Assembly: GCA_029975915.1 (NCBI GenBank)
Contig: JARKOC010000410.1
Location: forward strand, 22,823-86,822
Direction: 5' to 3'
Origin: Bryobacteraceae bacterium
Lineage (GTDB): Bacteria; Acidobacteriota; Terriglobia; Bryobacterales; Bryobacteraceae
DNA: 64,000 nt
Shown one piece after another: positions 1 to 64,000 of this stretch. The first letter of the stretch is position 1; each line of letters starts with the position of its first letter. The position numbers and the translations under genes were made by a program. The notes beneath the pieces were generated by a model. It was given only the letters and a program-made list of their open reading frames with translations. It had not been told where the DNA came from and did no database searches.

Positions 1-1326
1 CGGCGTTACCCCAGCAGTTGGTTTTGCCGGCGCCGGGCTGGTGGATTGGAGGGTTGGGGACTCTGTCCGTTCAGCCTTAGCGGTCTCCGAGAGGAACGCT
101 CCGCGGACGTTCATCTGATAGACCGTCGCCGCGGTCAGCATCAGCATGTACGGGAAGTCGTAGGCGACGCGCGACAGAAAAACGGAGCCGATTGAGTATC
201 CGGAAAGTGAAATCCAGAGAGCGTCGCACCACCCGGCCACCTCCGGGTCGAACGACCTGAGTCTTCGGGCGTGTTTGCGCAACCAGAAGATGCTTCCGAA
301 AAGTAAAGCAGCGTAGCTGATCAATGCCGGGTATCCCGAGTCAGCGAGGATTTGGAGATAAGTGTTGTGGACGACCAGATTTGAGTGGCTAAAGCTCTCT
401 CTGATGTAGCTGCCGGCGACCAGCCTGTAGTTGTCGCCGCCAAAACCGACACCAAAAAGCGGGTAGTGCTGGCTGACCCGGAATGCGGCTTTCCAGAAGG
501 CGAGGCGGCCAGCGGCAGACTCGTCTTGCTCGTAGTTGGAAAGCGTCGACATCCGCTTTACGAGCGAATCGCGTACCAGCCAAACGCCAGGCAGTGAGAG
601 AACCGCAATTACCACGAAGGTGGCGGCGCGGTGCTTCGACCTCCAGGCGAGCAGTAGAAGCACCGCCGACAACGAGAGAATCCCGCCACGGGAATGGCAC
701 ATGGCCACGGCCGCCAGGGTGGTGAACAAGAGAAGACCGAAGAACAACCTTAACGGAAGATACGTGCACAGACGGATCGAATACCACAGCAAAGGGGTGG
801 ATGTAACAAGCGCCAGCGCCATCAAGTTGTTGTCGTTCAACATGCCGCCGTAGCCTTGCACGAATGTCACGCCCCCAGAAATGATTCCGTAGATGCCCAG
901 CTTGGCGCCCAAGAGGCCGACCGACCCGCCAAGGACGAGCAGAAGAATCCGAAAGTCAATCTTTGAACGGATGAGGAGTGGGATCAGTAGGACAATTACG
1001 CTGAATGTCGCGAAATAAGTGTAAGTGGGGAAGCACAACGCGGTCCGTTGTGCTGTGAGCACGGACAACCCGCTCCAGGCCTGATAGACCAGGAAGAGCC
1101 AGATGAAAGGGTTGCTGACGAGTTCGATCGCTCTCGGGGCGGCGCGGAAGGAACTCAGTAGAGTGACGACCGCCAGCATCATTGAGTAGGGACGTCCCGC
1201 CGAGAAAGCTAGGATGTCAGGCCGGAACAGGGAGAACCAGAGGTATCCGAAGAGGCCGAGTTTGGGCGAGAACAACGCCGCCACGATGAGAACCGCCACC
1301 ACTACCATGAGCAGCGCATCACGCAT
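1..1326 (-). CDS. O-antigen ligase family protein (exosortase-associated O-glycosylation ligase type), 3' end off the window
   Basis: I read 442 codons open to the left edge, so the C-terminus is missing. The protein is a polytopic inner-membrane protein: hydrophobic segments recur from residue 5 to about 400. Family marks are SRGG at 212-215, a GRLAFW...GVGFGG segment at 273-297, and the HN-x-YLQ motif at 320-325, whose His is the hallmark of WaaL/Wzy-type ligases. The N-terminal pattern (SPKLGLFGYLW followed by a polar turn) resembles the O-glycosylation ligases found with exosortase A systems. Expected role is transfer of lipid-linked polysaccharide or oligosaccharide to an acceptor outside the membrane. 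The ATG follows a GGAG. It is the last readable gene of a run of secreted-protein genes. The acceptor cannot be predicted; a plain polysaccharide polymerase is the main alternative. Confidence 0.8.
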   Translation of the reverse strand, partial: MRDALLMVVVAVLIVAALFSPKLGLFGYLWFSLFRPDILAFSAGRPYSMMLAVVTLLSSFRAAPRAIELVSNPFIWLFLVYQAWSGLSVLTAQRTALCFPTYTYFATFSVIVLLIPLLIRSKIDFRILLLVLGGSVGLLGAKLGIYGIISGGVTFVQGYGGMLNDNNLMALALVTSTPLLWYSIRLCTYLPLRLFFGLLLFTTLAAVAMCHSRGGILSLSAVLLLLAWRSKHRAATFVVIAVLSLPGVWLVRDSLVKRMSTLSNYEQDESAAGRLAFWKAAFRVSQHYPLFGVGFGGDNYRLVAGSYIRESFSHSNLVVHNTYLQILADSGYPALISYAALLFGSIFWLRKHARRLRSFDPEVAGWCDALWISLSGYSIGSVFLSRVAYDFPYMLMLTAATVYQMNVRGAFLSETAKAERTESPTLQSTSPAPAKPTAGVTP

Positions 1327-1463
1327 GTTTGGTTCTCATCTCCGAAAGCATCGAATCAAGCCGGGCCTTGGCGTTCGTCCACATTATCTCACTGCGGTTT
1401 CAGAATCCGTCCGAGTGAGTGGCGCCTCTGCATGCGCTCCGCTGTCTGAAACAGCACTTGGGT

Positions 1464-4388
1464 TCAATTTGTGACGAGGACGGTGCCCGAAACTCTTGCC
1501 GTGCCGCACGTGATTCTGTAGTGGTGGAGGCCAGGGCTAAGCCCTGCGGTCTGGTATCGTTGCGAACGGCCAGGAGCGGTAGCCAGGTCATCAACGGCAT
1601 CACCGCTGCCTGATGGCGGGGTGACACCCAGATAGACCCGGCATGCGGCGGCAGATGGCGCGGTCCATCGCAACAAAACTGACCCTCCCACACCCGAGAC
1701 CTGAACATTGCTGATCGATTCCCGCGGGACAAAGGCCCAGAGCGGATTGCTGGAGTAGTTCTGATGTGGCAACGAGCCTTGGAACACATGATACGCCGCG
1801 CCTGGAGAGTACGCGCCGACTTTATCGGCATCGTGCATCATGGCCATCGCGGCTCTGGCCAAGACCGGATATCCGCCATTGAACTCCATCGAATAGGTCA
1901 TCCAAGGTCCGGGCAACCATTCGACAGGGGACCCGGCAGGGTGGGATGCGGGCTGAGAGCCCCAGACTCCGCGCCCTGCGATTGAGATCGTGGTCTTGCC
2001 CGGTGAGGGGCTGTTCAGCGTGTAGGCGCCAGAAAGCCGGACATACTCCGAGCCAATTTTCATCCAGGACATGTGAAGCCAGTTGTCGCCCGTCGATCGG
2101 ATTTCCGTGGAATCGATGACCAGCGTGGTCTGGGCGGATGTCATGTCCTCGCCGAGGGTATAGTTCGCCGCCCACGACGCGGCGCAGTCCTCGAACGAGG
2201 TGCAAACCGCCCCGGTGCCGCCGTAGCCCCAGTCCGTATCACGAAGAAGATACATTGACTTCGCGCTGGACAGCGCCCGGCCGGCGAAGTGAGCCGCGTG
2301 GGCGTCGCGAATATGCTTGAACAGCGGTTGCCCGCCGGCATCCAGAAAGGCCCCCGATGAAGCGATCCAACCCCAGGAAACGCCAAGATAGCTTTGCCAG
2401 TAACCGGTTCCCCGCCTCGCTCCGGGCACCCATCCATCCGAAGAGGAGGTTGGCAGATATCCTGCCGTGGCGACACGCAGTGGATTCGCGGCTAGCAACC
2501 CGCCCGGCGCGTTGATCCACCAATAGCGTCCGGCGCACCAGAGATCGTAGGAATCCGAAGCCGTCGCGGCGTCAGATCTGACGTATGACGCGCATGTTGG
2601 GTCGGCCGGGGGGTGTGCTCCGTCAGCCAATAGCATTACCCCTTCGGTGAACCTCGCGTTGTTAACGAGTTTTTCCCGAAAATACTGTTTTTCGATCTCT
2701 CCGTCCGGGGTTAGGATGGCAGCCCAGGCGATGTTCCGGAGAGCCCAGGCAGTTTCACGCAGGGCGGCGTCGTAGTAGAAGATCCCCCAACGTTGATGGC
2801 GGCAGTACTCAGCGTTGGTGCAGGAGTTTTCCGTGGCCAGCATGTAGGCCGCTTCCATCTGAACGCCTGTGAGGTAGTAGTGGTAGCCGGTCAGGAACGC
2901 AGGAATCGAATAGAACGATGGCGCGTGGGAGTTGTAGTTCGTTGAGCCGTAAGCGGTCCAGCCGCCGGTGTTCGCGCCCATTTCGTAGCCGCCGCGTCCG
3001 TCACATGGCTCGATTGTGCAAACAGGCGGCATATATGTGCGCTCGGTTGTTCCACCGGCGTTCCAGGATGGGCGGGCGTTGATGCTGCCGACGCGTCCGA
3101 ACGCGTCCGACGTGTCCTGAATCGAAAAGAATGTGAGGCCGGTTGCTGTCTCGAAGTAATGAATCGGCGCATGACCGCCTGCATCTGCATTGCCTATCAC
3201 CGTTTTGTCCCAAATCTCCAACTTCTTGGCCACCGTGAGGCCGTCGTGGCCCATGAGGTAGAGATAATTCAGGTACCAACGCGCGATGAGTGCAATCTCC
3301 CCCCTTGCTCCGGTAGTGCCGACCGATTTCCTCCAGTTCGCGCAGAATGCTGAATTGCTGCACCATTGCGGCTCATCCGGACCAAGATTCGCGTTGTAGC
3401 TGCCAATCGTGGCATCGGCGAGAGTGTTCGCCACGGGTAGCGAGTAGTCATAAGGCCCGATGAGTTTCGTGTGGATGAGATACCGGAAGTTGAAGTCGAT
3501 GACGACGGCGCCCGGAGCCGTTCCGCTCCAGGTCAACTTGTGCCGGCGCGACCTCGGATGAAACACCTTGCCGGTCACGCCGTAAGCAGTGTCTCCTTCA
3601 GACAAACCCGTTTTGAGAACGAGATCGATCGGATTGAATTTCTGATACCTGGTCGTCGAGGCGTTCCACAATTGAGCATCCACTTCAACGCCATTCCATG
3701 CTGTGAGGGGCCCGGGTCCATCTGGATCGGGGTAGAACCTCAATTCGTAAACGGGATGGATCGACTTGTACATATCTGCGACCGGCGCAGTCCAAGATGA
3801 AGTGCCGCTGTCGTAGGTCCAGCCAAAATCGAAGGCTAGCGAGGTGGACCGGTCCTCAACAATGACCCCGGAGACCACCGGGCCTCGCAATTGGTATCGC
3901 CATGCACCTGCGTTCAGCATTGCTCTGGCCGAAGCCGAGGACTGAATTGAGTTGATGGTCCCATACCAGGTCGCCGACCAGGAACCGCTCCCACCGCCCG
4001 TGTCGAAGCCAAGCATCTGCGCCTGGTTCAACGCGGCCGCCTGACACGTGGCCAAATCACCCAGGTGACAGGGTTTAGGATCGGCGATGAAATCCACATT
4101 CGCGGAGCCGTTCGCCGGAAGATCCAACCGGAAGCTGACATACGCCATTTGGACGCTGCCATCCGGCCATGTGGTTTTGATGTCAACTTGCCACGCTCCG
4201 GCAACGATGCCGCCCAGCCGGGGCTTGGGGTAGGAGCCTGCTGGAAATTCGCCTTGGGCGAAGGAACGGTACACGGTCATCGGACGGGCGATCTGAACGG
4301 CCCCGCTGGCCTCGTGAATCGTAATGCTATTGTCGAGCGCCGATGCCGGCAGGCAGAGCAATGCCGCCAAAATTGCTTTCTTGTTCAC
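1464..4388 (-). CDS. Large secreted protein of unknown function with C-terminal FN3-like domain (974 aa)
   Basis: The start is set at a GTG (4388) preceded at short range by GGGGAGGGG; it gives a clean signal peptide (NKK, then AILAALLCLPASA). An in-frame ATG lies 14 codons upstream (4430) but would put charged residues before the signal. About 350 N-terminal residues look beta-rich; the middle (about 360-760) is rich in Trp and Tyr and in helices with paired aromatic residues, as in alpha/alpha-barrel polysaccharide lyases, but I see no diagnostic catalytic motif. The last 85 residues read as a fibronectin type III module. Cysteines are frequent, consistent with an exported, disulfide-bonded protein. 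No PEP-CTERM tail is visible. I do not recognise the family; polysaccharide binding or cleavage is only an inference from context. Confidence 0.8.
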   Translation of the reverse strand: MNKKAILAALLCLPASALDNSITIHEASGAVQIARPMTVYRSFAQGEFPAGSYPKPRLGGIVAGAWQVDIKTTWPDGSVQMAYVSFRLDLPANGSANVDFIADPKPCHLGDLATCQAAALNQAQMLGFDTGGGSGSWSATWYGTINSIQSSASARAMLNAGAWRYQLRGPVVSGVIVEDRSTSLAFDFGWTYDSGTSSWTAPVADMYKSIHPVYELRFYPDPDGPGPLTAWNGVEVDAQLWNASTTRYQKFNPIDLVLKTGLSEGDTAYGVTGKVFHPRSRRHKLTWSGTAPGAVVIDFNFRYLIHTKLIGPYDYSLPVANTLADATIGSYNANLGPDEPQWCSNSAFCANWRKSVGTTGARGEIALIARWYLNYLYLMGHDGLTVAKKLEIWDKTVIGNADAGGHAPIHYFETATGLTFFSIQDTSDAFGRVGSINARPSWNAGGTTERTYMPPVCTIEPCDGRGGYEMGANTGGWTAYGSTNYNSHAPSFYSIPAFLTGYHYYLTGVQMEAAYMLATENSCTNAEYCRHQRWGIFYYDAALRETAWALRNIAWAAILTPDGEIEKQYFREKLVNNARFTEGVMLLADGAHPPADPTCASYVRSDAATASDSYDLWCAGRYWWINAPGGLLAANPLRVATAGYLPTSSSDGWVPGARRGTGYWQSYLGVSWGWIASSGAFLDAGGQPLFKHIRDAHAAHFAGRALSSAKSMYLLRDTDWGYGGTGAVCTSFEDCAASWAANYTLGEDMTSAQTTLVIDSTEIRSTGDNWLHMSWMKIGSEYVRLSGAYTLNSPSPGKTTISIAGRGVWGSQPASHPAGSPVEWLPGPWMTYSMEFNGGYPVLARAAMAMMHDADKVGAYSPGAAYHVFQGSLPHQNYSSNPLWAFVPRESISNVQVSGVGGSVLLRWTAPSAAACRVYLGVTPPSGSGDAVDDLATAPGRSQRYQTAGLSPGLHHYRITCGTARVSGTVLVTN

Positions 4389-4488
4389 ATCCCCTCCCCA
4401 ACGCGTGAATTGCACATGATCGGCCCACATGCGGACCAGTCGCTCCCGCCAAGTGATGTCGCCACGGCCGTGTATGGTTGAATCAGCT

Positions 4489-5667
4489 TCATCTCATGCT
4501 CCAGCGTGACATCGCCACCACTGACCGTTTCCTCGAGGGCGTGGGCGCCTGCTCAACGCCAACTGAGTAAAAAGAGGCTGGGTCATTTTGGTTGTTGTAC
4601 TCCGCCAGGATCCAATCCGCTGAGCGTGCGACACCCGACACTCTCGCTTCGTCGATTGTGGCTTCGGCGTTGTAGTAGGTCTCCTCGGTGTTCTGCGAAC
4701 CAAGCCAGAACTTGGCAGTGCTGTCGTAGATCGCCGGCATGACGCCCGTGGTCCTAGTTGCTTCTAATTGCCCGTCAACATAAAGGACCATGCCGGCTCC
4801 CGGATTGAACACCATTACTGCGTGGCGCCAGGCGCCGTTGGCCCGGTCCGCGCTACCGGTCACCAGGGTCGATGAGGAACCGTCGGCGTATTGTCCATTC
4901 GCGGAGACCAGCCCGGAGACCCGCCCCGTGCTCTGATCGATGCCCAGACAATAGCTACGCATGTTGGAATAGCCAGAGTAGTTGGCCCACTTGCAGAGCA
5001 ACCCCTCCCGGGCTGCGGGTGGATTGTTCACCATCCGGAACCAAATGGATGTCGTCAAGCTCCCGGTGATCGACAATGAAGCGTTATCGAGCCTTTCCAG
5101 ACGGTCGTTCACCCCATCCAGGTCGATAGCGGCGCCGACTTTGCCGGCCACCAGATTGTTGCTGGTCATGGAGCCGACTGACGTTAGATGGTTGCCGTAA
5201 GAGGTGGAGTCAAGCAACTGTGGCCCAGTCCCAGCGGGATCTTGTGCAAGATGCCAGACTCCTCTGAATCCAGCATCCCAAACCTGAGTTGGGTCGGCCT
5301 GGCTGGCCGAGATCGAGCTATTGCCATATGCGATGTAGATGACTGTGTCGGCCGTGTGCAGGAGCCAAGGGACTTTCACCCAGTAGATCACCTCTCCTGT
5401 GGCTGCATCGTACTTTTCCACTTCATGCTTCAGCGGACTCCCCAGCGTGTTGTCAGCAAAGAATGCCACATCAAAGCCATTGGGATTCTGGACCTTCCCG
5501 CCGTGGGAAACCGTCGCAAGCCAGGGATATGTTCCGGCGACAAGCACTGGGAAGTCGGCGTGTGTCGATGCGCCCACTTTAGTGTGGTTGATCGTAATCG
5601 GCCTGATGTAGGTGTAACCACCCCAAACGGGCGCCATGAGCAAAGCGAGAATCACCGCGTATCTCAT
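4489..5667 (-). CDS. Secreted DUF2341 and LamG-like (concanavalin fold) protein
   Basis: This 392-aa protein begins with a signal peptide (MRYAVILALLMAPVWG). Residues about 18-130 match the DUF2341 pattern (YRPITI, FPVLV, FDVAFF, LKHEVEKYD, IYWVKVP, IYIAYGN). Residues about 140-370 look like a LamG/concanavalin-type beta-sandwich: GVWHLAQ, LDGVNDRLE, SIWFRM, WRHAVMVFN, LYVDG and a final IDEARVSGVARS strand. Such pairs are common in large exported adhesion or carbohydrate-binding proteins. The stop is 3 bp before the next gene upstream in the operon (5671), so the two are probably co-translated. The Arg/Ser-rich tail (RKRSVVAMSRWSMR) follows the last strand. Confidence 0.88.
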   Translation of the reverse strand: MRYAVILALLMAPVWGGYTYIRPITINHTKVGASTHADFPVLVAGTYPWLATVSHGGKVQNPNGFDVAFFADNTLGSPLKHEVEKYDAATGEVIYWVKVPWLLHTADTVIYIAYGNSSISASQADPTQVWDAGFRGVWHLAQDPAGTGPQLLDSTSYGNHLTSVGSMTSNNLVAGKVGAAIDLDGVNDRLERLDNASLSITGSLTTSIWFRMVNNPPAAREGLLCKWANYSGYSNMRSYCLGIDQSTGRVSGLVSANGQYADGSSSTLVTGSADRANGAWRHAVMVFNPGAGMVLYVDGQLEATRTTGVMPAIYDSTAKFWLGSQNTEETYYNAEATIDEARVSGVARSADWILAEYNNQNDPASFYSVGVEQAPTPSRKRSVVAMSRWSMR

Positions 5668-5670
5668 AGC

Positions 5671-6258
5671 TCAGTCCACCGTGTATTCGACGAATACCCG
5701 CAGCGTGTCCGGCGTGCCGTTGATCATTGGAATTGTCAGGGCAAGCGGAGCGCGAGCGGCGATTGTGGCCTTGGAGAATATAGTCGTATACGCCTCGCCC
5801 GCATCACACACCAGTGCGGTGCCCAGAAGAGGTGTTCCCGCGCTGTCTGGAGCCGCTGCGCTCCGCTCTTCCAGATTGATACTCACGGAGGTCGCGCCCC
5901 TCACCGAGCAAGCCACCCTCAAGATCGTCACCGGAGCTGTAAAGATCACTTGCACTCTGCCAGAATCGCCCATGACGGGATCCATCAATGTGATCGACTT
6001 GACTTCGGGCCCGCTCGCCTGCCTCCAGCTGTTCTCACCAGCGCATAGGTACAGATTCCTGCCCGCCACCGCACTTGTTTTGAAGAACATCTCGCCAGCC
6101 GCGCACGTGGCCGGCAGTACTGCGCCCGCTGCGACCGGTTTTGTCGCTGTTGCCCCGGACGCATCCCAGGAACCGGTAATCGCCCGATTGCCATTGATCA
6201 CGGTTTGCCCGGACGCAAGTCCACTCAGGGCCATAACTGCCACAATGAGCCGTCTCAT
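5671..6258 (-). CDS. Small secreted protein, unknown function (195 aa)
   Basis: The ATG at 6258 has a near-perfect AAAGGAGG ribosome binding site, which decides it over upstream readings in the same frame; those are out-of-frame shadows of the preceding gene. The N-terminus MRRLIVAVMALSGLASG is a signal peptide. A central C-AAGEMFFKTSAV...LYLC segment resembles a short Cys-paired module seen in other exported acidobacterial proteins, followed by a beta-rich C-terminal half. It sits 11 bp after the tail-fibre-like gene and 3 bp before the DUF2341 gene, so one transcript is likely. I cannot name a family. Confidence 0.75.
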   Translation of the reverse strand: MRRLIVAVMALSGLASGQTVINGNRAITGSWDASGATATKPVAAGAVLPATCAAGEMFFKTSAVAGRNLYLCAGENSWRQASGPEVKSITLMDPVMGDSGRVQVIFTAPVTILRVACSVRGATSVSINLEERSAAAPDSAGTPLLGTALVCDAGEAYTTIFSKATIAARAPLALTIPMINGTPDTLRVFVEYTVD

Positions 6259-6269
6259 CTCTACCTCCT

Positions 6270-7574
6270 TTAGAATGTCCTCAAAACCGTCGCCCTGAAT
6301 GTCCGCCCATCCGGCCCGGCTACGTCGGCGCTGGTCGCGTTGCAGAGACGCACAACCACAGTCTGTGCCGCGCTGACATACATCGTCCCGGTCAAGCCCG
6401 AGGCCATATCGGGGGGCCACCCAGCGGCGATCGCATCGCCTGGCATCACGCCAGCCATGGTGAATGCGAGCTCCGAGCAACTCTGCGATCCTATCAGCCC
6501 GCCGCTGCCCCAGCCGGTCAGTGACGCAGCCGCGCTCAAGAAACTCGGCACCGTCGCGGGATCGACGCTGATTGTGGCCCCACTGACCACGATGCCCTGT
6601 CCGCCAACCGGCGTCAGAGCCGCATCGTCGCAGCCAGCCCATTCCACGTCGGAGCCGCTCGCTCCCACTTTCAGGCACTTGCCAATCTTGCCGGCGTAAG
6701 CGGGAAGGAGATTGGATCGCGCGGCCAGCGCAGTTGCCGCCCCGGTGCCGCCTTGAGTGATGCCCACGGTTCCGGAAATTTGACTGAAGTTGTAGTCGCC
6801 CGCCTGTGACACGATCATTCCGGTCCTGCCAAAGACGCTCGATACCGATCCAGCCGAGCAATTCGAACCGGCGCTCTCAAGCCGGGTCCCGTCGGCCGAA
6901 ACCTGGACGCACCGGCCGGCGGTCCAGGCCGTTTGATTTGTTCCTCCCTGGCCGAGACCCGCCACTCCGGCGATTTGGGTGAAGGTGTAGTCGTCAGTTT
7001 GTGCCGTGATCTTGCCCGTCCGCCCAAATACGCTTTCCACCGCGCCGCCTGTCCCGCCGCTTCCAGTGCCGCTGACGATGCACCGGCCCGTCTGCGCTAC
7101 TGCGAATGTCACCACCACCGTGTTCGCATCGGGGATGAAGACTCCACCGGGTTCAATCCTGGAATCCAGTTCGTCAAAACAATCCACCAGAACGTTTCGG
7201 GTGCCGAGGTTATGGATCAGTGTAGCGTTTGTGGCCGCAACCAGCGGCTGTGAGTAGTTCTCCCGCCCGCCGCAAGGCCCGCCCGATGAGATCAAATTGC
7301 CCGAGGCGTCATACTGCGCGCACTCACCGATGCTGGTCGCTCCCCCGCCGAATGTCTGGAGCACTGAGCCGCTACCGCTTTTGCCCGTTACGCCCTCGAT
7401 CTGTCCGATACCATGTGTGTGTATCTCGGCCGCGGCGCCCAGCTTCGCTCTTGCACCTGCCGCAGTCGCCGACCCTGTTCCGCCCTGCTCAACCCTTACT
7501 ACCGTTTGTGCAAGTAGAGGGAGTAGGCTGATCCAGCAAGCCAGCGCGCGGCTGGCCGTCCTTCTGAGTGCCAT
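6270..7574 (-). CDS. Secreted tail-fibre-like repeat protein (434 aa)
   Basis: A signal peptide (residues 1-22) is followed by modules typical of phage tail fibres and similar beta-helical or trimeric stalks. QGGTG-type boxes occur near residues 30, 210 and 275, and the unit SVFGRTG-x-I-x(5)-DY-x-F-x-Q-I occurs twice (about 180 and 245). The segment IHTHGIGQIEGVTG near residue 52 has the same style. The C-terminal 100 residues form a separate beta-rich part with a Cys pair (SQSCSEL and RLCNAT). It is the first gene of the minus-strand run ending in the O-antigen-ligase-type gene. A surface stalk or adhesin is the most natural reading, but a phage origin cannot be shown since no other phage gene is nearby. 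Confidence 0.8.
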   Translation of the reverse strand: MALRRTASRALACWISLLPLLAQTVVRVEQGGTGSATAAGARAKLGAAAEIHTHGIGQIEGVTGKSGSGSVLQTFGGGATSIGECAQYDASGNLISSGGPCGGRENYSQPLVAATNATLIHNLGTRNVLVDCFDELDSRIEPGGVFIPDANTVVVTFAVAQTGRCIVSGTGSGGTGGAVESVFGRTGKITAQTDDYTFTQIAGVAGLGQGGTNQTAWTAGRCVQVSADGTRLESAGSNCSAGSVSSVFGRTGMIVSQAGDYNFSQISGTVGITQGGTGAATALAARSNLLPAYAGKIGKCLKVGASGSDVEWAGCDDAALTPVGGQGIVVSGATISVDPATVPSFLSAAASLTGWGSGGLIGSQSCSELAFTMAGVMPGDAIAAGWPPDMASGLTGTMYVSAAQTVVVRLCNATSADVAGPDGRTFRATVLRTF

Positions 7575-7600
7575 TTGCTCTTCACTCCAGTTCGTAATGC

Positions 7601-7634
7601 GGAGGTCGGTTTCAGACCTCCACTCGTTCTGAGT
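7601..7634. other. Two adjacent hairpins in the leader of the secreted-protein operon
   Basis: GGAGGTC (7601-7607) pairs perfectly with GACCTCC (7615-7621) across a 7-nt loop, followed directly by ACTC/GAGT (7622-7634). They lie 27 nt upstream of the 7574 start codon in a 189-bp gene-free stretch, with no T-tract. They could be a transcript leader structure or a repeat-family hairpin. Confidence 0.4.
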
Positions 7635-7763
7635 GAAATGAATGCCCTCCGCAAACTTTGAAGCGCAGCCCTCTAAGTCATTGCAAGGGAAGAGAATATG
7701 TTTTCTCTGTCGGCGTGATTACCCTGAGGTCCGGTCGCTTCAGGCAAGTGATCGCTGTGGATG

Positions 7764-8834
7764 CTAACGGGCGCGCGAATCAGCAGCGCCTCTACTCCAC
7801 TCCTGGTAAAGCCGCCTCAGGACCGCAATCTTGGCCGGATCCTCCGCCACTGCTCGAGTCGTGAACATCATGATGCCGTCTGCCCCTGCGGAGATCCCAT
7901 TCTTCATTACCGCCTCGAACTCGTCCGCCGGAATCCGGTCCGGCTCACCATGGGCCTGGACGATCGGCCAGACTTTCTTCGGATTCGCCAGACGGGAAAG
8001 CCAGCCGACGTACTCTGCCACCCAATCAGGGGATCGCCCCATCCGTTTGTGGTAGACCATCGGCGATAGGACATCAAATAGTGGACTCAGCCGCTTCAGA
8101 TTCAGCCCAAGGATCCGTTCCCTCGCGCCATCGAATTCCTCGTCCGTCCATGGGCAGTGGTACAAGCCCACCAGCGCTCCTGGACGCTTGTTCTTAACGA
8201 TCCCCCGGAGTTCGCGGGCCCAGTCCTCCAGCACCTGCGTACGCCACTGGCGCCATTGCTTCTCGTGCTTCGACAGGATGATTGCCGACGCTTCAGCGGC
8301 ATCGAGTGACGGCAACTTGACGCCTGAGAATGCTTGGAAAGCTCGCAGGCACGAGGCGTTGAAGCATGTCTCCGGCAGAATCGGATTCGGATCTTCGAAT
8401 TGGGCATGCCAGTGGAAGTAGTCCAACCACACGCCGGCAAGGTCGAACCGGTCGAGCAGCGTCTCCAGTTGTCTCTGGCGGTAACTTCGGAAGCCCGGAT
8501 CAGTCGGGCAAACCCCCATGAACCATGTCGCGGCGGGCGACCGCTCGCCCTTCTCATTGATCGGCCACGCCTCAGGATGCTTCTCGACATACCCCTTGCC
8601 ATTCAACGTCGCGAACTCGGCATAGACCTTAGCTCCTTCGGTTCCGGCGCGCTCCATCAAGGATTCCTGAATAGAGCCTCCATGGACAAAGACGGCATTG
8701 ATCCCCGCTTCGTCCAGCCTGAGGCCCGCAGCCCAAAGCGGCCTGGGGTCTGAGTACACACCTCTATGTGTGACGATCTGGGCGATGGTGATCGTCGGGA
8801 GCAACACTAGGATGAAGGCTGGACTAAGTCTCAT
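7764..8834 (-). CDS. Secreted glycoside-hydrolase-like TIM-barrel protein (356 aa)
   Basis: The start chosen is the ATG at 8834 opening a signal peptide (MRLSPAFILVLLPTITIAQ); an ATG three codons upstream (8843) is equally possible, and the longer open frame has no signal character. The mature protein has barrel-like alternation with strands ending in acidic residues: GINAVFVHG, GAKVYAEFATL, GVWLDYFHWHAQF, ALVGLYHCPW, VLSPMVYHKR, WPIVQAHGEP and DGIMMFTTRA. GVWLDYFHW is the pattern of putative glycoside hydrolases of the DUF4015/GHL type, where the Asp after the strand is functional. Substrate is unknown. No strong ribosome binding site is seen. Confidence 0.75.
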   Translation of the reverse strand: MRLSPAFILVLLPTITIAQIVTHRGVYSDPRPLWAAGLRLDEAGINAVFVHGGSIQESLMERAGTEGAKVYAEFATLNGKGYVEKHPEAWPINEKGERSPAATWFMGVCPTDPGFRSYRQRQLETLLDRFDLAGVWLDYFHWHAQFEDPNPILPETCFNASCLRAFQAFSGVKLPSLDAAEASAIILSKHEKQWRQWRTQVLEDWARELRGIVKNKRPGALVGLYHCPWTDEEFDGARERILGLNLKRLSPLFDVLSPMVYHKRMGRSPDWVAEYVGWLSRLANPKKVWPIVQAHGEPDRIPADEFEAVMKNGISAGADGIMMFTTRAVAEDPAKIAVLRRLYQEWSRGAADSRAR

Positions 8835-8928
8835 AATGCACATACTAAGGCTTCGACAACCTTCCGGATACACAGATCCCGCCGTGCCGGGTCTGGGCCC
8901 GGCAGCCGGCGGGAGACTGGATCGCGCA

Positions 8929-9378
8929 CTACTGGCCAAGAATCTGGTAGGTCGTAGTCCCGTACTGGCGCACTTTCTCGTACGCCTTGACCCAGGCAGC
9001 ATGCGCTTCGTGCTTGCCGTAGGCTTTGAATGACTCCTCATCCTTGAAGTGCATGCAGACTCCATATTGCCGCCTGAGCATCTTCACGCTCGCCTGGACG
9101 GATTCTCCGGCGCGGTACTTCTTTGTTGTCTCCTCATCCATCGGCCCAGCCGCGGACATCAGGCCCAACGGGCGGGCCAGTTTTCCGTGCATGAGATGCA
9201 TCAGTCCAGGTATCTTCGACGGCAACTCGTCGGTAGCCTTGGCAAACGCCGCCCAGTCGGCTGGCGTCGCCGCCTCAACTTCACTGAACGTGAAACAGTG
9301 CATTACGCCCTTCTCTCCGGCGTTTACAGTGATGGTGGCCAGAAGGCACACCATGACGGATTGGACAAATCGTTTCAT
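8929..9378 (-). CDS. Secreted Dabb (stress-responsive A/B barrel) domain protein
   Basis: A 149-aa protein with a signal peptide (to about residue 21, VNAGEKG). The rest fits the dimeric alpha-beta barrel Dabb fold: MHCFTFSEV as first strand, a helix with IPGLMHLMHG, then YGVCMHFKDEESFKAYGKHEAH, the usual Dabb strand plus the Y-x(3)-H-x-A-H signature. Cytoplasmic relatives are plant stress proteins and small cyclases or monooxygenases; exported versions are common in Acidobacteriota and Planctomycetes and have no known reaction. It lies 94 bp upstream of the hydrolase-like gene, with a GC hairpin (8885-8904) between them. Confidence 0.85.
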   Translation of the reverse strand: MKRFVQSVMVCLLATITVNAGEKGVMHCFTFSEVEAATPADWAAFAKATDELPSKIPGLMHLMHGKLARPLGLMSAAGPMDEETTKKYRAGESVQASVKMLRRQYGVCMHFKDEESFKAYGKHEAHAAWVKAYEKVRQYGTTTYQILGQ

Positions 9379-9448
9379 AATAGGGAGCCTCCAACAGGTG
9401 TCTGTGCAGAATAGGATACCGCACTATCCCGGGAGGATTGACAACCGG

Positions 9449-10363
9449 TCACGCGACGGCCGTATCTGGCGCATACCGGGGCAGCAGCAAGTGCTGCACC
9501 GGACGGCTTGCACGGAATGCTCCAAGTTCCTGTGGAAACTGGCGGATCAACCCGGCAGGAGCCTTCAGACGGGAGACGCCCATCATCTCGACAGTTTGAA
9601 GGGCGTTCACAAACGCGTTCCGGGAGTCGAAGTTGTGATAGACAACCACCGTCCTGGTCGCATTTGCCGATAGTCTGCGAACCCTGCCCAGCCATTCCTC
9701 AATCTCCTCGGTTGTATAGCGGTAAGGCGCCGGATTCGTGTGCCGGTCAAATCCCCCAAAAATATCCGCCGACATCCGCCCATGCATCATCACGACGGCC
9801 GTACCCGCCGTGAGGATTGCTGTGGGAGGCATAGCGCGGAAGTAAGAGGGCTGATCTATATTGGCGAGCGAAACGTGATAATCGATGAGCGTGGAGATCG
9901 CTTCGTCTGCCATCCAGCTTTCGTGCCTGAACTCCGCAGACAGTGGGAACTCATGAAAGGCTCGCCGCAACTTGATCAAGTGTTCCCGATTCTCTGCCGT
10001 GAATTTGAACGACCAGGGGAACTGCATCGTCAGGCTTGCCAGCCTCCGCGCCCGAAGCATGGGCATGAAGCCCTGCTTCCACGCACCCACGGCAGCCTGA
10101 TCCAGATCCCTGTCGTAGGTGAACCTGGAGCCGATCGCTGCGGTGAAAACGAAATCAGGATTTGCCTGCACTTGCTTTACATAAAGTTGACTGATCTCAG
10201 CCTTCAGCGGCGCTTCGCGTGTCCAAGCCAAGTGCACTAGATCCACATACTCGGCCAACCTGGCAACGGGGTGGCCCTTTCGCGGCTCCATGCAGTTCCT
10301 GAGCGATTCCGAGAGCGGACCGCCCGCAGCCAATCCGATATGCAGGTTCGATTGAACGTTCAT
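9449..10363 (-). CDS. DUF72 family protein (YecE-like, 304 aa)
   Basis: DUF72 proteins are predicted TIM-barrels related to YecE, function unknown. Here the family marks are FVFTAAIGSRFTYDRD, MQFPWSFKFTAENREHL, SAEFRHESWM (the AVEFRH-x-SW signature) and VVVYHNFDSRNAFVNALQT near the end, the position of the usual YFNN-x(5)-A-NA motif. The start is taken at ATG 10363; a TTG eight codons upstream (10387) is also in frame, and neither has a strong ribosome binding site. The start overlaps the proposed -35 of a plus-strand small RNA. Tail YAPDTAVA is not conserved in type. Confidence 0.82.
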   Translation of the reverse strand: MNVQSNLHIGLAAGGPLSESLRNCMEPRKGHPVARLAEYVDLVHLAWTREAPLKAEISQLYVKQVQANPDFVFTAAIGSRFTYDRDLDQAAVGAWKQGFMPMLRARRLASLTMQFPWSFKFTAENREHLIKLRRAFHEFPLSAEFRHESWMADEAISTLIDYHVSLANIDQPSYFRAMPPTAILTAGTAVVMMHGRMSADIFGGFDRHTNPAPYRYTTEEIEEWLGRVRRLSANATRTVVVYHNFDSRNAFVNALQTVEMMGVSRLKAPAGLIRQFPQELGAFRASRPVQHLLLPRYAPDTAVA

Positions 10364-10397
10364 TGTCTTCGCCGTTTCTTTGCTCAATAGTAGAACA

Positions 10398-10563
10398 AAA
10401 GGCGAAGAAGATCAAGGCCTATCTTTTGGTCTTCTGGCCCCAACTGCTCCAGCCTCTGAAGCTGGCGTGTAACCTTGGCTCGGCAGGATGCGCTTTTAAA
10501 TCAATCCCCGTTACGAGCAGCGGGCGCCATCATCGGTACCCATCCGGCGCGCCCGCTTTTTTT
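10398..10563 (+). ncRNA. Candidate orphan small RNA with intrinsic terminator
   Basis: No plus-strand gene lies upstream or downstream, yet this stretch ends in a clean plus-strand terminator. Upstream of it are two further stems: GAAGATCAA (from about 10409) pairing with TTGGTCTTC, and CCAGC/GCTGG around 10450-10467 with a 7-nt loop. A possible promoter is TTGTCT (10363-10368), 17 nt, AATAGT (10386-10391), giving a transcript of about 165 nt. The 5' end is inferred. No riboswitch, 6S or SRP signature was recognised. It lies between the convergent-facing end of cysK and the start of the DUF72 gene. Confidence 0.35.
10519..10563 (+). terminator. Rho-independent terminator (plus strand)
   Basis: AGCGGGCGC (10519-10527) pairs perfectly with GCGCCCGCT (10549-10557) and is followed by seven T residues (10557-10563). 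The T-tract is only on the plus strand, so it does not serve cysK, which ends at 10600 on the minus strand. Confidence 0.75.
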
Positions 10564-10599
10564 CACTCGCTGAATCCAGCGGACCTCATCTTTCTGCCC

Positions 10600-11556
10600 C
10601 TAGTCAGCGAACATGCCTTCGAACAGCGCCGAAGTCAGGTACCTTTCGCCGGCGTCTGGCAGCACAACCACAATTGTCTTTCCCGCCATATCCTCGCGCC
10701 GGGCCAAACGTACTGCCGCTGCGGCTGCGGCCCCACACGAGATCCCGCAGAGAATCCCCTCTTCGCGGGCGAGCCTCCGCGCCATTTCCATCGACTCGTC
10801 GTTGGTCACCTGCTCGACCCTGTCCACCAAACTGAGATCCAATGTTCCCGGAATAAATCCTGCGCCGATACCCTGGATCTTATGTGGTCCGGGCTGCAAC
10901 GGTTCACCGTTGAGCGTCTGGGTGATGACCGGGCTGTGCGCGGGCTCAACCGCCACCGAGACAACGCCCTTGTTCTTTTGTTTTAAGTACTTGCTCACGC
11001 CCGTGATCGTGCCGCCCGTCCCCACACCCGACACAAAGACATCTACGTTCCCCCCAGTGTCCTGCCAGATCTCGGGTCCGGTCGTTTCGAAGTGGATTTT
11101 GGGATTGGCCGGATTCTGGAACTGCTGCAGAAGCACATAGCGGTCCGGGTCGGAATCCCGGATCTCCTCGGCTTTCGCTACAGCTCCCTTCATTCCCTTC
11201 GCGCCTTCGGTCAGGACCAAGTTCGCACCAAACACTTTCAACACTTTGCGGCGCTCGATCGACATGGTTTCCGGCATTGTCAAGGTGATAGGGTAGCCGC
11301 GCGCCGCCGCCACGAACGCCAACGCGATTCCAGTGTTGCCTGATGTCGGTTCTACCAGTTCCTTGCCGGGTCTTAAAATGCCCCGTTCTTCCGCATCCCA
11401 CACCATCGACGCGCCGATCCGGCACTTCACGGAATAGGCCGGATTGCGTCCCTCAATCTTGGCAAGGACCGTAGCCTTTGCTCCCTCTGTCAACCTGTTC
11501 AGCTTGACCAGCGGAGTGCGGCCAATGCTCAAGGAATTGTCAGCATAGATGTTCAT
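10600..11556 (-). CDS. cysK: Cysteine synthase A
   Basis: O-acetylserine sulfhydrylase, a PLP enzyme that makes cysteine from O-acetylserine and sulfide in the cytoplasm. The 318-aa length is usual. The PLP-binding Lys is K44 in NPAYSVKCR; the substrate loop TSGNTG is at 71-76; the phosphate-binding GTGGT is at 179-183; [10 protein letters not shown] near residue 274 is the conserved cofactor-proximal Ser region. The start lies 5 bp after the stop of the rrf2-type regulator, so both are one transcript. Regulation by that protein is likely because its promoter carries an inverted repeat shared with the sulfite reductase gene (55.8 kb), placing sulfide production and use under one control. Confidence 0.96.
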
Positions 11557-11561
11557 GCTCG

Positions 11562-11993
11562 CTATATCTCCCAGTTGTGCACAAATCGAGACTGCCTCTC
11601 CCTCCAGGCCCTTGCCAGTTCGGCGAAACTCGTCCGGCCTATCACGGCTTCAATTGCCCCGTCCACTTCGGCCCAGAAGAAGTCCAGAGGCCCTCTCTTG
11701 TCCAGCGAAGCCCGTCCGGTCTTGCCGCCTTCCAATGCCCGGATCACTGACCCAACTGTGATTGACTCAGCTTCACGGGCCAGCAGATATCCGCCCTCGG
11801 CGCCGCGGCGGGACTCAAGAAACCCCTGCTTCTTCAAGTCTGCCAGGATTGTTTCCAGAAACTTCTGCGGGATCTCCTGCCGTCTTGCGATGTCCGCGAT
11901 CCTGACTGGCGCGCCTGGCTCGGCCAACGTCAGATCTAGGATCGCGCGTAACGCGTACTCGCAACGGACAGATACATTCATGAGGGTCTGCAT
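11562..11993 (-). CDS. Rrf2-family transcriptional regulator, likely cysteine/sulfur regulator
   Basis: A 143-aa winged-helix protein: [15 protein letters not shown] at the N-terminus, [42 protein letters not shown] as recognition helix and wing, [11 protein letters not shown] after it; all standard for Rrf2. The three Cys that hold an Fe-S cluster in IscR/NsrR near residues 90-105 are absent, so it is more like CymR, which controls cysteine metabolism with CysK as partner. It precedes cysK by 5 bp. In-frame ATG at 11981 is a second possible start. Control of cysK and sulfite reductase is an inference from a shared promoter motif; direct interaction with CysK, as in CymR, is untested. Confidence 0.9.
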
Positions 11994-12002
11994 TCAAAGT
12001 CC

Positions 12003-12022
12003 CTATTCTAAATAGAGATTAT
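12003..12022 (-). promoter_or_regulatory. rrf2-cysK promoter with candidate operator
   Basis: On the minus strand a -10 box TAGAAT occupies 12005-12010, 11 nt before the rrf2 ATG. CTATT-CTA-AATAG (12003-12015) is a perfect 5-bp inverted repeat over it. The adjacent 11-mer ATAGAGATTAT (plus strand 12012-12022) recurs exactly, reversed, at 55798-55808 in the sulfite reductase promoter. No good -35 is seen. An element lying on the -10/spacer fits autorepression. Confidence 0.6.
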
Positions 12023-12150
12023 GGTATTGCGATGCTCATGTCAACCCCAGCCGGCTGCGAGAGGTCAGGCGATAGCCGTCGGAGTCACCGGGCCCACGCC
12101 AGTTGATGGTAAGTCCTCCGCCAATTTACGGCTTTGCAGCGCGATTCGAA

Positions 12151-13509
12151 TCACTCGCTCGGGGGATACTCCCGATGAGGAGGAGGAGTGGGCCTCATCA
12201 CCTGGCGAACCGGGTCAAACGCCATAACCTTGCCCTTGCGGTAGGACTCAACTCCGAGCGCAATGGCTACCATCACCTGGTAGCCGCGCAGCGCATTGTA
12301 CACAGGCGCCTGGCGGCTGCGCATGCAATCTATCCAGTCGTCGCCCAAGCTGGGTCCTGCCTCGCCTTCGATTGTGACCTCGGTTCTGCCGTCGTTGGCT
12401 TCTCGAAATTCCTTCTCAAACTGACGTTCGGCCTTGATCGAAGCGATCATGCGGCCGCGGCGAAGTCCTCCAGTGGCCTGGGCGCCGGGCGCTGGCGGCG
12501 CCATGACAATCTGAATGGTGGCCCAGTTTGCGTAGACCGTCTCGGGCACCGAGGTCTGGTTGGCCATGCACGAGACCATGTTGATGGCGTAATCGCCCGG
12601 GTACTCGATCATGGTCATGTATGTATCGGGTACTTCCCGGTTCTTTTGGACATAGGTACCGCCGATTCCGACGGCACGTGTGGGGAAGTCAAAACCGATC
12701 ATGGTGCTCATCATGCCGAGCCTGTGATAGAGCAGGTCTCCTGCGTTGCCGGTGGAGTAGTCCCAGAACTTGCGCCAGCGGAAGTAGCGTTCGGCACTGA
12801 GTTTGCGCTTAGGTGCAGGGCCAAGCCACATCTTCCAATCGATGTTCTCAAGGGAGAATTTCGCATCGGGCCACGGCGTGTCCCCAACTCCTGGAATCGG
12901 GTAATCCCACATGCCCGTCCGCGTATTGCGGTTGTAGCTGATCAGGCCCCACAGGACTTTTCCTGCTTTTCCGGCCTTGAGGTACTCATTCACCTTCCAA
13001 TACAGTTTGGTGGCCGGTCCGGACCCGCCCAGTTGGATGAGACGTCCGGTCTTCTGTGACTGCGCGGTCAGTTTGGCTGCTTCTTCCACGGTGCGCGTCA
13101 TTGGTTTTTCCAGGTAGACATCCTTGCCCGCAGCCATGGCATCGCTGGCCATCTGGTAATGCCAGTGGTCGGGTACTGCCAAGACGACGCCGTCAATGTC
13201 CTTCCTCGCCAAAACCTCGCGGTAGTCCTTGTAGCCCTTCTCGGCGCCGGACTGCTCCAGGCCGAACTTGAGACGTGGCTCCCAAACATCGCAACAAGCG
13301 GCGATGTTCAGGTCCTTTTTCTGGTCCCGGCGGGCTTTGAAACCTCTGACCAATCCTTCGAACTGCATCCCGTTGCCGATGAAGGCAATGTTGATGCGAT
13401 CATTGGCGCCGAGAACGCGTCCTGTCGCGAATGCTGCGGCGGCAGTCGCGATGCTGGTTTCTCGGACCAGGAACTGGCGCCGCGTGGAATTGGATTCTTC
13501 GTGGGACAT
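12151..13509 (-). CDS. Tat-exported GFO/IDH/MocA family oxidoreductase
   Basis: The ATG at 13509 gives a twin-arginine signal, SNSTRRQFLVRETSIATAAAA; longer in-frame starts have no sense. The mature part has the Rossmann core INIAFIGNGMQFEGL, the D-GVVLAVPDHWHY strand, and KDVYLEKPMTRTVEEA, the EKP motif of sugar dehydrogenases of this superfamily. RRKFWDYSTGNAGDLLYHRL is the usual active-site region. Such Tat-exported paralogs are abundant in Bryobacterales and Planctomycetes and are thought to oxidise sugars using a tightly bound nicotinamide cofactor. The divergent neighbour is a Tat-exported glycoside hydrolase, 157 bp apart, so shared regulation and a common carbohydrate substrate are plausible. 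Exact substrate unknown. Confidence 0.9.
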   Translation of the reverse strand: MSHEESNSTRRQFLVRETSIATAAAAFATGRVLGANDRINIAFIGNGMQFEGLVRGFKARRDQKKDLNIAACCDVWEPRLKFGLEQSGAEKGYKDYREVLARKDIDGVVLAVPDHWHYQMASDAMAAGKDVYLEKPMTRTVEEAAKLTAQSQKTGRLIQLGGSGPATKLYWKVNEYLKAGKAGKVLWGLISYNRNTRTGMWDYPIPGVGDTPWPDAKFSLENIDWKMWLGPAPKRKLSAERYFRWRKFWDYSTGNAGDLLYHRLGMMSTMIGFDFPTRAVGIGGTYVQKNREVPDTYMTMIEYPGDYAINMVSCMANQTSVPETVYANWATIQIVMAPPAPGAQATGGLRRGRMIASIKAERQFEKEFREANDGRTEVTIEGEAGPSLGDDWIDCMRSRQAPVYNALRGYQVMVAIALGVESYRKGKVMAFDPVRQVMRPTPPPHREYPPSE

Positions 13510-13666
13510 GGTGGTTGAATCGATTGTACATCCGGCAGACGGTGGGTTCTGGCCTCGATACGAAAAACTCTCAGGGCTCAAGTCCTCCGGGCAGCAACGG
13601 ATGCGGTAGCTTAGCAACATGCGCGCCGGGCTGCATGGCATCCCGCGTGGAGCCAAAGAGACAGGT

Positions 13667-15745
13667 ATGAATAGTCAAATCACAAGGCGCGGATTCCTGG
13701 CCGCACCTGCGTGCGCCACAAGCGGCAGGAGCGTACCAGCCGCGAACCCAATCGATCGTATGGCCAGAGTGCGCCGCCATAACCCTCTTCTGCGGGCGGT
13801 AAACCCACGTTCGCCGCTGTCGGTCGGCAACGGTGAGTTTGCTTTCACAGCGGATGTGACTGGGTTGCAGTCGATCGCTCCTATCTACGAAAAGACGATT
13901 CCGCTTTGCACACAGTCCCAATGGGGATGGCACAGCTTTCCTATCCCTGATGGACTTGCGCCCGACCAATTGAAACTCGAGCCGTTCGACACCTACGGCC
14001 GCGCAGTCGGCTATAAGACCAGCGCCAAGGGGCAGGAAAGGCTGTTCAATTGGCTCCGGGAGAACCCGCACCGGCTGAATCTGGCCAGGATAGGACTTGA
14101 ACTGGATCTGCGTCCCTTGGACGCCAGCGATCTGGGCGGCATTGAGCAGGAACTGGATCTTTGGACAGGCCTGTTGAAGAGCCGTTTCGACCTGCGCGGA
14201 ACGCTGGTCTCCGTTATCACCTGCTGCCATCCGGGCCGTGACGCATTGGCTGTTTCCGTCGAGTCTGCACTGGTAGACCAGGGTCGGTTGCGGATCGCCG
14301 TCGAGTTCCCATATGGCTCGCCAGGGATGAGCGCATCGGATTGGACTAGTCCGGCAAGGCACTCTACCCGAATCGTCGCTCACGGCCCGGCCGCAATCTC
14401 CCTTGAGAGGAGCCTGGACAACGAACGTTACCACGCCAATCTGAGTTGGGTTGGACAGGCGCGGGCAGAGAGAGCCGGTGAACACAAGATCGTCCTTTCG
14501 GGCAAACATCTGGAGTTCGTGTGTGAATTCTTGGCGCAAGCATCTCCCCGCCAGGCACTGCGCGCGAGTAACTGCTTCGCGGCCAACTCGGAGCACTGGA
14601 GGCGATTCTGGTCCACAGGCGGCGTGGTCGACTTTTCCGGCAGCACGGACCCGAGGGCGGCTGAACTGGAGCGGCGTGTGGTCCTGTCCGAGTACTTGAC
14701 GGCAATCCAGTGCTCTGGCTCCGCGCCGCCGCAAGAGACTGGCCTGACTTGCAACAGTTGGTACGGCAAGTTTCACCTGGAAATGCACTGGTGGCATGCG
14801 GCGCACTTCGCCCTGTGGGGGCGAACACCGCTCCTCGAGCGCAGTATGGCCTACTACCAGCGAATTTTGCCGGTGGCTGCGGAGAAGGCTCAGGCGCAAG
14901 GCTACAAGGGTGTGCGCTGGCCCAAGATGACAGATCTCCAAGGCCGCGACAGTCCGTCCGGAGTGGGCGAGATGCTCATCTGGCAGCAGCCGCATCCCAT
15001 CGCCCTGGCAGAACTGTGTTACCGCTCACATCCAAACAAGCACACGGTGCAGCGCTATGCGGAGATCGTTTTCAAGTCCGCTGAGTTCATGGCTGACTAC
15101 GCCGTGGAGCGGGCAGGGCGGTATGTCCTGGGTCCGCCTCTGATCCCCGCGCAGGAGAATCATCCGCCGCGCGAGACTTGGAACCCAATATTTGAGTTGT
15201 CGCAATGGATGCAGATGCTCGGCGTCGCTCAACAGTGGCGCAAACGCGCGGGATTGGCTCACGTACCCAAGTGGGACGACGTGCGGAAACGTATGTCCCC
15301 TCTGCCGGTGAACGACGGGCTCTACTTGGCGCACGAGAATTGTCCGGAAACGTTCACTCAGCGCCATAGGGACCATCCGTCCATGCTAGGGGCTTATGGG
15401 GTTTTGGCTGGGCAGGGGGTAGACAAAGAAACGATGAGACGGACGCTGAGGAAGGTCATGAATGACTGGCAATGGCCCGACACGTGGGGTTGGGACTTCC
15501 CCATGACAGCCATGACAGCCGCCAAACTCGGCGAGCCCGATCTCGCCGTGGACGCCTTGTTCATGAACTCGCCGAAGAACGAATGGCTGCCGAACGGGCA
15601 CAACTACCAAAGGCCGAACTTGCCGCTCTATTTACCAGGCAATGGAGGTTTGCTGGCCGCCGTGGCCATGATGGCGGCCGCCTGGAACGGCTTCCCAAAA
15701 CTCGGCTGGCGAGTCAGACACGAAGGACTGAGCGCCTGGCTCTAG
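13667..15745 (+). CDS. Tat-exported glycoside hydrolase, six-hairpin (GH65/GH95-like) fold
   Basis: The ATG at 13667 opens a twin-arginine signal (NSQITRRGFLAAPA); the in-frame upstream Met has no signal character. The 692-aa protein has an N-terminal beta-sandwich (RSPLSVGNGEFAFTADVTGLQ, typical of GH65/GH95-type openings) and an (alpha/alpha)6 region: YLTAIQCSG, WYGKFHLEMHWWHAAHFALWGR, KGVRWPKMTDLQGRD, EMLIWQQPHPIALAEL, and NDWQWPDTWGWDFPMTAMTAAKLG near the end. HLEMHWWH is the position of a barrel helix with acidic residues. Cleavage specificity cannot be read. The divergent neighbour is the GFO/IDH/MocA oxidoreductase. Confidence 0.8.
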   Translation: MNSQITRRGFLAAPACATSGRSVPAANPIDRMARVRRHNPLLRAVNPRSPLSVGNGEFAFTADVTGLQSIAPIYEKTIPLCTQSQWGWHSFPIPDGLAPDQLKLEPFDTYGRAVGYKTSAKGQERLFNWLRENPHRLNLARIGLELDLRPLDASDLGGIEQELDLWTGLLKSRFDLRGTLVSVITCCHPGRDALAVSVESALVDQGRLRIAVEFPYGSPGMSASDWTSPARHSTRIVAHGPAAISLERSLDNERYHANLSWVGQARAERAGEHKIVLSGKHLEFVCEFLAQASPRQALRASNCFAANSEHWRRFWSTGGVVDFSGSTDPRAAELERRVVLSEYLTAIQCSGSAPPQETGLTCNSWYGKFHLEMHWWHAAHFALWGRTPLLERSMAYYQRILPVAAEKAQAQGYKGVRWPKMTDLQGRDSPSGVGEMLIWQQPHPIALAELCYRSHPNKHTVQRYAEIVFKSAEFMADYAVERAGRYVLGPPLIPAQENHPPRETWNPIFELSQWMQMLGVAQQWRKRAGLAHVPKWDDVRKRMSPLPVNDGLYLAHENCPETFTQRHRDHPSMLGAYGVLAGQGVDKETMRRTLRKVMNDWQWPDTWGWDFPMTAMTAAKLGEPDLAVDALFMNSPKNEWLPNGHNYQRPNLPLYLPGNGGLLAAVAMMAAAWNGFPKLGWRVRHEGLSAWL

Positions 15746-15817
15746 TTGCGCACTCAACTCGTATTTGCGAACAAAACCGTATTCTGAGGGGCTACACTCG
15801 GGCGTTCAACAGCCGCC

Positions 15818-16819
15818 TTAGCGGTCGCGGTCCGCCACCAGGTTGGTGGCGGCTTGAAGCGCGCGCTGAGCGGGTGAATCGGGGAATGTGGCCAGGAGGT
15901 CTCGCGCCTTTGAAGTGAACTGACTGGCGCGCTGCCTCGTTCGTTCGATGCCGCCGTACCGCTCGACGATCTTCAACACCCGCTCGAACGGAGTCTCATC
16001 GTAAGCGTTGGTATTCAGGACCCTTTGGATCATCTGCCGCTCATCGGCAGTGGCATGCTCAAGGGCGTAAATCAGCGGCAATGTCACTTTGCCTTCACGC
16101 AAATCGTTGCCGACTGGCTTGCCAAGAACGGATTCTCGGCTGGTGAAGTCGAGGATGTCGTCGATCAGTTGGAAGGCCATGCCGAGGTTCCAGCCGAACT
16201 CGCCGAGCAACTCCACATCGCGCGTGGTTGCGCCGCCGGCGATGCCGCCAAGACGTGTGCAGGCAGAAAAGAGACTGGCTGTCTTCCGGTCGATGAGTTC
16301 CATCGAGTCGGGCTCGCTGATGTCGATGCGGCCGAGGCGCTCGAGTTGAAGCAGTTCGCCATCCACCATCTGTTGAGTGAGCGTGATCAGAAGGTCCAGC
16401 ACTTCGAAACTGCGCTGGCGCAGAGCGATCTGGAACGCCTGCATGTAAAGCCAGTCGCCGGCCAACACGGAAACCTGATTTCCCCACACCACGTTGGCCG
16501 AAGGCTTGCCGCGGCGAGTACGTGCCTCATCAATGATGTCGTCATGGACCAGGGTGGCCGTATGGATCAGTTCAACCACGGCGGCTAGACGGATGGCCTC
16601 GGCCGACGGCGCTTGGAAGAGTCTACAACTCACAAGCAGGAGAATCGGCCTAAGCCTCTTGCCTCCATTGCCTTGCAGGTAGTGCGCGATCTGGCCGACA
16701 GCCTCGACGCTGCCCGAACACTGCAGACGCAGCTCCGCTTCCACCATCTCGAGGTCGGAAGAGACGAGGTTGAAAATCTCGCGGGCTGTGAGGGCTTGGC
16801 CCAGTTTGCCTGAAGCCAT
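15818..16819 (-). CDS. Polyprenyl diphosphate synthase (octaprenyl/heptaprenyl type)
   Basis: Long-chain trans-prenyltransferase that extends FPP with IPP to make the quinone side chain. The first Asp-rich motif is LVHDDIIDEARTRRG and the second QLIDDILDF; GGKRLRPILLL, GDWLYMQAF and GNDLREGKVTLPLI are also conserved. The ATG at 16819 is chosen because it lies 14 bp beyond the tatD stop and yields a normal N-terminus (333 aa); the frame stays open 39 codons upstream inside tatD, without a good start. It closes the seven-gene minus-strand operon. Chain length (C35-C45) cannot be read by eye. Confidence 0.93.
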   Translation of the reverse strand: MASGKLGQALTAREIFNLVSSDLEMVEAELRLQCSGSVEAVGQIAHYLQGNGGKRLRPILLLVSCRLFQAPSAEAIRLAAVVELIHTATLVHDDIIDEARTRRGKPSANVVWGNQVSVLAGDWLYMQAFQIALRQRSFEVLDLLITLTQQMVDGELLQLERLGRIDISEPDSMELIDRKTASLFSACTRLGGIAGGATTRDVELLGEFGWNLGMAFQLIDDILDFTSRESVLGKPVGNDLREGKVTLPLIYALEHATADERQMIQRVLNTNAYDETPFERVLKIVERYGGIERTRQRASQFTSKARDLLATFPDSPAQRALQAATNLVADRDR

Positions 16820-16833
16820 TGGCTGTGCCCAGT

Positions 16834-17625
16834 TTACCTTCTGCGCTTCGTCTCTGGCAAACAGAGGCTGCGCCAGTTTTGGGTGGTGGCTTCGGCGACG
16901 AGTTCGAGAGGCTCGCCTCGCAACTCCGCCAGCCACTTGGCCGTTTCAAAGACGAAGGCGGGTTCGTTTCGCTTGCCACGGTGCGGAACTGGCGCCAGGT
17001 ACGGGGCATCGGTCTCAATCAGCAGCCGGTCCAGTGGGACCAGTTTGGCAGCCTCCTGGACCTCCAACGCCTTCGGATACGTCACGATTCCGCTGAAACT
17101 AATGTGGAATCCGATGGCGAGCGATCGCTGAGCTTCGTCGGGACCACCCGAAAAGCAGTGCATGATGCCGCCGGGCCCGCCGGGCGGCCAGTGGGAGTCA
17201 AGGATCGAGAACGTGTCGTCCCAGGCTTCGCGGGTGTGGATGACAATGGGCAGGCCAGCGTCGCGGGCGATCTCTAATTGCTGGACAAAAACCTCGCGCT
17301 GAACACCCCGAGGCGAAAAGTTGTAGTGGTAATCGAGACCGATCTCTCCGATGGCGATGACCTTTGGGTGAGCGGCGAGTGAACGCAACTCGGCCCAGGT
17401 TGACTCGTCGGCCTTCGACGCCTCGTGGGGATGGACGCCGATGGTGGCGTAGATGAACGGATACGCCTCAGCCAAACGAATGCCTGCTTCGAGGTCGGGC
17501 GGGCCATCTCCTGACCCGATGGCGACAAGCGTTTCGACACCCGCGGCGCGAGCGCGTTCAATCACCTGCACGCGGTCGGAGTCGAAGGACTTGCCATCGA
17601 GATGGCAATGTGAATCGACAATCAT
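16834..17625 (-). CDS. tatD: TatD family deoxyribonuclease
   Basis: A metal-dependent hydrolase of the TatD/YcfH group, 263 aa, TIM-barrel. DSHCHLDG at residue 4 supplies two metal ligands; EIGLDYHYN holds the Glu ligand; VIHTREAWDDT and GIMHCFSGG hold later His ligands; IETDAPYLAPVPHRGKRNEP is the C-terminal signature with the Asp. Members are 3'-5' exonucleases and D-aminoacyl-tRNA or peptide hydrolases in various reports. Its ATG shares one base with the metG stop codon (TAATG), so translation is coupled; a metG-tatD pair is a recurrent arrangement in bacteria. Confidence 0.95.
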   Translation of the reverse strand: MIVDSHCHLDGKSFDSDRVQVIERARAAGVETLVAIGSGDGPPDLEAGIRLAEAYPFIYATIGVHPHEASKADESTWAELRSLAAHPKVIAIGEIGLDYHYNFSPRGVQREVFVQQLEIARDAGLPIVIHTREAWDDTFSILDSHWPPGGPGGIMHCFSGGPDEAQRSLAIGFHISFSGIVTYPKALEVQEAAKLVPLDRLLIETDAPYLAPVPHRGKRNEPAFVFETAKWLAELRGEPLELVAEATTQNWRSLCLPETKRRR

Positions 17626-19595
17626 TACTTCAAGCGCGCGCCCACCGGGATGTCCTCGTGGAAACCCGCAAGCACGGCCGGGCCGCCTTCCAGAGACGCG
17701 GCGACGATCATGCCATTGCTCTCGATGCCGCGCAGTTTCCTGGGTTGCAGGTTGGCGACGATGACAACCTTTCGTCCTACTAGCTGTTCAGGCGTGTAGT
17801 ACTTTGCGATCCCGGCCACCAGAGTGCGCGGCTCCTTCTCGGCTGCGTCGACCGTCAGTTTCAGCAGCTTGTCGGCGCCTTCGACCCGCTCGGCTGCGAG
17901 CACTTTTGCGACGCGCAAATCGATCTTGGCGAAATCGTCGATGGTGATGGTGGGCGCCAGCGGCGGCACGCCCTCGGGCGCCTTCCATTCCTCCACTGCC
18001 GGCGCCGCAACTTCGGCAGGCGGCGTGGTCTTGCCCATAAGGGCATCCAGCCGGGCAACTTCCTGTTCGTCCAATTCGTGCATCCTTTCCACGGCCGTGG
18101 CCGCGTCGATTCGCGGGAAGACTGCTTCCACTACTCCAATCGTCTGGCCCGTGGGTAACTGGCCCCAATCGAGCTGATCCAGCCTGACCGACGCCAGTTC
18201 TCCTGCCATGCCGAGCATGCGCCAGATCTTCGCCGCCGAATCGGGCATCACTGGGGCCAGCAGCGCGGCGGACAAACGGACCACCTCTGCGGCGGTATAT
18301 AGGATATCGTTCAGCCTCGCCTGCGACTCATCATCTTTCTTCTTGGCCAGCACCCAGGGCTGGTACTGAACGATGGCCCGGTCGACCGCGCCAATCAGAG
18401 ACCAGAGCTGCTCCAGGGCGCGGTGGAACTGAAACTTCTCGAAATTCTCGCGGTAACCGAAGATCGTCTGGCGCCCCTCCTCGGCGATTTCGGCGATTCC
18501 CTGCGAGGTCGGGACCAACCCTCCGCGGTACTGGCGGATCATGGTCAGCGTGCGTGAAGTAAGGTTGCCCAGCCCGTTGGCTAAATCGGAGTTGGCACGG
18601 GCGACCAGGGCATCGTAGCTGAAGCTGCCATCCTGGCCGAACGGAATCTCGCGCATCAGGAAGTAGCGCATCGTGTCCGTTCCAACAACCTCGCGCAACG
18701 GCTCGGGCCGGACGACGTTGCCGCGCGATTTCGACATCTTGGCATTGTCTTTAAGAATCCAGCCGTGGGCCATGATCTGCTTCGGCAGTTCATAGCCGCC
18801 CGCCATGAGGAAGGCCGGCCAGTAGATGGCGTGAAAGCGCAAGATGTCCTTGCCGATCAAGTGAACATCGGCCGGCCAGTAATGCTCTCCCTCGACGGCG
18901 CTCATGTAGCTTGTCAGCGCGTCAAACCAGACATAGAAAACGTGGTTGCCTTCGACCGGGACCGGAATACCCCATTTGATGGATGTGCGGGTGATGGAAA
19001 GATCGTTTAAACCGCCCTTAACGAAGGAGACAATCTCGTTGAGGCGGGTTTCCGGAATCACGAAGTCCGGGTGTCTCTCATAGTGCTCTAGAAGGCGGTC
19101 CTGGAAGGCGGAGAGCTTGAAGAAATAGTTCTCCTCCGTAACCGCTTCCGTGGGGCGGCCGCAATCCGGGCAGGGATCGCCTTCGGAGGCTTCGTTCACA
19201 TACAACTCGCAACTGAAGCAGTACTGGCCGGTGTAGGAGCCCTTGTAGATGTATCCGTTGTCGATGCAACGGCGGAACAGTTCCTGAACAACGTGCCGGT
19301 GCCGCTCGCTTGACGTGCGGATAAACCGGTAGTCAATGTTGAACTTGTTCCACTGGGTCTTGAACTCGTCGGCGACCCGGCTGGCGAAATCGATGGGCGT
19401 AATGCCAACCTTTTTCGCGGCGCGCTCGACGTTCTGGCCGTGCTCGTCTGAACCAGTGACCAGCAGCGCATCATAGCCCGTCATGGAACGGTAGCGCCGG
19501 ATGGAATCGGCCACCAGCGTCGAGTAGGCAGTGCCCAGGTGAGGTGCCGAGTTGACGTAGTAGATAGGCGTCGTCAGATAGTACTTCTTGCTCAT
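17625..19595 (-). CDS. metG: Methionyl-tRNA synthetase
   Basis: Class I synthetase that charges tRNA-Met. With the ATG at 19595 the protein has 656 aa. The HIGH-type motif is PHLGTAY at 18-24, the KMSKS loop is at 286-290, and a zinc knuckle uses C126, C129, C142 and C145. The last 110 residues (from IDDFAKIDLRVAKVL) form the EMAP/Trbp111-like tRNA-binding domain that also mediates dimerisation. The ATG overlaps the larC stop by 4 nt and the stop overlaps the tatD start by 1 nt. A 28-residue upstream in-frame extension lies inside larC and is rejected. Confidence 0.97.
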   Translation of the reverse strand: MSKKYYLTTPIYYVNSAPHLGTAYSTLVADSIRRYRSMTGYDALLVTGSDEHGQNVERAAKKVGITPIDFASRVADEFKTQWNKFNIDYRFIRTSSERHRHVVQELFRRCIDNGYIYKGSYTGQYCFSCELYVNEASEGDPCPDCGRPTEAVTEENYFFKLSAFQDRLLEHYERHPDFVIPETRLNEIVSFVKGGLNDLSITRTSIKWGIPVPVEGNHVFYVWFDALTSYMSAVEGEHYWPADVHLIGKDILRFHAIYWPAFLMAGGYELPKQIMAHGWILKDNAKMSKSRGNVVRPEPLREVVGTDTMRYFLMREIPFGQDGSFSYDALVARANSDLANGLGNLTSRTLTMIRQYRGGLVPTSQGIAEIAEEGRQTIFGYRENFEKFQFHRALEQLWSLIGAVDRAIVQYQPWVLAKKKDDESQARLNDILYTAAEVVRLSAALLAPVMPDSAAKIWRMLGMAGELASVRLDQLDWGQLPTGQTIGVVEAVFPRIDAATAVERMHELDEQEVARLDALMGKTTPPAEVAAPAVEEWKAPEGVPPLAPTITIDDFAKIDLRVAKVLAAERVEGADKLLKLTVDAAEKEPRTLVAGIAKYYTPEQLVGRKVVIVANLQPRKLRGIESNGMIVAASLEGGPAVLAGFHEDIPVGARLK

Positions 19596-20746
19596 GAGCG
19601 GTCTCTTTCGTAGGCCGCCAGCGCGGCGGACATAATCTGTTTCAGCGGCAAACCCGTTTCCGATGCCAGCGTCCGGCAATCTTCAAATTCAGGCGCTGCG
19701 GTTGTTCCAGCGATCTTGATGCGGACTCGCCCATGCCCAGTCTCGACCTCGACCCAGTGTCTTTCGGCGACCATCCGCTCGGCCAGCGCAAAGCGCACGC
19801 CGATCGTGGACGTTTCGTTCATCAGGATGCGGCAAAGAGCGTCGCGGTCCTCCGGCTTGGCGATGACCTGAACCAGTATGCCTGGCCGCTGTTTCTTCAT
19901 AAAGACAGGCTGAAGAGTAACGTCCAGGGCGCCTGCGGCAAACAACCGCTCCATGGCGTAGCCGAGAACTTCAGGCGTCGAATCGTCGATGTTGGCTTCG
20001 ATGACCGAGACCGAGACCGTCTCGGCTGCTGTCGAAGTCTCTCCCACGATCAGGCGCAGAACGTTGGCTTGGCCAGGGAATTCCTTTGTGCCCGCGCCGA
20101 AGCCGGTGGACGAGATCGTCATCGCAGGCATCGGTCCGAATCCCTGTGAAAGGGCAGCCATTAGAGCCGCGCCGGTTGGCGTGGTGAGCTCAGTTTCCGG
20201 ACCGCTCGCATAGACAGGTTTGCCCTTGAGAAGCAATGCCGTCGCCGGGGCGGGCACGGGCATCACGCCGTGGTCGGCGACGACCGTGCCGGAGCCGGTG
20301 TTGATTGGCGAGCAATAGACGGCTTCGATGCCCAGCAGGTTCAGACCGAGACACGCTCCCACGATGTCGCAGATGGAATCGACCGCTCCGACTTCGTGGA
20401 AGTGCACCTTGTCGACCGGGGTCCCGTGAACTGTTGCCTCGGCTTCGCCGAGAACCTCGAAGACCCGGATGGCATCCCGCTTGGCGCAAGCAGGCAAGTC
20501 AGCGGCCTCGATCATCTTGACGATATGCGGCAAGTGGCGGTGCTTTTTCTGGTCCTCATGCTCCACGGTGAAGCGGGTCGACAAGATGCCCTTCATCTTC
20601 ACGCGCTCAACCACGAAACTCGCGCCGGTTCCAAGGGAATCCAGTCCGCGGACGAGCGCATCGGCGTCCGCACCGGCGTCGATGAGGGCGGCCACGGCCA
20701 TGTCGCCGGCGATGCCGGAAAATGCGTCGAAAAATGCGATTTTCAT
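19592..20746 (-). CDS. larC: Nickel pincer cofactor cyclometallase LarC
   Basis: LarC inserts nickel into the pyridinium dithiocarboxylic mononucleotide to finish the nickel-pincer cofactor of lactate racemase-type enzymes. The start MKIAFFDAFSGIAGDM is the family's usual opening. HFHEVGAVDSICDIVG and CSPINTGSGTVVADHGVMPVPAPAT are its strongest motifs; the C-terminal domain starts near VSVIEANIDDSTPEVLGYA and includes MKKQRPGILV. It is a single full-length ORF (384 aa), unlike species where larC is split by a programmed frameshift. No larA, larB or larE lies in the window. It overlaps both neighbours by 4 nt. Confidence 0.93.
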   Translation of the reverse strand: MKIAFFDAFSGIAGDMAVAALIDAGADADALVRGLDSLGTGASFVVERVKMKGILSTRFTVEHEDQKKHRHLPHIVKMIEAADLPACAKRDAIRVFEVLGEAEATVHGTPVDKVHFHEVGAVDSICDIVGACLGLNLLGIEAVYCSPINTGSGTVVADHGVMPVPAPATALLLKGKPVYASGPETELTTPTGAALMAALSQGFGPMPAMTISSTGFGAGTKEFPGQANVLRLIVGETSTAAETVSVSVIEANIDDSTPEVLGYAMERLFAAGALDVTLQPVFMKKQRPGILVQVIAKPEDRDALCRILMNETSTIGVRFALAERMVAERHWVEVETGHGRVRIKIAGTTAAPEFEDCRTLASETGLPLKQIMSAALAAYERDRS

Positions 20747-21456
20747 GAGATGAGTTGAGGCAGGATCTCGCCCGCCTTGCCCCGGAGAGAGAGGCCAGCC
20801 ACGCCGCTCAGTGGGGTATCTTCCATATTGATTTCGATGATTCTCGCGCCGGCTTGGGCCGCCATAGGAATGAGCGCGGCGGCGGGGTAAACCTGGGCGC
20901 TTGTGCCAACAACGATGAACAGGTCGCAGGTCTTGGCAGCGCGCTCGGCGGATATCCATTCAGAGGCCGGGAGGGGTTCGCCGAACCAGACAACGCCGGG
21001 GCGGACAAGCGCGCCGCACCCGCAGCGCGGCGGGATTTCGGGCAGCGGCACACGCTCGTCCGTGGTCTCGGCGCAGCATTCTGTGCAGCGGACGCGCCAG
21101 ATACTGCCGTGGAGGCGATGAACGCGGCGGCTGCCGGCACGCTCGTGGAGACCATCGACATTCTGGGTGATGAGGGTGAATTCCGGGGAGCGGTCCTCGA
21201 GCGCGGCAAGGGCGCTGTGGCCAGGATTTGGGTCAACTCTGGCAATGAGCGATCGCCGCCAGTCGTACCACTCCCAGACGAGCTTCGGGTCGCGTGCGAA
21301 TGCCCCTTGGGTGGCAAGTTCCTCGGGGCGAAAGGTCCGCCACAGACCGCCTGGGCCGCGAAAAGTGGGCACTCCGCTCTCGGCGGAGACGCCCGCTCCT
21401 GTGAGCACGGCGATGCGCCGCGCCTCGCTAAGCCACTGCTTTGCCTGGGGGATCAA
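20743..21456 (-). CDS. cobB: NAD-dependent deacylase, sirtuin (CobB-like)
   Basis: Sirtuin of 237 aa that removes acyl groups from lysines with NAD. GAGVSAESGVPTFRG (20-34) binds NAD; TQNVDGLHERAG leads to the catalytic H116 in LHGS; zinc ligands are C124, C127, C145 and C147, the last pair in a tight C-x-C rather than C-x2-C. Y64 and R67 in WYDWRR match the Tyr/Arg pair of SIRT5-type (class III) enzymes that prefer succinyl or malonyl lysine. The start is a TTG (21456) overlapping the ACT gene stop; an ATG nearby is in another frame. It overlaps larC by 4 nt. Confidence 0.93.
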   Translation of the reverse strand: MIPQAKQWLSEARRIAVLTGAGVSAESGVPTFRGPGGLWRTFRPEELATQGAFARDPKLVWEWYDWRRSLIARVDPNPGHSALAALEDRSPEFTLITQNVDGLHERAGSRRVHRLHGSIWRVRCTECCAETTDERVPLPEIPPRCGCGALVRPGVVWFGEPLPASEWISAERAAKTCDLFIVVGTSAQVYPAAALIPMAAQAGARIIEINMEDTPLSGVAGLSLRGKAGEILPQLIS

Positions 21457-21836
21457 ATTTCATTATGACCCGCGGCGGCGAGCGCCTGCTTGGCTTTCTC
21501 TAGATGTTCGCCCGGGATCAACACCCAATCCGTGTCGAACGTGGATATCGCAAAGATGGGGACACCGGCGGCGGCCAGCGGGTTGAGGATGCTGGCGAGG
21601 ATGCCGGTCATTTGGAAATCGAAAGGCCCGGCAAGTTCGATTTGCCGCCAACCGCCCTGACTCTTGACGCCAGGAGGTACCAGCGCTTCCTCGCAGACGA
21701 TGGACAACTCGGCTGGAGTACGAGTTATGGAAGACCATCCTCGGTCCGGCAACCAGGCGGGGATCGGAACAGCGGGGTCGAGGCGGCAAACCGCGAGATG
21801 GCCGGGCCGGACACGGTAGTAGAGGCGGTGAGTCAT
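21453..21836 (-). CDS. ACT domain-containing protein
   Basis: The ATG at 21836 overlaps the stop of the upstream gene by 4 nt and gives 127 aa; a 34-codon in-frame extension inside that gene is rejected. Two ACT-like halves are visible: CRLDPAVPIPAWLP with SITRTPAELSIVCEE, then WRQIELAGPFDFQMTGILASILNPLAAAGVPIFAISTFDTDWVLIPGEHLEKAKQAL condensed here as a GILASILNPL helix and a FDTDWVLIP strand. This matches the two-ACT, CASTOR-like bacterial family, presumed amino-acid sensors. Ligand unknown. The operon partner metG hints at amino-acid links, nothing more. Confidence 0.85.
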   Translation of the reverse strand: MTHRLYYRVRPGHLAVCRLDPAVPIPAWLPDRGWSSITRTPAELSIVCEEALVPPGVKSQGGWRQIELAGPFDFQMTGILASILNPLAAAGVPIFAISTFDTDWVLIPGEHLEKAKQALAAAGHNEI

Positions 21837-22705
21837 TCGGCCTTGGCAACCTTCGAGAGCCCGTACCGAGAGTCCATGTACTCCCGCCAGCCATCGGGCA
21901 TTTGCATCGCTTGAGTCAACCTGAACACCTGCTGCCAACTCTTCGACAGAAAGGCGATGCCGTCTTGCCGGGCCTTTATCGCGAAGTCATCCATCTCGGC
22001 CTGATACGCGCGGGCGTCACGGTCATTGACGTCGTACCAGAGGTGAATGAGGGCGAAGTTCGAGCGGCCGAAGTTCTTGCGCATCACCATCAATTGGCGG
22101 ATCAACTGCGAGGCGTGGATGAAACGCGGCGCGGACTCGCTGTGGCCGTCGAGAGAACGGGCGATGCGTTGCATGCGGGGCCAGCCGTCGAGCAGGTCCT
22201 TGCGTTCGGCATAGGCCCGGGTGAGCCCTGGGCGCGGCTTGCCGTCATAGGCTTCGCAGAACTTCGCCTCGATGCCATACATGTAGCCGTCGCCTTTGAC
22301 GGAAACCAGCATCACATCGACCGACGGCGCCTCGGTTCGTTTCACCGATAGGGGGACCCGAACGTCGTACCAGGCGCGCAACGGACGGTCTTCGTCAAAA
22401 CCGAGCGCCTGGGCGAGCGACTCGATACCTCCGCCTCGCCAGGCCTCCATGAAGTTCAGGCACAGCGCCATGGATGACGCAAGCGAGTAAACATGGCCCG
22501 TTGTGCCATCGGGCGGATTGAGTTCCCCGCCAGAACCTCGCATGAGCTGAGTTTTCGCTTCTTCAGGCAGTGGGACGCGGAAGTTGTCATCGAGGTTGAC
22601 GACCTGGAGCAGTGCCTCGCCCGTCCGCTCGTCGTGGCGGGTCTCTATGCCGTGGGCCTGGGCCCAGTCGAGTTGTCGTTTTTCGAGTCTGCGGCGGAGT
22701 TTCAT
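21833..22705 (-). CDS. PD-(D/E)xK nuclease-like protein, unknown function
   Basis: A 290-aa protein with no signal peptide that I place only by motif: D130 in PSVDVMLVS, then E146-x-K148 in YGIEAKFCEAY, the spacing and strand pattern of a PD-(D/E)xK endonuclease core. Downstream helices include LIRQLMVMRKNFG, and FALIHLWYDVND is a later strand. An N-terminal basic helix (KLRRRLEKRQLDW) may bind nucleic acid. It resembles restriction-endonuclease-like orphan proteins, but no methyltransferase is nearby. It heads a housekeeping operon of overlapping genes, which argues for a cellular rather than a defence role. Confidence 0.7.
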   Translation of the reverse strand: MKLRRRLEKRQLDWAQAHGIETRHDERTGEALLQVVNLDDNFRVPLPEEAKTQLMRGSGGELNPPDGTTGHVYSLASSMALCLNFMEAWRGGGIESLAQALGFDEDRPLRAWYDVRVPLSVKRTEAPSVDVMLVSVKGDGYMYGIEAKFCEAYDGKPRPGLTRAYAERKDLLDGWPRMQRIARSLDGHSESAPRFIHASQLIRQLMVMRKNFGRSNFALIHLWYDVNDRDARAYQAEMDDFAIKARQDGIAFLSKSWQQVFRLTQAMQMPDGWREYMDSRYGLSKVAKAE

Positions 22706-22835
22706 GTGTGCCGAGAGTAGCGTAGCAGATTAGGCCGGGCGGCAATTCGCGTGCCCATCGCCTTCCAGGGCCGCTGCGCGAAAGGCCCATAATCCGCGCT
22801 CCGAGACCAAACTTCGATAGAATCTCAAGACAGTC

Positions 22836-24101
22836 ATGCCCGAAAACCGCCCGACCCGTACGCGCTGGATCGTCCTGGCGATTCTCTTCCTAATCACCAC
22901 GAACAATTATCTGGACCGCATCATTCTGGGCATCCTCAGTCCGGTAATCCTCGAAGACCTGGGCATGTCGAAGATGGAGTACGGCTATATCAACAGCGCC
23001 TTCCAGTTCACCTACGCGATCGGCTTCCTTGTCATGGGCAAGATGATTGACCGGGTCGGTACGCGCCGCGGCTACTCTATTGCCATCTTCCTGTGGAGCA
23101 TCGCGGCTGGCCTTCATGCTCTGTCCCGCAGCGCGATTTCGCTCGGATTCTGGCGTGGCGTACTGGGCTTGGGGGAATCGGGCAACTTCCCGGCAGCGAT
23201 CAAGGCAGTCACCGAGTGGTTCCCCAAGAAGGACCGCGCCTTCGCCACGGGTATCTTCAACGCCGGCACCAACGTCGCCACCATGATCGGTCCGCCCGTC
23301 TTCGTTTGGATGAACTCCCATTTCGGATGGCGTGATTGCTTCCTGATTACTGCCGCCACCGGTATCATCTGTCTCTCATTGTGGTGGTGGTACTACCGCG
23401 TCCCATCCGAGCACAAGTCGGTTAACGCAGAAGAACTGGCCTACATTCATTCAGATCCGGACGAAAAGGTGGAGGCCAGGATGGGCTGGATCGAAGCTCT
23501 CGGCCACAGGCAAACTTACGGCTTCGCGTTGGGCAAGTTCTTCAGTGACCCTGTCTGGTGGTTCTATCTGACCTGGCTGACTCTCTACTTTAAGGAAGAA
23601 CGCGGACTTAGCCTCGAGCAAATCGGCTGGGCCTTGCCTTTCATCTACTTGATGGCCGATTTCGGCAGCGTGGCAGGTGGTTGGGTTTCCGGCTTCCTCA
23701 TGCGCCGCGGCTGGTCGAACGTCAAAGCCCGCAAGACGACCATGGCGTTCTTTGCCCTATGCATGCCGGTGGCCGCTACCTGCGTGATTCAGCCCAATAT
23801 CTTCGCCGCAATCGCCCTCATCAGCCTCGCCACGGCCGCGCACCAGGGATGGTCCGCAAATCTGTATACGACAGTCTCCGACGTCTTTCCGAAGTCCGCA
23901 GTGGCCTCCGTCACCGGCATTGGGGGATTCATGGGCGGCATGGGCGGGGTCATTTTCACCGCATTGCTGCCCGCCTATTTGGTGACCCATTTCGGGTACA
24001 AGCCGGTCTTCGTCATTATGGGCGCCTTCCATTTGGTCGCATTCACTTGCATGCACTTATTCATGGGAAGGATGCAGAAGATCCAGACCAAACCGGTCTA
24101 G
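22836..24101 (+). CDS. MFS transporter, anion:cation symporter (ExuT/hexuronate-like) family
   Basis: A 421-aa, 12-segment transporter. The start of TM1 carries NNYLDRIILG, the ACS-family Asp-Arg signature; the loop 2-3 motif is GKMIDRVGTRRG; TM4 has RGVLGLGESGNFPAAIKAVTEWFPKKDRA condensed as RGVLGLGE-GNFPAAIK, highly characteristic of hexuronate, galactonate and glucarate carriers. NAGTNVATMIGPP follows. Substrate is probably a sugar acid taken up with protons. A TAGAAT -10 box lies at about 22822, 14 nt before the ATG, implying a very short leader. The stop shares a CTAG with that of the convergent gene. Confidence 0.93.
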   Translation: MPENRPTRTRWIVLAILFLITTNNYLDRIILGILSPVILEDLGMSKMEYGYINSAFQFTYAIGFLVMGKMIDRVGTRRGYSIAIFLWSIAAGLHALSRSAISLGFWRGVLGLGESGNFPAAIKAVTEWFPKKDRAFATGIFNAGTNVATMIGPPVFVWMNSHFGWRDCFLITAATGIICLSLWWWYYRVPSEHKSVNAEELAYIHSDPDEKVEARMGWIEALGHRQTYGFALGKFFSDPVWWFYLTWLTLYFKEERGLSLEQIGWALPFIYLMADFGSVAGGWVSGFLMRRGWSNVKARKTTMAFFALCMPVAATCVIQPNIFAAIALISLATAAHQGWSANLYTTVSDVFPKSAVASVTGIGGFMGGMGGVIFTALLPAYLVTHFGYKPVFVIMGAFHLVAFTCMHLFMGRMQKIQTKPV

Positions 24102-24508
24102 CCGCCATCCGCCTCACCCCGGCCTAACGGCCGGAGGCATTCAAACTCGACCCATCCGGCCTTGCCAGTCTTGGGCCCGCTCAGGACCTCGATCCGCCGC
24201 TTGGACCCCGATTCACCCGTCACCCTGAGGCGCGCCCCGACTTCGATTGCGAATGCCTTCCCATCAGCCTCTGCCTTGCGCAGAAACGCCTCGTCTCCCT
24301 TCGCCGTGGCGGCGTGAAGTTCGTAAGTCATTCCGGCGTCGGTTGCAGCCCACACTCGCGGCGTCCCATGCCCTTCCGCCACCGCAGTCTCACCCGGCCG
24401 GACGACATGGTCCAATTTGGTCTCCGGCTTCAGATTCCAATAACGGCCAATCATCCAAGCGACGAAAAATACTCCTAGAACGACTCCCACCACCTTGACT
24501 TTGCCCAT
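24098..24508 (-). CDS. Membrane-anchored SH3-like protein (136 aa)
   Basis: The ATG at 24508 has a GGAGG eight bases upstream and starts a single membrane anchor (KVVGVVLGVFFVAWMIG). The exposed part is basic and beta-rich, with GARLRVTGESGSKRRIEVLSGPKTGKAGWVEFECLRPL at the end; the closing KAGWVEF strand is a common last strand of bacterial SH3-like domains, here unassigned by search. A longer in-frame reading into the fmdB region is rejected since fmdB is real on the other strand. The gene converges on the MFS transporter with overlapping stop codons. Function unknown. Confidence 0.72.
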   Translation of the reverse strand: MGKVKVVGVVLGVFFVAWMIGRYWNLKPETKLDHVVRPGETAVAEGHGTPRVWAATDAGMTYELHAATAKGDEAFLRKAEADGKAFAIEVGARLRVTGESGSKRRIEVLSGPKTGKAGWVEFECLRPLGRGEADGG

Positions 24509-24610
24509 GCCACAAGCCTCCGGCTCAGTCTTATCCCAAAACGGCCGGCAAATCAACGCCGATCCGGTATCGCCGGCGTCACCGGGAACCGTCGAATGCA
24601 TCTCGTACAA

Positions 24611-24616
24611 TAGAAT
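24611..24616 (+). promoter_or_regulatory. -10 box of the fmdB gene
   Basis: TAGAAT ends 5 nt before the ATG at 24622, so transcription would begin at or next to the start codon. No ribosome binding site is present. No clear -35 is seen. Confidence 0.45.
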
Positions 24617-24621
24617 TAGCC

Positions 24622-24819
24622 ATGCCAATGTACGAGTACCGATGTGAGAACTGCGGGCGGCTCTACGAACAACTGCGGCGCATGTCGGAGGCTGACCAGG
24701 GCCTGCGCTGCCCGCATTGCCAGTCGGAGAACGTCCACCGCCAGGTCTCGGCATGCTCCGTCCGTGCGACTGGCGGCGGCGGTTGTGGCCCCGGTTCCGG
24801 CGGCCGCGGCTTTACTTGA
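24622..24819 (+). CDS. FmdB family zinc ribbon protein
   Basis: A 65-aa protein with the family's fixed pattern: MPMYEYRCENCGRLYEQL at the start, then LRCPHCQSENVHR, giving two C-x2-C pairs for one zinc, followed by a Ser/Gly-rich tail (CSVRATGGGGCGPGSGGRG) with extra Cys. FmdB proteins are proposed regulators but their role is not settled. The gene appears to be leaderless, with TAGAAT just upstream. Confidence 0.92.
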   Translation: MPMYEYRCENCGRLYEQLRRMSEADQGLRCPHCQSENVHRQVSACSVRATGGGGCGPGSGGRGFT

Positions 24820-25314
24820 GCGGCCTGACCGTCGCCGGCCCGTCGGGCCGGCCCCATCATTCTTCTTCAGCCCCCGCGGCGGTCAAATTCAGTGGCCCTA
24901 CGCTTGCCAACTACACCTGCTCAGTACATTCCTTCCCCCCAACTCCAAGTTTTCCTCAAACATCCCTAATGTTCCCCCCCGATTGTCTCGATTAGACGAA
25001 TAACCAGAACATGAGCTAGATAGAATTCTCGACCAGCCCGGCCTCGTTGCCGGGCGGACCGAACAGCACGGCGAGTCCAGAACAGACCATAACCCTTTCA
25101 GGGGTCTCGCCTGCTGACATGACTGGATGGCATGGCGGCCGGGTTCGCCGTAACAGTAGGGCGTGGCCGGTCAACAGACTGCGGCCGAATGGCCGATAGG
25201 GAATGGAAGCGGCCCAGCGCGGCTGGACGGGCGGAACCGATTGGCCCTTGGCCAACAGTGGCGAGGGGTCGAGCCCATAGCGAAAGCCCGCGCCGGGTGG
25301 GAGGTAGAGGATAG
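24820..25314. other. 495-bp gene-free region before the chemosensory operon, with several hairpins
   Basis: No credible ORF on either strand. Hairpins seen: GCCGGCCC/GGGCCGGC (24834-24852, 3-nt loop, followed by a T-rich but broken tract, possibly the fmdB terminator); GCCCGGC/GCCGGGC (25036-25055); CGGCC-GAAT-GGCCG (25182-25195); TTGGCC-CTT-GGCCAA (25241-25255). The 24890-25020 part is pyrimidine-rich with two runs of six to seven C and is less GC-rich than its surroundings. TAGAAT at 25021-25026 could be a -10 box. Long leader or regulatory region of the Chp operon. Confidence 0.5.
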
Positions 25315-26370
25315 ATGGCCGAGGCGACGTGGGTCAGCCCACAGGTTGCTCTTTCGGAGGCGATAACTGCGGCGAAGTTGGGCCAACTCACACTGGCCCG
25401 GAGACTCCTTTGTGAGATCGTCGCCAAGGAACCCAAAAATGAGCGCGCCTGGCTGTGGGTGGCTGGATTGGCCGAGAGCAGGGAAGTAGCCTACGACGCG
25501 TTAAACCGGGTCCTGGACATCAATCCCAAAAACCAGCAGGCCATCAACGCGCTCGCGCTGTCGCGCCTCCAGGAAAGCGCTCAGCAGCGCGGGTTGGGCG
25601 CGCAGTCCGCGGCTCCTCGGCCTCTTGGCGGAGTCCAACAGCAAACCCAAGCCGCGCCGGCGCCCGCCCCGGCGAGTCCTATCGTCAACACATGGGCCTG
25701 CCCGTTATGCATGAGCGCCGCCGCCTTTCCCATGAGAAAGTGTCCAACCTGCAAGGCAATTGTCGGCGTTGCCGTGATCGAGGACTACGTCGCCAATAAA
25801 GGGGCCAACGAGGAACTGCTGCTGGATGCGGTGGAGCGGTTTGGCAAGCAGATCCGGACAGCCGATACGCTGGACTGCCGCATCAATCTCGCACTCGCCT
25901 ACCTCAACATGAATCGCTCGGCCGAGGCCCTTCCCCACTTGCGCAAGGCGCTTTCAATGAATGGGGCCAATGCCGCCCTGTCGCAACTGGCGGATGCCAT
26001 CTCGACGCGCAAACTCGTGATGGCGGTGGACGATAGCCTGACCGTCCGGAAGATCGTTTCGATCACTCTGGAGCGGCTGGGCTACAGGGTCATGACGGCA
26101 AAGGAAGGCGGGGAGGCGTTAAGCGTGGCGGCTTCCATCATGCCGGATCTCATTCTGTTGGATATCACTATGCCCGGCATGGACGGTTACCAGGTTTGCA
26201 AAGCGATCAAACAGAATCCCGCCACGAAGCGTATCCCTGTCGTGATGCTGTCAGGCAAGGACGGGTTCTTCGACAAAGTAAAAGGCCGGCTGGCTGGAGC
26301 GACCGACTACATCACGAAGCCGTTCCAGGAAGCGACACTGGCCGAAGCGGTGAGGAAATACGCCATATGA
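25315..26370 (+). CDS. TPR, zinc-ribbon and receiver-domain protein (PilG-like)
   Basis: A 351-aa protein with an unusual order: TPR-like helices (about 12-88), an Ala/Pro/Gln linker, a zinc ribbon with C129-x2-C132 and C143-x2-C146, further TPR-like helices (about 165-228), and a CheY-type receiver (233-351). The receiver has D239/D240, the phosphoacceptor D283 in LLDITMPGMDGY, S313 and K335. It begins a six-gene chemosensory operon and has GGAGG before the ATG. By position it corresponds to PilG of the Pil-Chp pathway, which controls type IV pilus extension, but PilG is a bare receiver. The added modules probably dock it to a partner. Confidence 0.88.
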   Translation: MAEATWVSPQVALSEAITAAKLGQLTLARRLLCEIVAKEPKNERAWLWVAGLAESREVAYDALNRVLDINPKNQQAINALALSRLQESAQQRGLGAQSAAPRPLGGVQQQTQAAPAPAPASPIVNTWACPLCMSAAAFPMRKCPTCKAIVGVAVIEDYVANKGANEELLLDAVERFGKQIRTADTLDCRINLALAYLNMNRSAEALPHLRKALSMNGANAALSQLADAISTRKLVMAVDDSLTVRKIVSITLERLGYRVMTAKEGGEALSVAASIMPDLILLDITMPGMDGYQVCKAIKQNPATKRIPVVMLSGKDGFFDKVKGRLAGATDYITKPFQEATLAEAVRKYAI

Positions 26371-26413
26371 AGGACGAATCAAGGCCGTTGGCAGGGAACG
26401 GAGGCGCGGTGTG

Positions 26414-26776
26414 ATGGAGAAACGCATTCTTGTTGTCGAAGACAGTCCGGCTTACCTGCAGATGATGCAACAGGCGTTGGAATCCCGGGGATTCACCATC
26501 GTCACGGCCGAGGACGGCGAGCAGGCGCTAGAACAGGCCCGGCGCCATCAGCCGGACCTCATTCTTCTCGATGTCGTGTTGCCGAAGAAAAGCGGCTATC
26601 AGGTCTGCCGGCAATTGAAGGCCGAGGCGGCAATGAAGTCGATCCCGATTGTCATGGTGAGTAGCAAGACCCAGGAGTTTGATCGTTACTGGGGCATGAA
26701 ACAAGGCGCGGACGGCTACATCACGAAGCCGTTCGAGATGGGGCAATTGCTGGCTGAAGTGGAGTCGAGGCTCTAG
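26414..26776 (+). CDS. Single-domain response regulator (PilH-like)
   Basis: A 120-aa receiver domain alone: ILVVEDSPAYLQMM with the acidic pair, LILLDVVLPKKSGYQVC with the phosphoacceptor Asp near residue 53, VMVSSKTQEFD with Ser, and DGYITKPFEMGQL with the conserved Lys. ATG 26414 is preferred to the overlapping GTG 26411; GGAGG lies about 10 nt upstream. The TITKPF-type end is close to PilH, which acts as the phosphate sink of the Pil-Chp system. Second gene of the operon. Confidence 0.92.
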   Translation: MEKRILVVEDSPAYLQMMQQALESRGFTIVTAEDGEQALEQARRHQPDLILLDVVLPKKSGYQVCRQLKAEAAMKSIPIVMVSSKTQEFDRYWGMKQGADGYITKPFEMGQLLAEVESRL

Positions 26777-26800
26777 AAGGGGCCGGGAACGGGTACTGGA

Positions 26801-28567
26801 ATGCCGGACCAGCCGGAAAATTCGAGGAATCAGGAGCACGGGCCGCTCATAGATCTGCCCATGGGCGGGCTGCTCTCCGAACTGCTGGCCTCGGAAGGCA
26901 TTGACCCGGCCAATCTGATCGAGGCCGGGGCCGCCCCTGCTTCCACGGGCGGCTGCAGAATCGAACCCGCTCCTGTACGGCCAACCAGCTCCCCAACGGC
27001 CGCGCCTCCAGCCGGTGGCGCAGACCCCGACGCCGCCGACCCTGCCTTGTGGGCGTGCGCGGATGTCGCCATGCCCGGTCTCTTCGCCGATCTCATGCAC
27101 ATCGATGAGGCGGCAAGGGATACCAGAGCCGGCGAACCAATCTCCAGTTCGCCCTCCGGACTGGCGATGCCCGGCTTATTCTCGCAATTGACCTCGGACG
27201 AAGCGCTCGATGAGTCTCCGGGACACACCTCTGTTTCGGCCGGCATCCCACCATCTGAGGAGGCCACAAGCACCCAGTTGCCAGACGCGGAGGTCCCGGG
27301 ATCGGCTCCCGATGAGTTGACCGCCGGCCCGGGCCGTCGGGAACTCGATGATTTGGCTGTTCCCAAACATCACGCCCTGCTCACGGACGGTGATAAGCCC
27401 TCGCTGGCCGCGGCGGATGATGGATGTGACTCCGAGCCGCCCTCTGCTGCCGGTCCACACGATCAGGACTTTGGAGAACTCGTTCTGGCAGCGGCGCCCG
27501 CGCCCGATCAGGCGAAACCGGCCGTCCCTGAGGAAGTAGCGCCGCCCGGCGAAGGAAGTGAGGCGCCAGGAAAGCCGGGGATTGCCGGTCTGGCGATCCC
27601 GGAGCTTTACTCCCTGCTGAGCGCCGAAATCGAGACCGGTTCGCCCTCAGTGGATTCGTTCGCTGTTGAGCCAAAGCAAGTCCTTTCTGCACAAGAGGAT
27701 GCGCCGCCTGCTCTGCCCGAACCGGGCGCGACCACCTTCGCCGGCCTGTCCAACCAGAACGCAGCCCCACATCCGGATGTGACCGTGGATGCCACTTTCG
27801 AGGAACCTTCCCCCGGCCTCGTCAATGCGGGTGAGAATCGCGCAGACGACGGCATCGCGGAAGAGGATGCCGCGACTGAAGCCGACCTCAGCCCGGATCT
27901 TCACGAGACCCTCTCGCCAGTTGCCGCGATCGCAGGGGCATACAGACCGTCCATCGGCGGGCCCGCCGCCGGAGATGGGGCAGGAAGACAGAACGAACTG
28001 AGCGCCCTCATCGACCAGATCGACAGTGAGATCTCTGCTTCCCCCATGGTCTTCTCAGAGACGCAGCAGACTTCTGACCAGGATTTCGAGAGATTCGTCG
28101 TTTTCCGGCTTGGCGGCAATTCCTACGGCTTGCACATGAAGCTGGTTCGAGAAGTCGAGAAGGCGGGCCGGGTCACCGCCGTGCCAAGCGCGCCATCGAT
28201 CCTGCGCGGGTTGATCAACCTCCGAGGTGAGATCCTTCCCCTCATCGATCCGCGGCCTTTGCTCGGCTTGGATCCGGCGGCCTGGGCGGGCGGCGGCGGT
28301 TATCTTGTAGTGGTTCAGGCGCACGGGGACGGCTCGCCGGTGGCGTTGCTGGTTGACGAACTGGGGGGCGTGGCTCCCGTGGATCCGGCCAGTGTGCAGC
28401 CCGTGTACAGAAGCAACGATTTGAGGGACGTGCTGACGGGACACGTCCTGGGACAGGCCGAACACCGGGGCAGGAGCGTTCTGCTGCTGGACCACCGGAG
28501 GCTGATTACTGACGAGGCGCTGCTGAACGCGGTCGAAGGCAGCAGGATGGAGTTGGAGGAGGCCTGA
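26801..28567 (+). CDS. CheW-domain protein with long repeat-bearing disordered N-terminus
   Basis: Only residues about 428-575 form a domain: a CheW fold ([53 protein letters not shown]), the adaptor joining receptors to CheA. The first 425 residues are acidic, Pro/Ala-rich and presumably disordered. Within them a short hydrophobic motif recurs at 18-30, 89-99, 120-130, 184-195 and 263-274, with consensus L-A-M/V/I-P-x-L-F/Y-x-x-L-L. These look like docking sites. By position it is the PilI-like adaptor. The length is about four times a normal CheW (150 aa). It ends 2 bp before the receptor gene. Confidence 0.9.
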
Positions 28568-28569
28568 AG

Positions 28570-30783
28570 ATGATTCGCAACATGAAGATCTGGCAGAAAC
28601 TTGTACTCGCCGGAGCGCTGGCGGTGATCCCGTTGGTAATGCTGGCCGTACTGTTCTTGCAGAGCCGGAATGAACAGATCGCCCGCACCGAGGCTGAACT
28701 TGCCGGGTTGGAGTATGTCACGCCGATGCGCCAATTTCTGGAGCGCTTGCCCCAACATCGCAGCGCCGCCAGCGCATTTCTGAGTGGCGAGGCAAGCGTG
28801 GGGCCCATGCTGGTGGATTTGCAGGCGCAGGTCGACGAAGCCGTGGGCGCCGTGGGTGCGGTTGAGAGGCGCAGCGGCCGCCAATTGGGTACCGCAGCAT
28901 CCTGGGACTCAATCCGCATCCGCTGGGAAGACCTCAAGGGCCGCGTTCGAACCCTTACCGCGGACGAGAGCAACACGCGGCATACCCAACTGATGTCGGA
29001 TGCCCTGGCCCATTTGCGCAGGATTGGAGACAAGACCGGGCTCTCGGCCGATCCCGATCTGGACTCCTTCTATTTGAACGAAAGCCTGCTGAATCGGATT
29101 CCGTGGACGGCAGAGTATTTGGGCCAATTGGCGGCCCAGGGAGCAAGCATTGCGGCAAAGAGCAGTATGTCGACCGACGAGGAGGCTCAGGTGCGGCTGC
29201 TGATCCGCCAGGTCGCCTCGTCGATGGAGTTCCTGGACCGCAATTTTGAGTCTGTCTTCCGTTACAACGAGGATCTGCGCAAGGAACTGGAGGGCCCTGT
29301 CTCGACGGCAATGAACTCGGCTGGATACCTGAAGAATCTGTCCCAGCGCGAACTGCTTGACAGGGGGGAGATCACCGTCAGGCCTCGCATGTACCTGGAC
29401 AATGGTACGGCGACCATGGACAAGCTCTTCAAGTTGCATGAAATGGCGGCAGTCCGTACGCGCGCACTACTTGAGCTTCGAAAAGCGCGGCTGACAAGCC
29501 AGAAATGGACCCAGCTCAGTTGGGCGCTCGTACTGCTTTTGATGTCCGCCATCATGGCGTTCATCATTCAAAAGGGGATCACCGAGCAGGTCCGTTCGAT
29601 GAGCGAAACCTTCCGCCAGATCAGCCGCGGTAACTATGCGGCTCGAGCCGAAATCTACAGCAAAGACGAACTAGGCACGATGGCGGAGACGACGAACACG
29701 ATGCTGGCCACCACGCTGTCGTTGATTCAGTCGCGCGAGGAACGCGACCGCATCCAGGAGAGCATCCGCAAACTACTCGACGACGTCAGCGGCGTTGCTG
29801 AAGGCGACCTCACCAAGGAAGCAGAAGTGACCGCCGAGATGACAGGAGCCATCGCCGACGCTTTCAACTACATGTTGAGCGAACTTCGGACCATCATTGG
29901 CGCGGTGCAATCGACCACGTCGAATGTGAACTGGTCCGCACAGAAGGTCCAGCACGTCACCGAAGAACTGGCGGGCAGCAGCCAGGAGCAGTCGGAACGC
30001 GTCCGGGCGGCCTCGCAAGTGCTTCAGTCTGTGGCGCAATCGATTCGTGATGTGGCGTCGCGGGCAAACGACGCCGCCATGGTCGCCGACCGCGCCCTGG
30101 CCGGAGCGTTGGCCGGCGGCGAAGCCGTGCGGCGGACGGTGGAAGGAATGGCGGGTATCCGCCAACACGTGCAGGAGACCGCCAAACGAATGAAACGGCT
30201 TGGCGAAAGCTCGCAAGAGATTGGCGAGATTGTACAGTTGATCTCGGACATCTCCGACCGTACTTCGATTCTCGCGCTGAACGCCTCGATTCAGGCAGCC
30301 ATGGCGGGAGAGGCCGGCAAGGGCTTCGCCGTTGTCGCCGAGGAAGTTGAGCGCCTGGCCGAGCGGGCGACCGAGGCGACCAAGCGTATTACGGTGTTGA
30401 TCAAGTCGGTGCAGACCGAAACCAACGAGGCGATCTCGGCCATGGAAGCGACGACACGGGAGGTAGTCGAAGGCTCCGCCGTCGCTGGCGAGGCCGGCGA
30501 ACGCCTGGCGCAAATCGAGGAGGTTTCGAGGCAGATCACAGGATTGGTGAAGGAGATTTCAACAGTCGCGCACCAGCAGGCGGCAGGTTCGGATCAGGTG
30601 GCATCGTCGGTTTCCGAGGTTTCTAAGGCTACGCAGTCCACCGCCGAGGAGGCTTTGCAAGCGGCGGCCGATATCCGCCAGCTCGCCTCGATGGTCACCG
30701 AACTCAACCGGTCGCTGGGACGGTTCCGCATTCCGGCCGGCGAGGGCCGTGAGATTCCGCCTACCCGCGTCCTCGCCGTGTAG
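28570..30783 (+). CDS. Methyl-accepting chemotaxis protein, PilJ-like
   Basis: A 737-aa membrane receptor: TM1 at about 11-31, an extracytoplasmic helical region (about 32-315), TM2 at about 318-336, a HAMP domain and a second HAMP-like segment ([19 protein letters not shown]), then the signalling coiled coil. The tip is [39 protein letters not shown] and [27 protein letters not shown] with [10 protein letters not shown] is the PilJ version rather than the classical one. It probably senses surface contact or pilin and signals through the CheW proteins to the hybrid CheA. No CheR or CheB gene is nearby, as in many Pil-Chp clusters where adaptation genes are lost or distant. Confidence 0.93.
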
Positions 30784-30812
30784 GAGCGCCGCCGGAGCAG
30801 GAGAACGCTACG

Positions 30813-33800
30813 ATGGCAGGCACCACCGATCAAGGCATCCTCCGCACCTTCATCGAGGAGGTACGTGGGCACCTGCCTGCGCTCGAACGCGAGGCTTCGC
30901 TGCTCCGCGGCCCCGACGCGAGTCCGCAAGTACTTGAAGAGGTCAGGCGGCTTGCGCATAACATTCGCGGCGCCAGTGAAATGGTTGGACTCGCACAGCT
31001 GGCTCTGGCCGCGCGCGGCGTTGAAACGACTGTAGTCAGCCAGGTCGCCGGGGAGGCGCCGGATGCAGCGGTAATCGACCGGATCGAGCGCGGGATTGGG
31101 GCGATCCGTAGCCAGTTGGAGGGGTTGGACAGCGGGGAGGCTCCTCCTGACTGCAAGTCCGAGGAGGATGCCAGCGCCCCTGATTCGCTGGACGAAGAGA
31201 TTTACCGCGCCTTTTCGATCGAGGCTGAACAGCTACTTGACGCTATTCGCCTTCAGATCGAGGCGCTTGGCGCGGGCGGGCCGGAAGCCGCTCCGGCCCT
31301 GGGTCTGTTGGGGCGGGCTGTTCACACGCTGAAGGGCGCGGCTGGAATGGCGGGGTTGGCCAGCGTTTCGGCCCTGGCCCACAGGGTCGAGGACATACTG
31401 GGCCTGATCGAATCAGGACGGCTGCCGGCCGAACCTGAGATCGTCGAGATCCTGCTGGCGGCCCACGATTTGCTGGGCGACTTGGTCGCCGCCAGGGGCA
31501 GCCAGGCAGCGCTTCGGGACCCCCTGGCCTCCCTTGCGGCGCAGTTTGATTTACTCGAGTCACTGGCGTTGGAATCCTCCTCCATCCCGCCGGCGGTGCA
31601 AGAAGAAACGCCTCAGTTCAACGCCCAAGAGGAGGTTGACGAGGCGATGCTCGATACCTTCCTGGGCGAGGCCGAGTCCCATATGTTCGCCGCCGGCGAG
31701 GCGTTCAGGGCGTTGGCGGGAAAACCGGCCGATCCCGCTGCTTTGCTCGCCACGCTCCGCCGTTCGGCGCACACGATCAAGGGCGCATCCGGCATGGTCG
31801 GGCTGATGGCGGTGTCAAATGTGGCCAAGTCGATGCAGCACCTTCTGGACAGCATCGCGGAGAGAAAGGCCGCCTACACTCCCGCTGTGTATGAGACGCT
31901 CGGCGACGGCTTTGACCTGCTGGCCGACCTGATCGAAGCCAAAGGCGCCAACGGTCCTCTGCTGGACCGGATGGGGGAGGCAATGAAGCGTCTCAAGGAG
32001 GCTTCGGCCCCTGTTTCGTCTCCCGATCAGCCACTCTTAGAGACGGAACCGGCTCAGCCCCAGGCCGCCGGAATCGAGTTGCGGCCCACCGTGGGAGGCC
32101 CGCCAGTTGCACCGGAGGCCAGCCAGCAGAGTGTTCGTGTTCCCATGGACCGTCTGTCGGGCGTCAGCCGCCTTGTGGGCGAGATCTTCCTCAACGCATC
32201 CGCCGTCGAACAACAAGTGACGGCATTCAGGAAGGAAATGGACGAGCTGGCTCTGACACTGTCACGGATGCGGCGGATCGCCTCGGCGCTGGCTGACGAA
32301 CAGAATCTGGAGGCCGCATCCAACCCAGCTCTGGTGTCGTCTTCATCGGCATCGGCGGCGGGGTTCGACGTCCTCGAGTTCGACCGCTACACCCGTCTGA
32401 ATCTGCTTTCGCGCGACTTGTCAGAGGCGACAAACGACCTTTCCGCCCTCAGCGGGCAATTGAACCTCATGAGAGCCCAGTTGGACGCCTGGGCAGGCCG
32501 GCAGCGCGGCCTGAGCGGCGAAGCGCAGGACAAGCTGATGCGCATGCGTCTGGTCCCTCTGGCCACGCTCGCCAACCGGCTGAACCGGACCGTCCGCGTC
32601 AGCGCTTCGAAGACCGGGAAACAGGCGGTTCTGACTCTGGCGGGGATGGAGACTGAATTCGACAAGACTGTTTCGGAGCAGTTGTCTGGTCCGCTTGAGC
32701 ACCTGCTGCGTAACGCAGTCGATCACGGCATCGAGACGCCCGCCGCCCGGCTCGCAGCTGGCAAACCCGCCGCTGGATCCATCCACATTGAGGCTGCCCA
32801 TCAGGGGGCTCACCTCATAATCCGCGTCTCTGACGATGGAGCCGGCCTGGATCACGGGAAAATCCGCCGCAAAGCTGTCGAACTTGGCTGGTTGACCGAT
32901 GATCAGTCTCAGGCGCTTACCACGGAGGAAGTGGAAAGACTGATCCTCGAACCAGGCTTCTCCACGGCTGACTCGATCAGTGAGATCTCCGGCCGCGGCG
33001 TCGGACTCGACATCGTCGCCGCCTCGGTGGAGGCGCTGCGCGGCAGGCTGGGCGTCCAAAGCACACCTGGCCAGGGAACTGTGTTCACCATGCGCCTGCC
33101 TGTCTCGCTCGCCGTGGCCAAGACGATGATCGTCGAAGTCGCCGGCGACCGCTTCGCCGTGCCCATGGTGACATTTACCAGGGCTCTGCGCGTCCAGAAC
33201 GAGGAATTGGAACTGCGCGATGGCCAGCCCGGCATTGAGATGGCTGACGGATGGATTCCGGTTGTCCATCTGGCCCGCTGGCTCGGATTGCCCGAGCCGG
33301 AAGAGGCAGTGAAACGGTTCACGCTGCTCTTTGTCGACAACGGCGAGCGCGAAATCGCGCTGGCCGTCGACCGCGTTGTCGAAGCCAGGGAGGTGGTGGT
33401 GAAGCCTCTGAGCAGGTTACTGCGCCGCCAGACCAACTTTACCGGAGCGACCATTCTCGGCGACGGCTCCGTGGTGCTGATTCTGAACAGCTCGGCGCTC
33501 GACGTCACCGGTGGCGTCAAGACCCACCCGGCGCCTTCCCGAGCCCAGCGGCTGGTTCCCAAACGGACAGTTCTGGTGGTCGACGATTCGATCTCAGTCC
33601 GCCGGTCGGTGGCCAACCTCATGAAGTCGGCAGGCTGGCAAGTGGTGACGGCCAGAGACGGCCAGGAGGGGCTGGAGTTCCTGCAAGGCAGCGCCGCGCC
33701 TCCTGACATGGTTCTGATGGACATCGAGATGCCGCGCATGGATGGCTATGAACTTGCTACCCGGCTGCGGGCTTCGCGCGAATATGACCATGTGCCGATC

Positions 33801-33956
33801 ATTATGCTGACCTCCAGAGCGGGTGAGAAGCACCGGCTGAAGGCGGCGGACATTGGCGTCGATGGATATCTGGTGAAGCCTTGCCCCGACGATGTGCTGT
33901 TGGATGAAGTGGGCCGGTGCATCAATGCAGGCCGGCGCCCGAGGATGGCTTCATGA
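30813..33956 (+). CDS. Hybrid CheA histidine kinase with three Hpt domains and receiver (ChpA-like)
   Basis: A 1047-aa kinase. Three Hpt domains carry candidate phospho-His at H49 (AHNIRGAS), H171 (HTLKGAAG) and H320 (HTIKGASG). A dimerisation region (about 440-590) precedes the ATPase: HLLRNAVDHGIETPAAR (N box), VSDDGAGLD (G1) and GRGVGLDIVAA (G2). A CheW-like P5 domain (about 785-905) and a receiver (about 920-1040; VVDDSISVRRS, LMDIEMPRMDGYE, LVKPC) end it. Pseudomonas ChpA has more Hpt domains, so this is a compact form. Stop overlaps the next start by 4 nt (ATGA). Confidence 0.95.
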   Translation: MAGTTDQGILRTFIEEVRGHLPALEREASLLRGPDASPQVLEEVRRLAHNIRGASEMVGLAQLALAARGVETTVVSQVAGEAPDAAVIDRIERGIGAIRSQLEGLDSGEAPPDCKSEEDASAPDSLDEEIYRAFSIEAEQLLDAIRLQIEALGAGGPEAAPALGLLGRAVHTLKGAAGMAGLASVSALAHRVEDILGLIESGRLPAEPEIVEILLAAHDLLGDLVAARGSQAALRDPLASLAAQFDLLESLALESSSIPPAVQEETPQFNAQEEVDEAMLDTFLGEAESHMFAAGEAFRALAGKPADPAALLATLRRSAHTIKGASGMVGLMAVSNVAKSMQHLLDSIAERKAAYTPAVYETLGDGFDLLADLIEAKGANGPLLDRMGEAMKRLKEASAPVSSPDQPLLETEPAQPQAAGIELRPTVGGPPVAPEASQQSVRVPMDRLSGVSRLVGEIFLNASAVEQQVTAFRKEMDELALTLSRMRRIASALADEQNLEAASNPALVSSSSASAAGFDVLEFDRYTRLNLLSRDLSEATNDLSALSGQLNLMRAQLDAWAGRQRGLSGEAQDKLMRMRLVPLATLANRLNRTVRVSASKTGKQAVLTLAGMETEFDKTVSEQLSGPLEHLLRNAVDHGIETPAARLAAGKPAAGSIHIEAAHQGAHLIIRVSDDGAGLDHGKIRRKAVELGWLTDDQSQALTTEEVERLILEPGFSTADSISEISGRGVGLDIVAASVEALRGRLGVQSTPGQGTVFTMRLPVSLAVAKTMIVEVAGDRFAVPMVTFTRALRVQNEELELRDGQPGIEMADGWIPVVHLARWLGLPEPEEAVKRFTLLFVDNGEREIALAVDRVVEAREVVVKPLSRLLRRQTNFTGATILGDGSVVLILNSSALDVTGGVKTHPAPSRAQRLVPKRTVLVVDDSISVRRSVANLMKSAGWQVVTARDGQEGLEFLQGSAAPPDMVLMDIEMPRMDGYELATRLRASREYDHVPIIMLTSRAGEKHRLKAADIGVDGYLVKPCPDDVLLDEVGRCINAGRRPRMAS

Positions 33957-34489
33957 CACAGGAAGAGCGCGCCCCAAGAAATCCGATTCTCGACAGCGTC
34001 GCTGTTGAAGCAAGCGAGCAGGCCCGGGCCCTCGCCATCCGGCTCCCCGGTATCCCTTTGCAGCGGATTGCCGTCGGCGTCAGCGCCCGCCAGATCATGG
34101 GCGTCCAAACGGCGGAGTCCTTCCCGCCGTGGCCGGCCGATCCTCCGCGCTGGCTTGGCGTCACTCAATGGAACGGCCGGCAGATCCCTGTAGTCGATTT
34201 GGCGGCATGTTTCGGATTGGGCAGTTCCGACTATCGAATGGCCCGGCGCCTGGTGTTTCTCAGGTGCGCGCGCCACGCCACAGTCATCGCTGTTCCTTCA
34301 ACCGGCGACGTCGCCCAAATCGACTCGAACGAAGAAGTCCGGCCGGTTTCGAAGGAACTCAGTCTCTCAAGGGAATTCACCCGCGGCGTCTTTCACTATG
34401 GATCGGAGCTGCTGCTGGTGCCTGATCTTGATGCCATCTGGGAGCAGGCGCTCGAACCGGCCGCCGCAGCTGCGCGGAAATCCGGCTGA
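33953..34489 (+). CDS. CheW-like adaptor protein (ChpC/PilI-like, 178 aa)
   Basis: The start ATG lies in the ATGA overlap with the kinase gene. The protein has weak CheW features: LQRIAVGVSARQIMGVQ, WLGVTQWNGRQIPVVDLAACFGL and FHYGSELLLVPDLDAIW, the last being the common CheW C-terminal strand-helix. The middle shows SSDYRMARRLVFLRCARHATVIAVPSTG in pieces expected of the second barrel. The N-terminal 30 residues are polar. As the last gene of the operon it is probably the second adaptor, like ChpC. The divergence from canonical CheW leaves some doubt about which partners it binds. Confidence 0.82.
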   Translation: MTQEERAPRNPILDSVAVEASEQARALAIRLPGIPLQRIAVGVSARQIMGVQTAESFPPWPADPPRWLGVTQWNGRQIPVVDLAACFGLGSSDYRMARRLVFLRCARHATVIAVPSTGDVAQIDSNEEVRPVSKELSLSREFTRGVFHYGSELLLVPDLDAIWEQALEPAAAAARKSG

Positions 34490-34504
34490 GCGTGGGCTGA
34501 GTCT

Positions 34505-35926
34505 CTATCGAACCAAAGGATCTTCGATCCATGGCGGAGTCGCGTCGATGAGCCGGCCGAGTTCCGGTTCGAGTTCCATAATCCGCTCTTTCATCTGCCA
34601 GGCTATCTCGCGATAACTGAAGTGGCCCTTCACGCCACTGCGCAGTTTCGAGATGTACTCCGCCTCGGCGAAGTCCATCTTGAACAGGAACCGCCCACGC
34701 ACACCAAAAGGAGTCAGGTACTGAGCCGCCGGTTGAGGCAACTTCGCCGCCACGGAGAGCGCCGACTCCATGGCCGACGAATAGAGCTGCTCTAACCCAG
34801 CTTGCCGGATGACCTCGGGTGTCTCCCATCCTTGCGACCAAACGAACTCCTGACGGTATTGGTGGCAGCGCCGGTGGCGATGCATATCCCGATAGGCCCC
34901 AATGTCGACCAACATATCAAAGTTGAACTGGCCGCCCCGAAATTCTCTTAGTAGCTCGTCCCGCCGCGGTTTGGAGCGCAGTGCAACGTCCATCACTTCG
35001 GAGCGTCGGGCCCCCGGCCAGGCCAGAGCAATCTCGTATAACTCTCTGAAAGGTCTATCGGTTACAGGATAAAGCAGGGTGGCGGCGATCTCCGCGGTGA
35101 GTTCGTTCGGTCGCACCAGATCGACCTTGGGCACGGCCATTCCGGACGGCGCCGACAAGTTTTGCTCGGCCCACAGCTTCAAATCCGTACGCGCCTGTCC
35201 TGGATACGGATCGGCATCGACATACTTCGCCAGAGTCGGCGCGACGTGCGTCTTTGCGGTTTCTTCGTCCCAGGCGCACTCGGGCGGAGCCGCGCAGGCC
35301 GCCGCCGCCTGCTGTCCGATCTGCCGCAGTTCAGCGAACGGCGATGCGTTCCACCGGCGGATCTGGCGCTCCAACGTCCGAATGGAGGTCACCTGGCCTA
35401 CACCGGTGGGCACACCAAGGAAGAGAAGGTAGCGCGCCACATCGAAGGCCCGGGCGGCGATGTTCCGCTCGTAGGCATCCTGTTTCATATCCGCCGGTTT
35501 GGGCAGGGTGGCCGCAATGTGTGCCGCCGCCTTGGCATGCACCTGCTTGTAAGCCGACAGCAGCGCCTGGCCGGCTGCGGTGTAGGCGCGGGCCTGGGTT
35601 TCGTCAAACTCGGGTGGCGTGACGAATCCCGACTTCGAAAAATCCTGGTAGCGCGAAGATCGCGCCTGCCCATCCCAAAGCGGCTCGTCCTCGATCTCGA
35701 TGGCGGCAATTTCTGAGATGCCCTCGAAACAGACGGCCAAGTGGCCCAAGTCGGCGATAGAGGCGTGGCCGTACTGGAAGTAGAAGCTGTCGAGAAACTT
35801 GGAGGAGTCATGCGAACGGACCCAGTCCAAGCTGGCCCGGATAGAGTCCGGCGACCGGCTGTAGCGGGCCAACGCATAGGCCAGTTGTTCGGGCGGGGTG
35901 GGTCCGATGGTGATGACTCTGCTCAC
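34505..35926 (-). CDS. thyX: FAD-dependent thymidylate synthase, two-domain form
   Basis: ThyX methylates dUMP to dTMP with FAD and methylene-tetrahydrofolate. The GTG at 35926 is chosen since GAGG lies nine bases before it; longer in-frame reading runs into dut. With 473 aa it is about twice a normal ThyX. The N-terminal half has [19 protein letters not shown] and [20 protein letters not shown] (the SSRY part of the active site, but no RHR). The C-terminal half has [17 protein letters not shown], the RHR box, but no matching SxRY. The halves seem to have split the site between them. It converges on the CheW gene and is divergent from dut. Confidence 0.85.
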
Positions 35927-35962
35927 GTGCTTACCTCGTGCGGGGCTTCCAGGCAAAACGCT

Positions 35963-36412
35963 ATGATAGCGAACACCGCCGTGAAGATCCGCATCCAACG
36001 CCTCTCGCCCCACGCCTGTCTGCCTGTCTATGCCCACGGACCAAACGAAGACGCCGGTATGGATCTAACCGCCATCGAGGATGTCCTGCTCGAACCCAAC
36101 CGTCCCGCCCTGGTGGCCACCGGCCTCGCCATCGAGCTGCCGGCCGGATTTGAAGCTCAGATCCGTCCACGCAGCGGTCTGGCCTTGAAGCATGCCATCA
36201 CGCTGCCGAACGCTCCGGCGACGATCGATCCCGGCTATCGCGGCGAGATCCGGGTGATTCTGCTGAACCTGGGCTTGGCCCCGTATCAGATCCACAAGGG
36301 CGACCGGATCGCGCAGATGATTATTGCCAGGTATGAAGCGATCGAGTGGGATGAGGCTGAGTTAAACGAATCGAAGCGCGGCGTGGGCGGATTCGGGTCG
36401 TCGGGGCGGTAA
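35963..36412 (+). CDS. dut: dUTP diphosphatase
   Basis: A 149-aa trimeric dUTPase that converts dUTP to dUMP and limits uracil in DNA. The five motifs are visible: AGMDLTA (1), [12 protein letters not shown] (2), [20 protein letters not shown] (3), [12 protein letters not shown] (4) and [12 protein letters not shown] (5, complete Gly-rich tail). The ATG at 35963 gives the usual length; longer in-frame starts lie inside thyX. It stands divergent to thyX with 36 bp between start codons, so the enzyme making dUMP and the enzyme consuming it share a promoter region. Confidence 0.96.
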
Positions 36413-36460
36413 AAGGCTGGCCAACCGCCTCTCGCGAGCGGCAGGGAGGTGTTCATTCCA

Positions 36461-36480
36461 CCTTGTCCTCGCGGGCAAGG
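36461..36480. other. Hairpin between convergent dut and manC
   Basis: CCTTGTCC (36461-36468) pairs with GGGCAAGG (36473-36480) with one G-T pair and a 4-nt loop. No T-tract follows on either strand, so it is at most a weak terminator or stability element. Confidence 0.3.
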
Positions 36481-36490
36481 TCCATTACTA

Positions 36491-37576
36491 CTAGAGCAAT
36501 TCGTCGCGGTGGAGGTTCTCGAGTTCCTTCACCAGGTCTCCGACCCGTTGCGCCATGTCCCTATGCGCGACCAGCAATGCGTCGGGCGTATCGACGACAA
36601 TCAGGTCGTTGACGCCCAGCAAGGCGATCATACGGCCGGAATCGGCGGCGACCATGTTGCCCCGGCTTTCCATCAGCACGGCGTCGGCGCGCACGCCATT
36701 GCGGTCGTCGTCGTGCTGGAGCAGTTCATAGACCGCATTCCAACTACCAACGTCGTTCCAGCCGATGTCACCCGCGACGAATCCGGCGACTCCCTTCGCC
36801 TTCTCCATTACCGCATAGTCTACCGAGATGTTCTCGCATTGCGGAAAGACCGTTTCGACAGCCTTGGCGAACGTGCGTGAACTGAACGCGGGCAGGGAGT
36901 CGATCAGCGCGGCGGTAGCGGGCAGGTGCTGCCGCAGTTCGTTCAGATACACCTCGGGGCGCCAAAAGAACATGCCGGCGTTCCAGCAGAAGTTGCCGGC
37001 TCGCAGAAAACGTTTGGCCTGGGCCAGTGCCGGTTTCTCGCGGAAGCCGACGACGTTGGCCGAGACCACAGAGCCGGGGTTCATTGCGCCGGGCTCGAAC
37101 TCGATGTAGCCGTAGCCGGTTTCTGGCCATCGCGGCAGGATCCCGATGAGCGTCATGCGACCCTGGGCCGCCGTAGCGTACGCGGCTCTGACGGTCTTCA
37201 TAAACGCCGTTTCGTTCTCGATGTAGTGATCGGCCGGAAAGATTCCCATCACAGCGTCGCGGTCCATCGATTGAAGGATGTGCGCTGCGAGGGCGATGGC
37301 TGGCGCAGTATTCCGTTGCGCCGGCTCTGCCAGAATCTGGCGCTTGGGAATGCCGGGCAATTGGCGGATGATCTCGTCACGCAGGTTTGGATTCGTCAGG
37401 ACCCAGATCCGTTCCAGCGGGATGGCCTGCTTCAGGCGGGCAACGGTTTGCTGGATCATCGTACCCTGGCCGAAGAACTCCTGAACCTGTTTGGCCCGCG
37501 CTTTGCGGCTTTTTGGCCAGAAGCGCGTGCCGCGGCCGCCAGCCAGAATGAGCGCGTGGTAATGGTTGTCTGCCAT
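36491..37576 (-). CDS. manC: Mannose-1-phosphate guanylyltransferase
   Basis: Transfers GMP to mannose-1-phosphate to give GDP-mannose for polysaccharide and glycoprotein synthesis. The nucleotidyltransferase signature LILAGGRGTRFWPKSR is at 9-24; EPAQRNTAPAIALAAH, FPADHYI, FVAGDIGWNDVGSW and FREKP are further family motifs. At 361 aa it is the short form with no phosphomannose isomerase domain. The stop of the upstream lepB is not relevant: manC follows the two lepB genes with 6 bp between. GDP-mannose could feed the glycosylation ligase at the left edge, though no link is shown. Confidence 0.94.
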   Translation of the reverse strand: MADNHYHALILAGGRGTRFWPKSRKARAKQVQEFFGQGTMIQQTVARLKQAIPLERIWVLTNPNLRDEIIRQLPGIPKRQILAEPAQRNTAPAIALAAHILQSMDRDAVMGIFPADHYIENETAFMKTVRAAYATAAQGRMTLIGILPRWPETGYGYIEFEPGAMNPGSVVSANVVGFREKPALAQAKRFLRAGNFCWNAGMFFWRPEVYLNELRQHLPATAALIDSLPAFSSRTFAKAVETVFPQCENISVDYAVMEKAKGVAGFVAGDIGWNDVGSWNAVYELLQHDDDRNGVRADAVLMESRGNMVAADSGRMIALLGVNDLIVVDTPDALLVAHRDMAQRVGDLVKELENLHRDELL

Positions 37577-37582
37577 GGCCGT

Positions 37583-38374
37583 CTAGAGGTTGTGGCCGCG
37601 GATCAGCATAAAGGTGCGTTTCCAGCGGGTCTTGGCGAAGAAGTTCTGCGCCAGGTCGAGCAAGTGGTCCAAGGAGATGAGGTTCGGGTCGGCCAAACGT
37701 TCGGTGGGCGCATCGTAGGACCAGAAAATGATGACAGGCTTGCCGATTATGTTCTCGCGCGGCACGAAGCCCCAGTAGCGCGAGTCGGCCGAATTATCGC
37801 GGTTGTCGCCCATAGCGAAGTAGTGGCCAGGCGGCACAACCAGTTCACCATTGTTCACATGCTGGGAAAGCATCTGGTGGGCCTGATCGTTCAACATGAG
37901 GTTGGGATCGGTGGGGAAGTTGTCGCGGTAGGAGTCCAGGTAGGGCGTCTTATGGACGACATAAGGCTCGCTCACTTTCACGCCGTTCAGGAGCAGTTCC
38001 TTGTTCTCGAGACGGATACGGTCGCCGGGTACGCCGATGACGCGCTTGATGTAAGTTTCGCGGACATTCGGCGGGTACTTGAAGACGATGATGTCGCCAC
38101 GTTTCACTGGCGTGTATGGCAGGATGAACTTGCTCACCGGGCCGGGCGGAGCATAGGCCAGCTTATCGACGATCATGTGGTCGCCTATCAGGACGGTGTC
38201 CTCCATGGACCCGGTCGGAACGACAAAGGCCTGAAGTAGAGTTGACGTTCCAAAAACCAGCAGCAGGATCGTGACAGCCCATTCGGCGACGAAGGCCCGA
38301 ATGCTTTCGGCGCGGTCGGGTTTCTGCTTTTTCGGTTCTTCGGCTGAGGAGGCTGATTTGCGCTTGAGTTTCAT
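37583..38374 (-). CDS. lepB: Signal peptidase I (second copy)
   Basis: A 263-aa type I signal peptidase: one N-terminal membrane segment (WAVTILLLVFGTSTLLQAF), catalytic Ser in VPTGSMEDTVLIGD, catalytic Lys in RETYIKRVIGVPGDRI, and the GDNRDNSADSRYWGFVP box D. The N-terminus is rich in Lys (KLKRKSASSAEEPKKQK). It is a close paralog of the adjacent upstream gene, including a shared C-terminal tail (KTRWKRTFMLIRGH versus KTRWNRTFMLIRGH). The 1-bp spacing makes a tandem operon. Both copies keep the catalytic dyad. Confidence 0.95.
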   Translation of the reverse strand: MKLKRKSASSAEEPKKQKPDRAESIRAFVAEWAVTILLLVFGTSTLLQAFVVPTGSMEDTVLIGDHMIVDKLAYAPPGPVSKFILPYTPVKRGDIIVFKYPPNVRETYIKRVIGVPGDRIRLENKELLLNGVKVSEPYVVHKTPYLDSYRDNFPTDPNLMLNDQAHQMLSQHVNNGELVVPPGHYFAMGDNRDNSADSRYWGFVPRENIIGKPVIIFWSYDAPTERLADPNLISLDHLLDLAQNFFAKTRWKRTFMLIRGHNL

Positions 38375-38375
38375 T

Positions 38376-39218
38376 TCATTGTTGAAGTTCGTGGCCGCGG
38401 ATTAGCATGAATGTGCGATTCCAGCGGGTCTTGGTGAAAAAGTTCCTGCCAAGGTCGGCGAGGTGGTCGAGGCTGACGCCGGAGTCGGCCAGGCGTTCGG
38501 TGGGCGCGTCATACGACCAGTAAATCAGAAGCGGTTTGCCGATGATGTTGTCGCGGGGCACAAAGCCCCAGTAGCGTGAGTCGAGCGAGGAGTCGCGGTT
38601 GTCGCCGAGAGCGAAGTAATGTCCGGGTGGGACGACGACCTCTCCATCCGAGACATGGTTGTAGAGCATGTTGATGGCCCGCTCGTCGACGCGGAGGGGA
38701 GGATCTGACGGGAAATTGTCGCGGTAGTAGTCAAAATCGTCGCGTTTGAAATAGGTGTAAGGTTCCTTGAGTGGCTTCCCGTTGAGGTGGACTATCTTGT
38801 TTGCGATTCGGATCCTGTCGCCTGGGATTGCGATAAGGCGCTTGACGAAAGTTTCGCGCGTGTTTGCCGGGTAGCGGAAGACGATGATGTCGCCTCGCTT
38901 CAATGGCGTGTAGGGGAGCAGGTATTTGCTCACCGGGCCTTCAGGGGCATAGGCGAGTTTGTCCACCAAAAGGTGGTCGCCGATGAGCAGCGTATCCTCC
39001 ATCGAGCCGGTAGGGATGACAAACGCCTGGACGAGCGTCGTCGTCCCGAACAAAAGCAGGAGGATCGTCATCGTCCATTCGGCGATCACACTTCTTGGAC
39101 GTTGGCCGTACTGCGCCGTCACCGTAACAGAATCATTCTCTGTCGCGGCCTGGCTTTGTTCGGGCGTCTCGAGGGGAAGCGCGTCACCTGCCGGGGTGGA
39201 ATCCGGAGTCGCAGCCAC
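38376..39218 (-). CDS. lepB: Signal peptidase I (first copy)
   Basis: A 280-aa type I signal peptidase with the same architecture as its neighbour: membrane segment WTMTILLLLFGTTTLVQAF, catalytic Ser in IPTGSMEDTLLIGD, Lys in RETFVKRLIAIPGDRI, box D GDNRDSSLDSRYWGFVP. The N-terminal 35 residues differ from the other copy and are acidic. Bacteria that export many proteins often keep several signal peptidases with differing preferences, which fits the large secretome of this window. Confidence 0.95.
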   Translation of the reverse strand: MAATPDSTPAGDALPLETPEQSQAATENDSVTVTAQYGQRPRSVIAEWTMTILLLLFGTTTLVQAFVIPTGSMEDTLLIGDHLLVDKLAYAPEGPVSKYLLPYTPLKRGDIIVFRYPANTRETFVKRLIAIPGDRIRIANKIVHLNGKPLKEPYTYFKRDDFDYYRDNFPSDPPLRVDERAINMLYNHVSDGEVVVPPGHYFALGDNRDSSLDSRYWGFVPRDNIIGKPLLIYWSYDAPTERLADSGVSLDHLADLGRNFFTKTRWNRTFMLIRGHELQQ

Positions 39219-39255
39219 TGATTGTTATTCTAGCAGGGCGCGCCGCTTGGCCCGT

Positions 39256-40563
39256 TTAGCGGTCCTCGACGATCTTGATCTCAGCCGACTCGGTCACCGT
39301 CCTGGCGTCTGAATGGAAGACTTCAAGGCGGAAACGGGCCGAGGGATTGTGGTTCCGGTAAAGCACGCCTCCGCGAGCCAGATCGTCAAGGCCGAGATCG
39401 ACGGTCTTCCGGACATCCCCGTCGAAGATGGTCAGCACAGCCCGCTGGGCTTTCTGCACCGCGGGCGCGTCAAGGTTCCATTTCAGCAGGAGACTGTCGC
39501 CCGACCGGGCCACGGTGACGCCAAGCGAGTACGGATCAACCTGTTTGGCCGGCGCCGGCGGCTTATTGAAGCTCATCGAAATCTGGAAGCCCAGCACCAC
39601 ACCGAGAAGGAGGAAAACAAACGAGAGCGGAATCCACACCCAGCCTGGTGCGCCCTTGCGGCCCGTTTTGCCGTCTTCGGGGGCCGCTTCGACCGCCTGG
39701 TGTCCAGGTGTCTCGCCGGCAAGTCCGCCGAAGGTCGGCACGGCTGCATCCACAATCGCTTCGGCGGCGGCCGATCCGGCGAGCCCACTGTGATGGTCGC
39801 CCTCTTCATCGTGATTCGAGTATCCGGTGTCGTAGGATTGCTCGGAATGACCGTTTTGCCCTATCGAAATGCGCTTTGGCCGTGGGCCTCCGCCCAGTTC
39901 TTTGCGCCTGAAGGGGAACAACTCGCCGTTCGGCGTCTCCGGCAGCGCCCCTCCTTCGCGCCAGACAAACGCGGCTTCTCCGATCCGCGTGGCATACGGG
40001 CGTACCAAAAGACAGATGGTCTGGCTTGGGAAACGCCCTTCGAGCAGGCTTCGGTCCTCGGGCCCGAGGTTGAAGTCGCTCCGGGTGTTGCTTCGGAAGT
40101 AGCCCACCGCGTGGATGCGCTTGTCCGGTGCTGGCGCCCATTGAGCAAGCGCTTCGTCAAAGCGGGCCAAATCGCTATCGGAGAGGATATAGGACGGTCC
40201 CCTGAGGTGCTCGCACGGCACCGTGACGAAGTCTTCGATTTTGACGACGAGCCGGTCGCCGAGTTCAGCCGTACCCAGAAGGATTCCGCCCACCTCGGCC
40301 CCCCGTTTGGGGACGGCGCCATAGCCCTTCATGATGTCAAAATTCAGACGGTCAACCACGTCAAACTCGATCGAAATCGAGACGGGCTTGCCGGGCGGCT
40401 CGTAGATGAACGCGCCGCTGGCGGCCGATCCGCCGGCAGGGACTGATGGAGGGGCTTCCATAGGCATTGTTCTGGTTCCCGGCCGGCCTACGCCGCCCGT
40501 CGAACCTGACTGATCGTATTGTAGCGGCTGTTCCAAGGCCGAGAGCACGATACGAGAATCCAT
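39256..40563 (-). CDS. Membrane protein with degenerate JAB/MPN-like domain
   Basis: A 435-aa protein. Residues about 60-200 resemble a JAB/MPN metalloprotease fold: E90 in GAEVGGILLG matches the catalytic Glu position, but the usual H-x-H-x(7)-S-x2-D is replaced by HAVGYFRSNTRSDFNLGPED (151-170), keeping only the last Ser-type and Asp positions. A metal site is unlikely, so it may be a binding module. A polar linker follows, then one membrane segment (308-328, VWIPLSFVFLLLGVVLGFQ) and a 100-residue beta-rich C-terminus, probably extracytoplasmic. The ATG 40563 has no clear ribosome binding site; Met33 or Met35 are alternatives. Family assignment is by eye. Confidence 0.7.
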   Translation of the reverse strand: MDSRIVLSALEQPLQYDQSGSTGGVGRPGTRTMPMEAPPSVPAGGSAASGAFIYEPPGKPVSISIEFDVVDRLNFDIMKGYGAVPKRGAEVGGILLGTAELGDRLVVKIEDFVTVPCEHLRGPSYILSDSDLARFDEALAQWAPAPDKRIHAVGYFRSNTRSDFNLGPEDRSLLEGRFPSQTICLLVRPYATRIGEAAFVWREGGALPETPNGELFPFRRKELGGGPRPKRISIGQNGHSEQSYDTGYSNHDEEGDHHSGLAGSAAAEAIVDAAVPTFGGLAGETPGHQAVEAAPEDGKTGRKGAPGWVWIPLSFVFLLLGVVLGFQISMSFNKPPAPAKQVDPYSLGVTVARSGDSLLLKWNLDAPAVQKAQRAVLTIFDGDVRKTVDLGLDDLARGGVLYRNHNPSARFRLEVFHSDARTVTESAEIKIVEDR

Positions 40564-40633
40564 CTCACTGATTCATCGGCGGAAACACGCGAGGACTTCA
40601 GCGATACTGAAGTGGAATGGAATCTGGCCCGGC

Positions 40634-41467
40634 ATGCCCTCCGAGCTTTTCATCGTCGCCACGCCGATCGGCAATCTATCGGACATGACATTTCGCGCCG
40701 TCGAAACACTGAAGTCAGTCGATCTGATCGCTTGCGAGGACACCCGACACAGCCGCAAGTTGTTGGATCACTATGGCATAGACAAGCCGCTGGTCAGTCT
40801 CCACGAGCACAATGAAGCCTCCCGTTCAGCCGAACTGGCTGGCCGGATGGCCGAAGGGCTGAGCATCGCGTTGATCAGTGATGCGGGCACGCCGATCGTC
40901 TCCGATCCAGGATTCCGGCTGGTCCGCGAGGTGTTGTCGCGCGGGATCCGCGTCACTCCGATTCCCGGACCCAGCGCATCGGTCGCCGCGCTGGCGGCCA
41001 GCGGATTACCGTCAAATGAGTTCTTCTTCGCGGGTTTCCTGCCGCGGAAGGAGGGCGAGCGGCGGCGCAGGCTCGAACAACTGTCGCGCATGGGGTCCAC
41101 GATCATCCTCTATGAAGCGCCGCACAGGATTTTGGCCACTCTGGGCGAGGTCGCGGCGGTGATGGGCGATCCGGAGATCTGCATCGCTAGGGAACTGACC
41201 AAACTCCACGAGGAGTTTTTGCGCGGCAGGGCAGGCGAAGTGGCGGCTCAGTTGCGCAGCCGGGGGGAGATCAGAGGTGAGTTCACGCTCCTCATTGCGC
41301 CGCGCCTAGAATCCGACGAAGAGTTGGGAGTCGAGGAGGAGGTAATGGCCCTTATCGGGACGGGCATGAAGAAGATCGACGCAATCAAAGCAGTGGCGCG
41401 GAATCGCGGCCTGGGCAAGCGGGATGTGTACGAAGCGATGGAGAACTACGAGCGCGAAAAGAAGTAG
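40634..41467 (+). CDS. rsmI: 16S rRNA (cytidine(1402)-2'-O)-methyltransferase
   Basis: RsmI methylates the 2'-OH of C1402 in the decoding centre using SAM. The 277-aa tetrapyrrole-methylase-fold protein has LFIVATPIGNLSDMTFRA at the N-terminus, CEDTRHSRKLL, ISDAGTPIVSDPGFRLV (SAM loop), PIPGPSASVAALAASGL and FAGFLPRK, all standard. The C-terminal GTGMKKIDAIKAVARNRGLGKRDVYEA helix-turn unit is complete. It is divergent from the JAB-like membrane gene and converges on the arsR gene. Confidence 0.97.
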   Translation: MPSELFIVATPIGNLSDMTFRAVETLKSVDLIACEDTRHSRKLLDHYGIDKPLVSLHEHNEASRSAELAGRMAEGLSIALISDAGTPIVSDPGFRLVREVLSRGIRVTPIPGPSASVAALAASGLPSNEFFFAGFLPRKEGERRRRLEQLSRMGSTIILYEAPHRILATLGEVAAVMGDPEICIARELTKLHEEFLRGRAGEVAAQLRSRGEIRGEFTLLIAPRLESDEELGVEEEVMALIGTGMKKIDAIKAVARNRGLGKRDVYEAMENYEREKK

Positions 41468-41481
41468 CTTGAGCCGGGCGT

Positions 41482-41838
41482 TTAGGCCTGCTTTGCCCAA
41501 TCGCTGCGAACGGCGTCCAGGGCTCCTTTGACCTCTTCGGAGTGGGTGTATTCGGCTTCAAGGAAGTCGAGGCCCCTGATAAGCCAATCGGCAAGGGCAG
41601 GATTCGTCAGGCTGTAGAAGACATGCCGCCCTTCACGGCGCTCCCTGACAATGCGATGAGACCGGAGCACGGACAGATTCTGCGATACGCCGGAGTGGCT
41701 GATCCCCAGCGTTTCCTGGAGTGAATTCACGTCCCGCTCCCCCGCGCGCAACTCGATGATAATCCTGGTGCGATGCGGGTGGGCGAAAGCCCCCAGGAGT
41801 TCGGCGAACTCTCTGAGAGCGACTTTTCGATGTGGCAT
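41482..41838 (-). CDS. ArsR-family transcriptional repressor
   Basis: A 118-aa winged-helix protein: LLGAFAHPHRTRIIIELRAGERDVNSLQETLGISHSGVSQNLSVLRSHRIVRERREGRHVFYSL in the classical ArsR layout. It has no Cys and lacks the usual metal-binding CVCDL, so it may respond to something other than a soft metal or bind it via His. The ATG at 41838 has a GGAG; the TTG seven codons upstream is rejected. It is divergent from the ABC/HlyD/TolC genes, with two tandem palindromes between, so it probably represses both directions. Confidence 0.93.
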   Translation of the reverse strand: MPHRKVALREFAELLGAFAHPHRTRIIIELRAGERDVNSLQETLGISHSGVSQNLSVLRSHRIVRERREGRHVFYSLTNPALADWLIRGLDFLEAEYTHSEEVKGALDAVRSDWAKQA

Positions 41839-41866
41839 CGGATTCCGGCTCCTCAGCAATCAAGTA

Positions 41867-41899
41867 TTCTGACAGAAGGCATAGGATATTCTGTCAGAG
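41867..41899. promoter_or_regulatory. Two tandem palindromic operators of the ArsR repressor
   Basis: TTCTGACAGAA (41867-41877) is a perfect palindrome about its central A, and TTCTGTCAGAG (41889-41899) nearly so; both are preceded by TA. Their centres are 22 bp apart, two helical turns, as expected for two dimers on one face. They lie between the arsR start (41838) and the ABC gene (42048). Confidence 0.65.
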
Positions 41900-42047
41900 G
41901 CAGTTGAAATTGTCAAATGTTTGAACAGATGAACCTTTTCTAGCACCCATCGCCGCACTCGCTGCATCCATTTGGTATGGCCTGGCGCGGCGTTGTTGCT
42001 CCAGGCCTCTTCCCGCACAGCCAGAATAAAAGGAGTTCGACCGCCGC

Positions 42048-43787
42048 ATGGGCGAAACCGCACACAAGCCGGCATTCCCGGCCCACGCGCACGGGTTGAA
42101 AAGTGCGCATACAGATGAACACATCTACCACAACGTTCATCCTTGGGAGCGTTTGACGTGGCTGCTCAGGCTGGAATCGCGCGAGCTACTAGTGGCGGCC
42201 ATTTATTCGGCAGTGATCGGACTGGTGACGCTGGCTCTCCCGGTTGCGACGCAGTCGCTGGTAAATACCATTGCCTTCGGGACGGTGCTGCAGCCGTTGG
42301 TTGTGTTGACGGCGTTTGTATTCATCGCGTTGTTGTTCGCATCCGTGCTCAACGCCTATCGCCTGTGGGTGGTTGAGTTGATTCAGCGCCGCATCTTCGT
42401 GAGGATTTCAGGTGATGTCACGCACCGCTTGGTGCGCGTGCAACCGGAGGCCTTCGACCAGTATCACGGGCCGGAATTGGTTAACCGGTTCCTCGAAGTG
42501 GTTTCGGTTCAGAAGGCAGCCGCGACTTTGCTGGTGGATGGCCTCTCGGTCGTCTTCCAGGCTGGCGTGGGGATGATCCTGCTGGCGATCTACCATCCCT
42601 GGCTGCTGGCCTTTGATGTGCTGCTGTTGATCTTCTTCCACATCATTCTCTTCCCGATGGGGTTTGGAGCGATACCGTCGGCAGTGAAGGAATCGAAGGC
42701 CAAATACGCTTTGGTGGCCTGGATGGAAGAGATTGCACGTCATCAGGTGGCGTTCAAGACGAGATCGGGCGCCGATCTTGCATCGAACCGTTCGAATTCT
42801 TTGGTGCTTGACTACCTGGCTTACAGGGCCAAACACTTCCGGATCCTTTTGCGTCAGATCCTGAGTTCTTTTGTGCTTCAGGCGCTGGCCAGCGCGATTT
42901 TGCTGGGCGTCGGCGGCTGGCTGGTGATCGAACGCCAGTTGACGCTGGGCCAGTTGGTGGCAGCCGAACTGGTTGTGGCGCTTGTGCTGGCAAGTTTCAC
43001 GAAGTTTGGCAAGCACCTCGAAGCGTTCTACGATTTGATGGCATCCATCGACAAGCTCGGTTATCTGGCGGATCTGCCCGTGGAAAGGACCTCTGGCGAG
43101 ACGACCCCGACCAGGACTGGAGGCGCGTCCATCCACTTGAATGTCCACCGGGCCGGCCGGGTTGGTGTCCGTCCTTTGTTGACTGAACTTGAGTGGAAAG
43201 TGCCGGCTGGCGTGAGGTATGGATTGGTCGGCAGCGCAGGCTCTGGCAAGAGCTTTTTGCTTGACACGATCTACTCATTCCGTACTCCTGAGGATGGATG
43301 GGTTGAGTTCGATGGCAAGGACACGCGCGATTTGAGCCTTGACGACTTGAGATCTCAGATTGCGCTTGTCCGCAAACCGGAAATCTTCGAAGGCACGATC
43401 CTGGAGAACCTGAGGCTTGGTAACTTCTCCCTTGACACGGCGCAGGCGCGAGCTGCGCTGGAGCGTGCCGCTCTTCTGAAGGATATCTTGAACCTCCCGG
43501 ACGGGCTAAACACTCGTTTGCAGACGGGAGGACCACCGCTTTCGTCAAGTCAGGCCATCCGGCTCGAACTCGCACGGGCGCTCGCCCACGAGCCGCGCCT
43601 GCTGATGCTTGACGAGTGCCTGGACTTCCTTGAGGACGTTCCGGAGAGAGCGGATCTCTTCGACCGGCTGATGGGAAAAGACTCCCCCTGGACCGTCATC
43701 GTTGCCACACAGAGCGAAGAGGTACTGGCCCGCTGCGATAAAGTGTTCCGGCTCGAAGGCGGCCGCGTCACGGAGGTCGTGCGATGA
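42048..43787 (+). CDS. ABC transporter, type I secretion-like ATPase/permease with altered catalytic motifs
   Basis: A 579-aa half-transporter: His-rich N-terminus (seven His in residues 6-31), about six membrane segments (45-320), then an ATPase. Walker A is GSAGSGKS (395-402) and Walker B LLMLDE (518-523), keeping the catalytic Glu. But the Q-loop (VRKPEIFEGT) has Lys for Gln, the signature is LSSSQ (498-502) for LSGGQ, and the H-loop has Gln555 for His. It overlaps the HlyD gene by 4 nt, followed by TolC. No C39 peptidase or cyclic-nucleotide domain. Substrate unknown. Confidence 0.88.
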   Translation: MGETAHKPAFPAHAHGLKSAHTDEHIYHNVHPWERLTWLLRLESRELLVAAIYSAVIGLVTLALPVATQSLVNTIAFGTVLQPLVVLTAFVFIALLFASVLNAYRLWVVELIQRRIFVRISGDVTHRLVRVQPEAFDQYHGPELVNRFLEVVSVQKAAATLLVDGLSVVFQAGVGMILLAIYHPWLLAFDVLLLIFFHIILFPMGFGAIPSAVKESKAKYALVAWMEEIARHQVAFKTRSGADLASNRSNSLVLDYLAYRAKHFRILLRQILSSFVLQALASAILLGVGGWLVIERQLTLGQLVAAELVVALVLASFTKFGKHLEAFYDLMASIDKLGYLADLPVERTSGETTPTRTGGASIHLNVHRAGRVGVRPLLTELEWKVPAGVRYGLVGSAGSGKSFLLDTIYSFRTPEDGWVEFDGKDTRDLSLDDLRSQIALVRKPEIFEGTILENLRLGNFSLDTAQARAALERAALLKDILNLPDGLNTRLQTGGPPLSSSQAIRLELARALAHEPRLLMLDECLDFLEDVPERADLFDRLMGKDSPWTVIVATQSEEVLARCDKVFRLEGGRVTEVVR

Positions 43788-45142
43788 ACAGCGGCGCGAA
43801 AATTTTCCAGCGTCCGGCTCATGACCAGAGCGGTCTTCTGGGAAGCCTTGGGAAGTTACCCGCCATGGAACTGGTCGCCGCCAGCCACAGCGCGAGAACG
43901 CTGGCCAGTCTCCTGGTGGTTCTCGGCCTCACCGCCGCGGCGGCTTTGATCCTGACGCCGTGGATGCAAAACGTTTCTGGCGAGGGACAGGTGAGCGCCC
44001 TCACGCCCATTGAAAGAACTCAGACAATTTCGGCGCCAGTGGATGGGCGGGTATCCAAGTGGCACGTGACCGAAGGATCGAGGGTGAAAGCGGGCGATCC
44101 CATCGCGGAGATCGCCGACAACGATCCCCTGGTTCTTGAACGCGTCGAAACTGAGTTGCGGATGGTGGAAGAGCGGCGACTGAATGCCCAGAACCGGGTC
44201 GTTTCGGTCCAGGACCGCCTGTCGCGTCTCGAAGAGGCTCGTACGAACGCAATCGCGGCGGCGCGGGCGAGGATACAGGTTGCCGCCGACCGCATTCGCC
44301 AGTCCGAACAATCGATCACGGCGGCCCAGGAGCGCGTGCGCTTTGCAAAGTTCAACATGGACCTCCGCCAAAAGGCATTTGAAAAGGGGCTGACCGCCTT
44401 GCGGGATGTCGAAGCCGCGCGCCAGGAACTGAACACCGCTGAAGCGATGTTGAGGCAGTCGGAAGCAGCCTTGAGCGCGTCACAGAACGAGAAGCGGGCC
44501 GCTGAGGACGATCTCAAGAGGATTGAGGCTGATACACAGGCCTCGGTCGAGAGTGAGCGCGCAAACCTGAACGCGGCCCGCGCTGAGGTCTCGAACATAA
44601 AAGCTGAGATCCAACGCACTGAGGTGAAAGTGGCTCGGCAGGGCACGCAGCGCGTGACCGCACCCCGGGACGGAACCATCCTGCGCCTACTGGCTCAGCC
44701 TGGCAGCGAGATGCTCAAAGCGGGGTCTCCCTTGGCGGCATTCGTTCCGGATGCCTACAAGCCAACGGTGGAACTTTGGCTGAACGGCATGGATATGCCT
44801 CTGGTGAAGCCGGGCGACCCAGTCAGGCTCCAGTTCAACGGTTGGCCGGCGATTCAGTTCGTGGGCTGGCCGTCGGTGGCCGTTGGAACCTTCGGCGGAC
44901 GGGTGCAGCTTGTGGACGCGACTGAAACCAAGCAGGGACAGTTCAGGATCCTCGTCGTCCCCGATGAAAAGGACGACCCATGGCCGTCGGCCAGCTACCT
45001 GCGCCAAGGGGTGCAGGCTCGCGGTTGGGTCTTGTTGAAAAATGTTCCGCTTTGGTGGGAACTGTGGCGGAGATTCAACGGCTTCCCGCCGGTGATCGCG
45101 GACGATGAGCCTGGAGCCAAGTCCGCCAAATCGAAGGACTGA
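43784..45142 (+). CDS. HlyD-family membrane fusion protein
   Basis: A 452-aa adaptor: one membrane segment (about 42-60), a lipoyl/biotinyl half (TQTISAPVDGRVSKWHVTEG), a long coiled coil (about 115-290, with heptads such as VETELRMVEERRLNAQNRV in parts), the second lipoyl half (VTAPRDGTILRLLAQPGSEM) and a beta-barrel end. It bridges the inner-membrane ABC protein and the outer-membrane channel. The ATG overlaps the stop of the ABC gene. The C-terminus (KNVPLWWELWRRFNGFPP) is a membrane-proximal aromatic segment rather than the usual short HlyD end. Confidence 0.92.
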   Translation: MNSGAKIFQRPAHDQSGLLGSLGKLPAMELVAASHSARTLASLLVVLGLTAAAALILTPWMQNVSGEGQVSALTPIERTQTISAPVDGRVSKWHVTEGSRVKAGDPIAEIADNDPLVLERVETELRMVEERRLNAQNRVVSVQDRLSRLEEARTNAIAAARARIQVAADRIRQSEQSITAAQERVRFAKFNMDLRQKAFEKGLTALRDVEAARQELNTAEAMLRQSEAALSASQNEKRAAEDDLKRIEADTQASVESERANLNAARAEVSNIKAEIQRTEVKVARQGTQRVTAPRDGTILRLLAQPGSEMLKAGSPLAAFVPDAYKPTVELWLNGMDMPLVKPGDPVRLQFNGWPAIQFVGWPSVAVGTFGGRVQLVDATETKQGQFRILVVPDEKDDPWPSASYLRQGVQARGWVLLKNVPLWWELWRRFNGFPPVIADDEPGAKSAKSKD

Positions 45143-45147
45143 CGGCC

Positions 45148-46590
45148 ATGCCGACAAAATCCAAAATCCTCACGGTTGTACTACTCGGCGCCATCGCGGC
45201 GGCCGGCCAGCCGCCCAGACTTCCTGATCCTGTGGCGCTCCCTGCGGGAGACTGGCTCACGCTGCAGCAGGTGCTTAACTCAGTCGAGACGCACTATCCG
45301 CCGCTGCTGGCTGCACTTCAGGACAAAGTGTTGGCATCGGCGGATCTGCTGGTCGCCGAGGGACGGTTCGATCTGGCCATGCGCGGCGGTTACGACGGCT
45401 CCTACTTCGGCGCATATCCGAACGACGTGTACCGAGCCAGCGTCGAAAAGCCGCTGGAGTTCAACGGCATGACGCTGAACGGCGGATACCAATTGGGCGA
45501 GGGGTCGTTTGCGGCATATGATGGCAAGCGGCAGACTGACTCAGCCGGTGAATTCCGTACCGGATTCCGGGCGCCTCTGTTGCGGGACCGGGCGATCGAC
45601 TCGCGCCGCGCAGATCTGTACAAAGCCTTGATCGGGCGGCGGATTGCAGACCTGGGCGTGGATCAGCAGCGATTGACCATCATCCAGATGGCAACGCGCC
45701 GCTACTACGATTGGGTGGCGGCTGGGCGGCGGCTGGAGGCGGCCGCGGCCGTCTTGAAAGTGGCCGAGGAGAGGGACCAGCAGTTGAGGGACGCCTCCGA
45801 GATCGGCCAGATTCCACGCATCGATGTTACCGACAACCAGCGGGCGATTCTGACCCGGCGGAACCAAGTGATCGAGGCCCGGCGTGCCCTGGAACTGGCA
45901 GCAATCGATCTCTCTCTCTACTACAGAGACGCGAATGGCCAGCCCAATCTGGTTTCGCCATCCTTGCTCCCGCCTGACTTCCCGGCGTTGAGGGACTTGA
46001 CCGAACAAAGACTAGCGGACGACGTCGATCTGGCGCTGAAGCGACGGCCCGAGGTCCGGAGGTTCACTGCACAGAAGGAGCAGGTGGAAATCGACAGGAA
46101 GCTGGCTCGAAACCAGTTGCTGCCGAACATCGACGTGGCCCTGAATTACTCGCGGAATGCGGGAGACCGCATCATCAAACGCGGTCCGGACGAGTTGCAG
46201 GCGTCGCTGATCTTTGACCTCCCCCTCGAAAGACGTCAGGCCAAAGGCCGCGATCTGGCCGCCGTGGCCCGCATCCGCCAGTTCGACGAGCGGGAGCGGT
46301 TCGCTAAGGACCAAATCACAGCGGAGGTCCAGGACGCCTACTCCGCCGTCCGGGCGGCATACAGCCGCGCCCAGGTTCTGCGTGAGGAACTGGAGGTTGC
46401 CCGCCAGTTGGAGGAAGCGGAGCGGGCGAGATTTCAATTAGGCGACGGGACGCTGTTTCTGGTGAACCTGCGCGAGCAGGCGACGTTCGACACAGCCATT
46501 CGCGAGCTGGCGGCCACCAACGATTACTTCCGCGCCTGGGCGTTGTACGAGTATGCGATTGCGGAAGCCTTGTCCTCCGCCAGGCCTTGA
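45148..46590 (+). CDS. TolC-family outer membrane efflux protein
   Basis: A 480-aa protein with a signal peptide (TKSKILTVVLLGAIAAAGQ), starting 5 bp after the HlyD gene. The OEP repeats are visible: LTLQQVLNSVETHYPPLLAAL, then helices with AADLLV, and the second half RLADDVDLALKRRPEVRRFTAQ with KEQVEIDRKLARNQLLPNID. SYFGAYP and NYSRNAGD are strand-like parts. It completes the tripartite export system. No separate toxin or RTX-type substrate gene lies adjacent. Confidence 0.92.
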   Translation: MPTKSKILTVVLLGAIAAAGQPPRLPDPVALPAGDWLTLQQVLNSVETHYPPLLAALQDKVLASADLLVAEGRFDLAMRGGYDGSYFGAYPNDVYRASVEKPLEFNGMTLNGGYQLGEGSFAAYDGKRQTDSAGEFRTGFRAPLLRDRAIDSRRADLYKALIGRRIADLGVDQQRLTIIQMATRRYYDWVAAGRRLEAAAAVLKVAEERDQQLRDASEIGQIPRIDVTDNQRAILTRRNQVIEARRALELAAIDLSLYYRDANGQPNLVSPSLLPPDFPALRDLTEQRLADDVDLALKRRPEVRRFTAQKEQVEIDRKLARNQLLPNIDVALNYSRNAGDRIIKRGPDELQASLIFDLPLERRQAKGRDLAAVARIRQFDERERFAKDQITAEVQDAYSAVRAAYSRAQVLREELEVARQLEEAERARFQLGDGTLFLVNLREQATFDTAIRELAATNDYFRAWALYEYAIAEALSSARP

Positions 46591-46605
46591 GTTCCGGCCA
46601 CGAGG

Positions 46606-47508
46606 CTACGCAGTGCGGCTTGCGCGCCGCGACTCTGCACGTTTGACCATCGCTACGCCGGCGAAGATGATAATCATTGCCATCAGTTCGCGTGAGCCGA
46701 AAGGCTCCCGGTAGACCATCCAGCCCAGAATCACCGCCACTACCGGGTTGATGTAGTTGTAGATCGACAGGACAGCCACGCTCAGGTGCTCCAGGGCATA
46801 CACATATGAGCTGTAGCCGACGATGGACCCGAAAATGATCAGATAAGCGGTTGCGCCAATCCCGCGCCCGGACAGGTGAATGGGACCGCCCACCAGCCAC
46901 GCAATGGGGATAAAGGCCAGGCCCGTAGCCAATTGCTGGATGGCGCCACTCACGATGGGGTGCGCTTCGGTTGCCTGGCGCCGCTGTAGCAGCGAGCCGA
47001 GAGACCAGCCGAAACAGCCGAATTGCAGCACCAGGAATCCCTTGACAAGATGGCTCCCCAGCCCGCCCTCGAACGCGCCGGGTCCGACAAGCAGGGCCGC
47101 GCCGGCCATGCCGACGGCGAGCCCCAGGATGGTCGGCAGGTGAAGGCGGGTCCGCGGCGGCAACATGGCATCCAGGCCCAGCATCCAGAACGGCCCGATG
47201 GTGATCATCAATGCGGCGAGTCCGCTGGGGATGAAAGTCTCCGCGGTGGCCAGGCACCCGTTCCCGATGCCCAGGATGACAATGCCGTTCAGCGACGTTT
47301 GCATCCACTCCTTCCTGGCTGGCATTTTGGCTCCGGCCAGCATCGCCCCGGCCAGCATCAATACTCCTGAGATGGTGTAGCGGACAGCAACCAGGGCCAT
47401 CGGCGGGAACGACTCAAGCGCCATGCGGATGCCAAGGTATGTCGTACCCCAGAAGATGCACACGGACACGAGTGCCGCATACGCCCAGAACTGAGGGTGG
47501 GATCTCAA
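46606..47508 (-). CDS. EamA/DMT-family transporter
   Basis: A 300-aa, ten-segment drug/metabolite transporter built of two EamA repeats: ALVSVCIFWGTTYLGIRMALESFPPM opens the first, GFLVLQFGCFGWSLGSLLQRR the second. Both GTTYLGIR and SVAVLSIYNYINPVVAVILGW are typical of RhaT/YdcZ-like exporters of amino acids or metabolites. The start is a TTG (47508); the first ATG is 28 codons inside and would cut TM1. Convergent with the TolC gene, divergent from the hydrolase. Confidence 0.9.
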   Translation of the reverse strand: MRSHPQFWAYAALVSVCIFWGTTYLGIRMALESFPPMALVAVRYTISGVLMLAGAMLAGAKMPARKEWMQTSLNGIVILGIGNGCLATAETFIPSGLAALMITIGPFWMLGLDAMLPPRTRLHLPTILGLAVGMAGAALLVGPGAFEGGLGSHLVKGFLVLQFGCFGWSLGSLLQRRQATEAHPIVSGAIQQLATGLAFIPIAWLVGGPIHLSGRGIGATAYLIIFGSIVGYSSYVYALEHLSVAVLSIYNYINPVVAVILGWMVYREPFGSRELMAMIIIFAGVAMVKRAESRRASRTA

Positions 47509-47595
47509 TCTTTCAGGGTATCATCCGATCTCACTCGAACCCCGGGATGGCCTGTTTGCTGTAGAATCGGCAGAATCCCACGGCGGATTGTCCAG

Positions 47596-48783
47596 ATGAC
47601 ACGTGTTGCACTCATGATTCTCTCTGCGGCGGTCTACGCAGTGGCCCAAGCCCCAGCCGATCCCGCGATGCGGTTGAACCAGCACCGCGTCACGAGCAAG
47701 GGCAGTCCGGCGAAGGAGCCGGGGGCGGAGTTGCATCAGATTCCGTCGCTGGTGGAGGGGGTGAAGTCGGCGGAGGATTGGCGGAGGCGGCGGCGGCCGG
47801 AGCTGGTAAAGTTCTGGACGGCTCTGTTGGGCAAGCTGGAGCCCTCGAGAACAGACCGCAAATGGTTCGGCGACATCCGCAAGGCGAGGGTGATGGAGAC
47901 ACAGGAACTCGACGGCTTCACCCGGATCCGGCTCGACCTGCCCATCGAAAAGGACTTCTACCAAAGCCACCTCCTCCTGCTGCCCAAAGGCCAGGGAACC
48001 GGGCCATTCCCCGCCGTGGTGGCCTGGACATCGACCACGCCGGACTTCATGCAACCGGAGCAGTGGTGGGGCGCGTGGCTGGCACGCAACGGCTATGTCG
48101 TTTTGACAAGCTGGTCTTTTATCCGCAACTACCGCGACGGGTCATCCTACCGGTCAAATACGGCGGGCGAGAAGCTCCGCGAGCGCTTCGGCCACTGGTT
48201 ACCGATGGCGAAAATGGTTCACGATGCCCGCCGGGAAGCCGAGTATCTTAAAAGCCTGAAGCAGGTGGACAGTAACCGCATCGGGTTCATCGGCTTCTCG
48301 CTTTCGGCGAAGGCCGCGGTCTACATTGCCGCATTCGCGCCCGAGTTCAAGGCCACCGTGGCGCTGGACCCGCATATCGCCGTCAACGGCGGCACCAACT
48401 GGTACGCCCCTTGGTACCTCGACTGGCTGCGTGAATACCCCTCGATTCCAACAACCAAACGAACCGTGTTAAGCATGCTCAACCCGGACGAGTCAAGGCC
48501 CGGTTTCGAACACGATCACCACGAATTGATGGCGCTTGCCGCGCCGCGGGCGTTTCTGCTGATAGGCGGGCGCGGCGACTGCGAGGATTGTGGAGGCGAT
48601 TCCGACGATTTGCAGTCCTGGGGATACTTCAACCGCGCTAAGGAGGTCTATTCGCTGCTCGGCATCCCTGAACGAATCAAATTCGTGCTGACAAAAGATG
48701 GCCACAAAGCCAACGGGCCGGAGATCGACGACGCCTGGCGAAGCTTCTTCGACCGGTGGCTCAAGCAATCGCAGCTGCCGTGA
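47596..48783 (+). CDS. Secreted alpha/beta hydrolase (esterase-like, 395 aa)
   Basis: The ATG at 47596 starts a signal peptide (TRVALMILSAAVYAVAQA); the in-frame upstream reading crosses the promoter region of the EamA gene. The fold marks are the strand AVVAWTSTTP, the nucleophile elbow IGFIGFSLSAKAAVYIAA (Ser in GFSLS), the region FLLIGGRGDCEDCGG, and DGHKANGP with the likely catalytic His. It resembles large acetyl xylan esterase-type or dienelactone-hydrolase-type proteins common in Acidobacteriota, probably acting on plant or microbial polysaccharides. The paired Cys in DCEDCGG are odd for the position. Confidence 0.82.
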   Translation: MTRVALMILSAAVYAVAQAPADPAMRLNQHRVTSKGSPAKEPGAELHQIPSLVEGVKSAEDWRRRRRPELVKFWTALLGKLEPSRTDRKWFGDIRKARVMETQELDGFTRIRLDLPIEKDFYQSHLLLLPKGQGTGPFPAVVAWTSTTPDFMQPEQWWGAWLARNGYVVLTSWSFIRNYRDGSSYRSNTAGEKLRERFGHWLPMAKMVHDARREAEYLKSLKQVDSNRIGFIGFSLSAKAAVYIAAFAPEFKATVALDPHIAVNGGTNWYAPWYLDWLREYPSIPTTKRTVLSMLNPDESRPGFEHDHHELMALAAPRAFLLIGGRGDCEDCGGDSDDLQSWGYFNRAKEVYSLLGIPERIKFVLTKDGHKANGPEIDDAWRSFFDRWLKQSQLP

Positions 48784-48848
48784 GGTGCGGCAACGAGTGG
48801 GGAAGTTGTCTCCGGCGGACGGCGGAATCCTGCTGCTAGAATGTTGGC

Positions 48849-49781
48849 TTGATCCTCACCCTCACGCTCAATCCGGCGATCGACCGCAATGTGACCGCCG
48901 ACAAGCTTGTCTTCGAGGACAGGGCCTATATTCTGGCGTCGCATGAATCGGCCGGCGGACGCGGCATCAACGCCAGCCACGTCCTTAGCTCGTTTGGCGC
49001 TCAAACGCTGGCGATTGCCGTCTGCGGGGGTAGGTCGGGCAAGCTCTTCGAGGAGTTCCTGTCGCGGCAGAGCTACCCGTCTGAACTGATCAGAATCAAG
49101 CACGAGATCCGGACCAACATCACCATCGCCGACCGCAACGGGCTGGCCATCAAACTGAATGAAATCGGACCGGAGTTATCACAGGCCGAAGTGGCCCGCG
49201 TCGAGAAGGCGATGTGCAGCAAACTCTCCGGCGCGTCGTGGCTGATGCTGTGTGGCAGCCTGCCCCCAGGCGTGCCAGCGGATTTCTACGCGCGGCTTGT
49301 CCGGTCCGCCAACTTGCGCGGAGTGCCCGTCCTTCTTGATGCGGACGGAGACCCGCTGCTGGCGGCGTTGGAGGAGAAACCAACCGTGGTTGCTCCAAAC
49401 CAGCCCGAGGCGGAGCGGTTGCTGGACCGCGCGCTGATCACGCGCGCGCATTTCACGGACGCCGCCCGGCGAATTCGCGAAATGGGGGCGGAATCGGTGA
49501 TCCTGTCGCTCGGCGCCAGGGGGGCAATGGGCGTTGCGAAATCCGGCGAGGTCTTCGAGGCGATCCCGCCAAGGATCGAGGCGCTTTGCCCGATCGGAGC
49601 TGGCGACGCTCTCGCGGCGGCATTCGTTTGGTCGCTCCACAGGGGCGAACCTTTTGCCGAAGCGTTACGCTGGGGCGTGGCAGCCGGATCGGCGTCTGCG
49701 CGGCTGCCGGGCGTCAGTTTCCCAACGCTGGAACAGGCGCAGGAGATCCACGCGCGCGTCGAGATCCGCGTGGCCAACTAG
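48849..49781 (+). CDS. PfkB-family hexose kinase (1-phosphofructokinase-like)
   Basis: A 310-aa ribokinase-fold enzyme. LTLTLNPAIDRNV at the start, SAGGRGINASHVLSSFG, WLMLCGSLPPGVP, VVAPNQPEAERLL and CPIGAGDALAAAFVWSL (with the catalytic Asp in GAGD near residue 258) mark the 1-phosphofructokinase/tagatose-6-phosphate kinase branch. The start is TTG (48849), because the only nearby ATG (48841) meets a stop after three codons. TAGAAT ends six bases upstream, so the message may be leaderless. No PTS genes are near, so the substrate might be another sugar phosphate. Confidence 0.9.
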   Translation: MILTLTLNPAIDRNVTADKLVFEDRAYILASHESAGGRGINASHVLSSFGAQTLAIAVCGGRSGKLFEEFLSRQSYPSELIRIKHEIRTNITIADRNGLAIKLNEIGPELSQAEVARVEKAMCSKLSGASWLMLCGSLPPGVPADFYARLVRSANLRGVPVLLDADGDPLLAALEEKPTVVAPNQPEAERLLDRALITRAHFTDAARRIREMGAESVILSLGARGAMGVAKSGEVFEAIPPRIEALCPIGAGDALAAAFVWSLHRGEPFAEALRWGVAAGSASARLPGVSFPTLEQAQEIHARVEIRVAN

Positions 49782-49963
49782 TGTGATTTGTGGCTGCGGG
49801 CAATGATCGTCAGCATCTTCAGATTGATGCGCGCGAATCGCCACATCTGCCAGGGGAGAAACGTGCGCAGGAAGACGGTCCCTCGAGTCGGCTTTGTAGC
49901 GAAAAAGGACTGTCTCATGTGCGCCTTCTGAACGGCGGTCAGATCGTTGTTCTGTTCGCTCAT
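49778..49963 (-). CDS. Small protein coupled to the Sqr-like gene (61 aa)
   Basis: The ATG (49963) lies 2 bp after the stop of the flavoprotein gene, the usual spacing for coupled translation. The sequence begins MSEQNNDLTAVQKAHMRQSFF and continues with a basic, aromatic stretch (RGTVFLRTFLPWQMWRFAR) and a His/Lys tail. An amphipathic membrane-binding helix is possible. I do not recognise a family. It converges on the PfkB gene with both stops in one CTAG. Confidence 0.65.
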   Translation of the reverse strand: MSEQNNDLTAVQKAHMRQSFFATKPTRGTVFLRTFLPWQMWRFARINLKMLTIIARSHKSH

Positions 49964-49965
49964 GT

Positions 49966-51420
49966 CTACTCCGGAATCATCGCCCAACCCGGCCGCATCC
50001 GGGCCTTGTACAAAAACATATGGTGTAGCAGGATCTTAATCCAATGTCCCGCCAGTCCGATCTCGCCGAAGGTGTAGTTGATGTCACGGCCGAAATCCGG
50101 GTACTTCTCATAGTCTGGAACGATTGGAAACACCGTGAGCGCGGCTGCCGTGCCGGTGAATGGATTCGCTCCCGCTGAAGCGACGCAGGCGGCGCCCATC
50201 TCGGCCATCGAAGCCGTCCGAGTCGGCGATTTGGCGCCTTTGAGCATGTCTGCGATGCTGCCCGCCACCGCCTTTCCGATCATCGCCGACGGCATCCCGG
50301 TCCTGGGCGGCGCGGGCGCGATCGCCTGCCCGGCGGCTGTCGCCCTTGGCCGTGAAATCGGGTGCGGAGGCGCGAACGCAATCCCGGCGGCAAACAGGTT
50401 CGGATACGCCGGACTCTGATACGTCCTGGGCCAGTCGCGCGCCCGCCACTCCTCGTACGGTTTCTTCGTATAGTCGGCGTCCACTTTCATGAATCCGCTC
50501 GGCGCGAAGACTTTCTCCGTGATGTCGCCGCCGTCCACGCCATAGGCCTTCAGACCAACCCCGGAAAACGGCGGAAGCAGCATCGCCATGTCAAACTTGA
50601 CTTCCCGCTCCTCGCCGTCTAGCGTCTCGATATGAGCCGCGCCTGGATCCACCTGTTTTACGTGCGCGCGCTTGATGTAATCGATGCCACGTTCGGCGAA
50701 CAGCGACTCGTGGAAAATCTTACTAGGCGTGATGTATCCGCCGCTGCGGATGTGCATCCCGTCCATGCCGAAGTCGCCCAACTCGTATTCATTGGTCAGA
50801 TAGATGACCTCGGCCTTGTCGCGCACGCCGCGCGCGCGAAGCTCGAATTCGAGGTTGACGACATATTCGAACGCCGCACCCTCGCACGTGCAGGTTCCGT
50901 GGCCGGTCCCCACAACGAAACGCTGGCGCTCGCCGCGCTTCATCCGCTCGACTCTTTCCAGAAATGCCGTTGAGGCCTGCTCGGCGTGGCCCGCCGTGCA
51001 CACCGAAAGCGAATTGCGCTCCGGGCCCAATCCTGGCGTTGCCTCGAAGTTCAGCTTGGGCCCCGTTGCGTTCAGCAGAAAATCGTAGCTGATCTTCTCC
51101 CGCTCACCGGCCTTGCCCTCGCCTGTGTACTCAATTTCGACATGTGGCTTCGCCAGCCCGGCGGCTCCGTCAGGGTACAGCGCAACGGCCTTGGCCTGGT
51201 GGAAAACAATGCCCGCGCGCCGGTAAACCGGAGCCAGCGGAAACACCACCTGGTCCCGCTTCAGCAGCCCGACGCCGACCCAGATGTTCGATGGAATCCA
51301 ATTGTACTCGGGCTTGGGCGAAACGACGGCGACTTCGTCCTTCTTGCCCAGCCATTTGCGCAGGAACGCCGCCGCGGTATGCCCGGCTACGCCCGCACCC
51401 AATACAACTACACGTGCCAT
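49966..51420 (-). CDS. Sulfide:quinone oxidoreductase-like FAD-dependent oxidoreductase
   Basis: The ATG at 51420 follows a GGGAGG and starts the FAD Rossmann motif (ARVVVLGAGVAGHTAAAFL); the upstream in-frame extension is rejected. The 484-aa protein has PEYNWIPSNIWVGVG, the Sqr-like substrate region, and FVVGTGHGTCTCEGAAFEYV with Cys where type I Sqr has its active Cys, plus SVCTAGHAEQAS. The end (GEIGLAGHWIKILLHHMFLYKARMRP in part) is an amphipathic helix of the kind that anchors Sqr to the membrane. It probably oxidises sulfide to polysulfide and reduces quinone. A different NDH-2-like role is possible. Confidence 0.85.
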   Translation of the reverse strand: MARVVVLGAGVAGHTAAAFLRKWLGKKDEVAVVSPKPEYNWIPSNIWVGVGLLKRDQVVFPLAPVYRRAGIVFHQAKAVALYPDGAAGLAKPHVEIEYTGEGKAGEREKISYDFLLNATGPKLNFEATPGLGPERNSLSVCTAGHAEQASTAFLERVERMKRGERQRFVVGTGHGTCTCEGAAFEYVVNLEFELRARGVRDKAEVIYLTNEYELGDFGMDGMHIRSGGYITPSKIFHESLFAERGIDYIKRAHVKQVDPGAAHIETLDGEEREVKFDMAMLLPPFSGVGLKAYGVDGGDITEKVFAPSGFMKVDADYTKKPYEEWRARDWPRTYQSPAYPNLFAAGIAFAPPHPISRPRATAAGQAIAPAPPRTGMPSAMIGKAVAGSIADMLKGAKSPTRTASMAEMGAACVASAGANPFTGTAAALTVFPIVPDYEKYPDFGRDINYTFGEIGLAGHWIKILLHHMFLYKARMRPGWAMIPE

Positions 51421-51552
51421 CGAATCACCGCCTCCCTTGCACTGCACAGTAAGATACAGCAGCCAGCCACTGGTGACAACCGGCGGTGCTCTTTTGATCT
51501 TGTGTTGCGTACCGGCAGCCATCGCGCCGGCATTAGGGCGCACCGGCTACGG

Positions 51553-51858
51553 ATCAACGGTTGTGCGCCAGCGCTGTTCAGGTTCGAAATCCGCAACATC
51601 CTTGTCGTGAGCGAACGCTGGGGAAGGATCACCGAGGCGGTGACCCGGAACTTCCTCAAGTCACTCGCTTCGCTTCCTATCCTGGTTGACGCCAGCCCGG
51701 ATGATGACCGTGTTCTGCGGCTGGCCCGCCGGCACAAGCTCTCCGTCCATGACGCGGCCTATCTGGAACTCGCCCAACGCAGGAAGGTTCCCCTGACTTC
51801 GCTCGACGCCGCGTTGGTCAAGGCCGCAAGAGCCGAGAGGATGGAGGTGCGCAACTGA
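51553..51858 (+). pseudogene. VapC-like PIN domain remnant
   Basis: About 101 codons read as the C-terminal two-thirds of a VapC toxin: CAPALFRFEIRNILVVSERWGRI (keeping the second acidic residue of PIN nucleases), LPILVDASP, LARRHKLSVHDAAYLELAQRR and PLTSLDAALVKAA. The first strand with the invariant Asp (LDAS) is missing and no start codon opens the frame until the last residues. Upstream sequence in the frame is unrelated. No VapB antitoxin is nearby. It lies between the Sqr-like gene and the HEAT-repeat gene. Confidence 0.7.
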
Positions 51859-51918
51859 GCTGGCAGTTCTTCAGGCAGACACGCGGATGAACGGATGGTC
51901 TGGCGGCGGGAGGGCGGG

Positions 51919-53196
51919 CTAGCGGACCGTGGGCAGTGGGGCGCGGTGATCCGGGCAGGCGTCCGTGCCGTAAATGCGGACAGCCGCTGCGTTGCGTTTC
52001 CACCATCGTTTCCATTTGGCCACCTGGAGCGGGACGCTGCCGCTGCCGTCGCACCATTGATAATGGGTCAGCGTCTGAAGCGCGCCGCAGACCGAGTTTC
52101 TCATTTCCTCGTCGCCGCCTTCGTACATCTGGATGAGCACGGGGACGGCCGAGGCGTCCCGAGTGATGCCAAGTGCCTTGGCGATGAGGTGCCGGCCCGC
52201 CGGCTCCATCTTGCGGTCCGCATCCGCAAGTGCCGCCACCGAGTCCGGGCCGCCGATCCGGCCCACTCCAACAGCCGCCATGAAGCGAATCCCCTCATCC
52301 TGCAGAGTGATCCTGTCGGACAGGAGGCCGGCCAGAAAACCAGACTCCTTCGGGGTTGCTATGCGGGCCAAGGCCTCCACGACCTCGCGGCGCATGGTCA
52401 GATCAGTGTTCTTGTCGTACAGAGCGATCATGTCAGCGCGTGACTCGTCGTTATTGATCCTGCCCAACCCTCTCACGATCAATGGGAAATCATACAGGTT
52501 GTTCGGGAACTCGAGGATGACCTCGCGTAAGAAGGATAGCCCCATCTCGGCTATAGACTCCCGCGCCATTCTCCGCACCTCCGAATCTGACGCCGTACGA
52601 GCCCATTCGACGTAGGGATCGAGTCTCTGTCGCAATCCGGCTTCTGAGCCTTCGCGGATCACCAGTCGCAAAGACTGAGTAAACAACCGCCCCTCGACCG
52701 GATCAGTCACCTTGTGCTTCGGCGTCGGAGGCTGAGTCTGGGGCGGAACCATCTCGGGGTACGGCCAGCGAACACCCACTTCCCCAGAGACCACCAAGGT
52801 GTACTCGCCTGGGTCGAGCCGGTAGTCTTTCAGGATGCGTTGGAGCATGATAGTCTGGCCGGGTTTCAACTTTGGCGTACTGGCACTCGATCCTACCACG
52901 CTCCCCCCAGATCCTCGCCCGAAGTAGCAGCCGCCGAGCCATGGGTTCTGTCGCACTTGCTGCCCCGGGATGACTAGCTCGATCTTGTCGGCCCACTTGG
53001 AGTGTGTGAGCGGATCAACCCCAATGTTGTTTACATTGAGAACCACCCGGACTGGCTCGCCCTTCAGGTAGTCCTCCCCGCTCAACTGGATGTCGACCCT
53101 AACTTGACCCTGGCCCAGAACCGCCAGCGCCATCACCAGACATACCAACCACAGAGGTGGCCCCAGAACAGAACCGGCGCCGTCGGAGGAAGTCAT
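51919..53196 (-). CDS. Secreted HEAT-repeat protein (425 aa)
   Basis: A signal/anchor (VLGPPLWLVCLVMALAVLG) leads to a beta-rich N-terminal half with VRVDIQLSGEDYLKGEPVRVVLNVNN, an Ig-like pattern, and a single-Cys stretch (GGCYFGRGSGG). From about residue 215 onward there are HEAT-type repeats: EVRRMARESIAEMG, PLIVRGLGRINNDES, MRREVVEALARIATP, EGIRFMAAVGVGRIGGPD, and GRHLIAKALGITRDASAVPVL. Function unknown; a protein-binding scaffold in the envelope is likely. It lies 38 bp upstream of cobA's stop on the same strand but has no functional link. Confidence 0.85.
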   Translation of the reverse strand: MTSSDGAGSVLGPPLWLVCLVMALAVLGQGQVRVDIQLSGEDYLKGEPVRVVLNVNNIGVDPLTHSKWADKIELVIPGQQVRQNPWLGGCYFGRGSGGSVVGSSASTPKLKPGQTIMLQRILKDYRLDPGEYTLVVSGEVGVRWPYPEMVPPQTQPPTPKHKVTDPVEGRLFTQSLRLVIREGSEAGLRQRLDPYVEWARTASDSEVRRMARESIAEMGLSFLREVILEFPNNLYDFPLIVRGLGRINNDESRADMIALYDKNTDLTMRREVVEALARIATPKESGFLAGLLSDRITLQDEGIRFMAAVGVGRIGGPDSVAALADADRKMEPAGRHLIAKALGITRDASAVPVLIQMYEGGDEEMRNSVCGALQTLTHYQWCDGSGSVPLQVAKWKRWWKRNAAAVRIYGTDACPDHRAPLPTVR

Positions 53197-53234
53197 ACCG
53201 GTATTGACTCCGAATGCTTAGCGATTGTTTCAGG

Positions 53235-53981
53235 CTATGCGGCCGCGGCAGCGCGGGCCACCGCCAGCAATTTGCTTCGCTGGCGGACCACCTCGCCGGC
53301 GACCATGACGGCCGGGTTCGACACTTCCACCAGTCCGGCGGCGATGTCGGCGAGCGTGGTCACGATGACGCGTTCGCGCGGCGTGGTCCCGTTCTCGATG
53401 AAGCCGGCCGGTTGCGCGGTATCGCGGCCCAGGCGGATGAGGCACTGGGCGATTTCGGCCCGGCGGGCGACGCCCATCAGGATGATGAGCGTTTCGACCT
53501 GGGCGTAGGCGGCCCACTGGTCGCAGCCGCCCTCCTGGCGGTGGCCGGTGACGACGGCGAATCCGCCCGAAACGCCGCGGAAGGTCGGGGGGATGCCGGC
53601 CAAGGACGGCACGGCAATGGCCGATGAGATGCCGGGGACGACCTCCACGTTCCAGCCGCGCTGGGCGAGCCAGGCCCACTCCTCGGCGCCGCGGCCGAAG
53701 ACCATCGGGTCGCCGCCCTTGAGACGGATGACGATCCGATGGCGGCGGGCGCAGTCTTCCATAAGATGCAGGATTTCGTTTTGGATTGTCTCCTGCTGGC
53801 CTTCGTGCTTGCCTACGAAATGCAGTTCGGCATCGGGGCGAGCCAGGGCCAGCACTTCGGGCGCGACCAGGCGGTCATAGAGGACCGCGCCGGCCTGGGC
53901 CAACAGACGGGCGGCCTTGACGGTGAGCAGGTCCGGGTCACCTGGTCCGGCGCCAACGAGATATATGGTGCTATCGGTCAT
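53235..53981 (-). CDS. cobA: Uroporphyrinogen-III C-methyltransferase
   Basis: SUMT makes precorrin-2, first step of siroheme (and cobalamin) synthesis. The 248-aa protein has IYLVGAGPGDPDLLTVKA, YDRLV, RLKGGDPMVFGRGAEE, VVPGISSAIAVPSLAGIP and GFIENGTTPRERV, all SUMT signatures, without the CysG dehydrogenase/ferrochelatase domain. The sulfite reductase downstream of it on the map, transcribed the same way, needs siroheme, so the pair fits. The rest of siroheme synthesis is not in the window. Confidence 0.95.
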   Translation of the reverse strand: MTDSTIYLVGAGPGDPDLLTVKAARLLAQAGAVLYDRLVAPEVLALARPDAELHFVGKHEGQQETIQNEILHLMEDCARRHRIVIRLKGGDPMVFGRGAEEWAWLAQRGWNVEVVPGISSAIAVPSLAGIPPTFRGVSGGFAVVTGHRQEGGCDQWAAYAQVETLIILMGVARRAEIAQCLIRLGRDTAQPAGFIENGTTPRERVIVTTLADIAAGLVEVSNPAVMVAGEVVRQRSKLLAVARAAAAA

Positions 53982-54021
53982 CGGCGCACCCGCTCTCTGC
54001 GTTCGCGGTTAGCAGTGGAGG

Positions 54022-54116
54022 GCGGGCCCCCTGGCCCGCGCGTGACCCCCTGGTCGCGCCCAGGCGATTCGTCTCGACACGAATGTCGAAACGGCAGGCT
54101 GAAGCCTGCGCCACGA
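54022..54116. repeat. Hairpin-rich repeat, copy 1
   Basis: Four hairpins in a row between cobA and sulfite reductase: GCGGGCC/GGCCCGC (54022-54039), GCGTGACC/GGTCGCGC (54040-54059), TCGACA-CGAA-TGTCGA (54074-54089), GCAGGCT-GA-AGCCTGC (54094-54109). Positions 54071-54116 match the copy at 57803-57848 at 38 of 46 positions without gaps. REP-like palindromic elements of this type are common between genes in GC-rich genomes. Confidence 0.65.
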
Positions 54117-54144
54117 GCGTCGTGGGAGTGTTTCCATGGATGCT

Positions 54145-55773
54145 TCATTCGGGTTGGACTCGCACGAACCAGTCGCCGAAGGTCTCGCCGGCGGACCGTT
54201 CGGTTGCGAAGCGGCTGACCAGCGGCTGGAGGGTGGCGGCGATTTCGGCGACCGGGACGAGTTTGCGCCACGGACGGGCGAGCCGTTCACCGGTTTCCGA
54301 GCCGCCGAGATATAGCGTGTACAGGTTCACGCTTTCACCGACGACGCCGATTTCGGCTGTGTAGGGACGGGCGCAGCCGTTTGGGCAGCCTGTCGTCCGC
54401 AGCCGCACCGGGAAATCGCCGAGTTCCACCGCATCAAAGAGCGACTGCACCTGGCCGGCGATCGATGGCAACGTCCGCTCGCTCTCCGTGATGGCCTGGC
54501 CGCACGTGGGCAGCGCCGGGCACGACATCGAGTGCCGCAGAACGGGCGGCAACTGGTCGCCGGTGACGATGCCATTACGGCGGAGGCTGTCATCGAATGA
54601 AGCTTTCCGTGATTCTGGGATCCCGCAAATGAGCATGTTCTGCTGGACGGTGAACCGGATGGCAGGCTGGAACTCCTCGATCACTCGTCTCAAGCCCTCG
54701 CGTTGATCGCCTTTGATCCGTCCGCTGACAATGCGCAGCCCGAAGAACCACTGCCCGGGAGCCTGGCGGTGCCAGCCAAGATAGTCGTCTCCGCGGGTCC
54801 ATGTCAGCTCGCAAGGCGGAGTCAGCGCGCGCCCAAGCCGCGAAGCAAGCTCCTGCCGGAACCACTCGATCCCCCGTTCCTGGATGACGTATTTCAGCCG
54901 GGCAAGCCGGCGATTCGACCGGTTGCCGAAGTCACGGTGGATCGTGACGACGGCTTTGGCGGTTTCGAGGACTTCACCAGGGTGGATGAAACAGACTGGA
55001 TCAGCCAGCCGGGGAAAACTGTCTTTAACGCCGTTGGACTGGCCCATGCCGCCGCCAGCGAGGACCGTGAAACCCGCTAACTCGCCGTCAGCCGAATGCG
55101 CCACAAAACCGAGGTCGTTGGCGTAGACGTCCACTGTGTTGTCGCTCTCGTGAACGAAGCAAATCTTGAACTTCCGCGGCAGATAAGACTGGCCGTACAA
55201 AGGCTCGGTTTCCGGCTTCTCCAGCGAGACTGCTCTTTCGCCGTCCAACCATATCTCTACGTAAGCGCTGGACTTGGGCTTTAGTTCTCTCGCGACCAAA
55301 CGAACTGTCTCCGTCAGGTCGGGCCGGCCTTCGAGCGGTTCCGGGCTGGCGGTAACGTTGCGCACCACGTCGCCGCAGGCCGCCCAGGTCCCCAATCCGG
55401 TAGCGTTGATGGCGGCGATCAGCGCCTTCAGATTCCGTTTGCCGACATAGTGATATTGGACACCTTGGCGCGAGGTGATGCGCAGAGTACCGTCGCCGGC
55501 CTTGTCGGCGAGGCGGTCCAGTTCAAGATATTGCGCCGAGGTCAGGCCGCCGCCCGGAATCCCGACACGGACCATAGAACTGTACACTTTTGTAGGGCTA
55601 GTCTTGCGAAGATCCCGGTCATCCTGCTGGTAGGCGCCATGGAACTTCAGCAGAGCGGAGGCGGGCTTCGAGAAGGAGTCGGAGTCGTGCTTGAGTTCCT
55701 CGGCGATCGTCCCCCGAAGGAACTGGCTCGATGATTTCAATGCCTCGGCGGCAGACAGGCGAGGGGGTTCCAT
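54145..55773 (-). CDS. Siroheme/4Fe-4S sulfite reductase
   Basis: Reduces sulfite to sulfide with six electrons. The start is the ATG at 55773; a TTG three codons upstream lies within the promoter. The 542-aa hemoprotein has two nitrite/sulfite reductase halves: TLRITSRQGVQYHYV, AACGDVVRNVTASP, and the cluster ligands C418 and C424 (SCPALPTC) with C463 and C467 (GCPNGC). The chain fits ferredoxin- or NADPH-dependent enzymes, and an FNR-like flavoprotein gene lies 0.3 kb upstream on the same strand. Its own promoter (TTGATA-17-TAGGAT) carries the motif shared with rrf2-cysK. Confidence 0.93.
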   Translation of the reverse strand: MEPPRLSAAEALKSSSQFLRGTIAEELKHDSDSFSKPASALLKFHGAYQQDDRDLRKTSPTKVYSSMVRVGIPGGGLTSAQYLELDRLADKAGDGTLRITSRQGVQYHYVGKRNLKALIAAINATGLGTWAACGDVVRNVTASPEPLEGRPDLTETVRLVARELKPKSSAYVEIWLDGERAVSLEKPETEPLYGQSYLPRKFKICFVHESDNTVDVYANDLGFVAHSADGELAGFTVLAGGGMGQSNGVKDSFPRLADPVCFIHPGEVLETAKAVVTIHRDFGNRSNRRLARLKYVIQERGIEWFRQELASRLGRALTPPCELTWTRGDDYLGWHRQAPGQWFFGLRIVSGRIKGDQREGLRRVIEEFQPAIRFTVQQNMLICGIPESRKASFDDSLRRNGIVTGDQLPPVLRHSMSCPALPTCGQAITESERTLPSIAGQVQSLFDAVELGDFPVRLRTTGCPNGCARPYTAEIGVVGESVNLYTLYLGGSETGERLARPWRKLVPVAEIAATLQPLVSRFATERSAGETFGDWFVRVQPE

Positions 55774-55782
55774 GCTAAGCAA

Positions 55783-55811
55783 ATCCTAGCATATTGGATA
55801 ATCTCTATCAA
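55783..55811 (-). promoter_or_regulatory. Sulfite reductase promoter with operator shared with rrf2-cysK
   Basis: On the minus strand TTGATA (55806-55811), 17 nt, TAGGAT (55783-55788), ending nine bases before the ATG. The 11-mer ATAATCTCTAT (plus strand 55798-55808) is identical, reversed, to that at 12012-12022 in the rrf2 promoter, with partial similarity beyond. The promoter overlaps the end of the upstream small gene. Confidence 0.65.
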
Positions 55812-56080
55812 GTATTAGGAGTTTCTTTGTTCTCGTCGGACTGGAGTTCGTTTGGTCGCGGCTTCCGGCGCACGAAGTTGTCTCCGCTCTTATAGATAGT
55901 GGAGATGAGCATGACGAAGATGGCGCCCAGGGCTACCAGCGTGGCCACCGTACCGATAACCAGGAAGTCGGTCGCCGTGCGAGGTTCCGGCACGATGGCG
56001 AGTCCGATGGCGATAGTGACTCCGAACAGGATGACGGCAGCGCCAAGGAGAGTCAGCCACCGAATCGTGCCAGGTTGCAT
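55808..56080 (-). CDS. Small two-TM membrane protein (90 aa)
   Basis: Two membrane helices (about 8-30, TLLGAAVILFGVTIAIGLAIV; about 40-62, DFLVIGTVATLVALGAIFVM), then a basic, polar tail (YKSGDNFVRRKPRPNELQSDENKETPNT). No family recognised. It lies between the FNR-like gene (31 bp upstream) and sulfite reductase (34 bp downstream), all on the minus strand. It could anchor the electron-transfer pair, but this is a guess from position. Confidence 0.7.
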   Translation of the reverse strand: MQPGTIRWLTLLGAAVILFGVTIAIGLAIVPEPRTATDFLVIGTVATLVALGAIFVMLISTIYKSGDNFVRRKPRPNELQSDENKETPNT

Positions 56081-56110
56081 AGTCTGATTCTATCGCCGGA
56101 AAGGTGGAAT

Positions 56111-56800
56111 CTAGTCGTATTTCTCGTAGTGGATGAGGCTCTTATCCAGTCCACGGGCGGCGAGAAGGCTGCGGACTTCATCCACCATGGCTCTGAGGCC
56201 GCAGATGTAGACGTGAACATCTGTCCGGCCCGCGAGAACCTCATCAAGGTGCGTCTGAACCCGGCCGGACAGTCCGGTCCACCCGGCGGGGGGCCTGGTC
56301 AGGGTGGGCAGAAAGCGGAAGCCCGGCCGCGTGGCTTCCAGATGTTCGAATTCCTGCTTATACAGCAGCGACTCCTCATAACGGGCCCCGAGAAGCAAGG
56401 TGATCTGGGCTGCCGATTCCGCGACCGCCTTCGATTGCAGGAAGGCGCGGAACGGGGCGACGCCTGTGCCGGTGGCGATGAGGATTGAGTCGGTGAATGG
56501 CTGCTTCGGAGTGAAGGAACCGAGCGGACCTTTCATGGACAGCGATTGGCCAGGTTCCAACCGGAACAGCCACGGCGAGAACAGGCCCTCCTTGACACGG
56601 TTCAGGCAGAGTTCAAAACGGTTGCCGTGGGGGGCCGATGCCAGCGAGTAGGCCCGGGTCACCTTCTTTTCCTTGACCGTTTCGGTGATGGAGACCCACT
56701 GCCCAGGAGTGAAGTCGAGGGCAGGAGTTTCAGCGGCTTCAAACAGGAAGTGACGCACTTCAGGCGCAATCTCATGAGTCTCGATCAGGGTGGCTTTCAT
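56111..56800 (-). CDS. FNR-like FAD/NAD(P)-binding oxidoreductase
   Basis: A 229-aa flavoprotein of the ferredoxin-NADP reductase superfamily without a ferredoxin domain: FTPGQWVSITE, the FAD motif RAYSLASAP, GPLGSFTPK, the NAD(P) motif ILIATGTGVAPFRAFL, LLLGARYEESLLYKQEF, and VYICGLRAMVDEVRSLL. The ending KSLIHYEKYD replaces the usual terminal aromatic of plant-type FNR with a Tyr-containing end. It probably supplies electrons to the nearby sulfite reductase directly or through a ferredoxin. Clearly distinct from CysJ, which also has a flavodoxin domain. Confidence 0.92.
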   Translation of the reverse strand: MKATLIETHEIAPEVRHFLFEAAETPALDFTPGQWVSITETVKEKKVTRAYSLASAPHGNRFELCLNRVKEGLFSPWLFRLEPGQSLSMKGPLGSFTPKQPFTDSILIATGTGVAPFRAFLQSKAVAESAAQITLLLGARYEESLLYKQEFEHLEATRPGFRFLPTLTRPPAGWTGLSGRVQTHLDEVLAGRTDVHVYICGLRAMVDEVRSLLAARGLDKSLIHYEKYD

Positions 56801-56834
56801 GACTACAGTGGGCTACAACAGTCTTGGTGGATGC

Positions 56835-57485
56835 TTATTCGATGACCTGACGCCCAGATTGAGATTCGATTTCCTCGCCTGGCGGCGGGAGAAGCGAAAA
56901 GAGTGATTCGATGAAGGCTCTGCCTTTGCGGCGGCCATTGGATCGCTGCAACTCCATACGCTGCCAGAAGACGAGAACGCCGAGCAGGTCCTTGTCCTTC
57001 ACGGCGTGAGTACCGGTCTGCTGGGCGACCATATCGCGAAAGCGCGCCACCTCGGCCTGGAATCGCTGCTGGACTGCCGTGGCATAGGTGTTGGCGGAGC
57101 GGGATTCATAGACAAGGCCGCTGTCGGCCGTCTTGTAGGTGCGAACGAGAGAGTCGAGCGCGTCGCGCATGTCGCTATCAACGATGCCTTCCGTATCGAG
57201 GGCGCCCATGAGGAGAATGCGGCCCGTGATGATGGCGAGGTCCTGGTTGCGTTCAAGAAAGGAGTCGGTCAACTCGATTTCGGGATGCGGCAGGCTGCGC
57301 GCGTCGATCTCGGGTAGTTTCTCGTGTTTGCGCGCCTCCCGCAGATGTTCGCAGTCGAAAGGGCAACTGATGCTCTGTTCGCGCTCAACGCCGCAGCAGG
57401 GGGCGCAAATTTCGGCGTTCAGCGCAGGACAAAGACGCCTGGGCGGCTTCATCTCACATAGACGGCAAAGGATTCGATCGGTCAT
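56835..57485 (-). CDS. Cys-rich zinc-binding-like protein of unknown function (216 aa)
   Basis: The N-terminal 46 residues hold nine Cys: CRLCEMKPPRRLCPA, EICAPCCGVER and SISCPFDCEHL, plausibly two zinc sites. The rest (about 70-190) is helical and polar, including LAIITGRILLMGALDTEG and MRDALDSLVRTYKTADSG. No signal peptide. I do not recognise it, though similar proteins of this length occur in Acidobacteriota. A role in nucleic-acid or protein binding is possible. It is 34 bp upstream of the FNR-like gene on the same strand and is divergent from the 51-aa gene. Confidence 0.72.
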   Translation of the reverse strand: MTDRILCRLCEMKPPRRLCPALNAEICAPCCGVEREQSISCPFDCEHLREARKHEKLPEIDARSLPHPEIELTDSFLERNQDLAIITGRILLMGALDTEGIVDSDMRDALDSLVRTYKTADSGLVYESRSANTYATAVQQRFQAEVARFRDMVAQQTGTHAVKDKDLLGVLVFWQRMELQRSNGRRKGRAFIESLFSLLPPPGEEIESQSGRQVIE

Positions 57486-57561
57486 GTTCGGGGGTCCATG
57501 GCCGCCAGAAGGCCAAGCCGGTCGTGGCGGCGGGGGAAACGACTATCGTATCATCCGGACG

Positions 57562-57717
57562 ATGAAGAGCATCGATGTCTTTCTGAAGGTGGAAGTAGAC
57601 CTGGATGAGGGGGAGTCTGCGGAGAAGATCTCGCGAGAGATGGTCAGGACATTGCAGAAGTTGTATGGGGTCCGCCGGGCGGAGGTGCAGAACATCCAGA
57701 CTCACGGGGAGGAGTGA
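57562..57717 (+). CDS. Small acidic protein (51 aa)
   Basis: Read as MKSIDVFLKVEVDLDEGESAE, continuing KISREMVRTLQKLYGVRRAEVQN, a beta-alpha-beta like pattern with a charged helix. The open frame continues far upstream on the plus strand but that part is antisense to the Cys-rich gene, so I take the ATG at 57562. No ribosome binding site is evident. Function unknown. It might pair with the divergent Cys-rich gene. Confidence 0.55.
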   Translation: MKSIDVFLKVEVDLDEGESAEKISREMVRTLQKLYGVRRAEVQNIQTHGEE

Positions 57718-57802
57718 ACGAGGGTGGGCAAGGGCCGCACAGACCAGGCGGGCGGCCTGCCATGCGACGCGTGGGGCAGAGGACGAAGGTGTCCAACACG
57801 AG

Positions 57803-57848
57803 GTCTCGATACGAATGTCGAGACGGCAGACTAAAGGCCGCTCAACGA
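57803..57848. repeat. Hairpin-rich repeat, copy 2
   Basis: Forty-six bases match 54071-54116 (38 identical, same orientation). The first hairpin is GTCTCGATA-CGAA-TGTCGAGAC with a T-G pair where copy 1 has C-G, so base pairing is kept while sequence changes; the second hairpin is degenerate. An unrelated CAGGC/GCCTG stem lies at 57745-57759. Confidence 0.6.
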
Positions 57849-57873
57849 CAGCGTGCGTCTGTCGCAACGAAGT

Positions 57874-58338
57874 TTAGCGTTTCAGCAGGACGTCGATGGC
57901 GGTTTGGCAGATGGCTTCATCGACCTCCGAAGGGGCGCCGGAGGCGGCCATGGAGCCGATCACCTTGCCATCGACGATGATGGGCAGTCCGCCCTGGTTT
58001 GGAAAGCCGTCAGGGAAAACCAGGACGGCAAGGTTGCCGCCTTTGAGCTGATCTGCGGCGACTTTTGACGGGCGCCCATAAATGGCGGCATAGAGGGCTT
58101 TTTTCTGGGCGAACTGAATGGTATTCAGCGTGGTCCCGTCCGCTTTCTGGAGGAAGAGCAGGTTGCCGCTCTCGTCCATGATGCAAAGCGTAACCTGCAC
58201 GCCGCGCTTGGCGGCCTCGGCCTCAGCGGCGGCGACAAGCGTCTTGATGGCAGCAAGGTCCAAGTATTTCTTGCTGGGTAGTTCGGCGGCGTTGGTGATT
58301 GACATAAGGGTGAGGAACAGAATGGCGATTCTGGTCAT
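57874..58338 (-). CDS. Secreted GlcG/HbpS (DUF336) family protein
   Basis: The ATG at 58338 opens a signal peptide (TRIAILFLTLMSITNAA). The 154-aa protein matches GlcG/HbpS throughout: LDLAAIKTLVAAAEAEAAKRGVQVTLCIMDESGNLLFLQ in pieces, KKALYAAIYGRPS, FPNQGGLPIIVDGKVIGSMAASGAPSEVDEAICQTA in part. Known relatives bind haem extracellularly (HbpS) or occur in glycolate operons. A haem or cofactor role outside the cytoplasm is possible. The next gene upstream carries a CxxCH haem motif. Confidence 0.92.
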   Translation of the reverse strand: MTRIAILFLTLMSITNAAELPSKKYLDLAAIKTLVAAAEAEAAKRGVQVTLCIMDESGNLLFLQKADGTTLNTIQFAQKKALYAAIYGRPSKVAADQLKGGNLAVLVFPDGFPNQGGLPIIVDGKVIGSMAASGAPSEVDEAICQTAIDVLLKR

Positions 58339-58404
58339 TGGGGTCCATGGTATCAAGCGCGTGTGGAGTGGGGAAGGCGCGTGATGCCGCGGGGTATGGC
58401 AAAC

Positions 58405-60732
58405 TTAGCGCGTTTCGCGGAACGGCCTGCCCGTCCGGTACAGCCCGAGTCTTGCCTCCAATTCGGCGAGATACTGCTTGTCCGGATGACCCTGCACGAG
58501 CGTCATTGCCTTCTTCAACACTTCGATCGCTTCCGCAAATCGCCCCACCTCGGCAAGAGCGGCTCCCAATCCATCCAGCGCGATTGGATCCGTTTCCTTC
58601 GTCAACTCCACCGCCCTCTTCGCAAACTCAACCGCCTCGCCGCCGCGCCTGACGTCCGCGTCCGGACAAGTCGCCAACACCCATGCCAGGTTCGACAACA
58701 CCTGCGGGCGCGTGCCGTCGATTCTATGCGCCTCCCGCAGATGCGCCACCGCGTCGGCGTGACGCCCGCTCATCAGCAGCGCGCCGGCCAGGTTCGAATG
58801 CGCTTCTAGCGACAACGGATCCAGTTCAATCGCCCGCTGCCACAGCCGCATCGCCTCGGCCGCGCTGCCCTTGCGGAACAGGATCAGGGCCAGGTTGTCG
58901 TGGGCGCTGGCGGTCTCCGGTTCGGCCGCGATGGCCTGCCGCAGAGACCGCTCGGCGTCATCAAATCTGCCCTGCCGCATCAACAGCCCGCCGAGATTGT
59001 TCAGCGCCTTGCCGTCCTTCGGCTCGAGCTCAAGCGCTTTCAGCCAAGCGGCGACGGCCTCCTCGACGCGGCCCTTCTCTGTCAGCTCATAGGCCAGATC
59101 GTAGAGCCGGTAGAATTCTACCGCAGGCGTGTCGATCTTCTCCATGCCGCCTTTGCGGATGTTGACAAACTCCGGGATGTTGATAGCGCGGTTGGCGGCG
59201 GTCGCATCTTCGATCAGAATCGCCGGACTGTCGGCGCCCTGTTCGTCGATGTGGGTCAGAAACATCTGGGTGTACGGCGACTCGCTCTTCGAAGCGAACA
59301 CCATCCACCGTCCGCTTGGCGAAAAGCTATGCCACGAATTCATCAGCCGGGTGTTCGCCCGCATCAGCCGCGGTTCACCGCCTTCGGATGGGACGATCCA
59401 CAGCTTTCCGTCCGGCCGCATCAACTGACCGTTCTTCGCCTGCACATAGACCAGCCATTTCCCATCTGGCGAGATGCGCGGAAACGAGTTACTCATGCCA
59501 TTGCGCGATGCTCCGCGCACCGGCTCCGCCTTGCCGCCACGCCCCTCGTTGAACGGGGTGCGATAAATGTCGTACTTGATTTGCGGCTCGTTCGGATCGT
59601 TGGCGAAGGTTGCGCCGGGCTTGCCCTGCGGATAGGATTCCACGGCTCGGGCGCGTACGAAATAGAGCCATTTGCCGTCCGGGCTCCAAGTGGCGTTGGA
59701 TTGGACGTACTGGGGATCGTCGGCGCCGGGGAGCGGCCGGATCTGGCCGTCCATGCGGTCGTACCAGGCTAGAATGCCGCGCGTCGGGTAAAAGACTTGA
59801 AGGAACCGGTAGTCAGTGAAGTTGGCGACATAGTACTGGACCTGGGTCGCCGTGACAACAAAACGGCCATCAGGCGAAAGCTGCGACATGAAGCCGATGC
59901 GCTTGTCGCGTTCCATTTGGCCGCGGAACTTCTTCCAACTCATCATGTCCTGGGTCCGGATCGTCATTTGGGGCTGGACAGGGACGATGGCGTAAAGGCC
60001 CTTGTCGTTGTGCGGGCCGTCCATGTCGAGCCCGAACGTCTTACCGTCATTTGAGAATGAATGGCAGTTCGCGCAGGTGTGCAATCCCTCCATCATCACC
60101 TTGCTGCCGGGTTCATCGACATACTTCAGCCGCCATGCGAGGTAAGGCAGCAGTTTCGGCGAGAGCGGCTTGATGACGCCGGGCTGAAGCTCGGAAGGCA
60201 TGAGCGGGACATCGCGATAAAAGATGGGCGCGGCGACCGGATCTTCCGACGTAGTGAGCGTCATCCGGCCCCTGGAAACAGGCCTTCCGTTTGTATAGCC
60301 GGTGACAGTCACGGTGGCAGGCCTCCCCACCGACGACCTCTTGATCGTCTCCCAGACCTCTGGCGCCGGCTTCCAGATGCGGGCGGCAGCCTGCTCTGGG
60401 GTGAGTTGAGGAAGCTTGTTGGTATTCGAGATGCAGCGCGGGTCGATCTCGCCGATCTTCATGCGGTCGCCTGGAACCCGGAGACGAACCGGAGCGGCTC
60501 CGCTGGAGAAAGCGAGATCGATGGTCCATGTGTCGGCGGATTGCACGGGGTCACGCCAGCGGAACGTCGGTGGGGCGAAATCCGGCGGGAAGATGGACTC
60601 GTTGAGCGGATAGTCGATGGTCAACGCGGCGAGCGACTCTGGGACGGCGTACCGCGCGATCGAGGGGCTGAGGGTCAAACCCGTGGTGGCGAGAAACGAT
60701 CCTATGACGACAAGTATGGCCGGCCTGTTCAT
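58405..60732 (-). CDS. Secreted PD40 beta-propeller, CxxCH and TPR protein (775 aa)
   Basis: A signal/anchor at 1-28 leads to a beta-rich part with one haem-type motif, CANCH at 220-224 (HTCANCHSFSNDG). From 270 to 520 come PD40/WD40-like blades, with SPDG or SPSG boxes (SQLSPDGRFVV, ATWSPDGKWLYFV, PRISPDGKWLVYV, HSFSPSGRWMVFAS). TPR repeats follow from about 555 to the end (AVAAWLKALELEPKDGKALNNLG and four more). TolB-like proteins with a single CxxCH are common in Acidobacteriota and Planctomycetes; a covalent haem is inferred, as export and c-type maturation are needed. Confidence 0.85.
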   Translation of the reverse strand: MNRPAILVVIGSFLATTGLTLSPSIARYAVPESLAALTIDYPLNESIFPPDFAPPTFRWRDPVQSADTWTIDLAFSSGAAPVRLRVPGDRMKIGEIDPRCISNTNKLPQLTPEQAAARIWKPAPEVWETIKRSSVGRPATVTVTGYTNGRPVSRGRMTLTTSEDPVAAPIFYRDVPLMPSELQPGVIKPLSPKLLPYLAWRLKYVDEPGSKVMMEGLHTCANCHSFSNDGKTFGLDMDGPHNDKGLYAIVPVQPQMTIRTQDMMSWKKFRGQMERDKRIGFMSQLSPDGRFVVTATQVQYYVANFTDYRFLQVFYPTRGILAWYDRMDGQIRPLPGADDPQYVQSNATWSPDGKWLYFVRARAVESYPQGKPGATFANDPNEPQIKYDIYRTPFNEGRGGKAEPVRGASRNGMSNSFPRISPDGKWLVYVQAKNGQLMRPDGKLWIVPSEGGEPRLMRANTRLMNSWHSFSPSGRWMVFASKSESPYTQMFLTHIDEQGADSPAILIEDATAANRAINIPEFVNIRKGGMEKIDTPAVEFYRLYDLAYELTEKGRVEEAVAAWLKALELEPKDGKALNNLGGLLMRQGRFDDAERSLRQAIAAEPETASAHDNLALILFRKGSAAEAMRLWQRAIELDPLSLEAHSNLAGALLMSGRHADAVAHLREAHRIDGTRPQVLSNLAWVLATCPDADVRRGGEAVEFAKRAVELTKETDPIALDGLGAALAEVGRFAEAIEVLKKAMTLVQGHPDKQYLAELEARLGLYRTGRPFRETR

Positions 60733-60880
60733 CGTCGTAGTGCCCCTTCCAATAAGATACCCTCAACGGCGCCGCGGCCAGAACAGGTCTACCTCGCATT
60801 CTCCCAATTGAGGGACTTTCAGTACCGAAGTTCACGGCCGCGAGGGGGGACCTGCATGCGGCGCTCAGGCAGCCGGCCGG

Positions 60881-60905
60881 GTGAGACTGGCGGGAATCGA
60901 ACCCA
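60881..60905 (-). other. tRNA/tmRNA 3'-end-like fragment (T-arm and acceptor)
   Basis: Read on the minus strand this is GGGTTCGATTCCCGCCAG followed by TCTCACC. It holds the intact B-box GGTTCGATTCC (60893-60903) and resembles the 3' end of tmRNA genes. The 5' acceptor strand and the rest of a tRNA or tmRNA are absent. It lies in a 286-bp gap between two minus-strand genes; the rest of the gap shows no gene. Confidence 0.35.
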
Positions 60906-61018
60906 ACCCGAAAGGGCGCCGGCCAGGCGAAATCGTTGCCAGCGGGGTGAGTACTCGACCAGCTTGCACTCGCCGGGGCACTTTGCGGCCCTATTCCGGA
61001 TGCATGGGATGTCTATCC

Positions 61019-61900
61019 CTACTGGCGCCCGGCGAGCTTCAGAAGTCGCGCAGCGTATTCGGCGGCGGCGTCGAGGTGGTTGCGTCCTTCGTCGAAACGC
61101 AGCGCCTCAATCGACTTCAGCGCCATGTTCATCGCCAGGTCCATGCGAACCAGCATCTGCTCGGTGTCGGGGTGAAGGGCAAGTCCGCGGCCCTGAAGCG
61201 AGAGGCGGATCGCTTCCGTGGAACTGCGCGCGGTATAGACCGTGGCGGCGACGCCGGTGTAGCGTTCCTCGATGAGGCGGTACTGTTTGGCGGCCTCGGG
61301 TGCGAGGGCCGCTGCATCGAGTTTGGGGAACGGGGGCAGTTGGGCGAGCGGGCCAGACGGGGCGTTGGGTGCGGGGCGCAAAGGCATTCCCCCCCATTCG
61401 TTTTGCGTGGGGCTTTCCGTTTGAGGATTCGCACCGATGGAGATCCAGCCGGGCATGGAACCGCCAAGGGCGCGGATACGGCCACCGAGGTAACCGAGTT
61501 GGCCGGATTGGGCGCCATAGCGGGAATAGAGCAGGTAGGCATTGCGATAACCAAGTAGTGCGCCGGAGGGGTCGGCTGCCATGCCGCCGCCGGGCGAGTC
61601 CATGGCCATGGCCATGCGCTGCCAGGTAGTAGCGGCGGCGAGGCCGACAGAGGGGTCCAGGTTAGGGCGGGCCTGGAGTTGGGAAAGGAAGTTGGAAGCG
61701 CGGCCGATCAGGAGGCGGTGTTGCGGACCGATTGGCCCGCCGCCGCCGAGATCGGATTCCAGGGCGCGGGTCAGCAGGCTAAGATCGGAGGCGGCCACGC
61801 TGCCTTGGCGGGCTTCGAGGCGGTCGAGAACAACGAAAGAGGATCCTTCTTGGGCTTGGCAAGCGGATGCGACCAGGAAAGCGGCTAACAGAGTTCGCAT
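61019..61900 (-). CDS. Secreted protein of unknown function, 293 aa
   Basis: A perfect ribosome binding site (AAGGAGGT) precedes the ATG. A signal peptide (RTLLAAFLVASACQAQ) is followed by a helical, Ala/Leu/Gly-rich body with two Pro-rich stretches. The C-terminus (NHLDAAAEYAARLLKLAGRQ) matches the end of the gene at 63296-64000 (DALDRADAYASRLLKAGGR). Third gene in a minus-strand cluster with a CsgG-type gene and a Pro/Ala-rich partial gene. Function unknown; an envelope assembly partner is possible. Confidence 0.78.
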   Translation of the reverse strand: MRTLLAAFLVASACQAQEGSSFVVLDRLEARQGSVAASDLSLLTRALESDLGGGGPIGPQHRLLIGRASNFLSQLQARPNLDPSVGLAAATTWQRMAMAMDSPGGGMAADPSGALLGYRNAYLLYSRYGAQSGQLGYLGGRIRALGGSMPGWISIGANPQTESPTQNEWGGMPLRPAPNAPSGPLAQLPPFPKLDAAALAPEAAKQYRLIEERYTGVAATVYTARSSTEAIRLSLQGRGLALHPDTEQMLVRMDLAMNMALKSIEALRFDEGRNHLDAAAEYAARLLKLAGRQ

Positions 61901-61930
61901 TGGGGACCTCCTTGGAAGGGGTTTGAACCT

Positions 61931-63271
61931 TTACTGCTTTGGAACTACCTTCTTTGCGAGCATTTTGGCTTCGGGCGCGGCGATTCCGTTGTAAGCTCCG
62001 ACAGCGACGCGCTCGCGGACCTCTGTGATCAGGAGTTGACCGACGCGCTCAAGATCGTAGTCGATGACTTCCTTCGTGGTGGGGTCGAGGATTTCGCGAC
62101 GGACGCGGAACACTTCGAACCGGTCGCACTTCGAGACGCCATTGACCTCGCCAGCGGCAAGATAGATGCGGTCGCCGGAGACATCGGCGATGCGTGCCTC
62201 AACCTCCTGCGTGCGAAGCTGCACGGCGGCGGCGCGGGCGTTGGCGTGCTCGGCGAGCAGGTTGATGCATTCGGTGGTGGCCTCGCCGACGATGGTATTG
62301 GCGAAATTGGTGCTACTCATGTCGGTCGCGCCGAAGCCGCCGCCGCGCGAGCCTGCGCCAGCGATAGCCAAAGAGGTGCTTTTGCGCTTGGATTCGCCGC
62401 GGGCTTCGCCCTGGTCGATGACTTCGCTCGTCTCAGCGTCGACCAGGCGGTAACTGATGGCAACGACAGCGGTTCCCTCGCCTACACCGACTTTGGTGCG
62501 GCCGAATACCCTCGGCGCGTATCCTCCGAGATCGACACCCTTACGCTTGTCGTCGCGGCCGAAGATGGTGATGGTGCCCATCAGGATGGCGTCGGCGCCG
62601 ATTACTCGCCCGATGCGAGCGCCGGAGCCCTGGCGGGCCCGGTTGCTGGCGCCGAGATCCTGTTCGGCCATGAGTTTCTGAAGGTTGCGGCGCTCGACGA
62701 CACGGTAGGCTCCTGATTCGGCTATCCGCTTGATAAGCAATGCCTGGATGCCCTTGCCGAGATCAACATTGGTCCCGAAGATGGCTTGAGCAGAGGATTT
62801 GACGGTCCCGTAGTCGAATTCATCGATGGCGAGGACACGCTTGGCCGCGCTGGCAGCGGGAGTGCAGGGGATGGCTGAAAGATCCGAGTTCCAGGTCGGT
62901 GCGGGGGCGGCGGATGCGGCATGGGAAGACGGAGCAGCCGCGGTGGTTCGCGCAGCCGCTGAACCGCCGCCAGAGAGGGCGACCAGGACGGCGTCGGTCG
63001 CGCCAAGTTGCTTGAGCGCGATGAGATCGTCAGGACTCGGCTTGAGTGCAGAGCCGTAGGAGTTGATCTGATTGACGATCGCCTGATCGGGCAGTTTCAT
63101 CTGGACCATTTTCTTGATCTGGTCGAGAGGGCGAACGGCGGTCTTGGCCTTGGCGGCGGGCTTGGCCTTAGCGGCGGCAGCCGGCCGGGCGATGTCACTG
63201 GTAGAGGAAGTCTGGGCGGAGCAGACGAGGCTCATCAGGGCGAGAAAAGCGGTTGAAGTTCGTGGAGTCAT
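61931..63271 (-). CDS. CsgG/HfaB family secreted protein
   Basis: The signal peptide ends near SAQTSSTS, without a lipobox Cys directly after the core apart from the Cys in LMSLVCSAQ, which could be one. Residues about 140-350 follow CsgG: KRVLAIDEFDYGTVK, VDLGKGIQALLIKRIAESGAYRVVERRNLQKLMAEQDL in pieces, GADAILMGTITIFGRDDKRK, and a Gly-rich loop (AGAGSRGGGFGATD). The N-terminal part has a Lys/Ala-rich linker and a small helical domain (KMVQMKLPDQAIVNQINS). CsgG forms the outer-membrane channel for curli; distant paralogs here may serve other export. No csgA/B-like gene is seen. Confidence 0.85.
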   Translation of the reverse strand: MTPRTSTAFLALMSLVCSAQTSSTSDIARPAAAAKAKPAAKAKTAVRPLDQIKKMVQMKLPDQAIVNQINSYGSALKPSPDDLIALKQLGATDAVLVALSGGGSAAARTTAAAPSSHAASAAPAPTWNSDLSAIPCTPAASAAKRVLAIDEFDYGTVKSSAQAIFGTNVDLGKGIQALLIKRIAESGAYRVVERRNLQKLMAEQDLGASNRARQGSGARIGRVIGADAILMGTITIFGRDDKRKGVDLGGYAPRVFGRTKVGVGEGTAVVAISYRLVDAETSEVIDQGEARGESKRKSTSLAIAGAGSRGGGFGATDMSSTNFANTIVGEATTECINLLAEHANARAAAVQLRTQEVEARIADVSGDRIYLAAGEVNGVSKCDRFEVFRVRREILDPTTKEVIDYDLERVGQLLITEVRERVAVGAYNGIAAPEAKMLAKKVVPKQ

Positions 63272-63295
63272 AGAGAATCCTCATTTTCGATCAGT

Positions 63296-64000
63296 TCATC
63301 GGCCGCCCGCCTTCAGCAGTCGGGAGGCATAGGCATCGGCACGGTCGAGAGCGTCGGCGGCGGAGGCAAAATTGCCGCTGTTGAGATCACCCTGTCCCAT
63401 GTCGAAAAACATCTTCATCTGTTGATGGCTGGAGGTGAGGTCGGCGCTCGGGCTCATGCCGCGTCCCGTGAGATCCTTCTGGAGTTGTTCAAAAACAGCG
63501 TTAGCCTGGCGGACGCGGCCGGCGACGCGGAGGAGTTTCTCGCGAAGCTCAGCAGGCGGGCCTTGTGGAATGGGCGGAGCGGGGGGCTGCGCGGGGGCGG
63601 CATGTGTCTGTGCGGACGTGGCGTTGGCGGATGACGGCGTGGCGCGGCCGGGATCACTCGGGCGCTGTCCGGGGGCGGCCGACTGGCCGGCGGGGCGGAC
63701 AGTGGCAGGCCGCATGGACTGGATGGGGGCGGCGGACGATGGCGGCGTTGACTGTCCGGCGGAAGGCTGCGACTGGGCAGGGGTGGATTGAGCGCCGGCG
63801 GCGGGCGTGGCCGCAGGCTGTACCTTTTCGGCCAAGGAGCCGGTGGCCGGCTGGACGGCCGAGGCGCCGGTTAGCGATTGCGCTTGGGGCTGAGCGGTTT
63901 GCGAAGCTGTCGCGGCGGGGGCGGGGGCAGCCGGTTTCAAAGCGAACCAGACTGCGCCGGCACATGCCGCCAGGAGGACGGCGGCAGATGCGGCGGCCAA
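63296..64000 (-). CDS. Membrane-anchored Pro/Ala/Gln-rich protein, 5' end off the window
   Basis: The frame is open to the right edge, so the true start may lie outside; the first codon in the window is a TTG. A single hydrophobic stretch (about 1-22) is followed by about 130 low-complexity residues (Ala, Pro, Gln, Ser, Thr) and a helical C-terminus with LREKLLRVAGRVRQANAVFEQLQKDL and the DALDRADAYASRLLKAGGR end shared with the 61019 gene. It might be the tail of a kinase or other larger membrane protein, with the linker outside. 24 bp upstream of the CsgG gene. Confidence 0.7.
   Translation of the reverse strand: MAAASAAVLLAACAGAVWFALKPAAPAPAATASQTAQPQAQSLTGASAVQPATGSLAEKVQPAATPAAGAQSTPAQSQPSAGQSTPPSSAAPIQSMRPATVRPAGQSAAPGQRPSDPGRATPSSANATSAQTHAAPAQPPAPPIPQGPPAELREKLLRVAGRVRQANAVFEQLQKDLTGRGMSPSADLTSSHQQMKMFFDMGQGDLNSGNFASAADALDRADAYASRLLKAGGR

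Follow-up and report, generated by a model that had tools for sequence, protein, structure and literature searches.

A CymR-like cysteine sensor, made up of an Rrf2-family regulator and the cysteine synthase CysK encoded next to it, probably acts through a DNA element shared by the rrf2-cysK and sulfite reductase (sir) promoters of the window, by which we mean the whole stretch of 64,000 nucleotides analysed. The sequence supports the conserved site, its placement on predicted promoters, the pathway of the genes concerned and the conservation of the C-terminal tail of Rrf2; DNA binding, repression and a signal running through CysK and O-acetylserine are what we infer. The initial annotation had proposed that rrf2-cysK and sir share a site and belong to a candidate sulfur regulon. 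This proposal stands: the site is conserved and operator-like, and the cysDNH genes of relatives have it too.

The exact sequence ATAGAGATTAT is present twice in the window, on the + strand at 12012-12022 and on the - strand at 55798-55808, with no third copy, as expected from the claim that it lies at exactly two promoters, those of rrf2-cysK and sir (Table 1). The chance expectation under a first-order Markov model of the window is 0.0027 copies, and ATAGAGATTAT is the sole repeated 11-mer with at least nine A or T in this 61% GC window. When up to two mismatches were allowed, 4 matches were found vs 3.74 expected, which leaves the exact copies as the only informative ones. A stronger test was comparative and used a profile (R1) built from 26 rrf2-promoter sites, with the window rrf2 site in the training set and the sir site outside it. 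At E<=10, R1 recovered two sites only in the window, the rrf2 copy (24.3 bits) and the sir copy (12.9 bits, E=0.0078). Both results agree with the earlier view that the match is unlikely by chance. ATAGAGATTAT is the conserved half of a putative operator of 25-32 bp. The second half is weak, and dyad analysis fits two almost equally strong centres, at columns 15.5 and 20 (45% and 44% of paired cells). In one subclade the rrf2 site takes the palindromic form TATTCTCT-NN-AGAGAATA, without a mismatch in some rows. Searching the window for a 25-bp dyad with three mismatches allowed gave 6 matches vs 2.02 expected, and this pattern was discarded as too loose.

Table 1. Genes and predicted control elements of the window discussed in the text.
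Feature	Position	Strand	Profile match
cysK, cysteine synthase A, 5 bp 3' of rrf2	10600..11556	-	TIGR01139, 460 bits, above cut-off
rrf2, Rrf2-family regulator, 143 aa, C-terminus NWEI	11562..11993	-	TIGR00738, PF02082
rrf2-cysK putative operator, 32-bp profile frame, core AATCTCTA	11996..12027	-	
rrf2-cysK -10 box TAATCT (predicted), within operator, spacer 17	12016..12021	-	
rrf2-cysK -35 box TTGACA (predicted)	12039..12044	-	
uroporphyrinogen-III C-methyltransferase, siroheme pathway, 3' of sir	53235..53981	-	TIGR01469, 261.4 bits, above cut-off
sir, assimilatory sulfite reductase hemoprotein, ATG at 55773	54145..55773	-	NF010029, 652.7 bits, above cut-off
sir -10 box TAGGAT (predicted), spacer 17	55783..55788	-	
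sir putative operator, 32-bp frame, core AATCTCTA on + strand, opposite to gene	55793..55824	+	
sir -35 box TTGATA (predicted), within operator	55806..55811	-	

The element had been placed directly upstream of the rrf2-cysK -10 box; instead, it contains the predicted -10 box, TAATCT, which lies 17 bp from TTGACA. The hexamer TAGAAT, presumably the earlier choice of -10, has no -35 box at the usual distance when inspected by eye. In the sir promoter, the element overlaps the -35 box TTGATA, as the initial annotation had it. Similar arrangements are found in relatives. At rrf2, 17 of 26 sites have a -35 hexamer (four or more of 6 positions matching) 16-18 bp before the hexamer at the operator start. 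At the 17 sir and cysD sites inspected, the -35 hexamer inside the element is TTGATA (9), TTGCTA (7) or TGGATA (1), and a -10 box matching at 3 to 5 of its 6 positions follows at 17-18 bp. At rrf2 the conserved half has the orientation of the gene and contains the -10 box; at sir and cysD it is oriented against the gene and contains the -35 box. Because of this opposite strand and of the -35 position at sir and cysD, the element is not just one promoter box. Judged from its position over a predicted -10 or -35 box, the element implies repression.

Several other features surround sir. The methyltransferase gene lies on the same strand and is presumably co-transcribed with sir. A putative membrane-protein reading frame of 90 aa (55808-56080, -) has its TGA stop inside the sir operator, part of whose weak half is thus also coding; at L014 and L015, comparable reading frames were seen by sight ahead of sir. 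Further upstream on the same strand, 56111-56800 (-) encodes an oxidoreductase in which Pfam recognises FAD- and NAD-binding domains but no ferredoxin domain; it might serve the sulfite reductase. The region 49966-51543 (-) matches a sulfide:quinone reductase model only weakly (50.5 bits vs a cut-off of 525).

The 13 protein relatives of Rrf2 that were found are all in records with acidobacterial names, and of 200 genomes from the order to which G002 belongs, probably Bryobacterales, 190 have a match at E<=1e-20. The core A[AT]TCTCTA was found upstream of rrf2 in 25 of 38 loci, all taken from among the best matches; five loci (L001-L005) were omitted from this count as duplicates of L017, L019, L018, L021 and L043. 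The exact core is absent in the other 13 loci, one of which, L010, offers just 53 bp of sequence upstream of the start.

A matrix built only from the rrf2 sites of R1 was then applied to the sir and cysD loci of relatives. Few genomes of the order, 25 of 200, have such a sir gene. In 13 of 25 sir loci, the best position of the whole locus lies 20-130 bp upstream of sir (0.64 loci expected). The test failed in the 12 other loci: the site ranks 2 in L049, sir stands by sight directly behind another gene in L055, L057, L058, L059, L066 and L068, and the best matrix position is elsewhere in L060-L063 and L067. A match upstream of a sulfate adenylyltransferase gene in L089 led to a search with PF01507, found in 13 of 16 genomes. 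Curated profiles applied to one genome (G003) gave the operon order cysD-cysN-cysH, and in another (G059) sir is inside the cysD operon. For cysD, the best position lies just upstream of the gene in 13 of 17 loci (0.51 expected); the 4 failing loci hold second copies (L092, L093, L097, L101) without operator, perhaps devoted to another use of activated sulfate. Binomial p-values are 8e-15 for sir and 4e-17 for cysD, both too small because the loci are related; what counts is where the sites lie and which pathway they belong to. These cysD sites extend the candidate regulon to cysDNH. The search for the site at other sulfur genes, carried out in relatives, was thus positive for cysDNH and negative for cysE: in 23 acetyltransferase loci, the best matrix score anywhere in the locus is at most 8.7, and the best position is just upstream of the gene in two, L134 (3.4) and L143 (8.4), which is about the chance level. 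Membership of cysE in the regulon is therefore unsupported.

Specificity was assessed by whole-genome searches in the 16 relatives' genomes with the best rrf2 matches. With R1, the rrf2 site is the top match in all 16 genomes, most of which trained R1. Six further matches correspond to one cysD, no sir and five genes without evident sulfur role, so the rrf2-only model has little power genome-wide, and the weight falls on the tests of upstream regions: the window profile search, the sir loci and the cysD loci. A second model, R2, was built from 34 rrf2, cysD and sir sites. At E<=0.22, all 31 R2 matches in the 16 genomes are at rrf2 (15), cysD (12) or sir (4), a result that is partly circular as most matched sites built R2. 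A thirteenth cysD appears at E 0.459, among other matches, and the rrf2 site of G134 is missed by R2 and found by R1. Excluded from R2 were the rrf2 rows L013, L020, L023, L024, L026, L029, L030 and L040, as well as L015, L109 and the diverged sir sites; the register of L047, L091 and L110, on the other strand, was set by hand. No more than 150 first-look candidates were scored in 9 (R1) and 8 (R2) of the 16 genomes, so weak sites may be missed.

Eleven further R2 places were read. Five are inside long reading frames (L183-L187, three being the same gene). Three lie, in related genomes, directly before a gene of the redoxin/AhpC-TSA type (L177:2067-2098, L178:2058-2089 and L179:2056-2087; Pfam assignment for L177 only), making this gene a candidate fourth target of the putative regulon. 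The last three, between genes without recognised sulfur role (L180:2056-2087, L181:2053-2084 and L182:2008-2039), are either chance matches or further targets.

The regulator passes the cut-offs of the Rrf2 superfamily (TIGR00738, 97.3 bits, cut-off 73.3; PF02082, 100.6 bits, cut-off 30). It has a single cysteine, at residue 11 (window 11961-11963, -), and none in residues 86-110, which we take to cover the cluster-binding cysteine positions of IscR. The initial annotation was thus right that the Fe-S cysteines of IscR are lacking, and membership of the IscR group was rejected. Its description of the regulator as CymR-like is supported by the fold. The predicted structure (mean pLDDT 82.8) has the chains of CymR 2y75 as its matches of rank 1-3, with about 29% identity over the fold match and with IscR structures close behind. 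By sequence, however, the ranking is reversed among solved structures, T. potens IscR being the best and E. coli IscR the next, both above CymR, and the protein misses the threshold of the CymR equivalog NF047409 (80.3 vs 195 bits) as well as that of IscR TIGR02010 (71.8 vs 207.55 bits). Some relatives carry the database label 'cysteine metabolism repressor'.

The earlier suggestion that CysK might be a co-regulator gains support from a near-invariant C-terminal Ile tail of Rrf2. The last residue is Ile in 119 of the 120 proteins listed, the window's included, out of 4593 found, and in 43 of 43 genome rows representing 38 distinct places. Residues 139-143 have a mean conservation of 97% vs 83% for the winged-helix part (residues 8-88), and the last five residues are predicted to be disordered (pLDDT<50). 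Across 39 rows, the terminal Ile codon is ATC (24) or ATT (15), and the distance from rrf2 to cysK, which was found in 35 of these rows, ranges from -4 to 129 bp; this variation in codon and distance argues for selection on the peptide. Because GGGAG occurs within the NWEI codons ahead of cysK, conservation of the tail as a ribosome site was examined as another cause. It was rejected because (i) the Glu codon varies (GAG 30, GAA 5, GAT 3, CAG 1 in 39 rows, one place being represented twice) and (ii) the tail is kept where cysK is 34, 55 or 129 bp away. In a search of the phylum, 61 of 297 genomes have a match at E<=1e-15 and only 4 matches reach residue 143; the tail-bearing orthologue therefore seems limited to the order and its near kin.

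Such a tail has precedents. The passages cited here describe contacts of the C-terminal Ile of CysE, CdiA and EGL-9 with CysK or its homologue (PMC12895370; PMC5562914; PMC4961446), and one of these sources, in the part concerned, counts CymR among the proteins with such a motif, B. subtilis CymR having a C-terminal Ile (PMC12895370). CysK is further described, in the sections cited, as stabilising CymR on DNA and as reporting O-acetylserine (PMC4961446; PMC2940859). The element is probably the operator of the Rrf2 protein encoded in the window. Bound as a dimer over the -10 box, Rrf2 would repress its own operon, rrf2-cysK; over the -35 box, it would repress sir here and, in relatives, cysDNH. 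CysK would be its partner, the disordered NWEI tail placing the terminal Ile in the CysK active site. When cysteine is short, O-acetylserine would displace the tail from CysK, the Rrf2-CysK complex would leave the DNA and sulfate assimilation would be switched on.

The ordinary CysE of the group has no terminal Ile in 17 of the 18 loci above the CysE cut-off. Among the loci examined, serine-acetyltransferase-like proteins ending in Ile (FQI or MYI) are present in L139, L140, L141, L143 and L144, the L143 protein being above the CysE cut-off and the other four below it; Rrf2 is therefore not the only protein whose tail could dock. We tentatively raise the idea, for which the odds seem nearly balanced, that Rrf2 took over the CysK docking site while ordinary CysE lost its Ile, and that cysteine synthase thereby reports cysteine status to transcription. 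If so, this reporting would replace the classical cysteine synthase complex or compete with it, and where a genome encodes an acetyltransferase ending in Ile, CysK would be contested by both tails.

Other readings of the same data were weighed. The operator may belong to Rrf2 with CysK uninvolved, the regulator sensing its signal directly, for instance through a thiol switch at its single conserved cysteine. Such a switch is possible: among the 120 proteins listed of 4593, the position of Cys11 holds Cys in 113 and Ser in 2, the searched context being absent in 5, and S. aureus CymR loses DNA binding upon oxidation of a surface cysteine, according to the section cited (PMC9338935). We nevertheless consider direct sensing without CysK unlikely, as it leaves unexplained both the near-invariant disordered tail and the pairing of the two genes, cysK following rrf2 in 29 of the 30 loci with the best Rrf2 matches. 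The two are not exclusive, and partnership with CysK can coexist with sensing through Cys11. Less probable still is that the shared element is bound by another regulator, with rrf2-cysK as just one of its targets. Co-regulation alone would yield the same DNA pattern; yet the site precedes rrf2 itself in the majority of loci (25/38), as expected of an autoregulated repressor, and the length of the element suits Rrf2 operators, a site of 23 bp for NsrR and a fragment of 29 bp for IscR being given in the part of the source concerned (PMC9338935). Finally, that the 11-bp match is a coincidence or a mere shared promoter box is very improbable: repeated 11-mers of any composition are common (2537 in the window) and the element overlaps -10 and -35 boxes that are constrained anyway, but it lies on opposite strands and over different boxes at rrf2 and at sir/cysD, it recurs in relatives, and a matrix made from rrf2 sites picks the upstream regions of sir and cysD. 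Taken together, these data make it most likely that rrf2-cysK, sir and cysDNH form a regulon that works like that of CymR, with a regulator outside the CymR equivalog by the cut-off tested.

Among the matches listed in searches of open-access literature, no paper describes such a regulon, as judged by title and start of abstract. The Acidobacteria group gains a testable candidate regulator for sulfate assimilation, and the data suggest that cysteine sensing by way of CysK, known from CymR in Firmicutes, has a wider distribution. Sensor, partner and operator stand here side by side, and because the tail, the operator and the promoters are all short, peptides and oligonucleotides suffice to test each step.

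Sulfur assimilation in enterobacteria is controlled by CysB and Cbl, LysR-family activators that respond to an O-acetylserine-related signal. The target pathway is the same as that proposed here; the family differs, and these proteins activate rather than repress by lying over promoter boxes. IscR shares with the window protein the Rrf2 fold with its winged helix, and T. potens IscR is its best match by sequence among solved structures; in contrast to IscR, the window protein lacks Cys in residues 86-110, scores below the IscR cut-off and has its candidate sites at sulfur assimilation genes. The closest likeness in design is to CymR of Bacillus subtilis and Staphylococcus aureus: an Rrf2 fold without Fe-S cluster, 2y75 being the top fold match, cysteine and sulfur genes as probable targets, a terminal Ile and CysK in the same circuit. 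Unlike CymR, the window regulator falls below the equivalog cut-off and has residue 11 as its only Cys, compared with Cys25 of S. aureus CymR; its gene adjoins cysK and has a candidate site on its promoter; and its candidate targets, in an Acidobacteria group, include sir and cysDNH.
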